Positions 1 through 64,000 of a stretch of 64,000 bases of DNA are shown here, in pieces. A model generated the notes under the pieces. It was not told the origin of the DNA, ran no database searches, and was given only the letters and a program-made list of their open reading frames with translations. Every line of letters starts with the position of its first letter. Positions within the stretch are counted from its first letter, which is position 1. The position numbers and the translations under genes were made by a program. This stretch comes from Cyanobacteria bacterium REEB67 (GTDB lineage Bacteria; Cyanobacteriota; Vampirovibrionia; Obscuribacterales; Obscuribacteraceae), in NCBI GenBank assembly GCA_018971775.1, contig JAGXAB010000003.1, positions 1 through 64,000 of the forward strand, read 5' to 3'.

Positions 1-128
1 GTGACAATTTCCACGCAGGATAACTTGCATGCCGATAGGATATGCGATGCATATTGCCAGGCCGCTCCCTAAGCCCGGAAAGCCTGACCTGGCGGCGCTG
101 TCAAGGGAGGGTAACTTAGCTCTTTAGG

Positions 129-1322
129 TTACGTGGAAATCCAGGCTAGATAGAGCTGATAGGCCTCGTTGGCTCGCGGCAAAATGACATTGCTATAACG
201 TCTGACAGCATCGAGGGCATTGTTGTAATTTCTCATCGCTTGCGCAAACTGCACTCGCAACGCCAGACGTACTCTTGCTAATTCACTTTCAGCAAAGGCT
301 AAATCGGCTTTAGCGGCGGCGATTCCGCCTTGATTGCGATTCCATATGGGTAAGCTAACTCCTACTTGGGCATTAGCTTCGACGCCGGTTTTTCCGATGA
401 CATTACCGCGGCTATTTTCTAAGTATTCGCTGCTGTAGCCAATTCCACCACGTACGTACATGTCGGGTATGGGCTCCGCCTTTGCTCTTATTACGACGGC
501 GCGAGCTTTAGCCACCTGAGCTTCAGCGCCCTGAATCTGCGGACTGGTGCGCATTAGATCTAATAAAAGGCGCTCTTCGTTTACCGCAGGAATTCGATCT
601 TCGAGCTTGCCTTGCAGGCTGATCTTAGCCATCTCCGGTACGCCTGCAACAGAGGTGAGCAGCTTCCATGTCTCCTTTTCGCTGTTCTTGGCTTTTTGAA
701 GTTCGTGTTCAACCTGTTCCGCTTCGATTTCAGATTGGAGATAATCCGGCTTGTCCGCTTGCCCGACATTGAACAAATCGGAAGTAGTTTTGGTTGCGTC
801 GTGAGCGATCCGCGCGAGCTCGGTGCGTAGTTTTACCTGCTCTTGTGCGCCGAGCATTTGGTAAAACAAGGTCCGAACCGTATTTATAACACGCTGTTTC
901 TGAGCTTCTGCCTCTATTTCAGCTTGACGTGCTTGACTCAGGTATATATTCCGACTCTTCGCAAGCTTGCCGCCCAGGGGCAGCGTTTGTTCGAAGAAAC
1001 CGAAGTACTCAGGTTTTGCATGCAGAGATCTAAATGCAAATTCCTCGCCTTGATAACCTACGACTGGATTCGGGAGCATTCCTGCTTGTTTCGCTAGGCC
1101 GCGGGCCGACTTTGTCGCGGAAGTAGCCTGGTTCAGCGTTGGATTGTTTTTTAAGGCCATTTCCTCGAGCTGAGGTAAAGTCATGAATGAACCGGCCGGA
1201 GGCTCTTGAATTAGACCTTTCAGATGTGGGATTTCTGTTAGCGCTTCCGCACAGTAGGCGGCATTTCCTGCTTGCAAGGTTAGAAAGATAGTTAGCAGGC
1301 TTCCTGATTTGAATCTACTCAT
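129..1322 (-). CDS. TolC/CzcC-family outer membrane efflux protein, C-terminally short
   Basis: Outer-membrane channel component of a tripartite efflux system. Residues 1-24 form a signal peptide ending around YCAEA. The rest is long amphipathic helices with the alternating pattern of the OEP family, and two halves can be seen (LPQLEEMALKNNPTL near residue 50; SPQIQGAEAQVAKARA near residue 260). Relatives usually run 420-450 residues; this one stops at 397, just after EAYQLYLA, where family members continue with the last helical hairpin. The C-terminus therefore looks truncated. The gene is alone: no RND or MFP partner is adjacent, and the RND pair at 8.4-13.2 kb is 7 kb away. The ATG start overlaps the stop of a possible upstream 52-codon ORF. 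The family call is firm; whether it still works is uncertain. Confidence 0.85.
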   Translation of the reverse strand: MSRFKSGSLLTIFLTLQAGNAAYCAEALTEIPHLKGLIQEPPAGSFMTLPQLEEMALKNNPTLNQATSATKSARGLAKQAGMLPNPVVGYQGEEFAFRSLHAKPEYFGFFEQTLPLGGKLAKSRNIYLSQARQAEIEAEAQKQRVINTVRTLFYQMLGAQEQVKLRTELARIAHDATKTTSDLFNVGQADKPDYLQSEIEAEQVEHELQKAKNSEKETWKLLTSVAGVPEMAKISLQGKLEDRIPAVNEERLLLDLMRTSPQIQGAEAQVAKARAVVIRAKAEPIPDMYVRGGIGYSSEYLENSRGNVIGKTGVEANAQVGVSLPIWNRNQGGIAAAKADLAFAESELARVRLALRVQFAQAMRNYNNALDAVRRYSNVILPRANEAYQLYLAWIST

Positions 1323-1473
1323 GGGATTTACTCACTGCTTCTTTACTTGTATTGTCTTGATTCAGGAGTCCAATTCTCAGGTGGATTTTTCGCGCGTTCG
1401 CCTGAGGTTCCGAGGAGTGCGGCGTCTCATTGCTGGTGACAGGGGCTGTTAGCCTTGCAACTAAAATTGACAT
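1315..1473 (-). CDS. Possible 52-codon leader ORF overlapping the TolC-family start
   Basis: This short frame is not in the ORF track. It starts ATG TCA ATT TTA and ends CAT GAG TAG, so its stop overlaps the ATG AGT of the TolC-family gene. That arrangement is typical of translational coupling. A GAG sits 6 bases before the ATG. The peptide has no signal peptide, transmembrane segment or recognisable domain. It may be a coupled leader peptide, the remains of an upstream gene, or chance. Low confidence because nothing but the overlap and the ribosome-binding-like sequence supports it. Confidence 0.25.
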   Translation of the reverse strand: MSILVARLTAPVTSNETPHSSEPQANARKIHLRIGLLNQDNTSKEAVSKSHE

Positions 1474-1615
1474 CTGGTTCTCACAGTGCCGAGTATAACC
1501 GATCAGATATCGCTCCCCCAGCTACCTGCCAAGCCGGCGAAACGCCACGCGCTACCGATCTGATTTTGTTTTACCGTGCGTGCGAGTCAGGTAAAGCGCT
1601 GTAGATTTTGTGCAT

Positions 1616-1649
1616 CAAAAAGCCGGTACACATCATAAGCGTACCGGCT
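1616..1649 (-). terminator. Rho-independent terminator after the beta-helix remnant
   Basis: A perfect 9-bp stem, AGCCGGTAC/GTACCGGCT, with an 11-base loop. Read on the minus strand it is followed at once by TTTTT. It lies about 70 bases past the stop of the small ORF at 1723-1878 and is the clearest intrinsic terminator in the window. Confidence 0.8.
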
Positions 1650-1722
1650 CTAAATGGTATTAACCAGGATCACCTGCAAGCAGGGTTGACGATCTAAGGA
1701 AAATAACTGGCTACATTGGCGT

Positions 1723-1878
1723 TCAGATTGGGTAGGCTGTTTTCCAGGTCAGGCCGTCACTGTTATCTCCCTTTGGTGAGATGAAATAATTACGTGCCTG
1801 GGCGGCATCGGCTGTGGCGAAGAAAAATAATCCTGAGATAAGGCCCATGAGAGCCAGTCTTTTCCCAATAAAATTCAT
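1723..1878 (-). pseudogene. 51-codon secreted peptide, N-terminal remnant of a beta-helix protein
   Basis: This ORF is too short for the supplied track. It encodes 51 residues: a signal peptide (MNFIGKRLALMGLISG, cleavage after ADAAQA) followed by RNYFISPKGDNSDGLTWKTAY, then a stop. The mature part matches the start of the next gene downstream on the map (AQAKDYYLSPTGSGGPGTSWASAF), which is also the usual opening of right-handed beta-helix/DUF1565-type surface proteins. I infer that it is a paralogue cut off after its first beta-strand, not a complete protein. It is followed by a strong intrinsic terminator, so the transcript is probably still made and ended cleanly. A genuine small secreted peptide cannot be excluded. 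Confidence 0.6.
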
Positions 1879-1942
1879 ACTTTGACCTCGATACTTTTAC
1901 TTGTGGGATTGGATTAAGAAAGAAAATCGATGAAAAAGCAAA

Positions 1943-3280
1943 CTATGGATTGAAAAACTTAGCGGCATTCTTATTCAGCTGGAGAACCGAAACGACAACA
2001 GCACCATTACCGGTGGCGGGAGAATTTGCCGCAAGGCTATAGTTTGTCGTGGCGATAGTGCCCAGCGGGTTTGCGCCGGTAAACGCAGAGATGATTGTCT
2101 CATCCTGAAAAAGCGGATCGACGAGGCCGGGTGCCAGGACATGAGTATTGCCTTTGACCAGGTATTGATCGTTCTTAGCCACTTTTACCGGCACTGCTGC
2201 CGGCACTCTGACTGTGCCGCCCCAGAATACTGAAGTGCTCACCGATGTTGTCCCGGAGCCGTTTGTGTTCAAGCAGCTATGGGCGAGATTATTTTGATTG
2301 GTCGGCGTCATAAAGGATGTGGCGCGTTCGATCACTAGATTTGGTTTACTCGTGCTGGCCGCGGACATGACTATGTTTGCCGCTGTGGCATTAAGGAAAA
2401 GGCAGCCGTGGGAATGTACGGTGCCGACTACGCTCTGACAATTTAGTGCTGTGGCCAGACCGGGACCAAAGGCGCAGTTAGAGAAGAGCACTTGCGAAGA
2501 TGCATTCTGGCCGCTGGTGACGACTCCTTTGCCGCCCCTTTGTACGGTGTCGAAAAACCAACAGCCTCCAAATGTGCTGTTTTCCGCCACTTCGGATGGC
2601 TCTGTAGGCTTTTGCTGAGCGATTTGAGCGCAACCGTGGATGTCGAGACTTTGATAGCGATTGTTGGTGCCGCCGAAGAGCAGACCTGTACCTGTGCGTC
2701 CTTGCCCGCTGGTATTCACCGCAACGTTGGCGATTTCTATATTTTGGAAAAGGTCGCTGTTGCCGGCTACATAAAGTCCGGCCGTGCTGTAGTCCGAAAT
2801 TTTGATGGCGTCGCGATGTGAGCCCACTAGATTGAGGTTATTGCCGTACCAGTAGAGCGCCACTGGTGCGTTCGGCTGACCGTTTGTTTGCTTGCCCGAG
2901 ATAATCACCTGGCCGTTGCGGCCGGCTTCTGTACTGTTTGTGATCGTGACTGGATTGCCCGGGACACCACTGGCAAACATAGTCACTGTCATGACGGGAT
3001 AGGTAATCGATTTAGCGCCGCCATCTATAAGTAGGCGATCGCCGGGTTGATATTGCACGGCGCTGGCATATTGAAAGGATGTAAAAGCGCTTGCCCAGCT
3101 TGTGCCGGGGCCTCCGCTGCCGGTTGGAGATAGATAGTAGTCTTTTGCCTGAGCTTCGCCTGTGCAAGCAATGCCAACGCAAAATCCAAATAAGAGTGCC
3201 GCGGCTTTCTTTATATAGGATTTGCGGCCAGCGACTTTCGTAGGCGGCTGTGTCTTTAGCTGTGTCGAATCTTCTTTCAT
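1943..3280 (-). CDS. Secreted right-handed beta-helix repeat protein
   Basis: The track ORF begins at 3514, but the ATG at 3280 has a GGAG 9 bases upstream and gives a 445-residue protein starting MKEDSTQ with a long n-region signal peptide (AAALLFGFCVGIACTG, cleavage after EAQA). The mature protein starts KDYYLSPTGSGGPGTSWASAF, the opening of the DUF1565/pectate-lyase-like beta-helix families. It continues with short repeated strands rich in N, G and V (NIEIANVAVNTSG; SSQVLFSNCAFG; NLVIERATSF), as in a parallel beta-helix. Family members act at the cell surface on polysaccharides or as structural proteins; no catalytic residues can be assigned here. It is divergent from the TadG-like gene at 3449. 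Confidence 0.7.
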   Translation of the reverse strand: MKEDSTQLKTQPPTKVAGRKSYIKKAAALLFGFCVGIACTGEAQAKDYYLSPTGSGGPGTSWASAFTSFQYASAVQYQPGDRLLIDGGAKSITYPVMTVTMFASGVPGNPVTITNSTEAGRNGQVIISGKQTNGQPNAPVALYWYGNNLNLVGSHRDAIKISDYSTAGLYVAGNSDLFQNIEIANVAVNTSGQGRTGTGLLFGGTNNRYQSLDIHGCAQIAQQKPTEPSEVAENSTFGGCWFFDTVQRGGKGVVTSGQNASSQVLFSNCAFGPGLATALNCQSVVGTVHSHGCLFLNATAANIVMSAASTSKPNLVIERATSFMTPTNQNNLAHSCLNTNGSGTTSVSTSVFWGGTVRVPAAVPVKVAKNDQYLVKGNTHVLAPGLVDPLFQDETIISAFTGANPLGTIATTNYSLAANSPATGNGAVVVSVLQLNKNAAKFFNP

Positions 3281-3448
3281 TGATAAAGCTCCATCAGTAA
3301 TCACATTTTTGCGCCGCCAAATACGCAAGAAGACTATATGGGCACGTCCGTGAACAGATCGTGCGGGCAATGTGAAATGACCGTGTGGATGCCGTGAGTT
3401 TTGCGTGAAGTATGGTTGCAAGCGCATTTTTTGGGCTATATTTCTGCT

Positions 3449-5098
3449 ATGAAAAATTGTTTTTCCGGCAAAAATAGACGTAAACAAAGTTATTGTTTGC
3501 AGGCGCGCAGTCAACGCGGCATGGCTGTGCTTTTGCTTTTTATTATTGTCATCGTTGCGTTTTGCGCTTCGGTCGTGGCCGCCGCCGGCATGGTGCGCTA
3601 CTGCGCCTTAAGGCAGAAGGCGCTTGTTGCTACCGAAGGGGCGAGCCTTGCCCTGGCCAATGACCTTTCGTCGATTGTTATTGAAGATCCAAACTTTGGC
3701 TATATTTCCTTGAGCGATTATGCACCGGAGAGCGGCCTGCTTATCGCTGGTGACGGGGCACCGCTGCCGGTGCGATCTATAAATACTATTGTTGGTACGG
3801 CCAGAGTTGATCTATTAATTGCCAGGCAGTTGAATAATCAGGAGTTCATCCGCCTGGCCGAAGTCGATGCTGCCAATGCGCGTGCAGCCGCTTTGCGACT
3901 CTCGCGAGTTTTGCGAGAAGCCCTTAGCGACGCAGGCTCCATGTCGAAAAACGATCCGGACAAACTGGCGCCGGCCCGGGACCGTAAGGGCAATCCCGTC
4001 GATCTCAGATTGCATGCCCGACGTCTCTTGCAAGATTATTTGAAACGTTGCGGTCTCGATTCACGTTTGCAAATCGAAAGTGTGAGGCTCTCTCTTGGCT
4101 CTCTGGATGGAGGGAGCGGTAGCGTTACTGCTCTGCCGCAACCGCTGGCTCTGGCGGAGCTCAAAAATGGCAAACGGATCGGCGATCGTTATGTGGCCTT
4201 TCAAAATGTGCCGGTCGGGCAGGAAGATTTTTATTTTGTCGGTGTGGGCAAACAATCGGCGCTTGTCTCCGCACCGGCTTTCAAAAATGACGACGGAAAA
4301 ATACCTTGCAGCATCGTCCGAGTCGAAGCGAGCTTCAAATTGCCGGAGGAGAAAAACTCGCTCTTTGGTGGTGTCAAAGTCGCTGCTTGCAGTCAGCCTT
4401 TTTCCTTGAGTGATTGCAACAATCCAGGTACGCTCATTGTCTCCATGCCCGATGGCATGCCGCCTAATCTGCGTTCATTGCAGGATTTTCTCAGTGATCG
4501 GCAATTAAATCGTGAGACAGTGCCTGTCTACCGCGCCTGTGGCGGTGATTGCCCGGTCGACACGGGGGCGCGTTTTGTGCCGGCCTTAGATCGCGATGGC
4601 ATTGCTCAAAGACCGACTCTGGCGGGAGTATTTGCGCGTGGATTGTATGACTGGATCCGCACGGCCGCTTGTCGGCCGCGCATCGATTCTGTGGCGCGGG
4701 CAATCGGTGATCGCCTCTTACCCGACCGCAGCGGTGTGCCGATTTATTATTTGCGCATCAACGGCGCAGGCAATGTCGAGACGACTTGTAGTCGCGGCGC
4801 CGAATTTGCCAATCAAATCGTACATGATGGGCAGGATTATGTCCTGGCTGCAGGCTCAATCAGCTGTCAGGATCTGGTCTGGACTCTGGCCTATCGCGAT
4901 CAGGTGCGCAACATTTCCGCCTCGCAGGGCGGTAAACACGGCGGTCAACTGATGCAATTGACGACGGCGGCCGGCACTGGCGATGGTCTTACTGAGCCTG
5001 CGGTCGAACAGGTGACGGGCAGTCGCAAAAGCTATTTGAAAGGTGGCCTGGCCGTCGAATTTGTCGTCTCCTCGCCTCAGATGCCAAATGCGCTCTGA
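3449..5098 (+). CDS. TadG/TadE-like membrane-anchored protein
   Basis: The track start at 3401 adds 16 residues; ATG at 3449 (MKNCFSGKNRR) is preferred because it gives a basic N-terminus directly before the membrane segment. No strong ribosome site is visible for either. The start of the protein reads QRGMAVLLLFIIVIVAFCASVVAAA, then MVRYCALRQKALVATEGASLALAND, the pattern of the TadE/TadG-like N-terminal segment: one membrane helix followed by a helix that loses tyrosines and carries A-A-LA. The remaining 480 residues are extracytoplasmic with scattered cysteines (CGGDCPVD) and no known domain I can name. No tad/flp pilus genes are nearby. Its stop codon directly abuts the stop of the convergent kinase gene with no spacer. 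Confidence 0.5.
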   Translation: MKNCFSGKNRRKQSYCLQARSQRGMAVLLLFIIVIVAFCASVVAAAGMVRYCALRQKALVATEGASLALANDLSSIVIEDPNFGYISLSDYAPESGLLIAGDGAPLPVRSINTIVGTARVDLLIARQLNNQEFIRLAEVDAANARAAALRLSRVLREALSDAGSMSKNDPDKLAPARDRKGNPVDLRLHARRLLQDYLKRCGLDSRLQIESVRLSLGSLDGGSGSVTALPQPLALAELKNGKRIGDRYVAFQNVPVGQEDFYFVGVGKQSALVSAPAFKNDDGKIPCSIVRVEASFKLPEEKNSLFGGVKVAACSQPFSLSDCNNPGTLIVSMPDGMPPNLRSLQDFLSDRQLNRETVPVYRACGGDCPVDTGARFVPALDRDGIAQRPTLAGVFARGLYDWIRTAACRPRIDSVARAIGDRLLPDRSGVPIYYLRINGAGNVETTCSRGAEFANQIVHDGQDYVLAAGSISCQDLVWTLAYRDQVRNISASQGGKHGGQLMQLTTAAGTGDGLTEPAVEQVTGSRKSYLKGGLAVEFVVSSPQMPNAL

Positions 5099-7372
5099 TC
5101 ATTTCTCGTCTGGGAACATCTGCCAGTATTTAAATTCGGCCGAGTGTTCAAACATGGTGCCGGGGACATCGCGCTTGAATTGTTTTTTTTCTTGCCTGGT
5201 CCAGGAGCGGTCGAGGAATAGATGTTTGAGGGCCGGCATTTTTTTGAAATAGGCCGCGGAGGCGGTCGTCAGCATGCTGCGGCGTATGCGCAGTGTCTCC
5301 AGCGTTTTCAACTTGAGCAGCGGTTTCAGATCGCTGTCGTTCAGATTTTCCGAACCGAGCCACAATTCAGTGATATTCGGATGACCAGCCAGCGCCTCTA
5401 GAAGAGGTGGCAGGTTGGATATGCGCTTCAGTCGCAAGGTGTGGATGGTACTCAGCAATTGCATTTTTGCGATCGCTTCACCGCTCAGCTTCGGCCCGCA
5501 TAGACCAAGCGCTTTCAGTCGCGTAAATTTGTCGATAGTCGGTAAATCTTCGTCGTTCAGGTCGCTTTCGTCATATTTAAATTCGTTGCGTGGCATCGCT
5601 TTTACGATTGTGTTGAAAAAATTCAGGTCGTCCAGGGATTGCCAGGACGCTAACAATTTAAAAACCTCGTGCGGATCTTTGGTGACTATCTCCAGGCCGT
5701 TGAGATCGAAGGGTCTGAATTTCTTGAGTATTTCCGGCCATTTTTCGGTGAAGTTGCTGAATTGTACGCTCACTCTTTTATTGGCCGGTATGGTAATGGT
5801 GCCGCAACCAAAGATGGGAGGCTCGTCTCCGAAGCGCACACTGCACATGTAAAAATCTTTTGGGAAGACAAAACGGGGCGGGTCGCCCTGGCGGAAGTAG
5901 CTGTGCGCCGTGAGTGGATTGTTTTTGTAGGCTTCAATTTTGGCTGCCAGTTTGCGTTCGTCCGCTTTGAAGCGATCGTAGTCGTATGTGATGATGTCTT
6001 CATCATCGAGTTCATCGGCGGTCAGCTCGATTGAGTCTCCCGGCCTGACGTCGCTGCTGTTGAAAAATTTATAGGCGCCGAAGCTGATCAGGCCGACTAG
6101 TGCCACCGCCAGCAATACCATTCCCGCAGTCTTTAACTTTTTGAGTGGATTTACCTCCTGTTCTGCTGCGTCGGATTCATCGACATCTTTATCGCGCCGC
6201 GCGGTTATACGTCGAGCCGGCGCGGACGGCCTCTCCGGTTTGTCCGCCGGCCTGCGCTTTTGTGTCGCTGCGCTGCCGTAAGGTTGAGGGCGGGTGATGC
6301 GGTCTGCTTCATTGCGATCGTCGAGTCCGGCAGGTCTGCCATCGCCATCTTCTTTAATTGGGCGAGTGCGCGTCTGTGATTGCATCTCGGCCGAGGGAGT
6401 GCCATAGGTAATGCCCTGGACGATGATACTCTTGCCCGCTTTGATGCGCTCGAGATCTACTTTTACCTGTGACATCGTTTGATAGCGGTCCGAAGTTTTT
6501 TTTGCCAGCATTTTTTCCAGGGCTTTTTCTAACGAGTCCGGGTAGCCGCCCTGGACCTCACCGCTCGCACAGCTAGCCAGGCTCGGCATTTCTTGCGTCT
6601 GGTGCATCATAAATGTCTGGAAGGCGTTCTCTCCGGCAAAAGGCAGTTGACCGGTCAAAGTCTCAAAGAGAGAGCAGCCGAATGAGTAGATATCGGAGCG
6701 CTGATCGGCTCGCACTCCCTGGCATTGTTCCGGGCTCATGTAATAGGGTGTGCCAAAAACCATACCTGTAGCCGTTTGTGTCTGAGCGTTGAAGCCCTGA
6801 GTGGTTAGACGAGCGATGCCGAAATCGACGATTTTAACCCTGGTATTAGTTTCGCCGCTTGCTTTGTAGAGCATCAAATTGGAGGGTTTGATATCGCGGT
6901 GGATGATGCCCTGATTGTGGGCCGTGGAGAGAGCGTCGGCTACCTGGATAAAAATATCTAGAGCTTCGCCGACCGGGAGATGGCCGGATCTGGCGATGCG
7001 CTGGTCGAGTGTTTCTCCCTGCAATAAATCCATGATGAAATAGGGGAAGCGGCCGTCGGCGATGCCCATATTGTGGACGCCGACGATGGCTGGATGCTTG
7101 AGTTTGGCCAGGGCCTGCGCTTCTGCCTGGAAACGGCCCCAGCTCTCACCGTCCAGAGATTCGCCGGAGAGGATCTTGATGGCGTAATCTTGATTGAGTA
7201 TCTCGTGATGACAGGCGAATACAACTCCCATGCCGCCGTGACCGAGCGGACGGGTGAGGCGATAGGCACCGTCGATGACATCACCGGCAACAAAGGTTCG
7301 CGTTTCTCCGGAGAGGCGACTGGTTAGAGTCGTGTCTCCCAACCTGTTGCTGTCGCGGCCGCTGCCGGTCAT
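5099..7372 (-). CDS. Transmembrane serine/threonine protein kinase with C-terminal leucine-rich repeats
   Basis: A Hanks-type (PknB-like) kinase. Kinase domain about residues 32-290: glycine loop GHGGMGVVF, ATP lysine in YAIKIL, catalytic loop HRDIKPSNLML, DFG in VDFGIARL, and the activation segment GTPYYMSPEQ. All catalytic residues are present. A basic proline-rich linker follows (about 310-410), then one membrane helix (GMVLLAVALVGLISFGAYKF) and an outside domain that ends in degenerate leucine-rich repeats (LKALGLCGPKLSG; ITELWLGSENLNDSDL; LETLRIRRSMLT). The layout suggests an outside sensor signalling to an inside kinase; the ligand is unknown. AAGGA lies 8 bases before the ATG. A perfect palindrome lies just upstream. 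Confidence 0.9.
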   Translation of the reverse strand: MTGSGRDSNRLGDTTLTSRLSGETRTFVAGDVIDGAYRLTRPLGHGGMGVVFACHHEILNQDYAIKILSGESLDGESWGRFQAEAQALAKLKHPAIVGVHNMGIADGRFPYFIMDLLQGETLDQRIARSGHLPVGEALDIFIQVADALSTAHNQGIIHRDIKPSNLMLYKASGETNTRVKIVDFGIARLTTQGFNAQTQTATGMVFGTPYYMSPEQCQGVRADQRSDIYSFGCSLFETLTGQLPFAGENAFQTFMMHQTQEMPSLASCASGEVQGGYPDSLEKALEKMLAKKTSDRYQTMSQVKVDLERIKAGKSIIVQGITYGTPSAEMQSQTRTRPIKEDGDGRPAGLDDRNEADRITRPQPYGSAATQKRRPADKPERPSAPARRITARRDKDVDESDAAEQEVNPLKKLKTAGMVLLAVALVGLISFGAYKFFNSSDVRPGDSIELTADELDDEDIITYDYDRFKADERKLAAKIEAYKNNPLTAHSYFRQGDPPRFVFPKDFYMCSVRFGDEPPIFGCGTITIPANKRVSVQFSNFTEKWPEILKKFRPFDLNGLEIVTKDPHEVFKLLASWQSLDDLNFFNTIVKAMPRNEFKYDESDLNDEDLPTIDKFTRLKALGLCGPKLSGEAIAKMQLLSTIHTLRLKRISNLPPLLEALAGHPNITELWLGSENLNDSDLKPLLKLKTLETLRIRRSMLTTASAAYFKKMPALKHLFLDRSWTRQEKKQFKRDVPGTMFEHSAEFKYWQMFPDEK

Positions 7373-7391
7373 GATGTTCCTTGTAGTATGA

Positions 7392-7409
7392 GCTAAACTT
7401 CAGTTTAGC
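7392..7409. promoter_or_regulatory. Perfect palindrome before the kinase gene
   Basis: GCTAAACT-TC-AGTTTAGC, an 8-bp perfect inverted repeat with a 2-base centre, lies between the aldo/keto reductase stop (7437) and the kinase start (7372). There is no T-run on either side, so it looks more like an operator than an intrinsic terminator. No promoter hexamers could be tied to it. Confidence 0.4.
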
Positions 7410-7436
7410 ATCTCGACCACGTCCAGCTGACTTTTA

Positions 7437-8414
7437 TCAGCGCTCGACAAGGGCCATCATGTTTTTTTGATAGCGTGGTCCGGCAGTCTTTTCAAAAATG
7501 CTGTTCAATTCTTCGACGTCAGGTTTATCGAGGTAGAGGTCGACAGCGGCGGCGTTTTCTTCCAGATACTTCAAGCGCTTCGTGCCCGGTATCGGTACGA
7601 ACCCTGGACTTTTTTCCAGTATCCAGGCGAGGGCAACTTGCGAGGGGGTGGCTTCGTATTTACGGGCAATACTCTTAACCAGAGCTACTAGTTGCATGTT
7701 TTTGGCGAAGTTTTCACCCTGGAAGCGGGGATCGTTTTTGCGGAAATCATCAGCAGCGAGATCGTCGAATTTTTTGATCTCACCGCTGAGAAAACCACGA
7801 CCGAGGGGGCAAAATGGCACAAGGCCTATGCCCAGCTCTTGCAAGGTGGGAATGATTGTAGTCTCCAGCCCACGCTCCCAGAGCGAATACTCCGACTGCA
7901 GTGCGCTTACCGGATGTTCTTTGTGAGCGCGCCTGATTGTTTCGGCACCGGCCTCGGAGAGGCCGATATAGCGGATCTTTCCTTCGGCGACGAGTTCGCC
8001 AAGCGTACCGATAACCTCTTCGATTGGTACTTGGGGATCGACGCGGTGCTGGTAAAAAAGGTCGATGTGCTCGACACCAAGCCGCTCCAGCGACGCCTCT
8101 GCTACGGCGCGAATGTTTTTGGGATGGCTGTTGACGCCGTTGATCTTGCCTTCTTCCAGGTTGAAGCCAAATTTTGTGGCGATGATCGCCTGGTCGCGTC
8201 TGTCTCTCAGCGCGCGTCCGAGCAAAACTTCATTGGTATACGGGCCATAGGCTTCAGCCGTGTCGAAAAAATTAATGCCAAGCTCGAGGGCGCGGTGGAT
8301 GACTTTTATTGAGATCTTGTCATCGGCCTGACCATAGCTCTGACTCATGCCCATGCAGCCAAGGCCTATCGCTGATACTTCCAATCCATATTTTCCCAGG
8401 CTGCGTTTTTTCAT
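7437..8414 (-). CDS. Aldo/keto reductase
   Basis: NADPH-dependent reductase of the aldo/keto reductase superfamily, 325 residues, the usual size. It opens with the family pattern ([21 protein letters not shown]). The catalytic tetrad can be located: Asp and Tyr in [14 protein letters not shown], Lys in IIATKFGF and His in [10 protein letters not shown]. The C-terminal cofactor loop is [15 protein letters not shown]. It resembles the group of general aldehyde or quinone-reducing members (YakC/AKR13-like); the true substrate cannot be read from sequence. It follows the RND adaptor by 29 bases on the same strand and may be co-transcribed with the pump, which would suggest a shared response to toxic compounds. 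Confidence 0.92.
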
Positions 8415-8443
8415 GGCTGTTTCTCACGATCGGGGCTGACTGA

Positions 8444-9859
8444 TTATTTCTCGATTGGCTTGTCGATTGCGACGCGACCACCGTCTTTGAGGGCATCGCT
8501 GGGATTGACGACAACTTGATCGTTGCCTTTTAGCCCGGCCACCACTTCTATTTCTTTACCAAAATCATCACCTAATTGTACCGGGCGATACTCGATTGTG
8601 TTGTTGACGGCAAGGACGACCTGCGGACCGTCACCTCTGGTGACGAGGGCGTTGGCCGGGATGATGAATGTGCGCGTATTGCGGGGCAGAGCGAAGCTTA
8701 CATCGGCGTACATGCCAGGCGTCAGAGTGAGATCCGGGTTGGGGATGTGGATCTCGGTCTTCAACGTGCGGGCGGCGGCGTCGAGGGCGACGGAAGTGCG
8801 CAGGATTTTGCCGCTGAAGACGCGACCGGGAAATTCTTTTAAGGCTACTTGCACAGTTTGTCCGACGCGGATGCTGCTCGATGCGTATTGCGGCACTTCG
8901 ACGAATACTTTGACTGTGTCGATGCGGGCGATGCGATAAAGCGAGGTCTTGGAATTTTCGGAGCCGCCGGTAATCAGTGTACCTGCGTCGATATTGCGTT
9001 CGGTGATTACGCCGGTAAATGGCGCTGTCACTTTATTGAAGGCTTGTTGAGTTTTGGTGCGATTTTGTCTGGCCTGAGCGGCATCGATATTGGCATCACC
9101 CATATTCAAATTGGCGAGCTCAGCGTGGACGCGGGCCCGGGCGGCGATGACCTGGGATTGCAGCGAGCGCACTCTGTCTTCGGCGGCCTGGGTGGCGGCA
9201 ATGCTCATTTTCAAATTGTTTTCTTTGTCATCGGCGTCATGGCTCGAAACAGCGCCTTGTTCGGCCAGCGTGCGCCAGCGTCTGTCCGAACTTTCCGAAA
9301 ATTTCTGATTGCTCTTGCGCTCGATGACATTGGCGCGAGCCTGGGCGAGATCGGCCACAGCCGTGTCGTAGTCGGCTTTGGCCTTGTCGAGGTTGGCCTG
9401 GATCTGGGCTTTGGTCGCCATTTGCGTCAGTACCAGCGCGCGTGCTTCTTTGGCACTCTCGTCCACTTCCGGTGTTTCGATATCAGCGAGCACCTGGCCG
9501 GTCGTCACCCGGTCACCGATGTCGGCGAAACGGCTTTTGATATAGCCGTCGGCGCGGGCATAGACCGGCGTTTCTTGCAGAGCTTCGACCGTGCCCGGCA
9601 GAGTCAGCTGGCGACTGGCGGGCGAGGCTTTGGGAGGTGCTACGGTGACGGCAGGCAGTTGATTCTCGAGCTGGCTGTGGCCCTGCTCGAGTTCCTGGGA
9701 TTGGAGCAGGCGTGGATAGATACCGATTGGCAAAACTAGAGCCATGGCGATGCCGGAAAGACTTAAGAGCCGGACCATGCCACTTGCCTTACGGCCGACG
9801 GCCGGCTTATTGTCGGTATCCAGTAGTCTGGCCTGTTCTTTTTCTTCTGTTATTGCCAT
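8444..9859 (-). CDS. RND efflux periplasmic adaptor subunit (MFP/HlyD family)
   Basis: Links the inner-membrane RND pump to an outer-membrane channel. One N-terminal membrane anchor (LLSLSGIAMALVLPIGIYP, about residues 31-48); no lipobox cysteine. The barrel-sandwich half-motifs are seen at ETPVYARADGYIKSRFADIGDRVTTGQVLADIETPEVD and again at FNKVTAPFTGVITERNIDAGTLI. A long alpha-hairpin lies between them (about 125-270), then a beta-barrel (VEVPQYASSSIRVGQ) and a membrane-proximal domain. The length of 471 is slightly long for the family. The ATG has AGGA 12 bases upstream. It has its own promoter inside the 3' end of the permease gene, a near-copy of the permease promoter. Confidence 0.92.
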   Translation of the reverse strand: MAITEEKEQARLLDTDNKPAVGRKASGMVRLLSLSGIAMALVLPIGIYPRLLQSQELEQGHSQLENQLPAVTVAPPKASPASRQLTLPGTVEALQETPVYARADGYIKSRFADIGDRVTTGQVLADIETPEVDESAKEARALVLTQMATKAQIQANLDKAKADYDTAVADLAQARANVIERKSNQKFSESSDRRWRTLAEQGAVSSHDADDKENNLKMSIAATQAAEDRVRSLQSQVIAARARVHAELANLNMGDANIDAAQARQNRTKTQQAFNKVTAPFTGVITERNIDAGTLITGGSENSKTSLYRIARIDTVKVFVEVPQYASSSIRVGQTVQVALKEFPGRVFSGKILRTSVALDAAARTLKTEIHIPNPDLTLTPGMYADVSFALPRNTRTFIIPANALVTRGDGPQVVLAVNNTIEYRPVQLGDDFGKEIEVVAGLKGNDQVVVNPSDALKDGGRVAIDKPIEK

Positions 9860-9905
9860 TGTGCGTAATTCCTATCGGTGGATCGCTCGGTCGGACGTGG
9901 ATGTC

Positions 9906-9919
9906 TCCGTTCGAACGGA
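9906..9919. promoter_or_regulatory. 14-bp perfect palindrome in the adaptor leader
   Basis: TCCGTTCGAACGGA is a perfect 14-bp palindrome located 46 bases before the adaptor start and about 14 bases past the -10 box of the adaptor promoter. It would fall in the early transcribed leader, a position suited to a repressor site. No regulator is encoded next to the operon. Confidence 0.4.
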
Positions 9920-9933
9920 TTGAGCATAAGTCG

Positions 9934-9963
9934 ATATTAGACCGGTCGGCTAGTAGCCGTCAA
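9934..9963 (-). promoter_or_regulatory. Sigma-70-type promoter with GACCGGTC operator, in front of the RND adaptor
   Basis: On the minus strand TTGACG - 18 bases - TAATAT, close to consensus. The 8-bp palindrome GACCGGTC abuts the -10 box. The element overlaps the last codons and stop of the permease gene. The same hexamers, the same 18-base spacing and the same palindrome occur in front of the permease (13241-13270), so both promoters are probably controlled by one DNA-binding protein. Confidence 0.65.
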
Positions 9964-12900
9964 GTCCTTTTCAAGATTCTTTATCTTGCTTTGCTTGCCA
10001 CCGCGGATGGCCGAAAAAACAACCGGCACAAAGAAGAGCGTAAACATCGTGGCGAAGGTAAGGCCACCGATAACAGCCCTGCCCAGAGGCGCGTTTTGTT
10101 CGCCGCCTTCGCCGAGACCGAGTGACATCGGAATCATACCGACGACCATGGCAAAGGCAGTCATGATCACAGGCCGCAGGCGTGTCCGACCCGCTTCCAG
10201 GGCGGCATCTCGGGCGCTCAGGCCGTCGTGCAGTTTTTCATTGGCAAAAGTAATCATCAAGATACTGTTGGCCGTAGCCACGCCGATGCTCATGATCGAG
10301 CCCATCAGCGAAGGCACGTTAAAAGTCGTCGTTGTCAAAAAGAGCATCCAGATGATGCCGGCCACTGCTCCGGGAAGGGCCGTGATGATGATCAGCGGGT
10401 CGGTCCAGCTCTGGAAGTTGACGACCATGAGCAGGTAGACGAGGACGATAGCACCGATGAAGCCGATGCCGAGCTTCAGGAAGGCCGTGTCCATACTCTC
10501 GACCAGACCGCGGATGGTGATGGCATTGCCTGGTTTGAGACGACCTTTATATTCGTCAATAATTTTCTGAATGTCTTCGGCGACGCTGCCGAGATCGCTA
10601 GACTGGACATTGGCGTAGATGTCATAAACGGGTTGGATATTGAGGTGAGTGACGACGCCGCTGCCCCGGGCACGTTCGATTGTCGCGACGTTACCGAGAA
10701 ACTCCGCTTGCTTTGTCCCTTTTGTCGAGAGCGGCGTGCGCAGTATGGCGTCGAGCGAATCGATCTTGTGTTGCGGGGTCTGGATGGCGACGAAATATTG
10801 CACGCCGGTCATCGGGTCTACCCAGTAGTTTGGCGTCACCTGTGTATTGGAGCTGAGCGATACGAGGACATCGTTGGCTACATCGCGCTGGGTAAGGCCA
10901 AACTGCGCTGCCCGAGCGCGGTCCACCGTCAGCTTCAGTTGTGGCGAATCGACTTCCTGGTGCAGATGGACATCGGTGGCGCCCTTCACTCTGGCGACGC
11001 GGGCCATGATTTCGTTGGCGATTTGCAGGTTCTCGACCATGTTATAGCCGGTAACGCGGATGTTGATCGGTGCCGGCAGGCCAAAACTCAAGATTTGATT
11101 GACGATGTCGGCTGGCTGGAAATAAAAGACGAGGTGGGGAAATTTTTCGGGCAGATGCGCCCGCAGCATTTTCATGTATTCGGGGGTTGAGTGCTTGCGG
11201 TGGTGTTTGAGCGAAACCAGTATTTCACCATCAGCGGTGCCGATCGTAGCGCTGTCGCCGAAGGCCAGGTTGAAGGTCTCAGCTGGCACGCCGATGTTGT
11301 CGAGTAAAAGGCCGATTTCTTCTGCCGGTATGACTTTGTGTATTTCCGCTTCGACGGCGCTAAAAATCTGCTCGGTCTTCTCGACGCGGGTGCCACTGGC
11401 CGCCTTGACGTGCAGGCGGAATTGACCGGCGTCGACGGTGGGGAAAAAGTCACGGCCGACAAAGGGCAGCAGGGCAAAACCACTGAGCAGAATAAAGGCG
11501 GCCAGGGCGACTACCGAAAGGGGCTCAGCCAGTGCTTTATCGAGGACAATCACATAGCGTCCCCGGAAGCGTTCGAAATGCTCGTTGAAGCCGTCATGAA
11601 TGAGGGTAAAAACATTTTTCTTCGGCGCGCCGCCGCCGAGGACGAGAGCATCGTGGGCGCGCTCATGGGCAGCCAGTTCTCCGGCGAGCAAGTATTTGAC
11701 CAGCACCGGGATAACCGTACGCGAAAGCAAATAGGAGGAGAAAACGGCGAAGACGACAGCCAGGGCAAAGGGTACGAAAAGGAAGCGGGCTGGTCCTTCC
11801 AGCAGGACGACTGGGATAAAGACGATACAGATGGCGCTGGTGGCTACAAATGTTGGCACGGCGATTTGTTCGGCGCCATCGAGAATGGCTGTTTGCAGGT
11901 CTTTGCCCATGGCGATGTTGCGGTGGATGTTTTCAATTTCTACGGTGGCGTCATCGACGAGGATGCCGATTGCCAGAGCCAGCCCGCCCAGAGTCATGAT
12001 ATTGAGCGACATGCCGAGCAGGCTGAGGACGATGATCGAGCTCAGAATTGAAAGGGGAATCGAAATCAAAACAATCAAGGTACTGCGCCAGCTGCCGAGA
12101 AAGAGCAGGATCATCAAACCGGTCAGGCAGGCTGCAATCAAGCCCTCTTCCAGGACATTGTCGACGGCGGCGCGCACAAAGAGCGACTGGTCGAAGAGTG
12201 CGGCGATTTTCATACCGGGCGGTGCGGCCGCTTGCAGCACCGGGACGAGATTTTTGATCTGCTGGACGATGTCGAGGGTGCTGACATTGCCGTTTTTTAA
12301 GATAGTGACGAGTACGGAGCGTGATCCTTCGGTGCGGACGATGTTCTGCTGTACGGCGAAACCGTCGCGGACGTGAGCGACGTCACGCACGTAGACGACT
12401 TTGTTGTTGACCATCTTGATCGGAATCTGGCCGATTGATTCAATTAAAGTCGGAGTATTGTTCATCAAAACGCGGTAGTCTATATCGCCGACCTTGGCCT
12501 TCCCCGATGGCAGAGCAAGGTTTTGAGCGTTAATCGCATCGTTGACGTCGCGCGGGGAGAGGCCCATGCTCTGTAGAGAGACGGGATCGATGTCAATCAT
12601 TATTTGTCTGACTTTGCCGCCGTAGGGCGCCGGCAGTGTGGTGCCCGGTACTGTGGCCAGGGCCTGGCGGATGCGGAAAATGCCATAGTCGTAGAGTTCG
12701 GATTCACTGAGCACTTTACTGCTCAGTGATAGTTGGATAATCGGCACCGAAGCCGCCGTGTAGCGCAAAATAATCGGCGGCTGCACGCCCGGCGGCATGC
12801 GGCGCAAAATCGCCTGGGAGATGGCGGTGGCCTGGGCCATGGCCGAGTCGACATTGGCACCCGGGTGGAAGAAGAGCTTGATCACGCCGACGCCGTCGAT

Positions 12901-13155
12901 TGTTTGCGATTCCATAGACTTGACGTCTTTGACATTGGCCGAGAGCGAAAATTCGCTATACATAGTCAGTCTGTGCTCGAACTCTTCGGCGGACATCCCT
13001 GAATAAGTCCAGATGACGCTGATGACAGGGATATTGATATCCGGAAAGATGTCCACGGGCGTGTTTTTGATCGAGACCAGACCACCGATCAAAATCAAGA
13101 TGGCCGCCACTACGAAGGTGTAAGGCTTTTTCAGGGCGAGCTGGACGATCCACAT
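9937..13155 (-). CDS. RND-family efflux transporter permease
   Basis: Proton-driven inner-membrane multidrug or metabolite exporter of the AcrB/MdtB-like superfamily. Twelve membrane helices in two halves. Helix 1 is PYTFVVAAILILIGG, the helix 4 acid pair is in LAIGILVDDATVEIENIHR, and the second half ends FATMFTLFFVPVVFSAI. Two large periplasmic loops are present (about 40-330 and 570-870). The listed ORF starts at 13242, but that ATG lies inside the -10 box of the promoter at 13241-13270. The ATG at 13155 has AAGGG 7 bases upstream and yields 1072 residues starting MWIVQLALKK, the normal family start, so I use it. It precedes its adaptor; the outer-membrane partner is not in the operon. Confidence 0.95.
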   Translation of the reverse strand: MWIVQLALKKPYTFVVAAILILIGGLVSIKNTPVDIFPDINIPVISVIWTYSGMSAEEFEHRLTMYSEFSLSANVKDVKSMESQTIDGVGVIKLFFHPGANVDSAMAQATAISQAILRRMPPGVQPPIILRYTAASVPIIQLSLSSKVLSESELYDYGIFRIRQALATVPGTTLPAPYGGKVRQIMIDIDPVSLQSMGLSPRDVNDAINAQNLALPSGKAKVGDIDYRVLMNNTPTLIESIGQIPIKMVNNKVVYVRDVAHVRDGFAVQQNIVRTEGSRSVLVTILKNGNVSTLDIVQQIKNLVPVLQAAAPPGMKIAALFDQSLFVRAAVDNVLEEGLIAACLTGLMILLFLGSWRSTLIVLISIPLSILSSIIVLSLLGMSLNIMTLGGLALAIGILVDDATVEIENIHRNIAMGKDLQTAILDGAEQIAVPTFVATSAICIVFIPVVLLEGPARFLFVPFALAVVFAVFSSYLLSRTVIPVLVKYLLAGELAAHERAHDALVLGGGAPKKNVFTLIHDGFNEHFERFRGRYVIVLDKALAEPLSVVALAAFILLSGFALLPFVGRDFFPTVDAGQFRLHVKAASGTRVEKTEQIFSAVEAEIHKVIPAEEIGLLLDNIGVPAETFNLAFGDSATIGTADGEILVSLKHHRKHSTPEYMKMLRAHLPEKFPHLVFYFQPADIVNQILSFGLPAPINIRVTGYNMVENLQIANEIMARVARVKGATDVHLHQEVDSPQLKLTVDRARAAQFGLTQRDVANDVLVSLSSNTQVTPNYWVDPMTGVQYFVAIQTPQHKIDSLDAILRTPLSTKGTKQAEFLGNVATIERARGSGVVTHLNIQPVYDIYANVQSSDLGSVAEDIQKIIDEYKGRLKPGNAITIRGLVESMDTAFLKLGIGFIGAIVLVYLLMVVNFQSWTDPLIIITALPGAVAGIIWMLFLTTTTFNVPSLMGSIMSIGVATANSILMITFANEKLHDGLSARDAALEAGRTRLRPVIMTAFAMVVGMIPMSLGLGEGGEQNAPLGRAVIGGLTFATMFTLFFVPVVFSAIRGGKQSKIKNLEKDLTATSRPV

Positions 13156-13240
13156 AAAAGAACCCTTTTCTAGAAAGAGGAGTGCGCGTAATCGGGGCCA
13201 AATAGCGGATACTATTTGCCTCAACCAGCCCGTAATTGAC

Positions 13241-13270
13241 ATATTAGACCGGTCGTCTACTGTCTGTCAA
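13241..13270 (-). promoter_or_regulatory. Sigma-70-type promoter with GACCGGTC operator, in front of the RND permease
   Basis: On the minus strand TTGACA - 18 bases - TAATAT, a consensus -35 and a near-consensus -10. The palindrome GACCGGTC lies between spacer and -10 box. Transcription would begin about 13233, downstream of the ATG at 13242, which argues that translation starts at 13155. The matching copy before the adaptor is at 9934-9963. Confidence 0.7.
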
Positions 13271-13321
13271 TCCCCCTCTAGCATCGTTGTTAATCAATGA
13301 AAGCAATTTTGTGAGGCACAT

Positions 13322-14218
13322 TTGAACTCGGTCGACAGTCCAACGCTTGCTAATCGCTTCATCGATTTGATTAAAGTTCTGGTTTACATCTGTCTTTGCT
13401 TCATTACTTCTTTTGTATGCGCGCCTTTGCTTGGCTATCTTTATACGCATCTGCCGAGCAAAGAGCTCTATTTCTTTGCCGTCGCGACTTTCGACTGCGG
13501 TCTGGCCATGTTGCTCATGTTTTTGTTCGGCCGCTGCTTCGATAAAAAATCATTTCTCTCCTATGGATTTAGTGGTTGCACCGCTGGTGGTGCGGTGCGC
13601 GAGGTCCTGGTCGGTGCGCTGGTGGCCGCACTGATGGTCTCCACCGTCATGCTGATCTTGTTTCTAAGCGGCTCGTACAAAGTCTCGTCGCTTGCCTGGA
13701 GCAACGATCTGATCACCTACTTGCCCTTTTTGCTCATGGCCGCCATGCGCGAAGAAGTGATTTTCCGCGGCTATGTCCTGCAAACGCTGCAAAAGAGCTT
13801 TGGTTCTATCTGGGCAATCGTAATCAGTTCGCTTCTTTTCGGTTTTTTACACCTGCTCAATTTTGACAGCAAAGTCAGCCTGCTCGCTCAGCTTTATTCT
13901 TGTCTCTGTCTCTCCATCGATGCCGGTCTCGTCTTCGCCGTCGCCTATTACGTCAAGAAGCGTCTCTGGTTTCCCTTCGGCCTGCATGTCACCTGGAATA
14001 TTTTTGAAGGGCCTGTCTACGGTACTTTCGTCTCCAGTCTCACCCTGGGCAAGCCGCTTGTCACCGGGCAACTGAGTGGTCGCACTCTTCTGACCGGCGG
14101 TGTCTTCGGTCCGGAGGCATCATTAATAGAAGTTGCCGTCTGTCTACTCCTGGTGGCGTTGCTCTGGCGTCGCACAGAATTGTATGGTGAGAATAAACCG
14201 CAGATGAATGAAAGTTGA
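13322..14218 (+). CDS. CPBP-family intramembrane glutamic endopeptidase
   Basis: Membrane protease of the CPBP (Rce1-like, Abi) family, 298 residues with about eight hydrophobic helices. The three conserved motifs are present: EEVIFRGYVLQ (paired Glu and Arg), FLHLLNFD (His) and HVTWNIFEG (His and Asn). In bacteria such proteins cleave membrane-associated peptides and some give self-immunity to bacteriocins; no bacteriocin gene was seen here. TTG is the start, supported by GAGG 5 bases upstream. It is divergent from the RND permease and overlaps the DUF2103 gene by one base. Confidence 0.85.
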   Translation: MNSVDSPTLANRFIDLIKVLVYICLCFITSFVCAPLLGYLYTHLPSKELYFFAVATFDCGLAMLLMFLFGRCFDKKSFLSYGFSGCTAGGAVREVLVGALVAALMVSTVMLILFLSGSYKVSSLAWSNDLITYLPFLLMAAMREEVIFRGYVLQTLQKSFGSIWAIVISSLLFGFLHLLNFDSKVSLLAQLYSCLCLSIDAGLVFAVAYYVKKRLWFPFGLHVTWNIFEGPVYGTFVSSLTLGKPLVTGQLSGRTLLTGGVFGPEASLIEVAVCLLLVALLWRRTELYGENKPQMNES

Positions 14219-14514
14219 TGAAACATCGAGCCAAAAATACAGGCATAAAATGTCAGCACGGCATGATCGATGGTTTGCGTAAAATCCTGGAAATGGTCAA
14301 CTCCTGGCCGGAGGTACGCAGCATCATACCGGGCGAGATTCGTCCCTCAAAAGGTCCGGGTAGCCGCCTCAGTCTCAAAGTACAATATCCGACCGCCACC
14401 GGTCTCAAGCTCCTGGCCAAGACCGGTATTGCGGTGCAGGAGGTATTTCTGGTAACAGACGCGCCTGCTGTTGTGCAGGCTCGGATCGAGAGTTATGAGA
14501 TGAATCAACCGTAA
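14218..14514 (+). CDS. DUF2103 family predicted metal-binding protein
   Basis: A 98-residue soluble protein. The track begins with a TTG one codon earlier; the ATG at 14218 shares its A with the TGA of the preceding protease gene, so it is the likely coupled start. The sequence (KHRAKNTGIKCQHGMIDGLRKIL ... GEIRPSKGPGSRLSLKVQYPTATGLKLLAK) matches my memory of DUF2103, a small family found mainly in cyanobacteria and relatives and described as a predicted metal-binding protein because of conserved His and Cys residues near the N-terminus. The function is unknown. Confidence 0.65.
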   Translation: MKHRAKNTGIKCQHGMIDGLRKILEMVNSWPEVRSIIPGEIRPSKGPGSRLSLKVQYPTATGLKLLAKTGIAVQEVFLVTDAPAVVQARIESYEMNQP

Positions 14515-14546
14515 AGGCAATTAGGTAAGAGAGAAGGAAAGAAGAC

Positions 14547-15110
14547 GTGATATTTGGCGATTCCAGTGCTTTGATCTTGATTGACATTCAACAGGGTTTT
14601 GATGATGCTTATTGGGGGAAACGCAACAATCCGGATATGGAGGGGAACATCGGGCTCTTGCTTGCCGCCTGGCGCCATGCTGGTCTATGTGTGATCCATG
14701 TCCGTCACGACTCGGTCGAGAGCGGCTCACCTTTGCGTCCTGGCCAACCCGGGAATGATTTTAAATCGGTGGTCAGTCCGAGGAGGGGCGAACATCTCGA
14801 AAGCAAAAGTGTGAACAGCGCTTTTATCGGCACTGGTCTGGAAGATTTTTTGCGCGCTAAAAAAATCGACACGCTTGTCCTCTGTGGTCTGACCAGTGAT
14901 CACTGTGTCTCGACGACAACGCGCATGGCGGCCAATCTCGGCTTTAAAACATTCCTGCCTGCCGATTGTTTGGCCACTTTTGATCGAGTCGGTTATGACG
15001 GTCGCCCGTGGTCGGCTGAGGACATTCATTCGAGCAGTCTGGCCAGTTTAAATGGCGAATTCGCGACGGTCATGCTCAGTGAGCAAGTGATCGAGATGCT
15101 GCTGAAATAG
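14547..15110 (+). CDS. Isochorismatase-like cysteine hydrolase
   Basis: 187 residues, the normal size of the isochorismatase-fold hydrolases (nicotinamidase, N-carbamoylsarcosine amidase and relatives). The first strand carries the catalytic Asp (ALILIDIQQGF). The nucleophile Cys is in LVLCGLTSDHCVSTTTRMAANLGF, the typical second motif with the preceding cis-peptide region. The lysine of the triad is most likely in the stretch around residues 80-95. It is closest to the YcaC/RutB-like group of cysteine hydrolases; the substrate is not predictable. GTG start with AGAAGGA upstream. It sits 32 bases after the DUF2103 gene and may be in that operon. Confidence 0.85.
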   Translation: MIFGDSSALILIDIQQGFDDAYWGKRNNPDMEGNIGLLLAAWRHAGLCVIHVRHDSVESGSPLRPGQPGNDFKSVVSPRRGEHLESKSVNSAFIGTGLEDFLRAKKIDTLVLCGLTSDHCVSTTTRMAANLGFKTFLPADCLATFDRVGYDGRPWSAEDIHSSSLASLNGEFATVMLSEQVIEMLLK

Positions 15111-15164
15111 AGCTTTTTCGCTGCGTTCACAAAATCGTGCCAGATTTTCTGTCATACTGATTTT

Positions 15165-16751
15165 ATGAACAATATTAGCGACGATGCCGACGACAGTAGT
15201 CTGCAAGAGCCCCAGGTCGGTCAGGGCAAATTGGTCATGGTCACCGGTGCTACTGGTTATGTCGGTGGGCGTCTCGTGCCTCGCTTGATTGAAGCGGGCT
15301 ACAGAGTAAGGGCCAGCGGTCGCTCTTTGAGCAAGCTAGAAAGCAGACCCTGGGCCAGCCATCCGGACGTCGAGCTTGTCGCTCTGGATATCCTCGACAA
15401 GGAAAGTCTTACTGCCGCTTTGCAGGATTGCTTCGCCGCTTTTTACTTCGTCCATTCGATGAATCGACACGCCAGTGATTTCGCCGATTTCGATCGTAAG
15501 GCGGCGGTTACCATGGCCGAGGCCTGCGCCGCCCAAAAAGTAGGGCGGATTATCTATCTGAGCGGTCTGGGCGAAGAAGGGGCCGAGCTCAGCAAGCATC
15601 TGCGCTCACGCGCTGAAGTGGCCAAGATCCTGGAGGAAGGTACGGTGCCGGTGACCGTACTGCGAGCCGGTATGATTCTTGGATCGGGTAGTACTTCTTT
15701 TGAAATTTTGCGCTATCTGGTCGAGCGGTTGCCGGTGATGGTCACACCTCGCTGGTTGCAAACTCCCAGCCAGCCGATTGCCATTCGCAATGTGCTCCAT
15801 TATCTAATTGCCTGTCTCTCTACTGATGCCACCATCGGTCGCACCTTCGACATCGGCGGGCCGGAAGTGGTCACGTATCGTCAGTTGATGGATGCCTATG
15901 CCCGGGCGGCCGGTCTCAAGCCGCGAGTCATTGTCACTGTGCCGGTTTTCACCCCCAAACTTTCCTCATACTGGATTCATCTGGTCACACCGGTCCCCTC
16001 CTATATAGCCAGACCTCTAGCCGAGGGATTGCGCAATCCGTTGCTCTGTTACAACAAAGACATTCTCACTCTCATTCCCCAGGTTTTGCTCCCTTGCTCC
16101 GAGGCGCTCGAAATCGCCCTCGATCGCATCCAGCATCACGCCGTCGAAAGTCACTGGACCGATGCCGGATCGCTGCCACCGCCCGAGTGGGTCATACCGG
16201 GCGATCCCGGCTGGGCCGGGGGCAATTATTATGAAGACAACCGGGTCATTGTCGTGCAGCAAAGCGCCGCTGAGGTCTGGCATCGTCTCGTGCGTTTAGG
16301 CGGCAAGACCGGCTGGTATTACGGCAACTGGTTGTGGCGCCTGCGCGGCGTCATGGACAAATTAATCGGCGGTGTCGGCCTGACTCGTGGTCGGCGCAGC
16401 GGCGAGCAGCTTTTTGCCGGTGATGCTCTTGATTTTTGGCGCGTTGTCAGTGTCGAGCCCGAAAAGCGCCTGCTCTTGCTCGCTGAAATGATCGTCCCCG
16501 GTATGGCTTCCCTCGAATTTCGCATTACTCCGGCCGGTCCGGGTCAGACCAAGGTGCAGCAGATCGCCCGCTTCGTGCCCCAGGGTGTGCTCGGACTGAT
16601 TTACTGGTGGCTGGTCTCGCCTCTGCACGAATTTGTCTTTACCGGTCTATTGCGCGGCGTGGCCACCGGTAGTCGGGCGACGATCGTGGAAGGACCCAGA
16701 CGTGCTCGCCGGGTGACGGCGCGGGCTGCCGGACAGGGCGCCGGCCAGTAA
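15165..16751 (+). CDS. NAD(P)-binding SDR-family protein fused to DUF2867
   Basis: Two-part protein of 528 residues. The N-terminal half is an atypical extended SDR/NmrA-like Rossmann domain: cofactor motif VTGATGYVGGRLVPRLIEAGYRV at about residues 22-45, then ALDILDKESL and YFVHSMNRHASDF, IIYLSGLGEEG and a DIGGPEVVTYRQLMDAYARAAGL segment. The C-terminal part, from about residue 350, matches DUF2867, a SRPBCC-like domain with many Trp residues (GWYYGNWLWRLRGVMDKL; LIYWWLVSPLHEFVF). The SDR-DUF2867 fusion is known and widespread, with unknown activity. It is 54 bases past the isochorismatase-like gene and 36 before the xanthine dehydrogenase operon. Confidence 0.85.
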   Translation: MNNISDDADDSSLQEPQVGQGKLVMVTGATGYVGGRLVPRLIEAGYRVRASGRSLSKLESRPWASHPDVELVALDILDKESLTAALQDCFAAFYFVHSMNRHASDFADFDRKAAVTMAEACAAQKVGRIIYLSGLGEEGAELSKHLRSRAEVAKILEEGTVPVTVLRAGMILGSGSTSFEILRYLVERLPVMVTPRWLQTPSQPIAIRNVLHYLIACLSTDATIGRTFDIGGPEVVTYRQLMDAYARAAGLKPRVIVTVPVFTPKLSSYWIHLVTPVPSYIARPLAEGLRNPLLCYNKDILTLIPQVLLPCSEALEIALDRIQHHAVESHWTDAGSLPPPEWVIPGDPGWAGGNYYEDNRVIVVQQSAAEVWHRLVRLGGKTGWYYGNWLWRLRGVMDKLIGGVGLTRGRRSGEQLFAGDALDFWRVVSVEPEKRLLLLAEMIVPGMASLEFRITPAGPGQTKVQQIARFVPQGVLGLIYWWLVSPLHEFVFTGLLRGVATGSRATIVEGPRRARRVTARAAGQGAGQ

Positions 16752-16787
16752 CAAGTAGTAACAAAAAAGTATATCTTTGCGGTATCA

Positions 16788-18323
16788 TTGAGCATTGTCT
16801 GTAAATGGGATGGGCCAGTGCGAGATTTCGTCCTCCTCTATATAAACGGTCGTGAGCACAGATTGAGGGGCGTCGAGGCACTGCAACCGCTCAGTGATTT
16901 TTTGCGGCTCGGTCTCAACCAGTGCGGTACAAAAGTAGTTTGCGCCGAAGGCGACTGCGGTGCTTGCAGCGTCATGATCGGTCGATCCGAGGCCGGTCGC
17001 TCCCAGCTTACTTACGTTCCTGTTAATAGTTGCATTCAGTTTGTCTATCAGCTCGATCTGGCGCATATCGTCACTGTCGAAGGCTTGAAAGTCGATGCGG
17101 AATTGAATGAAGTGCAACGCGCAATGGTCGATTGCAATGGTGCCCAGTGCGGCTATTGTACTCCCGGCTTTGTCGTGGCCCTGTGCGGTGCTGCCAATCA
17201 GCTCTGCTCGGCGAGCAAGGGAGGCGGTCAGGCTGCCGGTGCAAACAGGTTGAGCGAAAAACAGGTAAAAGATTCGCTTACCGGCAATCTTTGCCGCTGT
17301 ACCGGTTACGAGGCGATAATCAAAGCCGGTATGGATTTCGACCTGAAAAAATTCCAGCCCTTCTCGGCGCTCTATGAAGAAAAGCCGATCATTGCCGCTT
17401 TTAATGCGCAGGCAGTCGAGCCAGTCTTGATCGAAGCTGATGGTCGCAAAGTCTTTTTGCCTGCCACCATCGATAGTGCCGTCGATTTTCTCAAGAAAAG
17501 TCCGGATGCGACGATCGTCTCAGGCGGTACCGACATATCGGTCAATATCAATAAGCGAGGCCTTGCGCCGCAGACAATCATGAGTCTTTGCAATTTGAGC
17601 GGACTGGATCAAATCAACGAGTCCGATGCGGGAGGACGCAAAACAGTCACTGTCGGCGCTCGCGTTTCGCTGTCTCGACTGGAGCGCTATTTTGAAAAGA
17701 TCGTGCCCGAATTTTACAAAGTGCTCTGGGTCTATGGTTCGCCCCAAATCAGGCAGGCCGGCACCCTGGCCGGCAATATCGGCAATGGCTCGCCGATCGC
17801 TGATAGTCTGCCCTTTCTTTTTGCCGTCGATGCCAGTATCGAGGTGACCGGTAGTGGAGGCAGTCGCGTCATTCCAATGCAGTCTTTTTATACCGGCTAT
17901 AAAAAAATGGCGATGAAAAAAGGCGAGATGATCACGCGCATCATTATCCCGCTGCCGACCAGTGACGAATTGCTGCGTCTCTATAAAGTGACCCGCCGTC
18001 AACATCTCGACATCTCCACTTTTACCGCCGCTATTGTTGTTAAAACCAAGTCGGACAAGATCACTTATGCTCGGGTGGTACTCGGCGGCGTCGGTCCGGT
18101 TGTTTTGCGCCTGACCAAAGTCGAGGATTTCCTGATCGGAAAAATAGACAAAATCGAGACTTACAAGGAGGCCGGCCGCTTGGCCCGCCAAGAGATAGAG
18201 CCGCTTGATGATGTGCGCGGTTCGCGTGCTTTTCGCCTGCAGCTGGCCGAAAATATTTTCCAGAAATACTATTTCGACGTTCATGATATTAAAGAGAAGG
18301 TCCTGACCGGAGGCCATTCATGA
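16788..18323 (+). CDS. xdhA: Xanthine dehydrogenase small subunit (2Fe-2S and FAD domains)
   Basis: Electron-transfer subunit of a molybdenum hydroxylase. The N-terminal ferredoxin domain has the first cluster motif CGTKVVCAEGDCGAC; the second, all-helical cluster domain has CGYCTPGF and CRCTGY. The FAD domain follows (from about residue 205: VSGGTDISVNIN and QAGTLAGNIGNGSPIADSLP), then the CO dehydrogenase flavoprotein C-terminal domain. The 511 residues are typical for the XdhA-type fused subunit. The track start is a TTG; a GTG 30 bases further in (MRDFVLLYING) is an equally good choice. It overlaps the large subunit by 4 bases (ATGA). The substrate is most likely a purine, by similarity of the whole operon. 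Confidence 0.92.
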   Translation: MSIVCKWDGPVRDFVLLYINGREHRLRGVEALQPLSDFLRLGLNQCGTKVVCAEGDCGACSVMIGRSEAGRSQLTYVPVNSCIQFVYQLDLAHIVTVEGLKVDAELNEVQRAMVDCNGAQCGYCTPGFVVALCGAANQLCSASKGGGQAAGANRLSEKQVKDSLTGNLCRCTGYEAIIKAGMDFDLKKFQPFSALYEEKPIIAAFNAQAVEPVLIEADGRKVFLPATIDSAVDFLKKSPDATIVSGGTDISVNINKRGLAPQTIMSLCNLSGLDQINESDAGGRKTVTVGARVSLSRLERYFEKIVPEFYKVLWVYGSPQIRQAGTLAGNIGNGSPIADSLPFLFAVDASIEVTGSGGSRVIPMQSFYTGYKKMAMKKGEMITRIIIPLPTSDELLRLYKVTRRQHLDISTFTAAIVVKTKSDKITYARVVLGGVGPVVLRLTKVEDFLIGKIDKIETYKEAGRLARQEIEPLDDVRGSRAFRLQLAENIFQKYYFDVHDIKEKVLTGGHS

Positions 18324-20827
18324 GCCCCTCTGATAACAATGCAAATGGTGCGGCGGATAAAGACAAAGTCTCGCGCGACCAATCTAAAAAAAATACGGTC
18401 GGTCGCAATATCCCGCATGATTCGGCGGCTCTGCACGTTAGCGGCGAATCGGTCTATATCGATGACATGCCTTATCAGCACAATGAGGTGTTGGTCGGAT
18501 TTTTAGGCTCTCCTTATGCGCATGGACGGATCAAAAATCTCGATTTTAGCGCGGCGCTCAAAATCGATGACGTCGTGGCACTTTTTACTTATAAAGATCT
18601 GGCTAAAAATGTCTTTGGGCCGATCACCCAGGACGAAATCTTGCTGGTCGAGGAAGAATCGCAATTTATCGGCCAGCCTATAGTGGTCATCGCGGCACGC
18701 ACGCCGGCGGCGATCAAAGCGGCTCGGGCCGCTATTATTCTCGATATGGAGGAGCTCGAGCCGATTCTCTCGGTCGACGCTGCGATTGCTCATGAGCGGT
18801 TTATCGATAAGACTTATAGTATTGCCCGTGGTGACATCGAGGCTGCCTTCGCCGAAGCCGAGCATATAATCGAAGGGCGTCTGGTCATTGGCGGCGCCGA
18901 TCACTTTTATCTCGAATCTCAAGCCGCGCTGGTTTATCCCGGCGAGCTCAATCAGCTCGTTGTCCACTCGTCGACGCAAAATCCCTCCGAGGTGCAACAC
19001 GAAGTGGCTCACTTACTCGGCCTGCAGCTCAATCAGGTCGTTGTGATCACCAAGCGTATGGGTGGCGGTTTTGGCGGCAAAGAATGCCAGGCCACGCATG
19101 TGGCTGTCATGGCCGCCCTCGTCGCCCAGAAAATAAAGCGTCCGGCGCGCATGATTTTTGACAAAGATACGGACATGAGGGTGACAGGGAAACGTCATCC
19201 TTTCCAGAACGATTACAAAGTCGCTTTTACGGCCGATGGCGAGATAACCGCTCTGCAAGCGCGTCTCTACGCCGATGGCGGCGCTTATAACGATCTGTCT
19301 ACGGCTGTGCTCGGCCGCGCCCTCACTCACATCGACAATGCTTATTTCATCGCTAACGTTGATGTCGTCGGCAAAATCGCCCGCACCAACTTTCCTCCAA
19401 ATACGGCATTCCGTGGCTTTGGCGGACCGCAGGGCATAATCACTATCGAAAATATCATCGAGGAAGTGGCCAATTATCTGGGCAAAGATGCGCTTGATTT
19501 GCGCATGCGCAATTGCTACGGCATCACCGATCGCAATATCACTCATTATGGTCAAATCGTAGCGAATAACACACTGCCAAATCTCTTTAGCGAACTCTAC
19601 CAGAGTTCTAATTACAAAAGTCGCCTGGCCAAGGTCAAACGCTTCAACGCCGAATCAAAGACGCATCTCAAAGGCATGTCGATGACCGCCGTGAAATTCG
19701 GTATTTCTTTCACCAATAATTTTCTCAACCAGGCAAACGCCCTGGTCAACATCTATCAGGACGGCACCATACAGGTCTCGACCGGTGCCACCGAAATGGG
19801 GCAGGGCGTCAATACCAATATCCGCATGCTCGTCGCCGAGGAATTTGCCATCGACGTCAATCAAGTGATTGTCATGGCCACTTCAACCGAGAAAAATAAC
19901 AATACATCGGCCACCGCCGCATCCGCTGCCACCGATTTGAATGGTGCCGCCGCCGTCAATGCTTGTCGTGAATTGCTCGAGCTGCTCAAGCCTGTGGCGG
20001 CGCGCTATTTCGCCGCGAAAGAAATCGGCATCGGCGCCTTCCCCGAGCGTATCGTTTTCGAGGACGGCCATATCTTTGACGACCGCAGGCCAGAGAATAG
20101 GCTGAGCTTCGCCCAGCTGGTCGGTATGGCCTACCGCGAGCGTGTACCGCTTGGTGCGCGCGGTCACTATGCCACTCAAGGCATCGGCTTCGACTGGAGC
20201 GTCGGCAAAGGCTCCCCCTTCCTCTACTACACTAATGGCACCTGCGTATCGGAGGTGACGATCGATCGTTTCACCGGCGATCTCAAGGTGGATCGCGTCG
20301 ACATACTGATGGACATCGGTCGTTCGATCAATCCTATGATCAATCGCGGACAGATAATTGGAGCTTTTATCCAGGGTATGGGCTGGCTGACCACCGAGGA
20401 CCTGCGCTATTCTTCGGCGGGAGCCCTGCTCTCCTATTCTCCGACAACATACAAAATCCCCAATATCTACGACACACCTCCGCTTTTTAACGTTCATACG
20501 ATCGAGAATGAATGTACGGTCAATATTCGCGGCACCAAAGCAGTCGGTGAGCCGCCTCTCGTGCTCGCAGTTTCGACCTGGACCGCGGTAAAAAATGCCC
20601 TTTCGTATGTCAGCGGTGAACACATAGCCACTCTCGCTACCCCGGCCAGCGGTGAGGAGATCCTGGAGCGGCTTACTTACTACGCGGCTCAAAATAAAGA
20701 TGGCTATCAATCCTGGCATGGCGACGCTGAAAAGTCGCCCCTTCTGGCCCGGGCCTCTTCCCGTGCGGTTGGCTCTATCCGGCGCGGCAAGCAGCCGAAG
20801 GTCGTGGCCGGTGTGGCAAAACGCTAG
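18320..20827 (+). CDS. xdhB: Xanthine dehydrogenase molybdopterin-binding subunit
   Basis: Catalytic subunit that hydroxylates a purine or related heterocycle at the molybdenum centre. 835 residues. The family motifs are in order: the N-terminal fold-I domain (ALHVSGESVYIDDMPYQHNEVLVG), the molybdopterin-contact motif MGGGFGGKE, FRGFGGPQG carrying the active-site Arg, TEMGQGVNTNI, and the catalytic glutamate near the end in GTKAVGEPPLVLAVS. The last 40 residues are basic and probably disordered. The start codon overlaps the small subunit stop (ATGA), so the two are translationally coupled. The cofactor would be made by the moa/moe operon at 49.4-53.4 kb. Confidence 0.95.
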   Translation: MSPSDNNANGAADKDKVSRDQSKKNTVGRNIPHDSAALHVSGESVYIDDMPYQHNEVLVGFLGSPYAHGRIKNLDFSAALKIDDVVALFTYKDLAKNVFGPITQDEILLVEEESQFIGQPIVVIAARTPAAIKAARAAIILDMEELEPILSVDAAIAHERFIDKTYSIARGDIEAAFAEAEHIIEGRLVIGGADHFYLESQAALVYPGELNQLVVHSSTQNPSEVQHEVAHLLGLQLNQVVVITKRMGGGFGGKECQATHVAVMAALVAQKIKRPARMIFDKDTDMRVTGKRHPFQNDYKVAFTADGEITALQARLYADGGAYNDLSTAVLGRALTHIDNAYFIANVDVVGKIARTNFPPNTAFRGFGGPQGIITIENIIEEVANYLGKDALDLRMRNCYGITDRNITHYGQIVANNTLPNLFSELYQSSNYKSRLAKVKRFNAESKTHLKGMSMTAVKFGISFTNNFLNQANALVNIYQDGTIQVSTGATEMGQGVNTNIRMLVAEEFAIDVNQVIVMATSTEKNNNTSATAASAATDLNGAAAVNACRELLELLKPVAARYFAAKEIGIGAFPERIVFEDGHIFDDRRPENRLSFAQLVGMAYRERVPLGARGHYATQGIGFDWSVGKGSPFLYYTNGTCVSEVTIDRFTGDLKVDRVDILMDIGRSINPMINRGQIIGAFIQGMGWLTTEDLRYSSAGALLSYSPTTYKIPNIYDTPPLFNVHTIENECTVNIRGTKAVGEPPLVLAVSTWTAVKNALSYVSGEHIATLATPASGEEILERLTYYAAQNKDGYQSWHGDAEKSPLLARASSRAVGSIRRGKQPKVVAGVAKR

Positions 20828-20848
20828 GTTGGGCAGGAGCTTGAGGCG

Positions 20849-21763
<915 letters not shown>

Positions 21764-22261
21764 CGATTTAGTGTAAAAATTCTGTCGTCACAGCCTTGTC
21801 ACATACGGGTTCGTGATCTATAACAGTGTTGGAGACGTTCGGCAGTCTAAGTGTGGATTTGCATGTCTCTTTTGTGTCCACAAGCTCTGTTTCGACTATT
21901 CGCATCTGGCTCGGCCTGGCGAATTTGCCTGTGGTGGTGGTACGTCGGTTTTCCGACAGTGGTGGTAGCGCAAGAGCGAGGTAACTATTTTTTTTAATTG
22001 ACAGACGATTTGCCGATGAACTGTGAGCTTCTTTAAAAGATCATAAGTTGGGGCGGATTGTTGATTGGGGAGAGCGACCGCTCTAAGTCCTCCCAAGGCA
22101 CTTTCCCCATTCGAAATCTGCGCAAATCGCAATCGCCGTCTGAATCAACGGTCTTGTGCGGGATATTGCATGTGTATCTACCGGAGCGCTATTCCGGGAG
22201 TTTAATTTGATGCGGACATTTGCATGAGAGGTCGCCAGATTACAGGATTTTGAGATCTGGT
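21764..22261. other. Intergenic region between xdhC and the zinc-ribbon gene
   Basis: About 500 bases without a convincing gene. It contains a small hairpin GTCGG-TTTT-CCGAC (21944-21957) flanked on both sides by GTGGTGGTA-like sequence, and a TTGACA at about 21999 without a good -10 partner. The short frames here have no signal peptide or domain. It probably holds the promoter of the downstream gene. Confidence 0.4.
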
Positions 22262-23491
22262 ATGATGTCTTCGGGGGACTTTGACAGTTGGGGGAAGATT
22301 TTGCACTCGCTTGCAGAAAGCGACCTTGCTCAATCACGTCACATGGCAGCAAAGAACTCACAGACAATTGAAAACGTAAAACGCCTTTTTCCGGTGCGCG
22401 GCAAGACTCTTGCCCAATCGCACCCACAACTGGCCAAAGAATGGCATCCGAAGCTGAACAAGGGCTACACTCCGCAGCAATTCAGTTACGGCTCGAATGT
22501 GGCTTGCTGGTGGCAATGCCTCGAGGATAAGGACCACGTCTGGCAAGCGCGCATTTATAATCGCACCCTACAAGGTTCCGGTTGCCCGACCTGCAATCTT
22601 GGCTCTGCCACGGATCTGCGTGATTATCGCAAAGTGCTCAAACAGTTCATGAAGGAGAAAAATAAGGGTGTCAATCCTTATAAATTGCCCTGGCATAAAA
22701 AAGTCTGGTGGCAATGTCCCAGAGCCGAAGACCATATCTGGAAGTCGACTTTTAATCGCAGGCCTGGTGAACGTTGTCCCTTTTGTCGCGGCAAAAAGGC
22801 ATCGAGTACCAATAATCTCAATCTCTATCCGGCTATCGCTAAGCAGTGGCATCCGACTAAAAACGGGAAACTGAAGCCGAATCAAGTTTGCACCGGTAGT
22901 TCGAAAAAAGTCTGGTGGCGTTGCAAAAAAGGTGCCGACCACGAATGGAGCGCGCGCATCATGACCCGCACCAGGGGTGGTGGCGGCTGTCCTTTCTGCA
23001 TGAACCAGAAGGTTTCGGTGACGAATTCGCTCGCAACCGGTCATCCCGAAGTCGTCAAACAATGGCATCCGACCAAAAATGGCAAGCTTAAGCCTAAAGA
23101 TGTAACCAGTGCCTCGACCTCCAAAGTCTGGTGGAAGTGTCCTCAGGGACCGGACCATGAATGGCAGGCTCTGGTGCTTTCGCGTACCACTCTCAAAACA
23201 GGTTGTCCGTTTTGCTGTAATAAAAAATTGTCGGTGACAAATTCGCTCACCGCCGTCAACCCAAAAGCAGCAAAAGAGTGGCATCCGACTAAGAATGGAA
23301 AATTGAAGCCGGATCAGTTGACGGCCCTCACCTTCAAAAAGGTCTGGTTCAAGTGCAGTACTTGTGGTCACGAATGGCGGACTTCTCCGCAGCTGCGTAC
23401 GGCCCGCGGCTACGGTTGTCCTTCCTGTCGTTACGACAAGGTGCGCAAAATCCGCAAAGCAGACCTGGCCGAAAATCGCGTTGACTATTGA
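22262..23491 (+). CDS. Five-repeat zinc-ribbon (DUF4379-type) protein
   Basis: Made of five tandem units of about 65 residues with the pattern HP-x2-hKxWHPTKNGKLKP-x-KVWWxC-x4-DHEW-x-CPFC. Units lie at about residues 40-105, 110-170, 175-240, 245-310 and 315-380. Each carries a CxxC plus an earlier Cys and a DHEW/DHVW motif, the predicted zinc ligands of the probable zinc-ribbon family DUF4379. The family is often linked to homing or Vsr-like nucleases, but no nuclease motif is visible here; the tail is short and basic (KVRKIRKADLAENRVDY). The role is therefore unknown; DNA binding is a reasonable guess. Start chosen at ATG 22262; the track uses TTG 22220, and ATG 22343 is also possible. Confidence 0.7.
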   Translation: MMSSGDFDSWGKILHSLAESDLAQSRHMAAKNSQTIENVKRLFPVRGKTLAQSHPQLAKEWHPKLNKGYTPQQFSYGSNVACWWQCLEDKDHVWQARIYNRTLQGSGCPTCNLGSATDLRDYRKVLKQFMKEKNKGVNPYKLPWHKKVWWQCPRAEDHIWKSTFNRRPGERCPFCRGKKASSTNNLNLYPAIAKQWHPTKNGKLKPNQVCTGSSKKVWWRCKKGADHEWSARIMTRTRGGGGCPFCMNQKVSVTNSLATGHPEVVKQWHPTKNGKLKPKDVTSASTSKVWWKCPQGPDHEWQALVLSRTTLKTGCPFCCNKKLSVTNSLTAVNPKAAKEWHPTKNGKLKPDQLTALTFKKVWFKCSTCGHEWRTSPQLRTARGYGCPSCRYDKVRKIRKADLAENRVDY

Positions 23492-23567
23492 TAAAATGAA
23501 ATAGTTGTCATCCGCTCTTCGTGGGCTAAAATTTTCACATCGGCTCAAATAACGGTGGGATTATCTG

Positions 23568-24227
23568 ATGACCAGGTGGCGGGCGGAGCAGCAGCGCTTT
23601 AAACGGCTTCTTGGCTTCCTTGGCCCGACTGTGGCGCTCATCTTTTGCGGCAGCTTTAATGATTGCCACCTGGCCGCAGTCCGGGCGGCCGAGCCGCAAG
23701 CCGAAGCTGCTGCGGCCGTTGTGGCAAAACGCAGTGCGATCGGTAGAATCAAAGTGGATATCAGCGAACAAAAAGTCGGAAACAGGACTTATACGGTCGG
23801 GGCGGCAACTTTTCCGGTTGAGCAGCGGCGCCTCTGGGAGCTTCTGACCGATTATGGCCGTGCCGCCAAAACCTTTGCCAATCTGGCTAGGAGCGAGGTG
23901 CTCGAGCGCAAAGGTAATGTCGTCACAATCCATCAAATCGTCAAGCCCGGCTATTTCCCATTTACCTTCGACTATGTCGTAGATCTGGTCGAAACTCCGA
24001 TATCTTTGCTCGAATGGCACCGCGTTTCGGGCTCTTTTGCCGCTTATGAAGGGGCCTGGCAATTGGAGCCGATTGTCTCCCCGGGCAAATCCGCCAGCAC
24101 GCACGTTACCTACCGTGTTTATCTCGACGCCAATAAATTCATCCCGCAGTGGCTGATGCGCCGCAGCCTGCATGGCTATTTGCCCGAGGTTTTCGATTCT
24201 TTGCGTAAAGCCCTGAACAAGACTTGA
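23568..24227 (+). CDS. Secreted SRPBCC/START-like domain protein
   Basis: 219 residues with a basic N-terminus and hydrophobic stretch (LLGFLGPTVALIFCGSF) that fits a signal peptide. From about residue 70 it matches the polyketide cyclase/dehydrase (SRPBCC) fold: TFPVEQRRLWELLTDYGRAAKTFANLARSEVLER, then IHQIVKPGYFPFTFDYVVDLVE, THVTYRVYLDANKFIPQW, and a final long helix. Such proteins bind hydrophobic ligands. An exported single-domain form is common in the cyanobacterial lineage. No partner gene is evident. Confidence 0.7.
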   Translation: MTRWRAEQQRFKRLLGFLGPTVALIFCGSFNDCHLAAVRAAEPQAEAAAAVVAKRSAIGRIKVDISEQKVGNRTYTVGAATFPVEQRRLWELLTDYGRAAKTFANLARSEVLERKGNVVTIHQIVKPGYFPFTFDYVVDLVETPISLLEWHRVSGSFAAYEGAWQLEPIVSPGKSASTHVTYRVYLDANKFIPQWLMRRSLHGYLPEVFDSLRKALNKT

Positions 24228-24293
24228 CCAAGGCTGACAGTGGCGGCGCATTTGTTGTAGATTGTCACTGTAATTAGAGCTTGGAGTTCAGAC

Positions 24294-24659
24294 GTGGCGG
24301 ATTCACCGAAAACTGAAGGTCAAAAAAATCTCGTCCGCATTTTCGGGTCTATTGCTGGTTTCCTGATAGTGACCGGCATCGGTTACTACGCCGGTTATGT
24401 CTTTACCTGGCAGGATTTTCGCCAACAGCCAAAAATCGGCGCTGCGCCGCTGAAGATGCAATTGGTCTTTGTCAAAAAGGATATCGCCGCCGGCCAGGAA
24501 ATCGATTATGAAAGTGTCGAACAAAAGCACGAGGTGCTCTCCAATATTGCTTACGACGCTTACAGTTTCCCCGAAGAAGTGCTGGGGCGCAAAACGAAGT
24601 GGGGGCTGCATAAAGGTGAATATGTCAGTCGTCATGACGTGCAACCGGTGACTAAGTAA
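24294..24659 (+). CDS. Small membrane-anchored SAF-domain protein, first of a pair
   Basis: 121 residues. One membrane helix (IFGSIAGFLIVTGIGYYAGYVF, about 15-36) is followed by a single SAF-like domain outside: MQLVFVKKDIAAGQEIDYESVEQK ... GRKTKWGLHKGEYVSRHDV. This is the pattern of CpaB, FlgA and AFP-type SAF domains, in which a short beta-clip binds carbohydrate or another protein. GTG start, with GGAG 7 bases upstream. The stop overlaps the next start (TAATG). The neighbour is a paralogue, and no pilus or flagellar gene is near, so the role of the pair is unknown. Confidence 0.65.
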   Translation: MADSPKTEGQKNLVRIFGSIAGFLIVTGIGYYAGYVFTWQDFRQQPKIGAAPLKMQLVFVKKDIAAGQEIDYESVEQKHEVLSNIAYDAYSFPEEVLGRKTKWGLHKGEYVSRHDVQPVTK

Positions 24660-25051
24660 TGTCAGACTCTGATCTCGAACAAGACGTAATCTCCGACCGC
24701 ACCTCAGAGCCACTGATTCAGGGCAGCTCGTCGCTCAAGATACCTCCGGCTGCCCCTTTTATCATCGCCGTGATCATGTTCGGCGCATCTTTTTGGGCCG
24801 GCGGTCGGATCGCCGAGAGCGAAGTGGCGATGATCAAACTTGATGATCGCACAGCCCAGGGTCATATTGTCAAAGTAAAAGCGGATGTGGCACCAGGGGC
24901 GGTGATAGCTCCCGAGGCGATTGAAGAGTTGCCGGCTTATGCCAATCGTATCGAGCCGTATTTCATTAATAGTGCTGCTGCGACTCAGGGCAAAAAGGCA
25001 AAATTTGGCCTGGAAGTCGGCCAGGTGATTACGGTCAAGGATCTGGACTGA
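24659..25051 (+). CDS. Small membrane-anchored SAF-like protein, second of a pair
   Basis: 130 residues with a 28-residue acidic cytoplasmic head, a membrane helix (PAAPFIIAVIMFGASFWAGG) and a SAF-like domain: GHIVKVKADVAPGAVIAPEAIEEL ... KKAKFGLEVGQVITVKDLD. It aligns with the preceding protein across the domain (KKAKFGL/RKTKWGL; DVAPG/DIAAG), pointing to a local duplication. The start overlaps the first gene's stop by one base, so they are translated together. The 3' end overlaps the convergent potassium channel gene by 17 bases. Confidence 0.55.
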   Translation: MSDSDLEQDVISDRTSEPLIQGSSSLKIPPAAPFIIAVIMFGASFWAGGRIAESEVAMIKLDDRTAQGHIVKVKADVAPGAVIAPEAIEELPAYANRIEPYFINSAAATQGKKAKFGLEVGQVITVKDLD

Positions 25052-25838
25052 TTGTCGGCGTGTCATCACCGCTTGTCTCGCTTTCCTGCTCATTTGGGTT
25101 TGTGCTGATGCTACCGCCGGCGATGTGCAGGCCGACTAAGCGCGCCACGAGTATAGAGAGATAGAGCTGACCAAAAATCGCTTCCATCCAGGTAAAGGTG
25201 CGAGCCGCCCGGCTGACAGGCGATATGTCGCCCAGACCCAGTGACGACAGGCAGGTGAAGCTGTAATAGCTGTAGAGTGTGAAGCGATCGCGCCTTCCGA
25301 TCGGGAAGCCTTGCAGGGATGTGTTGTGATAAAAGTCGTCCAGGCGAAACGATGTGTGATCGTGCAGGTCGAGGACGAAGAAGAGCATGGCGAAGCACAT
25401 GCCGGTAAGCAAATAGAAACAGATAGCGCCGCAGATGCGATTGGCGTTGACCTGGCCGCTGAAGACGTCTTTGAGTATGGTCAGATTGGCGAACATGACA
25501 TAGACGATCGCGGCGATATAACTGATGATCTGAAAATCTTTGGAGTGCAGCGGCGGCACGAGAAAAATGTTGGAGAGGACGAGCATGACGCCGACCGCAA
25601 GGCCTCCGGCAAACATGCCGTAGGCCGTGTGTTTCTTCTGGCTGACGGCGACGCCGATGTTCATCACGATTAAAATGGCCAGAGTCGTGGCGGCGAAGCG
25701 GATGTCGATACCATCGGAAGTGACGGCACCGAGCAAGGCTAGAAGAGATAGACTGATCAGCAAGCCGAAATAATTTTTGGGCGCCACTAACTGCGTCAAA
25801 ATTCTAATTGGATTAAACGAGTGCTTGGCGCCGTTCAT
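25035..25838 (-). CDS. Two-transmembrane-pore (Ion_trans_2) potassium channel
   Basis: 267 residues, about six hydrophobic segments. The pore signature lies near residues 205-220: FTCLSSLGLGDISPVSRAARTF, where S-L-G-L-G-D corresponds to the T-x-G-[YF]-G-D selectivity filter, followed by the inner helix GQLYLSILVARLVGLHI. No RCK/TrkA-N domain is attached. In the family such proteins conduct potassium; the altered filter (Leu for Tyr/Phe) occurs in some bacterial channels and may change selectivity. ATG at 25838 is preferred; a TTG one codon earlier is listed. The preceding PPC gene's TGA is immediately upstream, so the two are coupled. Confidence 0.85.
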   Translation of the reverse strand: MNGAKHSFNPIRILTQLVAPKNYFGLLISLSLLALLGAVTSDGIDIRFAATTLAILIVMNIGVAVSQKKHTAYGMFAGGLAVGVMLVLSNIFLVPPLHSKDFQIISYIAAIVYVMFANLTILKDVFSGQVNANRICGAICFYLLTGMCFAMLFFVLDLHDHTSFRLDDFYHNTSLQGFPIGRRDRFTLYSYYSFTCLSSLGLGDISPVSRAARTFTWMEAIFGQLYLSILVARLVGLHIAGGSISTNPNEQESETSGDDTPTISPDP

Positions 25839-25841
25839 CAA

Positions 25842-26252
25842 TCAACCAATCCTCCGGGCAGTCACGCTCAGCTCGTCGAAGCCGCTTTCAAGGCAGGGCT
25901 TGCGCTCGAAGACATATTCGCCACTCAGGTCGAGGAGGACGATCTCGCAGGTGGTGTAAACTGCCGAGCCAGGCGACAGGTGTCCACCGCGGGTGGCGCC
26001 ATCGCCGTCGGCGGCGGCCAGATGCAGATGCATGCCGTGGCGGCTGACTACGCCAGTGGCCGACACTATTTCCAGGGGGCCTTCGATTAGCGTTTCACGG
26101 TCCCTGTTGGCAAAGCGTAGCGCCGCTTTACTCAGCGAACCGACGGCGCTGAGCAAAACCGCCGCTTCGATATTCTTTTGTGCGGCCAGCTGTTGCAGGA
26201 CTAGATAAGGGTCCTGGCCGGGCATCAATCGGAGGGCATGGCTGGTGATCAT
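25842..26252 (-). CDS. PPC/DUF296 domain protein
   Basis: The track ORF starts at 26360 inside the upstream gene; the ATG at 26252 lies 11 bases past that gene's stop, with an AAGAAG-rich purine tract before it, and gives 136 residues. The sequence (HALRLMPGQDPYLVLQQLAAQ; AVLLSAVGSLSKAALRFA; EIVSATGVVSRHGMHLHLAAAD; GGHLSPGSAVYTTCEIVL) matches the PPC domain (plant and prokaryote conserved, DUF296) over its full length. The His residues in GMHLHL and GGHL are the typical metal-site residues of bacterial members. Such proteins form trimers; the function in bacteria is unknown. Middle gene of a three-gene operon. Confidence 0.8.
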   Translation of the reverse strand: MITSHALRLMPGQDPYLVLQQLAAQKNIEAAVLLSAVGSLSKAALRFANRDRETLIEGPLEIVSATGVVSRHGMHLHLAAADGDGATRGGHLSPGSAVYTTCEIVLLDLSGEYVFERKPCLESGFDELSVTARRIG

Positions 26253-26263
26253 TATTATTCTTC

Positions 26264-28681
26264 TTATTCTTCTTCTTCCGGGCTGTGCAGGCTCAATCCC
26301 TGGCGACACATGCGGGCACTTCTTTGTGCTTCCAGGGCAAAGCCGACCAGACGCGGCCATTCTATTGTGTCCACCGGTATGCTGGCCAGGCCGAAGCTAT
26401 ATTCCCAGTCGCTCTGTCCTTCTTTTAGTTTGCCCAGGTTGCGGGCGCAGACATCGACAAAATTGCGGCCAAACATCGAAGCCAGGCTCTTGTCGAGGCC
26501 AGGCATGAGGATGGCAAATTGATCGTTCTGGAAGTGCGTGAGCCAGTCGATCGAGCGTTTGGTGTCGCTGATTTGAGCGAGGGTCAGTTGGACGAGCTCC
26601 TTATCCTGGGCGCTCAGTGTGGCTGTCTCATGATTGCGCTTTTTAATTTCAAAAACGAGCAAACAAAGTGGCCACATCTGGGTGCGGGCGCGCTCAAACT
26701 CGCGCTCGATGATAAAGATCAAAAATTCGAAACGCAAGAGACCGGTGCGTGTATCGTAGAGAGTATTGGCAAATTGGTCCGTCGCTTTTTTGTCGTAGGT
26801 CCAGGTCGTGACCAGCAATTTAGAAATATCCGCATCGTCCAGGCCATCGTTGGATATGATCACAAGACCGCTCTGGACCAGCTTGTAGAGAGCGTGTATC
26901 CACGATGCCTGTGAGAGATCCGACTGTTCGAGGGCTTCGGAGGCGATCGGTGATTGTAGAAGCGCCTGATAGAGATGATTGACGTGTTCGTCGTAGGGCA
27001 CGCCGCGATCTTGCAGGGCCTGGGCGAGTTCCTGCCAGTCGGCCAGGGATTCTTTGGGAAAGAGAGCCGAATACATCGTCAAGCCAAGCGATTTCAGATA
27101 TTTGTTTTCGTCGAAGAGCGAGGCTGCTTCCACTATAAATTCATCCGGTTTGATCCGGATCGAAAGTTTTTCCGCTTTTTTGTCCGGTACAAAACGAAAC
27201 CAGCCTTCATTTTGCATGACGAATCGATAGAGGATATCCAGTCCCTCTCCTGTTGGAGCGACCGCGTGCACAGGCTTGCCGCTTTCGAAATAAACGGTGA
27301 TCTGGCCGTCCAGATGACTGACTTCCAGGGCGCCGCTGTTTTCATTCAGGGCGATAGTCTGGAGCAGGCCGAGACTGGGCATCGTTTTTAGATTACCTTC
27401 AAAAGCCATCGCCGCGGCCGGTCTTTTAGCTGGATCGAGCTCGGTCTGGATCTTGTCGTAATAGACGACACCGCTGCTAGCTTTTGGCACCGCTGGCGGT
27501 GTATCGCTGCCCGGTTTCGTCACCGCCAGGGTCTGGTCTTTAGCCTTTGCCCTGGGCTCATCGTCAAAATTTGCTGAGCGGCTCGATAATGTCAGCATAC
27601 CGCCGGGCCTGACCTGCAACTTTTTCCAGAGGTCTTTGATATGGCGTAAAACTTCCTGGGCATCGTCGCTCACTACTGTGATTATGTCTGCATTTAGACC
27701 TTCGACTTTGGAAGGCTCAATGCAAAAAGTGAGGTCGCCGGTGGTGGCGCAGCTAACCGAGACATTGAGTGATTGCGTACCGAGGAAGCCGAGCGATGTA
27801 AGATGGAAGGTCTTGCCGGGATTAGAGCGTGCCTTTTTCATCATTTCGCTGATGTGCTCGGCACTGGGGAAAGCTCGTATCTTGTGCATCGTGCCCTTGC
27901 TGCGCGGCAGGCCTCGCACTTTTTTCAGGCGTTCGAAATGTTGTTTCTCATTGGGCGAAAGCTCAAAGTGTGCGCCCTGCTGGATGAACAATTCAAAAAG
28001 ATCGGTGCGTTCGAGATTGTTTTTGGCCGCCACCCTTTCGAAAAATTTGAGGGCGCGCTGATAGTTGTCCCGCGCTTCGGTCTTATTGCCTTGCGAATGA
28101 GCGAAAAAGGCTCTCAGAGTAGACACCCTGGCGATAAGCAGATCCGAGGGGCGGGCGATGCCCTCTTGGATGCGGCTGAGCTCGGCCATGAGGGCGCGGC
28201 AGCGCTGCAATCGGCTGGCCGCTTCCACTGCCAGGTTGGAATTGGCTGTTTGACGCGCTCTTTGCAAATTTGTCATGACCGAGTCGATAATAATTTCGGC
28301 TGTGCTCGCGTCCGGACCAATTAGGATTTCACGGATGAGGATCGCTTGATCGATGAGCTTGTCGAGGGTCTTTGTGTTTTCCCAGCTGGAGATGACGTTG
28401 CTCTCGGAATGCAAGGTGAGCTCGTCGGCCAGGCCGAGGAAAAAATGATCGTCTTTGGGGCTGACACGGGGCAGTACTCTATTTAAAAGTTCATCCGCTT
28501 GTTTGAAGGCGCTGGCCAGGCTGAGTGCCCGTACCAGCGCCGCTATCAAAGAGAGGGCGCCTTCACCGAGGTCTCCCTTGCTGGCATCCAGAGCCTGCAT
28601 AGCCAGCTGATAGCCGTCATTCAGTCTGCCGTCCTTTATCAGGACCTTGATCTGTTCGAGGTCGTCGGATTTTTGTGTCAC
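26264..28681 (-). CDS. DUF4388 protein with N-terminal helical region and degenerate C-terminal GGDEF-like domain
   Basis: The track starts at a TTG (28750), but a consensus TATAAT (28728-28733) on this strand would start transcription near 28721, so GTG 28681 is used (805 residues). The first 250 residues are helical and TPR-like. Around residues 425-530 there is a DUF4388 (PATAN-type) module: MPSLGLLQTIALNENSGALEVSH, then ITVYFESGKPVHAVA and GWFRFVPDK. The last 170 residues resemble a GGDEF fold (YDTRTGLLRFEFLIFIIEREFERART), but the signature is QNDQF instead of GGDEF, so no cyclase activity is expected. DUF4388 modules sit in gliding and two-component regulation proteins. First gene of an operon with the PPC protein and the potassium channel. 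Confidence 0.6.
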   Translation of the reverse strand: MTQKSDDLEQIKVLIKDGRLNDGYQLAMQALDASKGDLGEGALSLIAALVRALSLASAFKQADELLNRVLPRVSPKDDHFFLGLADELTLHSESNVISSWENTKTLDKLIDQAILIREILIGPDASTAEIIIDSVMTNLQRARQTANSNLAVEAASRLQRCRALMAELSRIQEGIARPSDLLIARVSTLRAFFAHSQGNKTEARDNYQRALKFFERVAAKNNLERTDLFELFIQQGAHFELSPNEKQHFERLKKVRGLPRSKGTMHKIRAFPSAEHISEMMKKARSNPGKTFHLTSLGFLGTQSLNVSVSCATTGDLTFCIEPSKVEGLNADIITVVSDDAQEVLRHIKDLWKKLQVRPGGMLTLSSRSANFDDEPRAKAKDQTLAVTKPGSDTPPAVPKASSGVVYYDKIQTELDPAKRPAAAMAFEGNLKTMPSLGLLQTIALNENSGALEVSHLDGQITVYFESGKPVHAVAPTGEGLDILYRFVMQNEGWFRFVPDKKAEKLSIRIKPDEFIVEAASLFDENKYLKSLGLTMYSALFPKESLADWQELAQALQDRGVPYDEHVNHLYQALLQSPIASEALEQSDLSQASWIHALYKLVQSGLVIISNDGLDDADISKLLVTTWTYDKKATDQFANTLYDTRTGLLRFEFLIFIIEREFERARTQMWPLCLLVFEIKKRNHETATLSAQDKELVQLTLAQISDTKRSIDWLTHFQNDQFAILMPGLDKSLASMFGRNFVDVCARNLGKLKEGQSDWEYSFGLASIPVDTIEWPRLVGFALEAQRSARMCRQGLSLHSPEEEE

Positions 28682-28727
28682 GGCAGCTTTCTCAAACTCT
28701 GATAGTAATATAGTAAATCTGTCTCTG

Positions 28728-28733
28728 ATTATA
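28728..28733 (-). promoter_or_regulatory. Consensus -10 box for the DUF4388 operon
   Basis: TATAAT on the minus strand, 46 bases before the GTG chosen as start. No good -35 hexamer is seen at 16-18 bases, so this may be a weakly supported or activator-dependent promoter. It argues against the more distal TTG start. Confidence 0.4.
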
Positions 28734-28750
28734 GCTAGCCGGGTGCTCAA

Positions 28751-30430
28751 GTGAATTTTCTATTTCGGCCCCGCCCACCTTTTTGTCTCGCTTCATTACC
28801 TCAGAAACCGGCATTGTCCCGGGTTATTTCACGGCAAATTTTGCTTCCTTTTGGGTCTCTTACTTTTCTCTTCTTTCTCAGCCCTTTGCTTCTTGCCGCT
28901 CGGGCCGAGCAACTGCCGGCGACGGCCCCGAGCGACAGCGCCAGTAGCCTCAACAGTCTCTCCGCAGCCTATGAGCAAAAGCATTTTGCGGCGGTGGTAA
29001 AGCAAGGTGGCGACGTCCTCGCTGGCATCAAGGCCGATGTGCCCAGGGCCGACGCCGATTATCTGCGTGTGCTGGTTTCGCTTGCTGCGTTCAAGAGCCA
29101 GTCTCTGCTCACTAGCGCCGCGCTGTTTCGCCAGGCCTATGAAGCATGTCCTGGCGCTGTTACGGCTGCCAATTATGGTGCTGTCGAAATGCTTGTCGGC
29201 GACCGTCAGCTGGCTCGTACGCTTTTTAATAAAGCTCTCGACTACGCGCCATCTGATTTTTGTGCGCATCTTGGTCTGGCCGAGCTGGCCGCCCTCGAGC
29301 CCAAGTCTGCTCCGGCCGGCGCCGACGTCGAGCTTGCCCGGGCCGCCGCCGCGCTGGGACTAGATGAAAGTGCCCCACTCTGGTCGGCTCTGGCCGATCA
29401 CTATCTGTTATTGAAAGAGCCGGTTGCAGCTCTTTCTGCTTACGCCAGGGCGGAAAAATGCCTGACGGCAAAGTCAGCCGGAGCGGCTGGCACTAAAGCG
29501 ATCGATAATCAGACGACAGGCGACGCCGACCTCGAGAAGCATCTCAAGCAGGCCATTTTCCGGGCGGCCCTGCTGGCCGGTAACGATGCTCTCGCCGGAG
29601 AGCGGCTGGATGCGGCTCTGGCCACAAGCAATCTGCCGCTCGAGGCCTACAGTCTTTGCGCCTCGCGGCTCTGTCGACCGGATGCGGCCGGAGACCGCCT
29701 GGCCCGGCGCTTGTACGACAAAGCCCTGGCCGAAAATGGCCATGACAATGATTTGTTTTACGCTCTTGGTCGGGCATTCGGCGAGGCCGGTCAGGATAAT
29801 TTTGCCCGTTTGTGCCTGGACCGCGTCCACGAGCGAGAACCTGAAGACAGCAAGTTTGCCCTGGCCTGCGCTGCGCAATTGGCCCGGGGCGGGCACGGCT
29901 CGGCGGCGGCAAAAATCCTCAGTGCTCTTGTCGCTCGGGCAAAATCCCAGGAGCCTACTCCTCAGCGCAAAATGGCTCAGGCTCTCGCTCGCGCTGGTCT
30001 GCGCCTTTTGCCCCAGTATCAAAAAGATTGGGCTGCGGCCCTTAAAAGCACACTCGCTCAGCCCGAGCGTCCGAATTTCAAAACCGCCTTCGCCGCTTTG
30101 AGTGCAATCAAATGCCATTGCAGGCTTTTGACCATGCAATACACTTTGCATGATCAGCCCGGTGTCGCCTTTAGCTATATCCCCGATGATAAGGAGCCGG
30201 TGGCTTTTATCATTTACGACGGTAAGGCGACTGAGCCTTTGAAAGTCTGGCGGTCGCTAAAAGACGAAGCGAAAGCCATACCTCTTGGCCGCAGCGAAAA
30301 TCTCGGCGATTTCTACCATCTGGTCAAAGCCGCCCTCGATTACGCCGAGGCTCCTTACCGCCCCGAGCATCCCTACTATCTTTTCAATACCTTGCCGCTG
30401 CGTACCCTGCCGTTGCCTAAACGCGGCTGA
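28751..30430 (+). CDS. Exported tetratricopeptide repeat protein
   Basis: 559 residues. The N-terminus has a long basic n-region and a hydrophobic core (LLPFGSLTFLFFLSPLLLAA, cleavage near ARA) typical of a signal peptide. Several TPR-like helical pairs follow (SLSAAYEQKHFAAVVKQGGDVLAG; ALFRQAYEACPGAVTAANYGAVEMLVGDRQLARTLFNKALDYAPSDFCAHLGLAELAAL; LFYALGRAFGEAGQDNFARLCLDRV). The last 100 residues are a different beta-rich segment (YTLHDQPGVAFSYIPDDKEPVAFIIYDGK) that I do not recognise. TPR proteins assemble complexes; here the partner is unknown. GTG start, possibly further in, since it abuts the divergent gene's listed start. It overlaps the convergent PfpI gene by 14 bases. Confidence 0.7.
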   Translation: MNFLFRPRPPFCLASLPQKPALSRVISRQILLPFGSLTFLFFLSPLLLAARAEQLPATAPSDSASSLNSLSAAYEQKHFAAVVKQGGDVLAGIKADVPRADADYLRVLVSLAAFKSQSLLTSAALFRQAYEACPGAVTAANYGAVEMLVGDRQLARTLFNKALDYAPSDFCAHLGLAELAALEPKSAPAGADVELARAAAALGLDESAPLWSALADHYLLLKEPVAALSAYARAEKCLTAKSAGAAGTKAIDNQTTGDADLEKHLKQAIFRAALLAGNDALAGERLDAALATSNLPLEAYSLCASRLCRPDAAGDRLARRLYDKALAENGHDNDLFYALGRAFGEAGQDNFARLCLDRVHEREPEDSKFALACAAQLARGGHGSAAAKILSALVARAKSQEPTPQRKMAQALARAGLRLLPQYQKDWAAALKSTLAQPERPNFKTAFAALSAIKCHCRLLTMQYTLHDQPGVAFSYIPDDKEPVAFIIYDGKATEPLKVWRSLKDEAKAIPLGRSENLGDFYHLVKAALDYAEAPYRPEHPYYLFNTLPLRTLPLPKRG

Positions 30431-30950
30431 GGGTCATTTGCTTGAGGGCTGCCTTGACGAAAGCGGGCAAATCGGCTGGTTTGCGTGAGGTGACCAGATT
30501 GCCGTCCACCACCACTTCTTCGTCTACCCAGGTGGCGCCGGCGTGGATCAAATCATCTTTGATGTTGGCGAAGCTAGTCACTTTTTTGCCCTTGACCACA
30601 TCGGCGGAAGTCAGCACCCAGCCCGCATGACAGATGGCAGCGACGACACCGCCGTCTTTCATGGTTTTGCGCACGATTTCAAGGGCCGCTTTATTGGCTC
30701 TGATTTTGTCCGGGGCCCAACCTCCGGGAACGACCACGCAATCGAAACGTTCATTGATATAGTCTTCGCACTGGCCGTCCACATCGATTGGCACGCCATA
30801 TTTGCCTTTGTATTGCTTTTCGCCGATACCGCCTACCTTGACATTGGCACCCGCTTCCAGGAAGCGATAGAGGGGATAAAAGAGTTCGCGGTCTTCGAAA
30901 TCGGGGCCGGCAAGTATCAAGACTTTTTTTCCGCTTGCGTCCATTTCCAT
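30417..30950 (-). CDS. DJ-1/PfpI-family protein
   Basis: 177 residues, a single DJ-1/PfpI domain: VLILAGPDFEDRELFYPLYRFLEAG, the acidic E in FED, the core strand FDCVVVPGGWAPDKIR, and the nucleophile elbow AAICHAGWVLTSADVVKGKK with Cys in A-x-C-H-A-G. That combination marks the PfpI/YhbO-type peptidase or glyoxalase/deglycase class, likely used against reactive aldehydes or damaged proteins. The track start at 30956 is an ATG only 2 bases from GGGAG; the in-frame ATG at 30950 has ideal 6-base spacing and is used. It is divergent from the kynurenine operon. Confidence 0.88.
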   Translation of the reverse strand: MEMDASGKKVLILAGPDFEDRELFYPLYRFLEAGANVKVGGIGEKQYKGKYGVPIDVDGQCEDYINERFDCVVVPGGWAPDKIRANKAALEIVRKTMKDGGVVAAICHAGWVLTSADVVKGKKVTSFANIKDDLIHAGATWVDEEVVVDGNLVTSRKPADLPAFVKAALKQMTLSRV

Positions 30951-31016
30951 ATGCATCTCCCAAGATTTGTTTGTAGACTAGACCTGTCTCGGACAAGCAT
31001 ACTGCGAGGTTCTATT

Positions 31017-31541
31017 GTGGGTCGCCTGGCAACGATAAATTTAAAGCGCTGGATTGATGAAAATCGCTCCTTACTCAAGCCTCCGGTCGGCAATAAGCTG
31101 ATTTTTGAAGACCGCGAATTTATCGTCATGGTCGTTGGTGGCCCAAATTCTCGCACCGATTATCATGTTAATTCGGGCGAGGAATTTTTCTATCAAGTCG
31201 AAGGCAATATCACCCTCAAAGTTTTCGACGAGGGCAAACACATCGATGTGCCCATCGGAGAAGGTGAAATTTTTCTTCTGCCGCCCTCCGTGCCGCACTC
31301 GCCCAGACGCCCGGCCGGCACAGTCGGTCTGGTGATCGAGCATAAAAGAGAAAAAACAGAAAAGGACGGCTTTATCTGGTTTTGCGAAGCCTGCGGTGAA
31401 AAGCTCTACGAGGAATATTTTCATCTGACCAATATTGTCACCCAGTTCCCTCCGATATTTGAGCGCTTCTATGCAAGCGAAGAACACAGGACCTGCGGCA
31501 AGTGCGGCCACAAGCTGGAGCGGCCCGATGCAAAAAATTGA
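31017..31541 (+). CDS. nbaC: 3-hydroxyanthranilate 3,4-dioxygenase
   Basis: Opens the ring of 3-hydroxyanthranilate to 2-amino-3-carboxymuconate semialdehyde using Fe(II). GTG start at 31017 with GAGG 7 bases upstream (the track start at 30543 runs antisense through another gene). 174 residues, the usual size of bacterial enzymes. Cupin motifs: DYHVNSGEEFFYQVEG with the iron His and Glu, then LLPPSVPHSPRRP with the second iron His. The C-terminal rubredoxin-like site with two CxxC pairs (CEAC and CGKC), typical of the bacterial and not the animal enzyme, is present. First gene of the kyn operon, overlapping the next by 14 bases. Confidence 0.93.
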   Translation: MGRLATINLKRWIDENRSLLKPPVGNKLIFEDREFIVMVVGGPNSRTDYHVNSGEEFFYQVEGNITLKVFDEGKHIDVPIGEGEIFLLPPSVPHSPRRPAGTVGLVIEHKREKTEKDGFIWFCEACGEKLYEEYFHLTNIVTQFPPIFERFYASEEHRTCGKCGHKLERPDAKN

Positions 31542-32526
31542 TGTCCACACGCATATATTGCCGGCGGACATTCCCGATTTTAAAGCGAAATATGGCTACG
31601 GTGGCTTTGTCAAACTTGACCACCATGCCCCTTGCCGAGCGCGTATGCTCAAAGACGACGGTACTTTTTTCCGTGAAGTAGAATCCAATTGTTTCGATGC
31701 TCCTGCTCGCATCGTCGATCTCGATCGCACGGCGGTCAGTCTGCAGGTACTGTCGACGGTGCCGGTCATGTTCAGCTATTGGGCCAAGCCCAAGGATTGT
31801 CTCGATCTTTCGCGCTTCCTTAACGACCATATTGCCGGCATTTGCCAGGCTCATCCCGATCATTTTGTCGGCCTGGGCACGGTACCTCTTCAAGACACCG
31901 ATCTGGCCATCGAGGAGTTGCGCCGCTCCGTCAAAGATCTGGGACTGAAGGGTGTGCAAATTGGATCGCATGTCAATGATCTTAATTTGAGCGATGCCAG
32001 GCTCTTTCCTTTCTTTGAGGCAGCCAGCGAGCTCGGTGCGGCGATCTTTGTCCATCCCTGGGATATGATGGGTCAGGAAAAGATGACAAAATACTGGCTG
32101 CCCTGGCTGGTCGGTATGCCAGCTGAAGTTTCGCTTGCTATTTGTTCGATGATTTTTGGCGGTGTTTTCGAAAAGCTGCCCAATTTGCGCGTTGCATTCG
32201 CCCATGGTGGCGGGGCTTTTCCGATGACGCTCGGTCGCATTGGTCATGGCTTTGACAGTCGTCCGGATCTTTGCGCCGTAGACAATCCGCACCATCCGCG
32301 CCACTATCTGGGCAAGTTTTTTGTCGACTCTCTCGTCCACGATGCGGAAGTGCTTTCTTTCATTATCAAATTATTTGGCGATGATGCCATCGTCCTCGGC
32401 TCCGATTATCCTTTCCCGCTTGGTGAAGATAATCCCGGTGCCCTGCTTGAAGCCGTTGCCGGTCTCAGTGCCGAGAAACGAGAAAAAATTCTTTCTTTGA
32501 ACGCTCGCCGATTCCTGGCCATTTAA
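31528..32526 (+). CDS. 2-amino-3-carboxymuconate-6-semialdehyde decarboxylase (ACMSD)
   Basis: Amidohydrolase-family decarboxylase acting on the product of the preceding dioxygenase; it gives 2-aminomuconate semialdehyde and so diverts carbon from quinolinate (NAD synthesis) toward catabolism. ATG at 31528 with GGAG upstream gives 332 residues (the track start at 31435 is inside the previous gene). Zinc ligands: HTH in KIDVHTHILPA, His in FVHPWDMMGQEKM, and Asp in LGSDYPFPLGE. The GLGTVPLQD and AHGGGAFP motifs of ACMSD are present. The 14-base overlap with the previous gene suggests coupling. Confidence 0.93.
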   Translation: MQKIDVHTHILPADIPDFKAKYGYGGFVKLDHHAPCRARMLKDDGTFFREVESNCFDAPARIVDLDRTAVSLQVLSTVPVMFSYWAKPKDCLDLSRFLNDHIAGICQAHPDHFVGLGTVPLQDTDLAIEELRRSVKDLGLKGVQIGSHVNDLNLSDARLFPFFEAASELGAAIFVHPWDMMGQEKMTKYWLPWLVGMPAEVSLAICSMIFGGVFEKLPNLRVAFAHGGGAFPMTLGRIGHGFDSRPDLCAVDNPHHPRHYLGKFFVDSLVHDAEVLSFIIKLFGDDAIVLGSDYPFPLGEDNPGALLEAVAGLSAEKREKILSLNARRFLAI

Positions 32527-32556
32527 ACCCAACTATATCTCGAACGGATTGTAATA

Positions 32557-33864
32557 ATGTTTGCTGCCGATAACAAAAGCACTTTTAGTAATACCATTGA
32601 TGGTGCGCGCGCCCTCGATCAAGCTGACCCGCTGCGTCAATTTCGGCAAGAATTTTATTTGCCCAAGAAGTTGGCGGGCCAACTTCCCGAATGCGTGTAT
32701 TTAACCGGCAATTCGCTCGGGCTGCAACCGAAGCAAAGCGCCCAGTATATACAGGATGAATTGACCGATTGGGCCGATCTGGGCGTAGAAGGTCACTTCC
32801 ATGCGCGCTATGCCTGGATGCCTTATCACGAATTTCTCACCGAGATGACCGCCCGCGTCGTTGGCGCCAAGCCGCTCGAGGTGGTCGTGATGAATTCTCT
32901 TACCGTCAATTTACATCTTATGCTCGTTTCCTTTTATCGCCCCGAAAGAAAACGTTTCAAAATTGTCATTGAGAGGGGCGCTTTCCCTTCCGATCAGTAT
33001 GCGGTCGCATCGCAGGCTCGCTTTCACGGCTACGATCCGAGTGAAGCTATCATCGAGCTTACCCCTCGGGATGGCGAAGATACGCTTGCAACGGCCGACA
33101 TCATTGAGACAATCAAAAAACACGGCGATGAAATCGCCCTGGTCATGCTGGGAGACGTCAACTATTTGACCGGGCAGGCTTTTGAAGTGGAAAAAATCGC
33201 CGCCGTCGCCCATGCTTGCGGGGCGCTCTTTGGGCTCAACCTCGCCCACGGCGCCGGTAATCTCTTGCTTGCTCTGCATGACTGGCAAGTCGATTTTGCC
33301 GTCTGGTGCTCGTACAAATATTTGAACGCCGGACCCGGTGGAATTGCTGGTTGTTTCGTCCACGAAAAGCATGCCGGTTCTCGCGATCTGCCGCGTTTCG
33401 CCGGCTGGTGGGGCCACGACAAAGCCAGTCGCTTCGATATGGGGCCGGAATTCGACGCCATCCCCGGGGCCGAGGGCTGGCAACTCTCCAACCCGCCTAT
33501 CTTTCAATTGGCAGCCTTACGAGCTTCCCTCGAGCTTTTCGATCAAGCTACCATGCCGGCCCTGCGCCGCAAGGGCGACTTGCTCACCTCCTATTTGCAG
33601 TATCTAATCGATGACGTCAACGAGGCCGCTCCTGGTTTTTGTCAGGTCATTACTCCGCGTGATCCGGCTCACCGCGGTTCGCAGTTGAGCTTGCGATTTA
33701 AAGGCGAAAGCAAAATTTTGCTCGAGCAATTTAAAGAACAGGGCGTTGTTTGCGACTTCCGCAGGCCCGATATCATCCGCGCCACGCCGGTGCCGCTCTA
33801 TAACAGCTTTGAAGATGTCTTCCGCTTGTATGAAGTGGTGAGAAAATTTGCAATGCGCGGCTGA
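32557..33864 (+). CDS. kynU: Kynureninase
   Basis: PLP enzyme splitting kynurenine or 3-hydroxykynurenine into alanine and (3-hydroxy)anthranilate. 435 residues, somewhat longer than most bacterial enzymes. The recognisable family segments are YLTGNSLGLQPKQ near residue 48, MNSLTVNLHLMLVSFY, the PLP lysine in WCSYKYLNAGPGGIAG (about residue 257), and FDMGPEFDAIPGAEGWQLSNPPIFQLAALRASLELFD, followed by IIRATPVPLYNSFEDVFRL. Together with kmo and nbaC it completes the route from kynurenine to aminomuconate semialdehyde. Confidence 0.95.
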   Translation: MFAADNKSTFSNTIDGARALDQADPLRQFRQEFYLPKKLAGQLPECVYLTGNSLGLQPKQSAQYIQDELTDWADLGVEGHFHARYAWMPYHEFLTEMTARVVGAKPLEVVVMNSLTVNLHLMLVSFYRPERKRFKIVIERGAFPSDQYAVASQARFHGYDPSEAIIELTPRDGEDTLATADIIETIKKHGDEIALVMLGDVNYLTGQAFEVEKIAAVAHACGALFGLNLAHGAGNLLLALHDWQVDFAVWCSYKYLNAGPGGIAGCFVHEKHAGSRDLPRFAGWWGHDKASRFDMGPEFDAIPGAEGWQLSNPPIFQLAALRASLELFDQATMPALRRKGDLLTSYLQYLIDDVNEAAPGFCQVITPRDPAHRGSQLSLRFKGESKILLEQFKEQGVVCDFRRPDIIRATPVPLYNSFEDVFRLYEVVRKFAMRG

Positions 33865-33907
33865 GCGCACTTGAATATGCTTACTTATAAGGATAGCGAT
33901 TGAGAAT

Positions 33908-35377
33908 ATGACTGAGTCGACGCAAGCAAAATCATCTCATCCGGTCAGTCCGGCCGATATCACAGTGGTCGGGGCCGGCCTGGTCGGCTCGCTCCTGGCG
34001 CTGCTTCTGGCGCGGCGGGGTTTCAACGTAGAAGTCTTCGAACGGCGCCCGGATATGCGCCGTGAGAAGGTGGAGGCTGGTCGCTCAATCAACCTGGCTA
34101 TCTCCACCCGCGGTATCACAGCCCTCGAGCGTGCCGGTCTTGGCGCCGACATTCTCGCCCAGGCCATCCCGATGTATGGACGGATGATGCACAGCAAGGC
34201 TGGTGAGCTTACTTTCCAGCCTTACGGCAAAGACCGGAGCGAATACATCAATTCGATCTCACGGGCCGAATTCAACAAAGTACTGATTGAGCGAGCCGAA
34301 GCAACCGGCAAGGTCAAATTTCATTTTGAGCGCAAAGCTCTCGGCATGGACTTCGAGCACTCGCTGCTCAAATTGAGCGGTCCTGATGATGCACTGCTGG
34401 AGCTTGCCACCAATCTCGTCATCGGCACTGACGGGTCAGCGTCTAAGATCAGGGATGATATGAGCGCCTTGAAAGGACACGAGGCCGCATCGTCGCGGCT
34501 CGATTACGGCTATAAAGAGCTGTACATCCCACCGATCGCCGCGGCGGCTGCCGGTTCGGATGCTTCTTTTTCTCTCGAGAAGAACGCCTTGCATATCTGG
34601 CCGCGCGGTTCCTATTTGATGATTGCCCTTCCCAATCTTGACGGCAGTTTTACCGGCACTGTTTTCCTCCCATATAAAGGACCGGTTTCATTTGAGAAGC
34701 TGGTGACTGTGGAGCAGGTGCAGGCTTTCTTCGAGGCGGATTTTGCCGATGCTGTGCCACTGATCCCCAATCTGGCCGAAAATTTCGTCAAAAGTCCGCT
34801 CGGTCATCTGGACACGGTTAAAGCTCAGCCCTGGAATGTCGGAGGAAAGGCGCTCCTGCTCGGAGACGCTGCCCATGCGATCATTCCATTTTACGGACAG
34901 GGGGCTAATTGTGGCCTGGAAGATTTGACCATATTTGAACAATGCGTTGAAGACCACCTCAAGCGCGGTGGCAGCCTGCATGGCGGAGAGAATGGTGCCG
35001 GCGACGGCTGGCGAGTCATATTCGACAAGTTGACTGCTCTGCGCAAAGTCAACTGCGATGCCATTTCCGATATGGCGGTCGAAAATTTTGTCGAAATGCG
35101 CGATCGTGTCGCCGATCCTCATTTTCTTTTGATGAAAGCCGTGGAAAAGATTCTAGAGAAGAAATTTCCCGGGCGTTATCGCTCGCGCTATTCGCTTGTC
35201 ACTTTTAGCAATGCTCCTTACAAACTGGCGCTCGATGTCGGCGTGATTTGCGAAGAAATCTTAAATGAACTCTGCAAGGGGCTGACAGATCCGGAAAAAG
35301 TCGACCTGGTCCGCGCCGAGGCCCTGATCAATGAAAAGCTTGCACCAATACTTGCCGGTAGTCTCGCTACTTTATAG
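33908..35377 (+). CDS. kmo: Kynurenine 3-monooxygenase
   Basis: FAD-dependent hydroxylase converting kynurenine to 3-hydroxykynurenine with NADPH and oxygen. 489 residues. N-terminal dinucleotide fold VVGAGLVGSLLALLLARRGFNVEVFERRPD, substrate-side segment EAGRSINLAISTRG, FAD motif ALLLGDAAHAIIPFYGQGANCGLEDL, and the C-terminal membrane-associating helices typical of this enzyme (KFPGRYRSRYSLVTFSNAPYKLALDVG). Last gene of the operon, 43 bases after kynU. No tryptophan dioxygenase or formylkynurenine hydrolase is in the window, so kynurenine must come from a gene elsewhere or from outside. Confidence 0.94.
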   Translation: MTESTQAKSSHPVSPADITVVGAGLVGSLLALLLARRGFNVEVFERRPDMRREKVEAGRSINLAISTRGITALERAGLGADILAQAIPMYGRMMHSKAGELTFQPYGKDRSEYINSISRAEFNKVLIERAEATGKVKFHFERKALGMDFEHSLLKLSGPDDALLELATNLVIGTDGSASKIRDDMSALKGHEAASSRLDYGYKELYIPPIAAAAAGSDASFSLEKNALHIWPRGSYLMIALPNLDGSFTGTVFLPYKGPVSFEKLVTVEQVQAFFEADFADAVPLIPNLAENFVKSPLGHLDTVKAQPWNVGGKALLLGDAAHAIIPFYGQGANCGLEDLTIFEQCVEDHLKRGGSLHGGENGAGDGWRVIFDKLTALRKVNCDAISDMAVENFVEMRDRVADPHFLLMKAVEKILEKKFPGRYRSRYSLVTFSNAPYKLALDVGVICEEILNELCKGLTDPEKVDLVRAEALINEKLAPILAGSLATL

Positions 35378-35567
35378 TCACGTTGTTTGAACGTCGCGCC
35401 GGTGCGATTAGCAAATCGCTGAAAAAAATTGCAAATATTTTGGAAATTGGTGTCCAGAAATTTTCTCTGGCGCATACATCTATTTACCTGGTCCCCACAC
35501 CGGTCTGCCTTGACTTTTTCGCAAGGCGAGTGAATGTACTACTTTTCACTGACAAGAGGTGTATCTC

Positions 35568-36494
35568 ATGGGAATGGATCATACTGCTGCGACCGCACAA
35601 AATGACGTTAGAGACGCCGGCAAGCTGGAACAGACTCACAATCATGCCGCCGGCAACGCAGACAACGCTCTTGGGAAACTGCAGGAGAGTGCCGATCTCT
35701 TTCCGGGCGCAAAGCAGGTCGCCCGCAATGATGGTCGGTCGAGCGATAAATTTGATCAGCTTTACCCGGGTGGTGCTAACGAGGGTAAGGGTGGTACTGG
35801 CCTCGAAAACGGTGATCTTCAAGGCAAGGGCAGCGATCATAGTTTCCTGCCGCATCGTCCTCTCGATATGGCCGCTCCGCCGACAGACGAGGAGCGCAGT
35901 GATGCCGATAAATCGCTAGATAAAAGTCTGAGCAAAATGGCTGCTCCGGAAGCAAGCAAATCGATGCAAGCGATTGATGCTGCTATCACTAGTGGTGACA
36001 CAAAGGCGCTCGGTGAGGCTATAAAATCTGCTGATCCCGCTAAACTGCGCGATATGCTCGGCGAGATCAATCGCGTCCTCGCCGAAAAAGGATCATCGAC
36101 TCGTCTCGATATGACTGAAGACGGCAAGGTGCTGGTCAGTGACTCTAAGAGTAATACTGCCATCGCCGTCGATCCAAAGACCGGCGATATTTCGGCCAAG
36201 GAAGTAGAGCACAATGCTGACGGCTCGATGCTGGTCAAGCCCGGTGAGCTCCTAAATGTTGACACCGACAAGGCCTTCAAAGAAATCAGCGATCGCACCG
36301 TCAATGCTGTTAACGGCAAAGTAGATTTTGGCGATATCCTGCAAAAAATGGACGACAAACACGTTATCTTCGATCATTCAGATGACCTCTGGGGCGGTAC
36401 TGGTGGTGGCACGGGCGGTGGCTCCCCTAGCCAAGGTGGAGATTTCGTCAATACTCCTCGCGACCTTGATTTCACCCCTCTGAAGGAATACTAG
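35568..36494 (+). CDS. Hydrophilic protein of unknown function
   Basis: 308 residues, no signal peptide and no membrane segment. ATG 35568 (MGMDHTAATAQND) has AGAGG 8 bases upstream, better than the listed GTG at 35559. The first 100 residues are rich in Asn, Gly, Asp and Lys and probably disordered. The middle (about 115-270) is predicted helical with an alternation such as ALGEAIKSADPAKLRDMLGEINRVLAEKGSS, then TEDGKVLVSDSKSNTAIAVDPKTGDISAKEV. The C-terminal tail has Gly-Thr-rich repeats (GGTGGGTGGGSP). I do not recognise a domain. A strong hairpin follows the gene. Confidence 0.6.
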   Translation: MGMDHTAATAQNDVRDAGKLEQTHNHAAGNADNALGKLQESADLFPGAKQVARNDGRSSDKFDQLYPGGANEGKGGTGLENGDLQGKGSDHSFLPHRPLDMAAPPTDEERSDADKSLDKSLSKMAAPEASKSMQAIDAAITSGDTKALGEAIKSADPAKLRDMLGEINRVLAEKGSSTRLDMTEDGKVLVSDSKSNTAIAVDPKTGDISAKEVEHNADGSMLVKPGELLNVDTDKAFKEISDRTVNAVNGKVDFGDILQKMDDKHVIFDHSDDLWGGTGGGTGGGSPSQGGDFVNTPRDLDFTPLKEY

Positions 36495-36502
36495 GGTAAG
36501 GC

Positions 36503-36535
36503 AGAGCTGCGCTGCTCTATTTACAGCGCAGCTCT
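36503..36535 (+). terminator. Strong hairpin after the 35.6 kb gene
   Basis: A 12-bp perfect stem, AGAGCTGCGCTG/CAGCGCAGCTCT, with a 9-base loop, starting 9 bases past the TAG. There is no T-run, only a CT-rich tail, so it is either a factor-aided terminator or an RNA-stability element for the upstream mRNA. Confidence 0.5.
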
Positions 36536-36766
36536 ATCACTCTGTCCTTTGCTACGATTGGATCGGCTGATGCTGCCGTTTTTAAATGCTTATCGAAAAA
36601 GGCCAGAGTGTATTAGTTGATTAAATCTTCCGGCTCTCGATTGCGGTTAAAATTTCCGGACTATTGAGAAGATCTCGGGCCGAGGCGGGCAGTGCGCTAA
36701 AAATCAGCAGGCCCAGAATGGCGTTTCTTTTCAGGCTGCGGAAGTTGATCAGGTTTGTTCTCGACG

Positions 36767-37489
36767 TCAGCGGTCGACTACGACTTTATAGCGAGGTCCA
36801 CGATATTCACCGTTGCCACCTGAGCCTTGACCGCCGGCGACGCCATAACCCGGTTGGGAGATGAAGCGCTGATTGGAGCCGAGTGTGGGTGTAAGCGGTG
36901 GCTGGCCATAGTTTTGGGCGGTGTTCTGATAGGAGGCGGGTTGGCCGCTCATTTGATTGCTCATTTGATTGCTCATTTGGCCAGTTGGTGCAGCGGCCGA
37001 AATACTGAAATTATTGATACTGTTGCCCGCAGGCGCGGCATCGTCCGGTATCGAGCTCGGTGCGGCCGGTTCGGCAATCAGTGCCGAGCCACTCATGGCC
37101 GGTTGCGGGATCAGTGCGTCGCCCACTTCCGAGCCGAGCACTTTGCCAGCCTGCTGGCGCATCGTGCCGGCGACGGCCATGTTGACGGCATTTTGATGGG
37201 CGATTTCTTTGGGCGTCAGATCGTGGCCGATTAGCATTCTCTGCAGATGAGGCTCGTCCCAGTCGAGGACGAAGGGCACAAGCATGATCGAAAAGACGAT
37301 AAAGGCCATAACAATTGGTTTTGGGCTTAGATTGGCGAAACGACCGGAGCGCTTCTCGCCTTGCAGAGCGCTGTTCCAGCTCGGCAGCTGGTCCGGATGG
37401 CCGCCGCCGCCGTGATGACCGCCGTGATGTCCACCGTGATGTACACCGCCGCCATGGCCAAATCCGCCGCCGCCTCCACCATGACTCAT
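36767..37489 (-). CDS. Gly/His-rich single-pass membrane protein
   Basis: 240 residues. The N-terminus is a Gly/His-rich run (GGGVHHGGHHGGHHGG) that could bind metal, followed by a basic segment and one membrane helix (PIVMAFIVFSIMLVPFVL, about 60-78). The rest is a low-complexity outside part with the short repeat QMSNQMSNQMSG, encoded by a 12-base tandem repeat. ATG start with AGGTG upstream. A stop-free frame without a start codon continues past the TGA in another phase and could encode a second hydrophobic segment (see findings). No family recognised. Confidence 0.6.
   Translation of the reverse strand: MSHGGGGGGFGHGGGVHHGGHHGGHHGGGGHPDQLPSWNSALQGEKRSGRFANLSPKPIVMAFIVFSIMLVPFVLDWDEPHLQRMLIGHDLTPKEIAHQNAVNMAVAGTMRQQAGKVLGSEVGDALIPQPAMSGSALIAEPAAPSSIPDDAAPAGNSINNFSISAAAPTGQMSNQMSNQMSGQPASYQNTAQNYGQPPLTPTLGSNQRFISQPGYGVAGGQGSGGNGEYRGPRYKVVVDR
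36947..36980 (-). repeat. 12-base tandem repeat, 2.8 copies
   Basis: GCTCATTTGATT twice, then GCTCATTTGG. In the gene at 36767-37489 it encodes QMSN repeats, in frame. Confidence 0.9.
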
Positions 37490-37829
37490 AAGAACACCTG
37501 ACCACTATTGCCGGGGAACACAATCGAAGACATTAATCATATATCTTTTATCCCTTCTTTCAAGGGGACGGTCGGGCACTGCTTGGGGTTTACACCATGG
37601 CAGGGAGGATGCTGACAGTAGTTCTTTGTCTCTGGTTGAGGAAGCTTTCCAGCTTCAATGGGTCTTCCTATACCAGGCTGTATTCGTACAATGCCGCTCA
37701 CCAGATGACCGTGCAGCACTCCAACTTTAACCAGTCGTGGCAGCCGGCAAATTCCTTCACGGAGACGAAGAACAGGAAGCATAGCGGCCATCAACAATCT
37801 GGGTTGTCTCTAGGTCAGAGGTACGGGTG
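37490..37829. other. Intergenic region with no supportable gene
   Basis: About 340 bases. Opposite-strand frames of 86-88 codons exist (37537-37797 minus, 37597-37863 plus) but neither has a ribosome-binding site or a recognisable domain. One plus-strand stretch (RLYSYNAAHQMTVQHSN) recalls an RHS/YD-repeat unit, too short to call. It may be a remnant. Confidence 0.4.
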
Positions 37830-38624
37830 TCAAAGCCAGGAGCGCGTAACAAGCCAAAACTGATTAGCAAAATCTGTAAGAGACAATTTGACATACCCGG
37901 CGGATCGACTCTGGTCACCGGGATTTGACCCCCATGGATTGCGCAGAACCACAAACTGATGACCAAGATCAACATCCACAATCGAATATTCATGCCCACC
38001 GACCAGAGGATGGCGCACGCCCTGGCGCGTAGCTGCAAGGACAGGATTTTGCGAGCTCACGGCTGAATAAATAAAAGTGGCCAATTCCTCCGGGTTTACT
38101 TCTTTGGTTTTAATGGCCTCAGTGCGATTGCCGGTTAGACAATGAAGCCCCGTGCCCGGAGCGCCACGACCGCTCTCCGGATCATTGACGCCACTGCCGT
38201 TAGGAAATCTCTTCAGCTGAGCACATTCGACGACCCTGGCCCAGAGAGCTTTGTCTCTCAGTCCGAAGGCTTTAATGTCATCAAGGGTGACCGTATAAAC
38301 AGAACCATTGTCCGGAAAATGCACCACATAAGTATTATGATTGGGACCGTAAGTTATCATCCTCGAGAGACGCTCTTGCCCGCGAGGCAGTCTTGCCACA
38401 TCGGCCAGAGCAGCTTCAAACCAACAATCTCCATAACGGCTCTGCTGAACGCCATTGGCACCCAGATCGCCAATACCTTTTGGGGTCCAGGGGAAGACGT
38501 CATTCTGAGCCCTAACGGATGGTCCCGAGATACTAAATAACATGACTGCGCCTAAGCAAGAAATTCTCAAACAATGCAAAAGCCGTTTTTGGTTTTTGAA
38601 GTTATGGTACTGACAAAATGGCAT
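37830..38624 (-). CDS. Secreted calpain-like (C2 family) cysteine protease
   Basis: 264 residues. A hydrophobic segment at 19-36 (ISCLGAVMLFSISGPSV, cleavage near RAQ) suggests export. The catalytic core of the calpain family follows: the Cys in QSRYGDCWFEAALADVAR (about residue 69), the His in VGGHEYSIVDVDLG, and the Asn in VVLRNPWGSNPG. The Cys-His-Asn triad is complete and spaced as in the C2 protease domain; calcium-binding domains of eukaryotic calpains are absent. The GDCWF-x-AALA and RNPWG strings are diagnostic. The start is uncertain: ATG 38624 lacks a clear ribosome site. Confidence 0.8.
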   Translation of the reverse strand: MPFCQYHNFKNQKRLLHCLRISCLGAVMLFSISGPSVRAQNDVFPWTPKGIGDLGANGVQQSRYGDCWFEAALADVARLPRGQERLSRMITYGPNHNTYVVHFPDNGSVYTVTLDDIKAFGLRDKALWARVVECAQLKRFPNGSGVNDPESGRGAPGTGLHCLTGNRTEAIKTKEVNPEELATFIYSAVSSQNPVLAATRQGVRHPLVGGHEYSIVDVDLGHQFVVLRNPWGSNPGDQSRSAGYVKLSLTDFANQFWLVTRSWL

Positions 38625-38747
38625 AAATTAGACCGTCCATAACACCTGGAACATATTTTACCCAAAAACATGAATCAGACAAAATATGCCATCGGTTAGC
38701 GTCTAAACTAATGGTGCCAGGCGGTGACCGACTTGTGACGCTCGACC

Positions 38748-39134
38748 ATGGTCATGCCTCGGCGCGATCGCAGGTGGCTCAGGATCAAAGTGCTTAAACA
38801 GATAAAAGCTGGGAACGGTGAAATCACGAGACGTTTAAGCTCTGTGCGTGGAGGCGCCGACAGCAAAAAAGCGCTCGGGCAATACTTATGCCAGCCAGAA
38901 GTCACTTACAAATCTGATTATCCGAAAGTGCCTGTTGCGTTGCAGTGTCAATTTGCATATGACTTGCATGAACATTTGAAAAACGCAGGCTATGACTGGC
39001 CTTCCGTGCAGAAAAACTACGACATGAAATTCATGCCTTATGACAAGCAGCTCAATTTCGCCATGTTTTGGTGGCAAAGAAATTACCCGCAGTACAAAGA
39101 ACTCGGCTTTGTCTTATGGCGGGGTTTTTCTTAA
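38748..39134 (+). CDS. Hypothetical protein
   Basis: 128 residues, basic N-terminal third and a Trp/Tyr-rich C-terminal half (HLKNAGYDWPSVQKNYDMKF; FAMFWWQRNYPQYKELGF). The composition looks like a real protein but I recognise no domain. ATG start without a good ribosome site. It is isolated in an accessory region and could be a fragment of a larger gene. Confidence 0.4.
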   Translation: MVMPRRDRRWLRIKVLKQIKAGNGEITRRLSSVRGGADSKKALGQYLCQPEVTYKSDYPKVPVALQCQFAYDLHEHLKNAGYDWPSVQKNYDMKFMPYDKQLNFAMFWWQRNYPQYKELGFVLWRGFS

Positions 39135-39460
39135 GTGTGCGAAAGTCCGGCAAAATTCACAATTTCTAAATGAGACTTCGCGCTAACCCGCGAATTTGCT
39201 GGATTTTGGCAGGGGAGATCGTGTAACACTGTCATACGAAAATTTGTGATTTGTTAATTGGTGTCGAGCTTTTCGTCGTTGAAAAGCCCAGCCAGTTCGT
39301 AGTTTGTGGGTATCCATTCATTTCACAAAACCTTCGGCCAAAAACAACAACACTAACCAGACCCGCAGAAACCTCTCTAACTCGGCTGTCAGCGACAGTG
39401 CGAGAGAGATTGTCTCGCTGGAATGGATGGATCGATTAACCAACTTACGGAACAAACATC
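39135..39460. other. Intergenic region with a small hairpin
   Basis: About 325 bases. It holds a perfect 7-bp hairpin GCTTTTC-GTCGTT-GAAAAGC (39268-39287) and no supportable gene. Probably upstream control sequence of the secreted-protein fragment that follows. Confidence 0.35.
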
Positions 39461-39901
39461 ATGAAACGATACATAAACAGAGCCATAGCGGCTCTACTCA
39501 GAAGCAAAATATCAAAATCCGTGGGAGTAGTGTTGACACTAGCACTTACTTCCCTCGCATTTGCAAGCCCGGCTCAAGCATCATACCTTTGGAGCGCAAA
39601 GTTTACTTATGCACCACATTGTCATGGTGGTGCCGGGCTGATCATCCCAGGTAACCCTAACTGTTACACCCTCGTTACTTCTGGCACTGCCAGGCAAATA
39701 CCAGCGGTTGTCAACTTCGTTTATTGCGGAAGCGTCACGCCCCCATTATCAAACTCGGGACTGTTTGGAAAAGAATCTCTGCCTCTAGCGAACCTACCTC
39801 AGGTTTTTTTTATGGTCTTTTCAATTTTCTTGCGAGCAGCAATTTTTGATGGCTCCGAGAAAATGCCGACCTCCCAATTGTTTTCGCTCGATGCTGACTG
39901 A
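39461..39901 (+). pseudogene. Secreted protein gene fragment running into the HipA remnant
   Basis: The reading frame gives a clear signal peptide (SVGVVLTLALTSLAFA, cleavage after SPAQA) and a mature start SYLWSAKFTYAPHCHGGAGLIIPGNPNCYTLV with two Cys, resembling a small extracellular domain. From about residue 113 the sequence reads antisense through the HipA fragment (QVFFMVFSIFLRAAIF onward), so the true 3' end is lost. I read this as a secreted-protein gene truncated by a rearrangement at about 39.8 kb. Family unknown. Confidence 0.5.
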
Positions 39902-40434
39902 ATGGCACTTCTTAGTTCGCACCGTTCAAAATCGGACGATAGGTAAGCAATTCCCACATGAGGATTTAGCAATATCTGATCTTCTTCTGACTGGACTTTA
40001 ATTGTGGTCTCAGTCGCACCCGTTTTGTCGTCTCGCTTTATGTCGTTGACTTCGAGAATTTTTCCGCTAAACGTTCGGATTGAGCCATCGCGTTGGAGTG
40101 TGTCAAAGCGTTCCAATGCTCTCCTCTCAAATGCCGATACAATTTTTCTCCATGTTGCCATTGGGAAATTGGCTGAAAAAGATTGGATTTCGCCCCTCCA
40201 GGTCGTGATATCTTCATAGGCAATCATTGGTCCTGGTGGCTCAATGGTGATGAAATTTAATTGTCGCCACTGCCGGTACAGATGCTCTCCGACAAAGGCC
40301 CGAACAATTCCTTTGCCAAGGTCTGGATGCACTCCTTGGGAGATATAGCCAATCGTTGGCACAAAATCGTAGGCTGGAGATAATGCTGGTTTGAGGGGAT
40401 TCGTGTAAATCAAGCTCCAGTTTTTAAGGTGCCT
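39799..40434 (-). pseudogene. HipA-type toxin kinase, N-terminally truncated remnant
   Basis: The ORF track gives 204 residues from a TTG at 40413, but homology begins earlier in the same frame: HLKNWSLIYTNP-LKPALSPAYDFVPT. That is the conserved HipA C-terminal signature (HxKNxSLxY ... L-x-PAYD). An in-frame TGA lies three codons before the His, and the N-terminal two thirds, including the ATP-binding part, are missing. No HipB antitoxin is adjacent. The 3' part continues normally for about 200 residues (FANFP-like helices, WRKIVSAFERRALERFD) and ends in a lysine-rich tail. It is a dead fragment. Confidence 0.65.
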
Positions 40435-40600
40435 TGATCATGTCTAAATTGATGGTAGCGCATGCGGTTGCTTGGCTCACAAGCTCGGGCGCGGCAGTGC
40501 CCAGAGAAGGCGGCGTCGCCATTAGCGTCGATCCGGCCAGGGCAAATCCCAGTGATATAATCTTTATAGGCCTTCTAAGTGGGTCTTTTGTATAGGTCAT
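40424..40600 (-). pseudogene. 58-codon truncated signal-peptide gene joined to the HipA remnant
   Basis: Not in the ORF track. ATG at 40600 with AAGGA 9 bases upstream, then a basic n-region (TYTKDPLRRPIK), a hydrophobic core (IISLGFALAGSTLMA) and a short mature part ending at a TAA inside the HipA remnant, which it enters in a different phase. It looks like the 5' end of a secreted-protein gene cut at about 40.44 kb, at the junction with hipA. The good ribosome site and signal peptide support a real former gene. Confidence 0.45.
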
Positions 40601-40668
40601 CTAAATAGGTCCTTTCGTCCCACGCCCCTTATCATCAGTCTTTACACTCTTCACAGCGAGATAGAATA

Positions 40669-40911
40669 GTGAGAATTGCCAATTTAGTAGGAGCGATAAT
40701 CTTACTTGGCCTTGTTGTTTTTATGCTGGTCACGTCTATTTCGGCGGGGCATATGCCGACGCCGCGAGCGCTTGTGCTGGATGGAGCTCTTTTGCTATTT
40801 TCGGCTGGTCGTTTCATTGCCTTCGGCATGCCTGGCTCGCCGATCATCAGACCGCTGCGCATGGTTGGTCTGGTCTTATTAGTTGGCTACATGCTCATGA
40901 AGAGCATTTAG
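40669..40911 (+). CDS. Small membrane protein
   Basis: 80 residues with two or three hydrophobic helices (NLVGAIILLGLVVFMLVTSI; ALVLDGALLLFSAGRFIAFGM; MVGLVLLVGYMLM). GTG start; a GCGAG is 9 bases upstream. No family recognised. It lies alone between the decayed region and the convergent metabolic operon. Confidence 0.5.
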   Translation: MRIANLVGAIILLGLVVFMLVTSISAGHMPTPRALVLDGALLLFSAGRFIAFGMPGSPIIRPLRMVGLVLLVGYMLMKSI

Positions 40912-40933
40912 ATCAAATCAGCGCCGGCCGTTT

Positions 40934-41830
40934 CTAAAGTTGCAAACTGGTCAATAAATCTACAAGAGCCTGGTCGCGTTCATGCTGTCTGCCGTGATGC
41001 GCCAGGCTGGCTGCGCGTCCTTCTACGGTGCGGTGCAGGCGCAGGGGTACAGATACAGTCGATTGGCAATCGGCTGTAGAAACCGGCAAAGGCTCCCGGA
41101 AAGAGTATGCATCTATTCCTGCTCCCTGACTGGCTTTTTCGATCAAGTCTTCGAGAAGAGCCTGGGCCAGTCGATAGATAAGCTCGATTACGGCCGCTCC
41201 CTGCGCCGCCGCTGTTTTTTGAAAATCAAATTCCGGTAGACCGAATCGGCAAAGCCCATGGCTGGTTGTACGCAGGCGACCTGTCGGCAGGGTCGACTGG
41301 AAGACGGACAGAAGTGAGCGCAGTTGCGGCTTGCCCACGGCTTCGCTCAGCATCGCTTGCAGCGCAGGGGCATCCGGTTCATAAATCTTGTAAGCGAGCG
41401 GATCGATGAGCAGGCCACCAGTTTCTCGAGCGAAAAAGGCGGCGGCAAACTGTACCATTTGAAAGCCGGGCATGAGCGGCGTCAGCTTATCGCCGGTGGT
41501 GATTTCGAGCAGGTGCGAAGTCGATTGAATAGCGCTTGCCCGATCTTCTTCGACACCGAGATAGCTGAAAAAAGTCTCGAACATTTTCAAGCAGGGTTCT
41601 GCTTCGACAAGATCGAAATCAAGTCTGGTGCTCATTTTCATCTCACTCAGCCGGGCGCGAGTTTTGCTCTCCGGCAAAGAAGCAATGTATTTGAGCATTT
41701 TGTGGTCGAGAGCGACCGAGTCAAAGTCATCGAGCAGACTTTCTGCGAATATATAGAGATTGAAGCGCAATTTTAGCGGTATATCAATCGCCTGTCTGAC
41801 GCGCGGCTCAAATTTTGGCGCCTTTATCAT
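40934..41830 (-). CDS. Hypothetical protein, last gene of a three-gene operon
   Basis: 298 residues starting MIKAPKFEPRVRQ. The track start at 42004 is inside the upstream gene; ATG 41830 lies 4 bases after that gene's TAA. It is mostly helical with no signal peptide or membrane segment (LRFNLYIFAESLLDDFDSVALDHKMLKYIA; HLLEITTGDKLTPLMPGFQMVQFAAAFFARETGG). I recognise no family. Its close packing with a P-loop kinase and a dienelactone hydrolase suggests a shared metabolic or regulatory role. Confidence 0.6.
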   Translation of the reverse strand: MIKAPKFEPRVRQAIDIPLKLRFNLYIFAESLLDDFDSVALDHKMLKYIASLPESKTRARLSEMKMSTRLDFDLVEAEPCLKMFETFFSYLGVEEDRASAIQSTSHLLEITTGDKLTPLMPGFQMVQFAAAFFARETGGLLIDPLAYKIYEPDAPALQAMLSEAVGKPQLRSLLSVFQSTLPTGRLRTTSHGLCRFGLPEFDFQKTAAAQGAAVIELIYRLAQALLEDLIEKASQGAGIDAYSFREPLPVSTADCQSTVSVPLRLHRTVEGRAASLAHHGRQHERDQALVDLLTSLQL

Positions 41831-41834
41831 GCGC

Positions 41835-42545
41835 TTATTTCGTCTGTAGCGGCGGCGGGACGACGATGCGATTGGCGCGTCGGCGACTGGCATCGACCAG
41901 CCTGGCATTAGGCAGGTCGGTACTTTCCATTTTTGCTCTCGCCCCGGCTTGATCACGGCCGCCGGCGATGTGGCGGGCAAGCAGGCGCGGCTCGATCTCA
42001 GCAAGGGGGCAATCGATAAACCAGATTTCGTCCAGTATTTTTGGGATTTCGTTCCAGGGCGGGCTATCGAGGAGCAGGTAATTGCCCTCGACGACGATGA
42101 TGCTGTGCTGTGGCAGTACGGCTATCGTATCGGGCGCTGGTTCTTCCACGGCGCGATCAAAAGAAGGACAGGTGACGGTATCACCAGTGGTGCCAGCGCT
42201 CTTGATGCGACGCAGCAAGGCGATGAAAGCATCTCCGTCGAAAGAGGCTGGGACGCCTTTGAGGGGCAGAAGATCCAGGTTTTTGAGCGCGGCATTATAG
42301 CGATGGAAGCCGTCCATCGGCACGACGATAGCCGCTTGCGCCGTATCTTTTACTCCTGCCGCGACGCTTTGCTCTTCGCCCTCCTCCAGGCATTTATTGA
42401 TCTCAGCTACCAGTGCTGCGGCCGTCGTACTCTTGCCCGCCCCGGGATAGCCTGCCATGCCCAGCATATAGCGCTTCGCCGTGCCGGCTTTAGACCGCAC
42501 GATCTGGGCTAATTGCGCAAAACTTTGTGGCTCGGCGGAAGGCAT
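41835..42545 (-). CDS. P-loop nucleoside/nucleotide kinase-family protein (uridine kinase-like)
   Basis: 236 residues from ATG 42545 (the track start at 42602 overlaps the upstream gene). The Walker A motif is MLGMAGYPGAGKSTTAAAL, followed by VVPMDGFHRYNAALKN carrying the substrate Asp and His region, then SFDRAVEEP and IIVVEGNYLLLDSPPWNEI with the Walker B-like acidic residue, and a lid ERLLARHIAGGRDQAGA-type segment. This order is that of the uridine kinase/pantothenate kinase/FrcK-like group, which phosphorylates nucleosides, pantothenate or sugars. The exact substrate cannot be read. Confidence 0.82.
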   Translation of the reverse strand: MPSAEPQSFAQLAQIVRSKAGTAKRYMLGMAGYPGAGKSTTAAALVAEINKCLEEGEEQSVAAGVKDTAQAAIVVPMDGFHRYNAALKNLDLLPLKGVPASFDGDAFIALLRRIKSAGTTGDTVTCPSFDRAVEEPAPDTIAVLPQHSIIVVEGNYLLLDSPPWNEIPKILDEIWFIDCPLAEIEPRLLARHIAGGRDQAGARAKMESTDLPNARLVDASRRRANRIVVPPPLQTK

Positions 42546-42555
42546 CGACTTTATT

Positions 42556-43248
42556 TTATCCGAGATATTTGTGCAAAAACATATTGCTGCGCGCCAGGGC
42601 AATCATCGCCGAGGTGCGATCGTAGGAAGCTCTCTGGTCACAGTTGAAGCCGTGTTCAGCGTCATAGACGAGCACATCGGTATTCCTTTTTTCGGTCAGA
42701 GCTTCTTTTACTTTTTCGACCACGGTCATCGGAATGTGGGTGTCTTTTTCGCCGAAATTTACCAGCAGTGGTGTTCTCAGATTGGCTGCCTGATCGAGGA
42801 CGCCGTCGATACCGCCGGGATAATAGCTGACAGCAGCGTCAACAGCATTTTTCGCCGCCAGGCGGAAGGATAAATTGCCACCCATGCAATAGCCTACAGA
42901 GCCGACCTTGGCGATTACCGCGTCCATTTCTTTCATGGCGCGGGCCGTCGATGCCAGGTCGTTGGTTGCCTGCTCCCAGTCGAGATTGCCGTAATATCCG
43001 AAGCCCTCCTGGACGTCTTGTTCGCTATAGCCGATGTTCAGGCCCGGTTTGATGCGGAAGAAAACATCGGGAGCAACGGCGACAAAACCGAGAGCAGCGT
43101 AAATATCGGCAACCTGCCTGATGTGCGAATTGACACCAAAAATTTCCTGGATGACGATCAGACCGGGTCCGCGACCGCCTTCCGGTAGAGCCTGATAAGC
43201 CGAATACTCTTTACCGTCTGCTGCTTTTAGTTTGATATCCTGGCCCAT
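42556..43248 (-). CDS. Dienelactone hydrolase family protein
   Basis: 230 residues, an alpha/beta hydrolase of the dienelactone hydrolase type. The nucleophile is a Cys in VGSVGYCMGGNLSFRLA, the Asp is in LVNFGEKDTHIPM, and the His in YDAEHGFNCDQRASY, the triad Cys-Asp-His characteristic of the family. The oxyanion region PGLIVIQEIFGVN and the PDVFFRI motif are also typical. Substrates may be lactones or esters from aromatic breakdown; the kynurenine operon is 7 kb away on the other strand. AGGAGC is 8 bases before the ATG. First gene of the operon with the P-loop kinase. Confidence 0.88.
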   Translation of the reverse strand: MGQDIKLKAADGKEYSAYQALPEGGRGPGLIVIQEIFGVNSHIRQVADIYAALGFVAVAPDVFFRIKPGLNIGYSEQDVQEGFGYYGNLDWEQATNDLASTARAMKEMDAVIAKVGSVGYCMGGNLSFRLAAKNAVDAAVSYYPGGIDGVLDQAANLRTPLLVNFGEKDTHIPMTVVEKVKEALTEKRNTDVLVYDAEHGFNCDQRASYDRTSAMIALARSNMFLHKYLG

Positions 43249-43299
43249 GATTTCTGCTCCTTGATTCTATTACTCGTACATCGCTTTTGTAATGTGTTG

Positions 43300-43716
43300 T
43301 TATTCCGGCGTATGCTCGGGCCGCTTGCCCTTGGCGGCCAGGCGCTCTTGTAGCAGCGGTTCGAGCAAGGCGAGCATTTCGACTTTGGCCATGCTGTTCA
43401 AACAAATTAGACGCGCACCACGGGTAATGGCACTAATTTCGGTAGCTTCATCGGTCGGTTTGTCGACAAGGAAGAGAAATGGGATTTTAGCCAGCTCATC
43501 GTCCAGTTTTAGTTCATTGAGGAAGCCTATGCCGTCACCGTCGAGCATCTTCAGGTCAGAAATGATTATGTCGGGTAAATTTTTCTGGGCCAGGAAAAGA
43601 GCCACCGACATCGCTTGGGCCGTGACAAGCTGGTAGCCAAGCGGCTTGATTGCTTCGCGCACAAGGGCCACTGACTTTTGTGAACTGCCTGCGACTAGTA
43701 TTTTGGGAGTTTCCAT
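43300..43716 (-). CDS. Response-regulator receiver domain, degenerate
   Basis: 138 residues, a single CheY-like receiver fold (ILVAGSSQKSVALVREAIKPLGYQLVTAQ; PDIIISDLKMLDGDGIGFLNELK). The phospho-acceptor Asp is kept in IIISDLKM, but the acidic pair that binds magnesium is replaced (AGSS where VDD is normal), and the later Thr and Lys switch residues are also missing (FLFLVDKPTDE; ICLNSMAK). Phosphorylation is thus doubtful, and it may act as a pseudo-receiver. It has no output domain. Divergent from the aldo/keto reductase at 43772. Confidence 0.75.
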   Translation of the reverse strand: METPKILVAGSSQKSVALVREAIKPLGYQLVTAQAMSVALFLAQKNLPDIIISDLKMLDGDGIGFLNELKLDDELAKIPFLFLVDKPTDEATEISAITRGARLICLNSMAKVEMLALLEPLLQERLAAKGKRPEHTPE

Positions 43717-43771
43717 CGGCCTGTGATGTTAAACTGCTTAAGTCGTGAAAGCAAGGGCAGGACATGAGATT

Positions 43772-44665
43772 ATGCAAAAAAGAATGCTTGGCAAGACCGG
43801 AATGAATGTCAGCGTGCTCGGCTTCGGCGCCGCCGAAATCGGTTACGAGGGGGCGCAGCAACCGGACATCGACAAACTCCTCGCTGCTGCCCTGGAAAAT
43901 GGTCTCAATGCCATCGATACGGCCGAGTGTTATGTCGACAGCGAAGAAAAACTGGGCCGCTCAATCGGCAATCGCCGCCAGGATTTTTATCTCTTTACCA
44001 AGTGCGGACACGCCGGCAATTTTTTCACGCCAGCCTGGAGTGCTAAAGAAATCGCCGCCAGTCTCGAGGCCAGTCTGAAAAACCTCAAAACCGATTATGT
44101 CGATTTGCTGCAATTGCACAGTTGCGACGCGGCCGTCCTGCGCAAGGGCGAAGCAATCGAGGCTTTGCAAAAGGCTAAAGCCGCAGGCAAGTGCCGCTTC
44201 ATCGGTTATAGCGGCGATGGAGAAGACGCTCTGGCAGCTCTTGAGCTCGATGTCTTCGACACTCTGCAAACTTCGTGCAGCATTTTTGATCAGCAGAGTA
44301 TCGATTTATTGTTGCCGGTCGCGGTCAAGAAAAATATCGGTGTCATCGTCAAACGCCCAATTGGCAATGCCGTCTGGCGATTCGACAGCAAGCCGGATAA
44401 TGAATATGTGCAGGAATACTATCGGCGCATGAAAGAGCTCAAATATCCCTTCATCGAAAAAGGCGAGAATATTGCCGAGACCGCTCTGCGCTTCACCCTT
44501 TCGCAGCCGGGTGTGTGCACGATGATCGCCGGTACGACCAAGCCTGACCGCTGGCCGGCCAATGCCGATATGGTGCGCAAAGGTGAGCTGCCTGAAGGGC
44601 AATTAAAAGAGATCCGCTCGCGCTGGCAGGCCGTTGCCGAGCCTTCCTGGCTGGGGCAGATCTAA
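43772..44665 (+). CDS. Aldo/keto reductase
   Basis: 297 residues from ATG 43772 (AGGAC 8 bases upstream; the track begins at a GTG nine codons earlier). Opens with KRMLGKTGMNVSVLGFGAAEIGYEG. The tetrad is recognisable: Asp/Tyr in AIDTAECYVDSEEKLG, Lys in LFTKCGHAGNFF and His in LLQLHSCDAAVL. The C-terminal cofactor loop is IAGTTKPDRW. It belongs to a different subgroup from the enzyme at 7.4 kb, with a C-terminal extension. The substrate is unknown. Confidence 0.9.
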   Translation: MQKRMLGKTGMNVSVLGFGAAEIGYEGAQQPDIDKLLAAALENGLNAIDTAECYVDSEEKLGRSIGNRRQDFYLFTKCGHAGNFFTPAWSAKEIAASLEASLKNLKTDYVDLLQLHSCDAAVLRKGEAIEALQKAKAAGKCRFIGYSGDGEDALAALELDVFDTLQTSCSIFDQQSIDLLLPVAVKKNIGVIVKRPIGNAVWRFDSKPDNEYVQEYYRRMKELKYPFIEKGENIAETALRFTLSQPGVCTMIAGTTKPDRWPANADMVRKGELPEGQLKEIRSRWQAVAEPSWLGQI

Positions 44666-44681
44666 ATCTAAATCAGCTACT

Positions 44682-45485
44682 TTATTCTTGCGGTTTGGCA
44701 GCGCGTTTCTTGACCGGGGCGGGCGGCGCTTCTTCGCTTTCCGCTGAAGTCTCGTCCTGAGCGCCGGCTTTAAGTCGTATGCGCTTGGGCGCCGGAGCCG
44801 CTTTTTCTTCCGGCTCGGGATCGGCGTCGACATTGACTTCGCGATCGGCCTTGCTGCCGGTTTTGATTTTACCGCTGACAGATGTCTCTGTTTCGCGGGT
44901 GACACGCGTCATGAAATGATTGTCGGTTTCCCAGAGTTTGGGTGCATAGCCGGTCAGGCGGATCAGGTGTTTCTTGGCCAGATTGCCGTGTTCGTCGTCG
45001 TTATACATGTTGCCCATGAGATTGAGGCCCTTGAAGGTCATGCCTTTTTCCATGCCGACTTCATTGCGGTAAACGAGCAGCCACTCGTGTAGACATTTTT
45101 TATAAAGCTCGGGGTCGCGGTCCGTCTGCCTTTCGATTTTTGCTTCCAGGGCTTCGGCGTAAATCAGATGGATGTCCATGTCGTCGTCGTTCATCTTCAT
45201 GGCGCGGGTAGCAAGAGCCAGAGCCCGACTGACATTGCCGTTTTTCAAAGAGGAGCGAGCCCGGTTGGCCACAGACCAGGCCGATTCCATGTCGGGGCTG
45301 ACGATTTCGTCATACTCCTGGACGCGGGCGCCCTCGCCTTTCATGTTGTCGACATGTCGTAACGGTTTGTCGATGCTATCGCCCGCCGCTTCCGAGGCTT
45401 GCTGGGAGGCCAGCTGGGACGCCAGCTGGGACGCGATCAGGCCGAGGGCGAGTGGGAGGATGCTGGCTAATTTAAAATTTTTCAT
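44682..45485 (-). CDS. Exported TPR-like protein with Ala/Ser/Gln repeat
   Basis: 267 residues from ATG 45485 (the listed TTG/ATG at 45545 is 20 codons earlier). It has a signal peptide with a tandem SQLASQLASQQAS run (12-base repeats) right after the hydrophobic core. Then comes a helical TPR-like part (ESAWSVANRARSSLKNGNVSRALALATRAMKMNDDDMDIHLIYAEALEAKIE) and a charged, Pro/Lys-rich tail that is probably disordered (APAPKRIRLKAGAQ). Function unknown. Confidence 0.6.
   Translation of the reverse strand: MKNFKLASILPLALGLIASQLASQLASQQASEAAGDSIDKPLRHVDNMKGEGARVQEYDEIVSPDMESAWSVANRARSSLKNGNVSRALALATRAMKMNDDDMDIHLIYAEALEAKIERQTDRDPELYKKCLHEWLLVYRNEVGMEKGMTFKGLNLMGNMYNDDEHGNLAKKHLIRLTGYAPKLWETDNHFMTRVTRETETSVSGKIKTGSKADREVNVDADPEPEEKAAPAPKRIRLKAGAQDETSAESEEAPPAPVKKRAAKPQE
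45397..45432 (-). repeat. 12-base tandem repeat, three copies
   Basis: Two exact copies of GCCAGCTGGGAC preceded by a degenerate one (GCTTGCTGGGAG). They encode the SQLAS repeats next to the signal peptide of the gene at 44682-45485, in frame. Confidence 0.9.
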
Positions 45486-45625
45486 TGCTTGACCGCTGAC
45501 GGTTCGGGCCTGCACATAATAGACAAGTAATCTTTTACCGTGCAAAATAGCGCATGTGCGGCTATCTTTATTGTACGAATGTATAAAATCATACGCGGCT
45601 ATGGCATGTCAAATTGGAAGTATTG

Positions 45626-46294
45626 ATGGTGATTGGCAAACGGTCTCAAAAGCGTGAAGAAACCAGGCAGGAGATATTGGCCGCTGCGGCTAAGCTCTTT
45701 AGCGAAAAAGGCTATGGGCAGTCTTCTGTGGAAGATATAGCGGCAGTGGCCGATGTCGTCAAAGGCACTTTCTATTACAATTTTGGCTCAAAAGAAGACG
45801 TAGTCATCGCTCTGCGCCATCAATCCGTGCAAAAAGCGATCAGCGAGGCTGAAACAATGGCCGCTGAGGGCGTCTCCCCGGTGCAGTGCATCGAGCATTA
45901 TTTAGTTACAACCAGTCGCTGGTCTGAAGAAAATCCCGAGCTGGCCTCGGTCCTCTTCAACAATGGCCCCCTCTTCCTGGCCGCTCGTCAGAAGAAAAAT
46001 GAAAATCCAGGCGGAGAGGCTCTCCTTGCAGGTAATGCCGCGCCAGTCAAGGCCGACACCGGCAAGACTACACAGGCTCCGCCCCTTGCGCTTGCTCTCA
46101 AAAATCTTGTCATACAGGCTCAGTCGGCAGGCGAGCTCAATGCCGCCCTCGAGCCATCCTACGTGGCAGCGCTGATTACCTTCATCGGCATGCATACGCA
46201 TCTGACCTGGGCAGCCGAAGGCATGCAGGGGAGTCCCTGCCAACAAGTGGTGACAAATTTTCGAGCTGTCCTGACTGGCCTGGCCGGTCGTTAA
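45626..46294 (+). CDS. TetR/AcrR-family transcriptional regulator
   Basis: 222 residues from ATG 45626 (GGAAG 5 bases upstream). The N-terminal helix-turn-helix is standard: TRQEILAAAAKLFSEKGYGQSSVEDIAAVADVVKGTFYYNFGSKEDVV. The C-terminal ligand-binding helical domain (from about residue 60) resembles TetR_C proteins that respond to small molecules. It lies 12 bases before the slipin gene, so they may form an operon. Whether it binds the duplicated GACCGGTC sites of the RND pump is untested; it is the only TetR gene in the window. Confidence 0.92.
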   Translation: MVIGKRSQKREETRQEILAAAAKLFSEKGYGQSSVEDIAAVADVVKGTFYYNFGSKEDVVIALRHQSVQKAISEAETMAAEGVSPVQCIEHYLVTTSRWSEENPELASVLFNNGPLFLAARQKKNENPGGEALLAGNAAPVKADTGKTTQAPPLALALKNLVIQAQSAGELNAALEPSYVAALITFIGMHTHLTWAAEGMQGSPCQQVVTNFRAVLTGLAGR

Positions 46295-46306
46295 AAAGGT
46301 GTTGTA

Positions 46307-47095
46307 TTGACTTATATATTGTTTGCCCTGGTCTTGATTCTTTTCTTGACCGTTTACTGCCTGCGCATCTGCAGCGAATGGGAGCGTAAGGTCGTTTTGC
46401 GTCTCGGTCGCTTCGCCGGTGTGCGCGGTCCGGGATTGTTTTTCCTGGTGCCCTTCCTCGAGACAACGCCATACACTATCGACCTGCGCACAGTGACTAG
46501 CAATATCTCGGCTGAGCAGACGCTGACTCGCGATAACGTGCCGGTCAATGTCGACACCGTCATCTACTGGAAGGTAATCGATCCAAAACTAGCCGTGCTC
46601 GAAGTGACCGACTATCAACAAGCCATACTCGGTGCCGCTCAGACCGCATTGCGCGACATCATCGGTCGCAGTGATCTGGCTCTGGTGCTCTCGGACCGCG
46701 CCGGTCTCGACGAGAGCATGACGGCCGTGCTCGATAGTCAGACCGAGCCCTGGGGTGTGAAAGTAGCCTCGGTGCAGATGCGCGATATAAAAATTCCCGA
46801 CGCTCTGCAGGATGCGATGAGTCGTGTTGCTCAGGCGGCTAGAGAAAGCCAGGCCCGCGTGCTGCTTGGAGATTCCGAAATGGCCATCGCTCAGCGCTTC
46901 GCCGATGCCGGCAAGGTTTATGAGGCCAATCCGATGGCCGTGCATCTGCGCGGTATGAACATGCTCTATGAAGTGATGAAAGCAGGCGGTACCTCGACTG
47001 TGATCGTGCCATCATCGGCGGTGCAGAGTATGAGTTTCGGTGGGCTGGCCGGCGTCACGGCTCTGGCCGAGCAGGTCCAGCAGAAGGGAGAATAG
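46307..47095 (+). CDS. Slipin (stomatin/SPFH band 7 family)
   Basis: 262 residues. N-terminal membrane anchor (LFALVLILFLTVYCLRI), then the SPFH/band 7 domain with its stomatin-type core: SEWERKVVLRLGRFAGVRGPGLFFLVPFLE, then PVNVDTVIYWKVIDPKLAVLEVTDYQQAILGAAQTALRDIIG, and a C-terminal oligomerisation helix (MSRVAQAARESQARVLLGDSEMAIAQRF). Such proteins organise membrane microdomains and scaffold proteases. The NfeD-type partner often found next to slipins is absent. TTG start, with AAGGTG upstream. Confidence 0.92.
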   Translation: MTYILFALVLILFLTVYCLRICSEWERKVVLRLGRFAGVRGPGLFFLVPFLETTPYTIDLRTVTSNISAEQTLTRDNVPVNVDTVIYWKVIDPKLAVLEVTDYQQAILGAAQTALRDIIGRSDLALVLSDRAGLDESMTAVLDSQTEPWGVKVASVQMRDIKIPDALQDAMSRVAQAARESQARVLLGDSEMAIAQRFADAGKVYEANPMAVHLRGMNMLYEVMKAGGTSTVIVPSSAVQSMSFGGLAGVTALAEQVQQKGE

Positions 47096-47138
47096 CCTTC
47101 TGCGCTCTTTGGGGCTGTCGCCTGTTTTCATTGTTGCG

Positions 47139-47705
47139 TTGCGTTTTGCAATGCGTTTTGCGATGCGTTTTGCGATGCCCTGGGGCCTGGTGCTCCTTTA
47201 CTTGAGTCTGCCTCTGGCAGCTGATGCGGCAAAAGCGGATCTGCAAGCGGTAAAAAAGCTTCCCCTCGCCACCGGCGCCGAAAGAGTGCACGGGGTTTTG
47301 GGCGGCAAGCCCTTTGTCTGTGAGCAAGCGCTGATTAACAGTTATTCTATAGTCCTGCGTCAAAACCATGGACGATATGCTCGCCTGGTATTGAAATTCA
47401 GCACCGCTGGTAGTGAATCGTTGGACGCCTCCGGCGCGCATGAATATTACAGCAAAGGGGACAGGCCGCCCCGATTGGAGATGGCCTATCGCAACAGTCG
47501 GGCTGAAAAGCTAGAGCTTTGTGACCCCGCTAAAATCGGCTTTGCTTTGCATCTTAAACTTGCTCCGCGTCAGCGCAGTACTCACTCTGATACCACTAAT
47601 GGTGCGATTGTTCTGCGTCTGGCTAATGGTGATTTTCTCCAGGGCAGTTTTACTGCCCGGCAATCTCCCCGCGTTATCTGGGACACCGAGCAAATCGAGC
47701 CTTAG
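47139..47705 (+). CDS. Exported protein of unknown function with repeated ATG signal region
   Basis: 188 residues if started at TTG 47139; ATG 47151 and two further in-frame ATGs (47163, 47175) follow, because a 12-base unit (GCGTTTTGCGAT) is repeated three times and each contributes RFAM. The core of the signal peptide follows (PWGLVLLYLSLPLAADA, cleavage near AKA). The mature part is beta-rich (YARLVLKFSTAGSESLDASGAHEYYSKGDRPPRLEMAYRN) with two Cys (FVCEQ, ELCDPAK). No known family. The track start 47040 overlaps the slipin gene and is unlikely. Confidence 0.6.
   Translation: MRFAMRFAMRFAMPWGLVLLYLSLPLAADAAKADLQAVKKLPLATGAERVHGVLGGKPFVCEQALINSYSIVLRQNHGRYARLVLKFSTAGSESLDASGAHEYYSKGDRPPRLEMAYRNSRAEKLELCDPAKIGFALHLKLAPRQRSTHSDTTNGAIVLRLANGDFLQGSFTARQSPRVIWDTEQIEP
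47141..47176 (+). repeat. 12-base tandem repeat, three copies
   Basis: GCGTTTTGCAAT followed by two GCGTTTTGCGAT units. They encode RFAM repeats at the beginning of the signal peptide and offer several alternative ATG starts. Confidence 0.92.
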
Positions 47706-47709
47706 AAAT

Positions 47710-48930
47710 TCATTTGCCCTGATAGCTGATGCGGTAGATATTACCGGCATAATCGTCGGAAACAAGCAGCGAGCCGTCGGAAGCGACGACTAAATCGACT
47801 GGTCGCCCGCCCACATCCTGACTGGCATCATCGAGCCAGCCGGTGGCGAAGGGCTCGTATTTGACGGCTTTGCCGCCCTTGATGGTCGCCATGGTGATGC
47901 GATAGCCGCTTTTTTTGCTGCGATTCCAGGAGCCGTGCTCGGCAATGAAAACATTACCCTGATACGCTTTTGGAAAACTCTTCCCCGTGTAGAAGCGCAT
48001 GCCGAGTGATGCTACGTGTGCGCCAAGGCACATGGCTGGTGGTGCGAATTTGTCGACCAGATCAGCCGGTGCTTTGTCGCCAAACTCCGGGTCTTTTTGG
48101 TTGTCGCCCCAGCGGTAAGGGAAGCCGAAATGCATCCCGGCTTTTGGTGCGCTATTGAGCTCGTCGGGCGGACGGTCGTCGCCGAGATTGTCCCTGCCGT
48201 TATCGGTAAACCAGAGCACGCCACTGCCCGGCTGCCAATCGAAGCCGACAGTATTGCGGATGCCGCGGGCAAAATTTTGACTTTTGCCGCTGGCGTCCAG
48301 AAAGTTGAGAGTACCGTAAACAGGCTTGCTCGGCTCGCAGACATTGCACGGTGCGCCCTGGGGCCAGAACAATTTGCCGTCTGGGCTAAAGCGGATATAT
48401 TTCCAGCCGTGGTGCGTATCGCTGGGCATCTCGGCGATGACAACCGGTCGAGGCGGGTGTTTTAAGTCTTTTTCGATATTGTCGAAGCGACTGATTTTGT
48501 TGATTTCGGCCACATACAGGGCGCCGTCTTTGAGCGCCACACCATTTGGTTGGCGCATCGAGCCGGCTACGACTATCACTTCGTCGGCGCGGCCGTCCTT
48601 ATTGCGATCCGGCAAGGCATAGACGACGCCTTCTTTATCGACGCGTGTGCCGACAAAAACCGTACCGCTGGGACTAATGGCTATTTGTCTGGGTGAGAGC
48701 ATATCGCTGGCAAATAGACTGATTTTGAAACCGGGCGGCAGTTTGATCCTGGCCATGATTTTCGCCGCTGCCTTTTCACTTTCGCTTAAGGATCTGGCGG
48801 CGGGCTCCGCTGCTGGAGCGGGAATTGCTGAAAGGGCCAGAAGGCAGATGTAAAAGGTAAAGGCGATGCCGGCTTTGTCTGTTCGAAACTCGGCTAAAGA
48901 AGCCTTCCATCTACTAAAAATTCTGCTCAA
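47710..48930 (-). CDS. Exported PQQ-type sorbosone/glucose dehydrogenase-like beta-propeller protein
   Basis: 406 residues from TTG 48930 (AGAGGA 7 bases upstream); the listed GTG at 48945 is five codons earlier. It has a signal peptide (IAFTFYICLLALSAIPAPAAEPA). The six-bladed propeller pattern of the PQQ-dependent sugar dehydrogenase family can be followed: PPGFKISLFASDMLSPRQIAISPSGTVFVGTR, MRQPNGVALKDGALYVAE, FARGIRNTVGFDWQPGSGVLWFTDNGRDNLGDDRP, YQGNVFIAEHGSWNR and GRPVDLVVASDGSLLVSDDYAGNIYRISY. The APCNVCEPS segment marks the sorbosone-dehydrogenase-like subgroup. The true substrate is uncertain. Its stop is 4 bases from the convergent gene. Confidence 0.85.
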   Translation of the reverse strand: MSRIFSRWKASLAEFRTDKAGIAFTFYICLLALSAIPAPAAEPAARSLSESEKAAAKIMARIKLPPGFKISLFASDMLSPRQIAISPSGTVFVGTRVDKEGVVYALPDRNKDGRADEVIVVAGSMRQPNGVALKDGALYVAEINKISRFDNIEKDLKHPPRPVVIAEMPSDTHHGWKYIRFSPDGKLFWPQGAPCNVCEPSKPVYGTLNFLDASGKSQNFARGIRNTVGFDWQPGSGVLWFTDNGRDNLGDDRPPDELNSAPKAGMHFGFPYRWGDNQKDPEFGDKAPADLVDKFAPPAMCLGAHVASLGMRFYTGKSFPKAYQGNVFIAEHGSWNRSKKSGYRITMATIKGGKAVKYEPFATGWLDDASQDVGGRPVDLVVASDGSLLVSDDYAGNIYRISYQGK

Positions 48931-48945
48931 ACTGCTTCCTCTCAC

Positions 48946-49377
48946 AACTTTTTCTATCTCATCATTACCGGAGAATTTTACAACGAGATCAGGCGGTAAA
49001 TTCTCGAGTATTTGAACTGTGTGCCTCTTACGTCATGTTCGTTTCTGGAATTTCTAACTCAAAATTCACATTGGTAAAAGGTTTTGAATCGATGAATGCT
49101 GACGAATATTTTGCGCTGAAAAGTCAAATCAGCAAAAGCTCAAGAAACACTGGGTTTCGCATAAAGTCTATTGACACGCGATCGGCTTGTTCGATAATTC
49201 CGCTGTTTTTATCGTGCAAATTTAGGCTTGTTCGATAATTTGAGTGCTTTTTAGAGGCCTTTTTAGCCTTTGTTCGATACTTTTTCGCCGCGAAATTGGC
49301 CATGTTGCCTGGTTCTATCGATTTATCGAATAAAATTTCGATCCATTGAAGCACTCAAGCGCTGGCAACGATCGCTA
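48946..49377. other. AT-rich intergenic region with direct repeats
   Basis: About 430 bases. Contains two exact copies of GGCTTGTTCGATAATT (49184-49199 and 49225-49240, spacing 41 bases) and a third partial TTTGTTCGATA (about 49270). A dyad ATCGATTTATCGAATAAAATTTCGAT follows near 49318-49343. The 67-codon frame at 49035-49238 has no domain and is not called. Confidence 0.5.
49184..49240. repeat. Direct repeat GGCTTGTTCGATAATT, two copies
   Basis: Exact 16-base copies at 49184-49199 and 49225-49240, with a third partial copy near 49270. They could be binding sites for a regulator of the flanking genes or relics of a mobile element. Confidence 0.6.
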
Positions 49378-50655
49378 TCAATCATGCCAGTTCAGAAGCT
49401 GCACGCTGATAGCGGCACCTTCGGCTAAAAATTCCGACTCTTGCGGGAAGAGCATCAGGCAGTCGGCGGCGGCAAGACCGGTGAGCATGTGCGATTCCTG
49501 GCCGCTTGTCGCCGCTGCGGTCAACGATCCATCGGCGGCGCTCGCCAGTGTACCGCGCACGAAATCGAGACGCCCTGCTTTTTTCTGGAGATTGCGCGTC
49601 AGTCTTGCAGTAGTGATGCGAGCGCTTTTCTGGCGGAGACCCTGGATGATTTTGAGCGCCGGTTTGACGAAAAGATTGAATGTAATCAAGGCCGAGACTG
49701 GATTGCCAGGCAGTCCGAAGATCAATTTCTCGACGCGGTCGCCTTTTTCGATGACGCCGAAATAAACAGGTTTACCGGGCTTGACTGCGACTCGCCAGAA
49801 GACTGTGCGCACGCCGAGCTCTTCAAAAGCTTCTTTGACAAAGTCGCGCTCGCCTACCGAGACACCACCAAGAGTGAGGACAACATCGCTTGCGGCAAGA
49901 GCTTCAGTAAGCACAGCAAGAGTTTCGGCGCGATCGTCAAGGCAGTGGAGAGCCTTGATTTCCCTCACGTTCAAGCAGCGCAGAGCGGCGACAAGAGCCG
50001 GTGTGTTTGAGTTGTAGATCTGAGCGCCACTCAATTGCACACCCGGTGCCGGCTCGACAAGCTCATCGCCGGTAGCGACAACGGCAAAGCGCGCTTGTTT
50101 GTAAACCTGCACTTCGCTTAAACCAAGCGTCGCCAGCAAGCCGATTACAGGCGGAGAAACAGCCATGCCGGGAGCGAGGACGCTCGTACCTTGCTCTACT
50201 TCTTCACCCTGCATGCGGATGTTTTCGCCGATTTTTGTGCGCGTGGCAAAAGCGATTTTGGCCGGGGCGCCATCAGCAGCTTCAATTATTCGGCAGTATT
50301 CTTTCATCACCACTGCTTCGACGCTCTCCGGCACGGGAGCACCGGTGAGGATGCGCAGGCAATGGCCGGGTGCCAGGGCTCTCTCTGCAAGCGATGCCGG
50401 ATCTGCACCGGCCGCCACTTCGCCGTCAAAAATCAATTCGATCTGGTTGTCCTGTGCGGCGGAGACCAAATCTTCGACAAGCACGCCGTAGCCATCGACG
50501 GCGCTGTTGTTGAAGCGCGGTAGATCGAAACCGGCCTGTAGCGCATGCGAAAGCACCCGGCCGAGGGCGTCCGCGCAGTTTATCGTTTCGCTGACACGCT
50601 CGAAGCGTGCGCCTTCAGTGCGGATTTCCTGCAGGGCTTGTTCGTAGGTAAGCAT
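49378..50655 (-). CDS. moeA: Molybdopterin molybdotransferase MoeA
   Basis: Inserts molybdate into adenylylated molybdopterin, the last step of cofactor maturation. 425 residues. Family motifs are present: DLPRFNNSAVDGYGV at about residue 48, ILTGAPVPESVEAVVMKE, MRIQGEEVEQG-type segment, VVATGDELVEP, IYNSNTPALVAAL, DVVLTLGGVSVGERDFVKEAF, and KPGKPVYFG with FGLPGNPVSALITF. The last gene of the moa operon, 3 bases after moaCB. With moaCB it supplies the cofactor for the xanthine dehydrogenase at 16.8-20.8 kb. Confidence 0.95.
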   Translation of the reverse strand: MLTYEQALQEIRTEGARFERVSETINCADALGRVLSHALQAGFDLPRFNNSAVDGYGVLVEDLVSAAQDNQIELIFDGEVAAGADPASLAERALAPGHCLRILTGAPVPESVEAVVMKEYCRIIEAADGAPAKIAFATRTKIGENIRMQGEEVEQGTSVLAPGMAVSPPVIGLLATLGLSEVQVYKQARFAVVATGDELVEPAPGVQLSGAQIYNSNTPALVAALRCLNVREIKALHCLDDRAETLAVLTEALAASDVVLTLGGVSVGERDFVKEAFEELGVRTVFWRVAVKPGKPVYFGVIEKGDRVEKLIFGLPGNPVSALITFNLFVKPALKIIQGLRQKSARITTARLTRNLQKKAGRLDFVRGTLASAADGSLTAAATSGQESHMLTGLAAADCLMLFPQESEFLAEGAAISVQLLNWHD

Positions 50656-50658
50656 CGC

Positions 50659-51627
50659 TTATTTCTTGGACAGGTCGGTCTGGCCCTGACTCTTGTCGTG
50701 GCTGTCGCCGTGACCGGCGCCTTCGAGCATGGCAAAGGCATGGGTGATCGCTGGGAAGATTGCCGTCAGACCGTCTTGCACGCCGGATGGCGAGCCGGGC
50801 AGGCTGATCAAAATAGTCTTGTTGCGCACGCCGGCGACACCGCGGCTGAGCATGGCGAAGGAATTGCGCTCCTGGCCGTAATCGCGAATAGCCTCGGCAA
50901 CGCCAGGCAGCTCACGTTCGATCAGGCGGTTGAGCGCTTCCGGTGTATTGTCGCGGGGCGAGATACCGGTACCGCCGGTGGTGATCAGCAAATTTACCTG
51001 CAGGTCGTCGCAACAGCGGCGCACGGCCGGTACTATTTCCGATTCGTCATCGGGGAAGACTGAATATTCGGCGATGTCGAAATTGCGCTCTTTCAAGAAA
51101 TCGACAATGATCTTGCCCGATTTATCTTCGCTCTTGCACTTGGCCGCAGTGTCGGAGAGGACGAGTACCGCTGCGCGGAAAGGCTTACTGCCGGCTGCTT
51201 TTGCCGCGGCTGTAAAATCGGATTTGCCACCTTTTTTGCTGACTAAGGTGACGCTTTCGATCTGCATAAATTCATCGACCATTTTGGCCATGTCATAAAT
51301 TGTCAGCGCCGCCACCGATGCCGCTGTCAATGCTTCCATTTCGACACCGGTCTTGTAGACGGCTTTGACGGTGCATTCGATTTCTATTGAATCTTCATCG
51401 ACATGAAATTCAACGCCGACAAATTCGACCGGGATCGGATGGCAATAAGGAATGATTGTGCTGGTGTTTTTGGCGGCCTGGATGGCGGCTACTTTGGCTA
51501 CAGCGAGCGGATTGCCCTTGGGCAGAGTATTGGTGCGGATTTGGTCGATGGTGCCGGGGCTGACCCGGAGGACCGCTTTTGCCACCGCTTCTCTAAGGGT
51601 GCTCACCTTTTGTGAAACGTCGCGCAT
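50659..51627 (-). CDS. Bifunctional MoaC-MoaB/MogA protein
   Basis: 322 residues, a fusion of two molybdenum-cofactor enzymes. Residues 1-140 are cyclic pyranopterin monophosphate synthase (MoaC): MRDVSQKVSTLREAVAKAVLRVS, KGNPLAVAKVAAIQAAK, TSTIIPYCHPIPV and TGVEMEALTAASVAALTIYDM. Residues 150-320 are MoaB/MogA, molybdopterin adenylyltransferase: RAAVLVLSDTAAKCKSEDKSG, NLLITTGGTGISPRDNTPEAL, and FAMLSRGVAGVRNKTILISLPGSPSGVQD. The tail is His/Asp/Lys-rich and disordered. The fusion is known in several lineages. GGAGGATAAAGG precedes the ATG. Confidence 0.94.
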   Translation of the reverse strand: MRDVSQKVSTLREAVAKAVLRVSPGTIDQIRTNTLPKGNPLAVAKVAAIQAAKNTSTIIPYCHPIPVEFVGVEFHVDEDSIEIECTVKAVYKTGVEMEALTAASVAALTIYDMAKMVDEFMQIESVTLVSKKGGKSDFTAAAKAAGSKPFRAAVLVLSDTAAKCKSEDKSGKIIVDFLKERNFDIAEYSVFPDDESEIVPAVRRCCDDLQVNLLITTGGTGISPRDNTPEALNRLIERELPGVAEAIRDYGQERNSFAMLSRGVAGVRNKTILISLPGSPSGVQDGLTAIFPAITHAFAMLEGAGHGDSHDKSQGQTDLSKK

Positions 51628-51636
51628 GCTTAACCT

Positions 51637-52647
51637 TTATCCTCCAATTTCAATCATCGCTCGATTATCGTTTGCCGCTATCTCTTCCGCTGGGGGATGG
51701 GCTTCCGGCTTCATCCTGAGCGAGTCGAGAATCATACCTTGAAGAGTACTGTCTGTGGCACCCAGCCTCATGGCATCGCGAAGATTTGTTTCCGCCGGGT
51801 AAAAGAGGCAAGACTTGACCTGGCCATCGGCGGTCAATCTCAGGCGATTGCAGGTCGAGCAAAAACTGTCGGACATCGACGATATAAAGCTGACCGTGCC
51901 GATGCCGCCTTCGATGGCGTAATCTTTGCCGACAGCCGAGCGGTCGTCTTCGAGTTTGCGTAATTGATAGTGTTCGCCGATCAGGGCGAGCATGTCTTTG
52001 TAAGTGACCACTTTTTCATTGGTCCACTGATTGTCTTTAAAAGGCATGTATTCGATGAAACGCACGTTGACTCGGTTTTTGGCGGCAAATTCGACGAAGT
52101 CGAGAATCTCGTCATCGTTGACGCCGGACATGACGACGACATTGATTTTGACGCTGGCGAAATTTTGCTTGAGGGCTCCGTCTATGCCGGCCATGACAGC
52201 ATCGAAGACTTTGACGTCCTGTCTGGCGATGGCGCTGAAGCGCTCTGGTTTAAACGAATCGAGACTGATATTTAGTTGCGAAAGGCCGCTTGCATAGAGG
52301 TCTTCGACGTGGCCTGCAAGCAGAGTGGCATTGGTAGTCATGGCCAGAGTCTTGAGACCGTCCATGCGACCGAGGCCGCGGATTAGCAAAGGCAAATCTT
52401 TGCGCACCATTGGTTCGCCGCCGGTGAGGCGGATTTTCGTCACACCCATTTCGATGAAAATGGCAGCGACACGTTCGATTTCTTCGAAAGTAAGAAGTTC
52501 CTGGCGCTTCTTCCAGGCCAGGCCTTCGACCGGCATGCAGTAGGTGCAGCGCAGATTGCAACGGTCGGTGACTGAGATGCGCAGATAAGTGTGTTCGCGG
52601 CCGAAGCCGTCCACCAGTCTATTTGCTAGGGTCTGGGGCGCTGCCAT
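51637..52647 (-). CDS. moaA: GTP 3',8-cyclase MoaA
   Basis: Radical SAM enzyme that starts molybdopterin synthesis from GTP. 336 residues. The N-terminal SAM cluster is CNLRCTYCMP (about residue 31), with KIRLTGGEPMVRKDL just after. The C-terminal cluster that binds GTP is CSTCNRLRLTADGQVKSCLF. The end is unusual in that it lacks the double-glycine tail in its standard form but finishes in EIGG, compatible with the MoaA double-Gly C-terminus. ATG directly follows the moaE stop. Confidence 0.96.
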   Translation of the reverse strand: MAAPQTLANRLVDGFGREHTYLRISVTDRCNLRCTYCMPVEGLAWKKRQELLTFEEIERVAAIFIEMGVTKIRLTGGEPMVRKDLPLLIRGLGRMDGLKTLAMTTNATLLAGHVEDLYASGLSQLNISLDSFKPERFSAIARQDVKVFDAVMAGIDGALKQNFASVKINVVVMSGVNDDEILDFVEFAAKNRVNVRFIEYMPFKDNQWTNEKVVTYKDMLALIGEHYQLRKLEDDRSAVGKDYAIEGGIGTVSFISSMSDSFCSTCNRLRLTADGQVKSCLFYPAETNLRDAMRLGATDSTLQGMILDSLRMKPEAHPPAEEIAANDNRAMIEIGG

Positions 52648-53130
52648 CTATTTGCCGCCCGCCAGTTGAGGCTTGTGTTCGTACTCGCGTTCTTGATCAT
52701 GTCCGTGACTGCAGTTTACCCAATCGGCGCTGCCGTCCAGATAATGTTCTTTTTTCCAGATCGGTAATCTCTTTTTGATTTCGTCGATGATATAACGCGA
52801 TGCCTGATAGGCCTGATCGCGATGAGCGGCGGCGACTCCGAGGAAGACGGCCGCTTCGCCGATGGCCAGTTCGCCTACCCGGTGCACGGCCAGGCATTTG
52901 ATGATCTGATAGCGTTCCTGCGCTTCGGCGAAGATGCGCAGAGCTTCGGCCCTGGCCAGTGGCTCGTAACCTTCATAGCTCAAGGCGCGCACTTTTTTGC
53001 CTTCGTTATGATTGCGGACGACGCCTTCAAATGTAATCAGCGCGCCAGCGCGGTCGTCGCGCAGTGCTTCTTTGAGCTGCTCGCAGTCGATCGCTCTGTC
53101 GGTCAGTTCAAAGATCGGTACTTGCGGCAT
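52648..53130 (-). CDS. moaE: Molybdopterin synthase large subunit MoaE
   Basis: 160 residues from ATG 53130; the track start at 53352 runs antisense-like through moaD in another frame. GGAGG lies 8 bases upstream. Motifs: GALITFEGVVRNHNEGKKVRALSYEGYEPLARAE, then HRVGELAIGEAAVFLGVAAAHRDQAYQASRYIIDEIKKRLPIWKKEHYLDGSADWV. These include the conserved Lys residues that contact precursor Z and the MoaD C-terminus. The tail is His/Gln-rich. Located between moaD and moaA. Confidence 0.95.
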   Translation of the reverse strand: MPQVPIFELTDRAIDCEQLKEALRDDRAGALITFEGVVRNHNEGKKVRALSYEGYEPLARAEALRIFAEAQERYQIIKCLAVHRVGELAIGEAAVFLGVAAAHRDQAYQASRYIIDEIKKRLPIWKKEHYLDGSADWVNCSHGHDQEREYEHKPQLAGGK

Positions 53131-53134
53131 GGGC

Positions 53135-53392
53135 TCAGCCTCCAGCCACGGGCGGAACAAAGATGATTTCGCACTGATCTTCAATGGCCGTGTCGAAGCT
53201 GACAAAATCGTCCTTGATGGCCACGCGCAGTCTCTCCACCGGCAGGGCAAAGCCGTGCTTGCCGCGCAATTCTTCATAAAGAGCGCGCAGGGTTGGGGCG
53301 GTCGTCTCAATCGTTTCTTCAGCCAGGCCTCGCTCCTCGCGAAGCAGGGCAAAATAGCGGACCTTCAGGCTTTTCGCATTTGCTTTGTTCAC
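53135..53392 (-). CDS. moaD: Molybdopterin synthase sulfur carrier subunit MoaD
   Basis: 85 residues from GTG 53392; the track's TTG at 53413 adds seven residues. Beta-grasp fold: KVRYFALLREERGLAEETI, then LRALYEELRGKHGF and DDFVSFDTAIEDQCEIIFVPPVAGG. It ends in GG, which is needed for thiocarboxylate formation and interaction with MoaE. A consensus TATAAT lies 7 bases before this GTG, which would make the mRNA leaderless. First gene of the moaDE-A-CB-moeA operon. Confidence 0.9.
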   Translation of the reverse strand: MNKANAKSLKVRYFALLREERGLAEETIETTAPTLRALYEELRGKHGFALPVERLRVAIKDDFVSFDTAIEDQCEIIFVPPVAGG

Positions 53393-53399
53393 AGTTGCA

Positions 53400-53405
53400 A
53401 TTATA
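53400..53405 (-). promoter_or_regulatory. Consensus -10 box in front of moaD
   Basis: TATAAT on the minus strand. The predicted transcription start falls at or one base from the GTG at 53392, so the moa mRNA may have no leader. The -35 region is weak. Confidence 0.4.
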
Positions 53406-53501
53406 CTGCTCAAGCGACTGACAATTGCCAGCCTTTGCAGCCTTTATCTTAATAGTGAAAGATCCGTTATTCTTGGATTTTCAAATAAAGGACTGGGGAA
53501 A

Positions 53502-55604
53502 ATGTCTGAATCTGTAAAAACGAGCCAAGCTTACGGTGGTTATGGGGGCTGGACTTCTCCAATTAGTGCCGCCATGGTCGCCGCCGGCGCCGTCCGCCTC
53601 AACCAACCACTTTATGGTGATGACGGGCACACCCTTTATTTCCTGGAAGGTCGCCCGAGCGAAGCTGGGCGGCAGGCTCTTGTCCGCCGCGTCGGTGCGG
53701 GAGCGGGCCGGCTCGAGGACGTCACAGAGGGCTCGGTCAATATTCGCAGTCTCGTCCACGAGTACGGCGGCGGGGCTGTCGGCTTTGGCGATGGTTTGAT
53801 TTTTTATTCCAACTACAGTGATCAGCGCCTCTACGTCATCGCTCAGAACGGTGCAAAAGGCAAACAGGCCGAGGCTCTGGCCATAAGTCCGGAGGGGCCC
53901 TATCGCTTCTCCGATTATTGTGTCGATGCCAGAAACAAACGCGTCATTTGCGTTATGGAAGATCACGCGCCGGTAAAAAGCGGCCAGGCGGCCGAACCGG
54001 TAAATATTATCGTTGCTTTTTCCTATGCCGGCGCCGCGGCAAAATTGCAGGGAGACGATGATGGCGCGGAGGTGGTTGCGCCGCCGCAGATTCTCGTGCA
54101 GGGCAGCGATTTCTATGCTTTCCCGCGATTGAGCGCTGATCGCTCGCAACTGGCCTTTATGCGCTGGGAGCATCCTAATTTGCCCTGGGATGATTCGCAA
54201 TTAATCGTCCTGGACCTGACTACAGGTAAGGAAACAGTCGTCGCCGGTCAGGCCGACGCCTCGGTTTTTCAGCCGCAATGGGCGCCGGACGGGACTTTGT
54301 TTTTTGTCTCGGATTGCTCCGGCTTCTGGAATCTCTATGCTTATCGTCCGGCGATGGCGGGCGGCCGAGCAGAAGTAACCAGTGTTACTCCAGCCGCCTA
54401 CAGCGAATGTGAATTTGGCCAGCCTCTCTGGGTCTTTGGTCAGTCGACCTATGTCGTCGTAGATGAGCGCACCCTCATTTGCGCCGTCAATAAAAAAGGA
54501 CTCTGGTCCTTAATCCGACTCGATCTAGACTGGACCGGCGCGGGCAGGCATAAGTCGAGCGACATAGAGAGCCCTTACACCGACGTCTCCTGCCTCAGCC
54601 TCGGCCGCAGCGGCGCCAGCAATAATCAGGATTTTCGCGTCGCCATGCTGGCCGGAGCCGCCTCTATAGCCGAAGCGGTGGTGGAATACAATGCAGCGAC
54701 CAATTCTTTTATAAGCGTGCGCAGCTCCGCTCCGACCGTGCCCGATTCCGGCTATGTGTCGAAGCCCGATGTTATCGAATTTCCGACCGAGGGCGGACTG
54801 AGTGCTTTTGCTTTTTTCTATGCGCCGACCAGTAAAGATTTTGCCCCTGTTCAAAATCCAAACGGCAAGGCCGATCTGCCACCACTGCTGGTGAAATGTC
54901 ACGGTGGGCCGACCGGGGCGGCGGGCAGCGATCTGTCGCTCGGCATCCAGTTCTGGACCTCGCGCGGCTTCGCCGTCGTCGATGTCAACTACGGCGGCAG
55001 TACCGGTTATGGTCGCGCTTATCGCAAGCGTCTGAACGACAACTGGGGCATAGTCGATGTCGATGATTGCGTCAATGTCGTCAAATATCTGACCGCTTCC
55101 GGACGAGTGGACGGTGCCAGAGTTGCCATCACCGGTGGTAGCGCCGGCGGCTATACCGTACTGTGCGCGCTTACCTTCAAGGATATTTTCAAAGCCGGAG
55201 CCAGTCATTACGGCATCGGTGACCTCGAGGCCCTGGTGCGCGATACGCACAAATTTGAAGCCCGCTATCTGGACAATCTGGTTGGTCCCTACCCGGCTGG
55301 CGTCGATATTTACAAGGCTCGGTCTCCTATCCACCATGTCGAAAAACTGCAATGTCCGGTAATATTCTTTCAGGGTCTCGAGGACAAAGTCGTGCCTCCC
55401 AATCAGGCTGAGGCCATGGTGGCAGCCCTGGACGCCAAAAAGATTCCGGTTGCTTATCTCGCCTATGAAGGCGAACAACACGGATTTCGGCAGGCGGCCA
55501 ATATTGTCCGCACACTGGAAGCAGAGCTCTATTTTTATCGTCGCATTTTTAACATCGTCAGCGATGAAAAGCTGCCCGCCGTAGAGATCAAAAACGCCAG
55601 GTGA
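53502..55604 (+). CDS. S9-family prolyl oligopeptidase/dipeptidyl aminopeptidase-like protein
   Basis: 700 residues from ATG 53502 (GGGGAAA upstream); the track start at 53385 lies in the divergent moaD region. The N-terminal half is a beta-propeller (TLYFLEGRPSEAGRQAL; LIFYSNYSDQRLYV; PQWAPDGTLFFVSDCSGFWNLY). The C-terminal hydrolase has the Ser in VAITGGSAGGYTVLCALTF, Asp in FFQGLEDKVVPPNQ and His in YEGEQHGFRQ, the full S9 triad. NYGGSTGYGRAYRKRLN is the typical segment just before. No signal peptide, so likely cytoplasmic. It would trim peptides or release dipeptides from proline-containing substrates. Confidence 0.92.
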   Translation: MSESVKTSQAYGGYGGWTSPISAAMVAAGAVRLNQPLYGDDGHTLYFLEGRPSEAGRQALVRRVGAGAGRLEDVTEGSVNIRSLVHEYGGGAVGFGDGLIFYSNYSDQRLYVIAQNGAKGKQAEALAISPEGPYRFSDYCVDARNKRVICVMEDHAPVKSGQAAEPVNIIVAFSYAGAAAKLQGDDDGAEVVAPPQILVQGSDFYAFPRLSADRSQLAFMRWEHPNLPWDDSQLIVLDLTTGKETVVAGQADASVFQPQWAPDGTLFFVSDCSGFWNLYAYRPAMAGGRAEVTSVTPAAYSECEFGQPLWVFGQSTYVVVDERTLICAVNKKGLWSLIRLDLDWTGAGRHKSSDIESPYTDVSCLSLGRSGASNNQDFRVAMLAGAASIAEAVVEYNAATNSFISVRSSAPTVPDSGYVSKPDVIEFPTEGGLSAFAFFYAPTSKDFAPVQNPNGKADLPPLLVKCHGGPTGAAGSDLSLGIQFWTSRGFAVVDVNYGGSTGYGRAYRKRLNDNWGIVDVDDCVNVVKYLTASGRVDGARVAITGGSAGGYTVLCALTFKDIFKAGASHYGIGDLEALVRDTHKFEARYLDNLVGPYPAGVDIYKARSPIHHVEKLQCPVIFFQGLEDKVVPPNQAEAMVAALDAKKIPVAYLAYEGEQHGFRQAANIVRTLEAELYFYRRIFNIVSDEKLPAVEIKNAR

Positions 55605-55628
55605 AACGCTTGTCGAGGAGATGAAACT

Positions 55629-55779
55629 TTGAAATTACCACTCCTCAAAGGCTCGTTGTGTGCTTTGCTTTTCTCTCTGGTCTCTGCCTCATTCGGTGCC
55701 GCTCATGGGGCAGTCTTTTTTGGGCGACCGCAAATATGTGATCGATAGCGATAAGATGTTGATTCGTTTTGCCCGCTGA
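55629..55779 (+). pseudogene. Frameshifted small secreted-protein gene
   Basis: TTG at 55629 with GAGGAG 8-9 bases upstream starts a signal peptide (LPLLKGSLCALLFSLVSASFGAAH). The frame then reads into a TAG at 55746. A one-base shift at about 55705 gives MGQSFLGDRKYVIDSDKMLIRFAR and a TGA at 55779. Together they make a plausible small exported protein of about 50 residues. So the gene probably carries a one-base frameshift or a sequencing error. No family recognised. Confidence 0.4.
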
Positions 55780-55861
55780 GCACAACTGCTTTTGAAGGAC
55801 TAGAATCAGAAGACAAGTAGTGATCGGAAACCCAAGGTATCCCCGATGAATTTAAATATCC

Positions 55862-56167
55862 ATGGCTAAGCAATGTACCAGGCTCCTGGTCTGTACTAAG
55901 GGTAAGCATTGCTCGGCAAATGATGGGCCGAGCGTCTTGAAAAAGTTGCGCAGAACGATCGAGAGATGTGAGCTCGATCAGTTTTTTAAGGTAAAAAAGA
56001 GCGGCTGTTTAGGCTATTGCCGGTATGCGCCGGTGATTAGCGTCGAGAGCTATGGCTTTTATTACGGCAAAGTGCGCGAAAGTGACTGCCAGGAAATCAT
56101 CGAGAGGCATCTTGCCAAGAAAAAACCACTGAAACGTCTCCTTTTGCCCTCTAAGAAAAGCAAATAG
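55862..56167 (+). CDS. Thioredoxin-like 2Fe-2S ferredoxin domain protein
   Basis: 101 residues with two cysteine pairs placed like the 2Fe-2S thioredoxin-like ferredoxins: LVCTKGKHCSANDG near the N-terminus and GCLGYCRYAPVISVE about 35 residues later. GFYYGKVRESDCQEIIERHL completes the fold. The basic C-terminal tail is a species-specific addition. Relatives sit alone or next to NuoE/hydrogenase genes, carrying one electron cluster; the redox partner is unknown here. ATG at 55862. Confidence 0.8.
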   Translation: MAKQCTRLLVCTKGKHCSANDGPSVLKKLRRTIERCELDQFFKVKKSGCLGYCRYAPVISVESYGFYYGKVRESDCQEIIERHLAKKKPLKRLLLPSKKSK

Positions 56168-56260
56168 GTGTAAATGGCGGCAAATAGGCCCCAAAAGACT
56201 ATTAATACGGTAAATTAATGGGAGTTATTTCCATCCAGAGATGTTCGGGAGTTTTTGTCG

Positions 56261-56968
56261 ATGACCAGCGAACCGACAGGTTCTAGCACCACTAATCGCG
56301 GCGAGCCGCTCTTTACGAGAGTGCTGGCCGATTTGCGGCTGCATCGCCCTGGCCTGGCCAACCGTCTTGCCGCTAACAGTACCGTGCTGGAGCGGGTGCG
56401 TGAATACGAGAAGCAAACGGCGCTGATCACCCAGCAGGTCAAATTGGCCGCCGCCCGGGGAGAAGACATCGAAAAGCTCGCCCTGCTAGACCCGGTCACC
56501 GAGCTCTACAATCACCGCGCTTTCGTCAAAGAGCTCAAGGCCGAGATGGCCCGCGCCAAACGCTATCGTCATCCCGTCTCGCTCGTGATCATGAGCGTGG
56601 ACGGTTATGAGGAGCTGGTACACCAGTTTGGTCCGCTCACGGCCGAGGCCATTCAAAAAATCGTCTCTAACGCCATCCGCTCCGCCCTGCGGGAAGTGGA
56701 TGTAGCGGCTCGCTACAATGCCTGGCAGTATGCCGTCATTTTGCCCCAGACCAGCGCGGCCGGTGCCTCCATGGTCGGCGAGCGCATCCGTCAGCGCGTC
56801 GGCAACCAGGCTATCGTACACAACTGGCAAAATTTTTCGGTGACCGCCTCTGTCGGTGTGGCCACATCTCCGGATCATGCCGCCGAATACGACGAGCTTA
56901 TCGCCTGTGCTATGGAAGCACTCGAAACCGCCCTCCTGCGCGGCGGCGATCGGGTCGTCTCCGTCTAG
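56261..56968 (+). CDS. GGDEF-like domain protein with lost catalytic signature
   Basis: 235 residues from ATG 56261 (GGGAG upstream). A short N-terminal helix (VLERVREYEKQTALITQQVKLAAARGEDIEKLA) leads into a GGDEF-type fold: LLDPVTELYNHRAFVKELKAEMARAKRYRHPVSLVIMSVDGYEEL. The conserved GGDEF site is NAWQY (VAARYNAWQYAVILPQTS) and the metal-binding Asp of the DxD motif is changed, so it is unlikely to make c-di-GMP. The final helix is normal (SVGVATSPDHAAEYDELIACAMEAL). It may bind a partner or serve as a scaffold. Confidence 0.8.
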   Translation: MTSEPTGSSTTNRGEPLFTRVLADLRLHRPGLANRLAANSTVLERVREYEKQTALITQQVKLAAARGEDIEKLALLDPVTELYNHRAFVKELKAEMARAKRYRHPVSLVIMSVDGYEELVHQFGPLTAEAIQKIVSNAIRSALREVDVAARYNAWQYAVILPQTSAAGASMVGERIRQRVGNQAIVHNWQNFSVTASVGVATSPDHAAEYDELIACAMEALETALLRGGDRVVSV

Positions 56969-56978
56969 TCTTATCTGT

Positions 56979-59900
56979 CTAGTCGATGGTCTTTGGCAAA
57001 TTGGCCCCGCCACCGCCGGGAGTCTCGATGACAATGGTCTCTCCGGCTTTCACTTCCACGGTGTCGGTGCTGGCCAGAGCGGTCACGGCGCCGTTTGCGT
57101 CAACCAGATAATTAGCCCCCGGTGCGCCCGCGCCGCCGCCGTTGAGACCCGGCGCGCCGCTTTTGCGACGATTAGAGAGGATGGTGGCTGACATGCCTTT
57201 GAGGAAACGGATGCGGCGTCTTGTCCCGCATCCGCCTGTAAATTGACCGCTGCCACCGCTGTGGCGGCGGATTGAAAATTCTTCGAGTATTACGGGAAAG
57301 CGCTCCTCGAGTATTTCGGGATCGGTGAGGCGAGAATTGGTCATATGCGTCTGTACGGCGTCGCAACCGGAGAAGCCCGGCCCGGCTCCTGAGCCGCCGG
57401 CGATCGTTTCATAATACTGATGCTCGGCATCTCCGAAGGTAAAATTGTTCATTGTGCCCTGAGAGCCGGCCAGGGCGCCGATGGCCTGGTAAAGGGCATC
57501 GACTACGACCTGGGAAGTTTCGACGTTGCCGGCGACGACGGCGGCCGGACAACGAGGGTTGAGCAGGCAGCCCTCTGGCACAATCAGGTCCAGGGGCTCG
57601 CTGCAGCCGTCGTTTAGCGGTATCTCGCTGCGGCTGAGAGTGCGGAAGACATAGAGTACGGCGGCGCGTGTCACCGCTAGTGGTGCATTGAGATTGTTGT
57701 CGGCCTGGGGAGAAGTGCCGGTAAAGTCAATGGTGGCGCGTCGTTTTGCTTGATCAACGCTCACTTTGACATGTATTTCGCTGCCGTCGTCCATGGCACA
57801 GATGGCCTTCCCTGAAGGGAGTACAGCTAGTATGGAGGCGATCTCATCGGCGGCATTCTGGCGCACAAAAGCCATGTAGGCTCTGACTGTATCGAGGCCA
57901 TAGCGGTCGATTGTTTTGTAGAGAGCATCGCAGCCTTTGTTATTGGCGGCGATTTGCGCCTGCAGATCTTTGATGTTTTGAGCGATATTACGAGCCGGAT
58001 ATCTGGCAGTGCTCAATGCCGCGACAAAATCTTCTTCTAAAAAGCGGCCGTCCGCGAGCACTTTGAGATTGTCGAATAAAACACCTTCTTCTTCGATGTG
58101 GCGGCTGCTCGCAGGCATGCTACCGGGGGTGATACCGCCAATATCGGCGTGATGTCCGCGTGAGCCGACAAAAAAGAGGAGCTGCTCGGGATTTTCGCGG
58201 CTAAAAATCGGACTGATCACGGTCATGTCGGGCAGGTGCGTACCGCCATTGTAAGGATTGTTCAAAACATAAGCCTGACCGGCCGCCAGCTCCAGGCCGC
58301 GGTCGCGCAGCAAGCTGGCCACCGAATCTCCCATCGAGCCCAGATGCACGGGGATATGAGGAGCGTTAGCGATCAGCCTGCCCTGCTCGTCAAAAAGTGC
58401 ACAGCTAAAATCCAGTCTCTCTTTGATGTTTACCGAGTGGCTGACCTTTTGCAGAGTCAATCCCATCTCTTCGGCAATAGACATGAAGATATTGTTGAAG
58501 AGTTCGAGCATGACCGGGTCAGCTTTACCCGGCGCTTTTCCGAGACCGTTACTGAGCAGCGGGCTCGGTAAAGCACCATCCCCCTCTTGATCGCGACTGA
58601 GGAGCAGGCAGCCGTCTTCAAGCAATCTCGCCTGCCAGCCTGGATCGACCACTGTCGTCGATATCTCTTCGGTAATCAGGGCCGGACCGGCAATCCATTG
58701 ATTGATGGCCAGCATAGAACGCTGGAAAAGCCTGGCGGCAAGCATTTCTCCGCCATAATATATTTTCCAGGGCTGACCTGTGTAACGGTCGGTGGCATGG
58801 GCGGCATCGGCGGGAACGAGAGCATGAGCGCTTTTTTTGCCATTGTTCCGCTCACTTGCTAATTGCGAAGAGTGCCGGGGTGGTGTGGAAGATTCGATCA
58901 GCACACTTTCGATGATTATGGCAGCGTCGCCTTCGAAGGTGAAGCCAAAAAGTTTCTGATGCTCGTGACAAAAATTACGGGTGATGCTTGCCGCATCGGT
59001 GTCGTAGTCCACCCAGAGAGTCGTGTCTGAGCCTTTGTAGGCGAGCCCGAGCCGGCGTTTAAACTGGCTTGCTGGGCCGAGAACGGCGAGGCATTCCGCC
59101 TCCATTTCATGGCAGGTATCGAGTACTGCCTTCAGTATTTCTGCGCTAAGCGGTGCCGCAATTGTTTTCTGCCTGCTTTCACTGAGAGTGGTGGCACCGA
59201 TGCCGTAGGCCGAGAGCACGCCGGCCATGGGGCTGAGCAGGATTTTTTTGATCTGCAGGCGTTCGGCGATAGCGCAGGCCTGCTGCCCGCCTGCCCCGCC
59301 GAAGGCGACCATGGTCGCACCTCTGACATCGTGTCCTTTTTGCAGCGTGATCGCGGCAATGGCCTGAGCCATTTTTTCCACGGCAACGGTGAGGAAGCCG
59401 TCGGCGACCGCTTCGCTCCTTTTATATGGGCTGGCGATTTCAGCTTGCTTGCTTGCCTCGCTGTTTGTTTGCAGCTGCTCGACTATTTCAGCAAAACGTT
59501 TTTCGGCAGCCAGACGTTCGAGGGGGCCGTTTCCCTGAGGGCCGAATAGTCTGGGGAAGTGCTCCGGAGAAAGTCGACCGAGGAGAAGGTTGGCGTCGGT
59601 GATAGTGGCCGGACCGCCCCGGCCATAGCAAGCCGGACCGGGATTGGCTCCGGCCGACTGCGGTCCGACCAGAAAGCGTTTGCCGTCGCAGTGCAAAACG
59701 GATCCTCCACCTGCTGCCACCGTATGCACGGCGACCATGGGGGTGGTCAATCTGACACCGGCGATGGTGCACTGCATTTGCTTTTCCAGAACGCCGCGAT
59801 AATAAGAAACATCAGTGGAGGTGCCCCCCATGTCGAAGCCGACTACGGTGAGCGCTTGATCTTGCTGGTGCGCCCTGGCTACTGCCACCGCTCCCAACAC

Positions 59901-60716
59901 TCCGCCGGCCGGTCCTGATAAAATGGCATCCTTTCCGGAAAAGTGGGCGGCGGTGGTGAGGCCGCCGTCGGATTTCATAAAATACATGGGCGTATTTTTG
60001 AAATCGCTGCTGACGCGCTCGAGATAGCGTTGCAGAGGCGGCGTCAAATAGGCATCGACTAGAGTCGTGTCACCACGGCTGACATAGCGGACAAGACCGC
60101 TGCATCGATGAGATAGGCTCACCTGCTCGAAACCTAGTGCTCTGGCGACGGCGGCGCAGGCGACTTCGTGCGCGGGAAATTTGTAACCGTGCATGAAAAC
60201 CACAGCCACGGACTTTAGGCCGCGAGCGAAAGATTGCTGCAGAAGCTCTCTGGCCAGTTGCTCGGGGAAGGGGCTGAGCTCGTGACCATCTTTGTCGAAG
60301 CGACAGTCGAGCTCGATTACTTCGCAGAATAGAGGCGGCGGTTTTTCGATATGCAGGGCAAAAATATCGGGACGGCTTTGATAGCCGATCGTCAGGGCAT
60401 CACCGAAGCCGCTGTTGGTGACAAGCACGGTCGGCTCGCCGCGCCTCTCAAGCAGGGCATTTGTCGCCACTGTCGTACCCAGGCGCACTTCTTCGATGAA
60501 AATTTTGCGGTTCGGATTTTCTTTTTGCAGATCGTCGACGATGCGAGCGACGGCAAGCGCTGCCGGATCTTTTTCCGTCTCGCTGACCGGCCCGGATGTA
60601 CTGGTTGAAAGTGCTTTGCTTACAAGCGATCGGCCATCACCGGTCAGTGCCACCACGTCGGTAAAGGTGCCACCACGATCGATAAATACACGCAGTTTCA
60701 GAGGCGGGAAGTCCAT
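56979..60716 (-). CDS. 5-oxoprolinase (ATP-hydrolysing), single-chain HyuA-HyuB type
   Basis: Opens 5-oxoproline (pyroglutamate) to glutamate with ATP. 1245 residues. Residues 1-680 are the HyuA-like half: [16 protein letters not shown] at the start, [58 protein letters not shown] and [14 protein letters not shown]. Residues 720-1240 are the HyuB-like half: [61 protein letters not shown] and [18 protein letters not shown]. Both halves are complete and in the order of the eukaryotic-type full-length enzyme. ATG 60716; the gene starts 36 bases after the radical SAM gene. Confidence 0.94.
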
Positions 60717-60752
60717 GGCGAACAGGATAACACGCTTTGGAGCGCGAGGCGC

Positions 60753-61523
60753 TCAGGCGGCCGGACGAGCCAGACCTCTGGCCTCGAGCTTCTCCTGCAG
60801 GCGAGCTACGGCCTCGTCGTAATTTTGCGGAGCGAAAAAATCGGCATATTCGGCCAGTAGATCCGGCCTTGTGTTGACCGATCTGCTGCGCATCTGATCC
60901 AGCCAGACTTTTTTGACGTGGGGGCTTAGCGCCTCCACCAGTCGGTCCGGATCATGCGGCAAGAGCGGCGCAATCGAGGCGTAGACGCGGATACCGGCAT
61001 CAGTCAGGGCCTCAATCAACTGCAATCTCCGGGTGATGCTCGGGGCCATCGGTTCAAATTTGCGGCTGATTGCATCGCTGTCGGTGGTGATTGAAACGCC
61101 GACCGAGAGCCTCTCTCCAAATGCCTTGAGCAGGTCGAGGTCGTCTAGAATCAAATGGCTGCGGGTATGCATCGTGATTTTGGCAGGCTGGTATTTGAGC
61201 AGCTCGGTGAGACAGGCACGGCTGAGGCGATATTTGAGCTCTAAGTATTGATAGGGATCGGTGGCCGAGCTAAAAAATATGCCGGCGCCGAAGACGAGGG
61301 CCCGCTCTTTGCGAATCAAAGCGGCGGCATTGGTTTTCACCTCCACCCATTCGCCCCATTCTTTGTAATCGTGTTTTGAGGGAAATTTCGGCACGTAACA
61401 ATAGGAGCATTTGAAGGCGCAGCCGGCATAGGGATTTAGCGAAAAGTTATAACCGCCCGAAAGTGAGCCAAACTTTTGCGGGGTTAGTATAGACTTGGCT
61501 GTGACTTCGGTTACTCTTGCCAT
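60753..61523 (-). CDS. SPL-type radical SAM protein
   Basis: 256 residues. The radical SAM cluster is in NPYAGCAFKCSYCYVPKF (CxxxCxxC, about residue 35), and the family's FFSSATDPYQYLELKYRLSRACLTELL segment, SVGVSITTDSDAISRKFEPMAPSITRRLQ and VYASIAPLLPH are all recognisable. These match the spore-photoproduct-lyase-like group (Rv2578c-type), whose function outside of spore formers is mostly unknown. The promoter region contains an inverted repeat at 61535-61552. It precedes the oxoprolinase gene by 36 bases. Confidence 0.88.
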   Translation of the reverse strand: MARVTEVTAKSILTPQKFGSLSGGYNFSLNPYAGCAFKCSYCYVPKFPSKHDYKEWGEWVEVKTNAAALIRKERALVFGAGIFFSSATDPYQYLELKYRLSRACLTELLKYQPAKITMHTRSHLILDDLDLLKAFGERLSVGVSITTDSDAISRKFEPMAPSITRRLQLIEALTDAGIRVYASIAPLLPHDPDRLVEALSPHVKKVWLDQMRSRSVNTRPDLLAEYADFFAPQNYDEAVARLQEKLEARGLARPAA

Positions 61524-61534
61524 ATATACAATAT

Positions 61535-61552
61535 ACCATATAAATGTATGGT
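61535..61552 (-). promoter_or_regulatory. Inverted repeat in the promoter of the SPL-type radical SAM gene
   Basis: ACCATA-TAAATG-TATGGT, 6-bp perfect arms, 12 bases upstream of the ATG. The surrounding sequence is AT-rich (GTATATTGTATATATGG on the minus strand), so the repeat probably overlaps the -10 region and could be an operator. Confidence 0.4.
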
Positions 61553-61635
61553 GGGCCGTAAGTTTCTGGGCGCTCTGTCGCCTTTACTTCAGCCGCTCTT
61601 TTTAATGGACGCTCTTTCTCACAGGTGCTAGGACA

Positions 61636-62238
61636 ATGGACGCAAGCGAAAGCCAGGTTGTAGTTTCATCTTCTTCCAGAGGTCGCGATGCCGACATCGT
61701 CTCCTGGCAGGCTCTCAGTGAAGAGGCCTATAAGGCTTTTGAAAGGAAACGCTATGTCCAGGCTGAGGAAAGATTTCAAGATGCGCTCAAGCTGGCCGAA
61801 GGTCTGACCACCGCCAAGCACGCCGCTAAAGCCGCCTCGCCGGAGGATCGGCAGGATTTCGAACGTCTGACCAAGAGTTTGAATAACCTGGCTGCTCTCT
61901 ATCATTTGCAGGGTAAGTACGAAATGGCCGAAGCGATGTACGACCGTTGTCTCGATCTCAAGCTCGACCTTTACGGAGATGATCACCTGGAAGTGGCGGT
62001 CAACCTGCACAACCTGGCTGCTTTGCAGTGCGCCAAGTTGCGCTGGGAAAAGGCGGAGATACTCTACACCCGCGCCCTTGAAATCAGAGAAAAACACCTC
62101 GGCAACGAGCATGCTGATTTGATGCCGATTTTGAAAAACTATGCGATCATGCTGCGCAAAATCAAGCGCGACGACGAAGCGCAGGCGATGGAAGAAAGAA
62201 AGAGCCGCATCGAAAGTCTCGTTGCCGCAGCTAAGTAG
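61636..62238 (+). CDS. Kinesin light chain-type TPR protein
   Basis: 200 residues, three to four 42-residue TPR units of the kinesin-light-chain type: RYVQAEERFQDALKLAEGL; LNNLAALYHLQGKYEMAEAMYDRCLDLKLDLYGDDHLEVAVNLHNLAALQCAKLRWEKAEILYTRALEIREKHLGNEHADLMPILKNYAIMLRKIKRDDEA. No signal peptide, so a cytoplasmic scaffold. ATG start with ACAGGTGCTAGGACA upstream. It is divergent from the radical SAM gene and convergent with the sensor-kinase-like gene. Confidence 0.85.
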   Translation: MDASESQVVVSSSSRGRDADIVSWQALSEEAYKAFERKRYVQAEERFQDALKLAEGLTTAKHAAKAASPEDRQDFERLTKSLNNLAALYHLQGKYEMAEAMYDRCLDLKLDLYGDDHLEVAVNLHNLAALQCAKLRWEKAEILYTRALEIREKHLGNEHADLMPILKNYAIMLRKIKRDDEAQAMEERKSRIESLVAAAK

Positions 62239-62273
62239 AGAGCGGAAAAAGGTCTCTATTTATCCGGAGCTGA

Positions 62274-64000
62274 TCAGACGCCGGCGATCGGCAGGGTGAA
62301 GTAAGTAATCGTGCCGCGACCGGCTTCCGATTCGGCCCAGATTTTGCCGCCCAGGCGCTCGACATTGTTGCGGGCCAGGTACATGGCCAGGCGCGAGCCA
62401 TAGGTGTCTTGAGCGTGTCTGCCTTCGATGTAGCCGACGAACATATCGGCGATTTCCTGCTCGGGCAGGGCCGGTCCGGAGCTCGATACGCCGATGCGCA
62501 TCTCCTGACCGCGGGAGAGGCTTTCGACACGCACGCGTCCACCGGCCGAGGTGATCTCGATCATGCGTTCGAGGACCTGTAAGAGGATGCCGGTAATCGC
62601 TTCTTTATTGCCGGAAATATTGGGCAGACCGGTGACTGTCTTGTAATCGAGCATGAGCTGCCGTTCTCTGGCCAGAGGCGTGACCTCTTGCAGGCAGTCT
62701 GCGACCAGTCGCGAAATCGTAATCTGTTCTTTTTGCGGCACCGCCGGTGGTGGTACGAAGCCGCCGTACATCATCAGCAAGTTGTCGACTAGCAAAATCA
62801 ATTGTTGATACTGACCGTGCAGATCGTTCAGGGCCTGACCGGTGGAGGGTGGCACTGGACCGGCGGCGTTGGCCATGATTGCCGACCATCCGCCTTCCGC
62901 TTGCGTCAGCGGCGCGCGGATATTTTCTTGCAGCATATTGATGATTTCCTGCCGCAGGTGAGCGTTCTCACTGCGCAAGGATTTGTCGCGCAAAACCATT
63001 ATGTAGCCCTGGATATTGCTGTCGTCTCCGGAGAGCGGCTGCAGATGCGCCAGGACGTCGACTTTTTTCTCGCCGTTCTTGTGCCAGATTACGCCTTCCG
63101 GATAAAACTGACTGATCAGGGCGTGCGGGTCGCCGCCGTGCTGAGCAAAAGCGTGTCCCTGAGATTGCGAGGTCGGCAGTTCACCGGGTTTGCGGACTAG
63201 GTCGAAGCACATCAGACCGGCGATTTCGCCTTCACTGCCGCCGTACCAGCTGAGGAAGACCGGATTGGCGTGGAGGATGTTGCCGTACTGATCGAGGACG
63301 AGGAAGCCTTCGGTCGAGCTCTGCAAGACTGCGTCCAGTTGCTGTTGGACGATGATTGCCTGGCGCGTCGCCTGGTTCATCTGTCCTTTGTATTCGGCGA
63401 TTTGCTTGGCCTGGTGCGCGATATTGCGGTTGAGCAGATCGGCTTGCTGGTTGGATTGTTCGGCCAGGCTGATTTTTTCTTTGACGCTTTCGGCTTGTTT
63501 GTTGAGCTGGACTTTTAAACTCTGGGTGGTGGAGCGCATCGAGAGCACGGCCGTGTCGATCAGTTCGCCTAAGACAAGCCAGTCGCCGCTCAAGCTCTCG
63601 AGGGGAGGAATGACCGATTTGTTGTTACCGATGTCGCGGGTGCGTTTGATCAAAAAGCGCAGTGGTCCATCCACAGATCCTGTCGCCCAGCTCGTCAGGC
63701 CGAAGCCGACCAGTACACCGACCAGCCCGACCAGACCGCCCAGGGCCGTCGTTTCGAAAACTTTGGAAAATTCGCTCGGTACATCTTTAGCAATCAAAAT
63801 GTAGGCGATTACATCTTCTCTGTCCTGGGCTGTCAGTTGGAAAGTACGCCACCAGGCAAAATCGCGCTCGAAGCCGAGGGTGGGAGCAAAGAAGCGGGCC
63901 AAGCCGTCCAGGCTGAAGTCGATACCGCCTTTGCTTTTCGAGCCGGATTCATCGAGTGCCCATTTCGGTATCGATTTGTCCAGACCGTTATTGTTGAGCG
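62274..64000 (-). CDS. Membrane sensor-kinase-like protein with PAS domain, degenerate catalytic core (partial)
   Basis: The frame stays open to the right edge of the window, so the true start is beyond 64000; the track's TTG at 63902 is not the start. A periplasmic part is followed by a membrane helix (GLVGLVGVLVGFGLTSWA), a HAMP-like stretch, a coiled coil (SLKVQLNKQAESVKEKISLAEQ) and a PAS domain (DAVLQSSTEGFLVLDQYGNILHANPVFLSWYGG). The dimerisation segment reads ENIRAPL where sensor kinases have HELRTPL, so the phospho-His is missing. The ATP domain keeps the general shape but lacks the N-box Asn and D-x-G motif (VSSSGPALPEQE). It is likely a pseudo-kinase. Confidence 0.75.
   Translation of the reverse strand, partial: LNNNGLDKSIPKWALDESGSKSKGGIDFSLDGLARFFAPTLGFERDFAWWRTFQLTAQDREDVIAYILIAKDVPSEFSKVFETTALGGLVGLVGVLVGFGLTSWATGSVDGPLRFLIKRTRDIGNNKSVIPPLESLSGDWLVLGELIDTAVLSMRSTTQSLKVQLNKQAESVKEKISLAEQSNQQADLLNRNIAHQAKQIAEYKGQMNQATRQAIIVQQQLDAVLQSSTEGFLVLDQYGNILHANPVFLSWYGGSEGEIAGLMCFDLVRKPGELPTSQSQGHAFAQHGGDPHALISQFYPEGVIWHKNGEKKVDVLAHLQPLSGDDSNIQGYIMVLRDKSLRSENAHLRQEIINMLQENIRAPLTQAEGGWSAIMANAAGPVPPSTGQALNDLHGQYQQLILLVDNLLMMYGGFVPPPAVPQKEQITISRLVADCLQEVTPLARERQLMLDYKTVTGLPNISGNKEAITGILLQVLERMIEITSAGGRVRVESLSRGQEMRIGVSSSGPALPEQEIADMFVGYIEGRHAQDTYGSRLAMYLARNNVERLGGKIWAESEAGRGTITYFTLPIAGV

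Follow-up and report, generated by a model that had tools for sequence, protein, structure and literature searches.

Two promoter-operators of probable NemR/AcuR type frame the permease gene of an RND efflux pump in the Obscuribacterales

The RND efflux permease gene within the window analyzed here (the whole stretch of 64,000 nucleotides from Cyanobacteria bacterium REEB67, positions 1 to 64,000 of contig JAGXAB010000003.1) is framed by two copies of a 30-base promoter-operator, both of which are very probably NemR/AcuR-type operators fused to sigma-70 promoters, by means of which an electrophile-responsive repressor would control the permease and adaptor genes separately. The elements, the regulon they belong to, the conservation of their pairing, their association with NemR-like TetR genes and the conserved cysteine of the encoded proteins can all be read directly from the sequences, and the regulator, which an earlier note on this DNA had called unknown, is strongly indicated by the operator, the gene context and the own-promoter sites to be a NemR/AcuR-type TetR.

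Results

The pump operon lies on the minus strand and consists of the permease gene (ACR_tran; 9937..13155, start ATG 13155; PF00873, E 1e-199), that of the periplasmic adaptor, or membrane-fusion protein (8444..9859, start ATG 9859; PF16576, and TIGR01730 above its cut-off), and, as the third gene, that of an aldo/keto reductase (7437..8414; PF00248), whose best NCBIfam match is the methylglyoxal reductase YdjG, below the cut-off of that model. Promoter-operator 1 (TTGACAGACAGTAGACGACCGGTCTAATAT; 13241..13270, minus strand) precedes the permease and comprises a -35 box TTGACA (13265-13270), the operator TAGACGACCGGTCTA (13245-13259) and a -10 box TAATAT (13241-13246), the spacer being 18, while promoter-operator 2 (TTGACGGCTACTAGCCGACCGGTCTAATAT; 9934..9963, minus strand) precedes the adaptor, with TTGACG at 9958-9963, the operator TAGCCGACCGGTCTA at 9938-9952 and TAATAT at 9934-9939; in both, the -35 and -10 boxes are fair sigma-70 ones, 18 bp apart. 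The duplication claimed in the earlier note is exact as to position, the two 30-mers being identical at 25/30 bases and their 60-base flanks at 30% and 23% (no more than unrelated DNA would show), and shuffled versions of both element regions gave best 30-base matches of 17-22 of 30. The combination TTGAC..TAATAT with a variable gap is seen at these two places only in the window (0.07 expected; two in 0/100 shuffles).

That the adaptor has a copy of its own overlapping permease coding sequence was likewise read correctly: the last permease codons and the stop lie inside element 2, the stop TAA (9937-9939) being the TAA of its TAATAT, and the permease ends in ...SRPV* because CGACCGGTC encodes RPV. 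Counted from element 2, the adaptor mRNA has a predicted leader of ~67 nt. The permease start proposed at 13155 holds too, as the orthologues share this start, beginning at the same MW[IV]V.LAL..PYT, and an ATG at 13242 falls inside the -10 box of element 1. A predicted membrane protein (13322-14218, plus strand), which by eye resembles a CAAX protease, is encoded divergently, its start lying ~50 bp from element 1, and a divergent gene is likewise present beside the element 1 position in the congener (G001).

The host assembly (6.75 Mb, 209 contigs) harbors a regulon of ~11 such promoters, with reversed-pattern controls giving 0-1. The genome-wide search by which the earlier note had hoped to list the regulon, and in which many random copies would have refuted the proposal, returned 7 exact matches to TTGACN6TAGNCNACNGGTCTANNAT plus 1 with one mismatch, versus 0 in the reversed control, nearly all of them just upstream of genes, and the 15-mer TAGNCGACCGGTCTA has 10 exact occurrences in the genome (~0.05 expected for its 14 fixed bases). 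When the left half-site was set free (TTGACN{10,13}GACYGGTCTA), 11 genome sites were found, and, because 9 of these have TAGNC on the left, this half-site is conserved independently. The dyad TAGAC-N5-GTCTA has 8 genome sites, as opposed to 0-3 for each of N3, N4, N6, N7 and N8, which makes TAGAC-N5-GTCTA the operator (N5/N6 in the group as a whole); its final TA is common to the operator and the -10 box, and the elements across the genome share a fixed register with -35/-10. Besides the pump with its two elements, the regulon includes three SDR reductases (C46, C122, C168), an alpha/beta hydrolase (C206), a YceI protein and an ion-channel-like protein (both C21) and the TetR genes at C177, C33 and C21. 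The shorter string GACCGGTC, put forward earlier as the palindrome, was rejected as the operator: it sits off-centre within TAGAC-N5-GTCTA, the dyad centre being elsewhere, the conserved block (TAGNC...GGTCTA) exceeds it, two of its four copies in the window have no promoter boxes around them, and GACTGGTC variants are common, one of them at nemR of Escherichia coli, where TAGACCGACTGGTCTA ends 14 nt before the ATG.

Orthologous pump loci were compared in ten genomes of nine genera (the host and nine further genomes; permease orthologues at 75-88% identity). The element is found upstream of the permease in 9/9 loci with upstream sequence, the copy in G029 preceding a hydrolase-permease unit, and upstream of the adaptor in 10/10. 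All 19 of these elements have TTGAC ~17-18 bp from the -10, and, aligned on the right end of the operator, they are near-invariant over CGACCGGTCTA, where the mean top frequency is 0.99, compared with a near-random 0.40 beyond the promoter. In G000 (the host), G001, G005 and G009 the adaptor copy extends into the end of the permease gene, and in the other pump loci it lies between the genes, so the coding overlap is incidental. The regulon within the genome and a pairing conserved across nine genera bear out the earlier proposal that the element has been kept by selection. RND paralogues in the relatives (~50% identity) showed no element near their start or end, except for one three-mismatch match in L156.

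Half-site spacing varies among these loci, with N6 (TAGAC-N6-GTCTA) at both pump copies in G005, G006, G013 and G014, N5 in G000, G001, G009 and G029 as well as at the adaptor copy of G004, and a mixture of the two in G023 only. As the -35/-10 spacer stays at ~17-18 bp, the difference lies in the position of the left half-site. Mapped on the TetR tree, the spacing class requires 4 changes versus a shuffle mean of 9.1 (as low in 1 of 1000), a match that is no proof of co-adaptation, since a promoter and its adjacent gene are inherited together. The spacing of 6 seen at E. coli nemR and for AcuR is not that of the host pump and regulon sites, which are N5; since several related genera have N6 at the corresponding pump sites, spacing varies inside the TetR_C_13 group.

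The third gene of the pump locus is a NemR-like TetR in 6/10 genomes (G004, G005, G006, G009, G013, G014), its place being taken by the aldo/keto reductase in the host and its congener G001. The host pump operon has no cognate TetR within it, and three paralogues are encoded elsewhere in the genome: among the 21 TetR_N genes of the host, strong matches to PF16925 (TetR_C_13) are seen in 3 only (C21, C33 and C177; 68-80 bits versus a cut-off of 27), none of them encoded within the window and each adjoining an element. The C177 gene (G000:C177:53464) begins ~40 nt past an element laid out like those of the window; it carries the element in its own promoter. PF21993 (LmrA/YxaF) is a further match of the C-terminal domain, with a lower score than PF16925 for all three, and the PDB structures matched by the host TetRs include that of NemR, 4yze (E 2e-23). 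Every full-length element-linked TetR in the alignment retains Gly-Cys at the column of NemR Cys106. For the C177 TetR, the best NCBIfam model is the AcuR equivalog NF051457, at 175.9 of 247 bits and below its cut-off, and the branch that unites this protein with the pump-linked TetRs in the tree has weak support.

A scan of GTDB genomes (257 Gb) located the 30-bp pattern in 75 stretches, where its 19 fixed bases would lead one to expect ~2; most come from Obscuribacterales/Melainabacteria, Marinobacter and deltaproteobacterial groups. At the loci outside the Obscuribacterales, a NemR-like TetR (TetR_C_13) is the first gene after the element in 38/46, and in 30 of these 38 an ATG lies 6-7 nt past the -10, for which a leaderless mRNA is predicted; leaderless regulator mRNAs look general for the element-linked TetR group (loci L068-L141, Marinobacter and others). 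In Marinobacter, the gene for a NemA homologue (~370 bits) comes after the element-linked TetR gene, often along with one for an SDR, and a zinc-type dehydrogenase gene is divergent. One Obscuribacterales relative (L092) has an OYE placed under the element; no nemA-type flavin reductase was found at the TetR loci of the host itself. Over 60 relatives, 30 have both the element and a strong TetR_C_13 match, 1 the element only, 5 the TetR only and 24 neither, a co-occurrence that is inflated by shared ancestry. At five TetR loci of relatives (L223, L225, L229, L240, L246), three successive elements in ~200-300 bp steps lie upstream of the NemR-like TetR, which suggests small genes each with an operator of its own, like at the host C33 locus.

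Discussion

NemR and AcuR are known to act as dimeric repressors that, sitting on their site, block RNA polymerase until an inducer releases them. At the host pump, a dimeric TetR_C_13 repressor, most likely the product of G000:C177:53464 or else one of its paralogues C33 and C21, would bind TAGAC-N5-GTCTA between -35 and -10, and repressor and polymerase would be mutually exclusive because the operator ends in the TA with which the -10 box begins. The repressor would be inactivated by a reactive electrophile or some other ligand, possibly via the cysteine of the conserved Gly-Cys-Leu, by analogy to NemR, and the inducer class, on the same analogy, is probably electrophilic. Derepression would start transcription near 13234, yielding a permease-adaptor-aldo/keto reductase mRNA, and, from a second start near 9927, an adaptor-reductase one, so that promoter 2 may supply extra adaptor, the promoter-distal gene in a permease-first operon, plausibly meeting a need of the RND pump for adaptor excess. 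A farther-reaching reading, by which a NemR-type electrophile switch in the Obscuribacterales drives an RND pump via two independent operator-promoters, a conserved arrangement setting the adaptor:permease ratio, with the N5/N6 operator forms following the TetR subclade, is offered only tentatively.

Somewhat unlikely is the reading that retains the same operators and TetR group and has the repressor gated by a ligand, like AcuR (acrylate) or LmrA/QdoR (flavonoids), rather than by a thiol/electrophile switch, the pump exporting that ligand or a relative of it. It is in keeping with AcuR being the best NCBIfam model (176 bits), with the additional match of the C-terminal domain to PF21993 and with an operator that overlaps the promoter, as it does in AcuR; the genes co-regulated at element loci (NemA/OYE, quinone-type reductases, AKR, SDR, nitronate monooxygenase), however, are typical of electrophile detoxification, and the Cys106 column is kept, albeit this column is also present in 3bru and in the neighbourhood of LmrA-like relatives, which makes a kept cysteine compatible with ligand gating as well. 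That element 2 acts chiefly as a repressor roadblock against read-through from promoter 1, tightening repression, and is not an adaptor promoter, seems rather improbable: its location inside the transcription unit and, in some genomes, within permease coding sequence would suit such a role, but the retention in 10/10 adaptor copies of TTGAC and a TA-containing -10 at ~17-18 bp would be superfluous for it. A different regulator, with the NemR-like TetRs as bystanders, is highly unlikely, as the TetR at 45626, the candidate named in the earlier note, has nothing more in its favor than being present in the window, and lacks PF16925, the conserved cysteine of the Gly-Cys-Leu motif and an element nearby, whereas NemR-like TetRs adjoin elements in the host as well as in related genomes and other phyla. 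That the two elements are alike by chance or through recent copying of one promoter, a reading to which the mere two copies in the window might point, can be practically dismissed given the genome-wide and cross-phylum enrichment, the unrelated flanks and a pairing kept where permeases are 75-88% identical.

If the pump is indeed under a NemR/AcuR-type repressor, the doubling of the operator at an RND pump is unusual, not categorically new, and the regulator is of an already known kind. In the literature collection searched, no relevant paper came up for the operator strings, and the two papers in it that mention NemR, RND, efflux and electrophile jointly describe no such pump in their titles and abstracts. 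The analysis adds an operator and a class of regulator for an entire regulon of a mostly uncultured, non-photosynthetic cyanobacterial order (Obscuribacterales), in which an RND pump is thereby probably linked to electrophile stress, together with a clean test case for why a pump subunit gene keeps an operator-promoter copy of its own across nine genera.

The nemR-nemA-gloA regulon of E. coli has electrophile-detoxifying enzymes as its targets (PMC3739934), and the likeness of its regulator to the host system extends to the TetR domain group, the Cys106 column and a TAGAC/GTCTA repeat just upstream of nemR; the E. coli system differs in having N6 between the half-sites, where the host has N5, and in being a single operon, as opposed to the ~11 promoters of the host that include an RND pump with two operator copies. 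For AcuR, the mutationally proven operator TAATAGAC-N6-GTCTATTA overlaps the promoter of the Rhodobacter sphaeroides acuR-acuI-dddL operon, AcuR is autoregulated, and a leaderless regulator mRNA has been shown experimentally (PMC3017554). The host shares with it a TetR repressor, an operator overlapping the promoter, autoregulation (as the own-promoter sites would have it) and the leaderless mRNA (predicted in 30/38 outside loci), whereas the AcuR operon is an acrylate-gated DMSP one, has N6 and includes no pump, and the C177 TetR falls below the AcuR equivalog cut-off. AcrR-acrAB is a case of an RND adaptor-permease operon under a TetR-family repressor, as is proposed for the host pump; in pumps of that type the adaptor gene comes first and a single promoter is regulated, whereas in the host the permease gene comes first and each subunit gene has an operator-promoter of its own. 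LmrA/QdoR (YxaF) of Bacillus subtilis has the related C-terminal domain PF21993, and LmrA acts on the gene of a drug exporter via a box of the TAGA/TCTA type, the differences being flavonoid inducers, an MFS-type exporter and a dyad shorter than the host operator. QdoR is autoregulated (PMC8481877). A second dyad class, with a spacing of 2, is over-represented in the host genome (8 N2 sites versus 0-3 for most other spacings), 6 of its sites having the 12-bp form TAGAC[CT][GA]GTCTA (C59:26902, C91:69677, C159:3041, C200:106200, C202:20244 and C207:1056 of G000), and might serve as the binding site of a further TetR resembling LmrA/QdoR.
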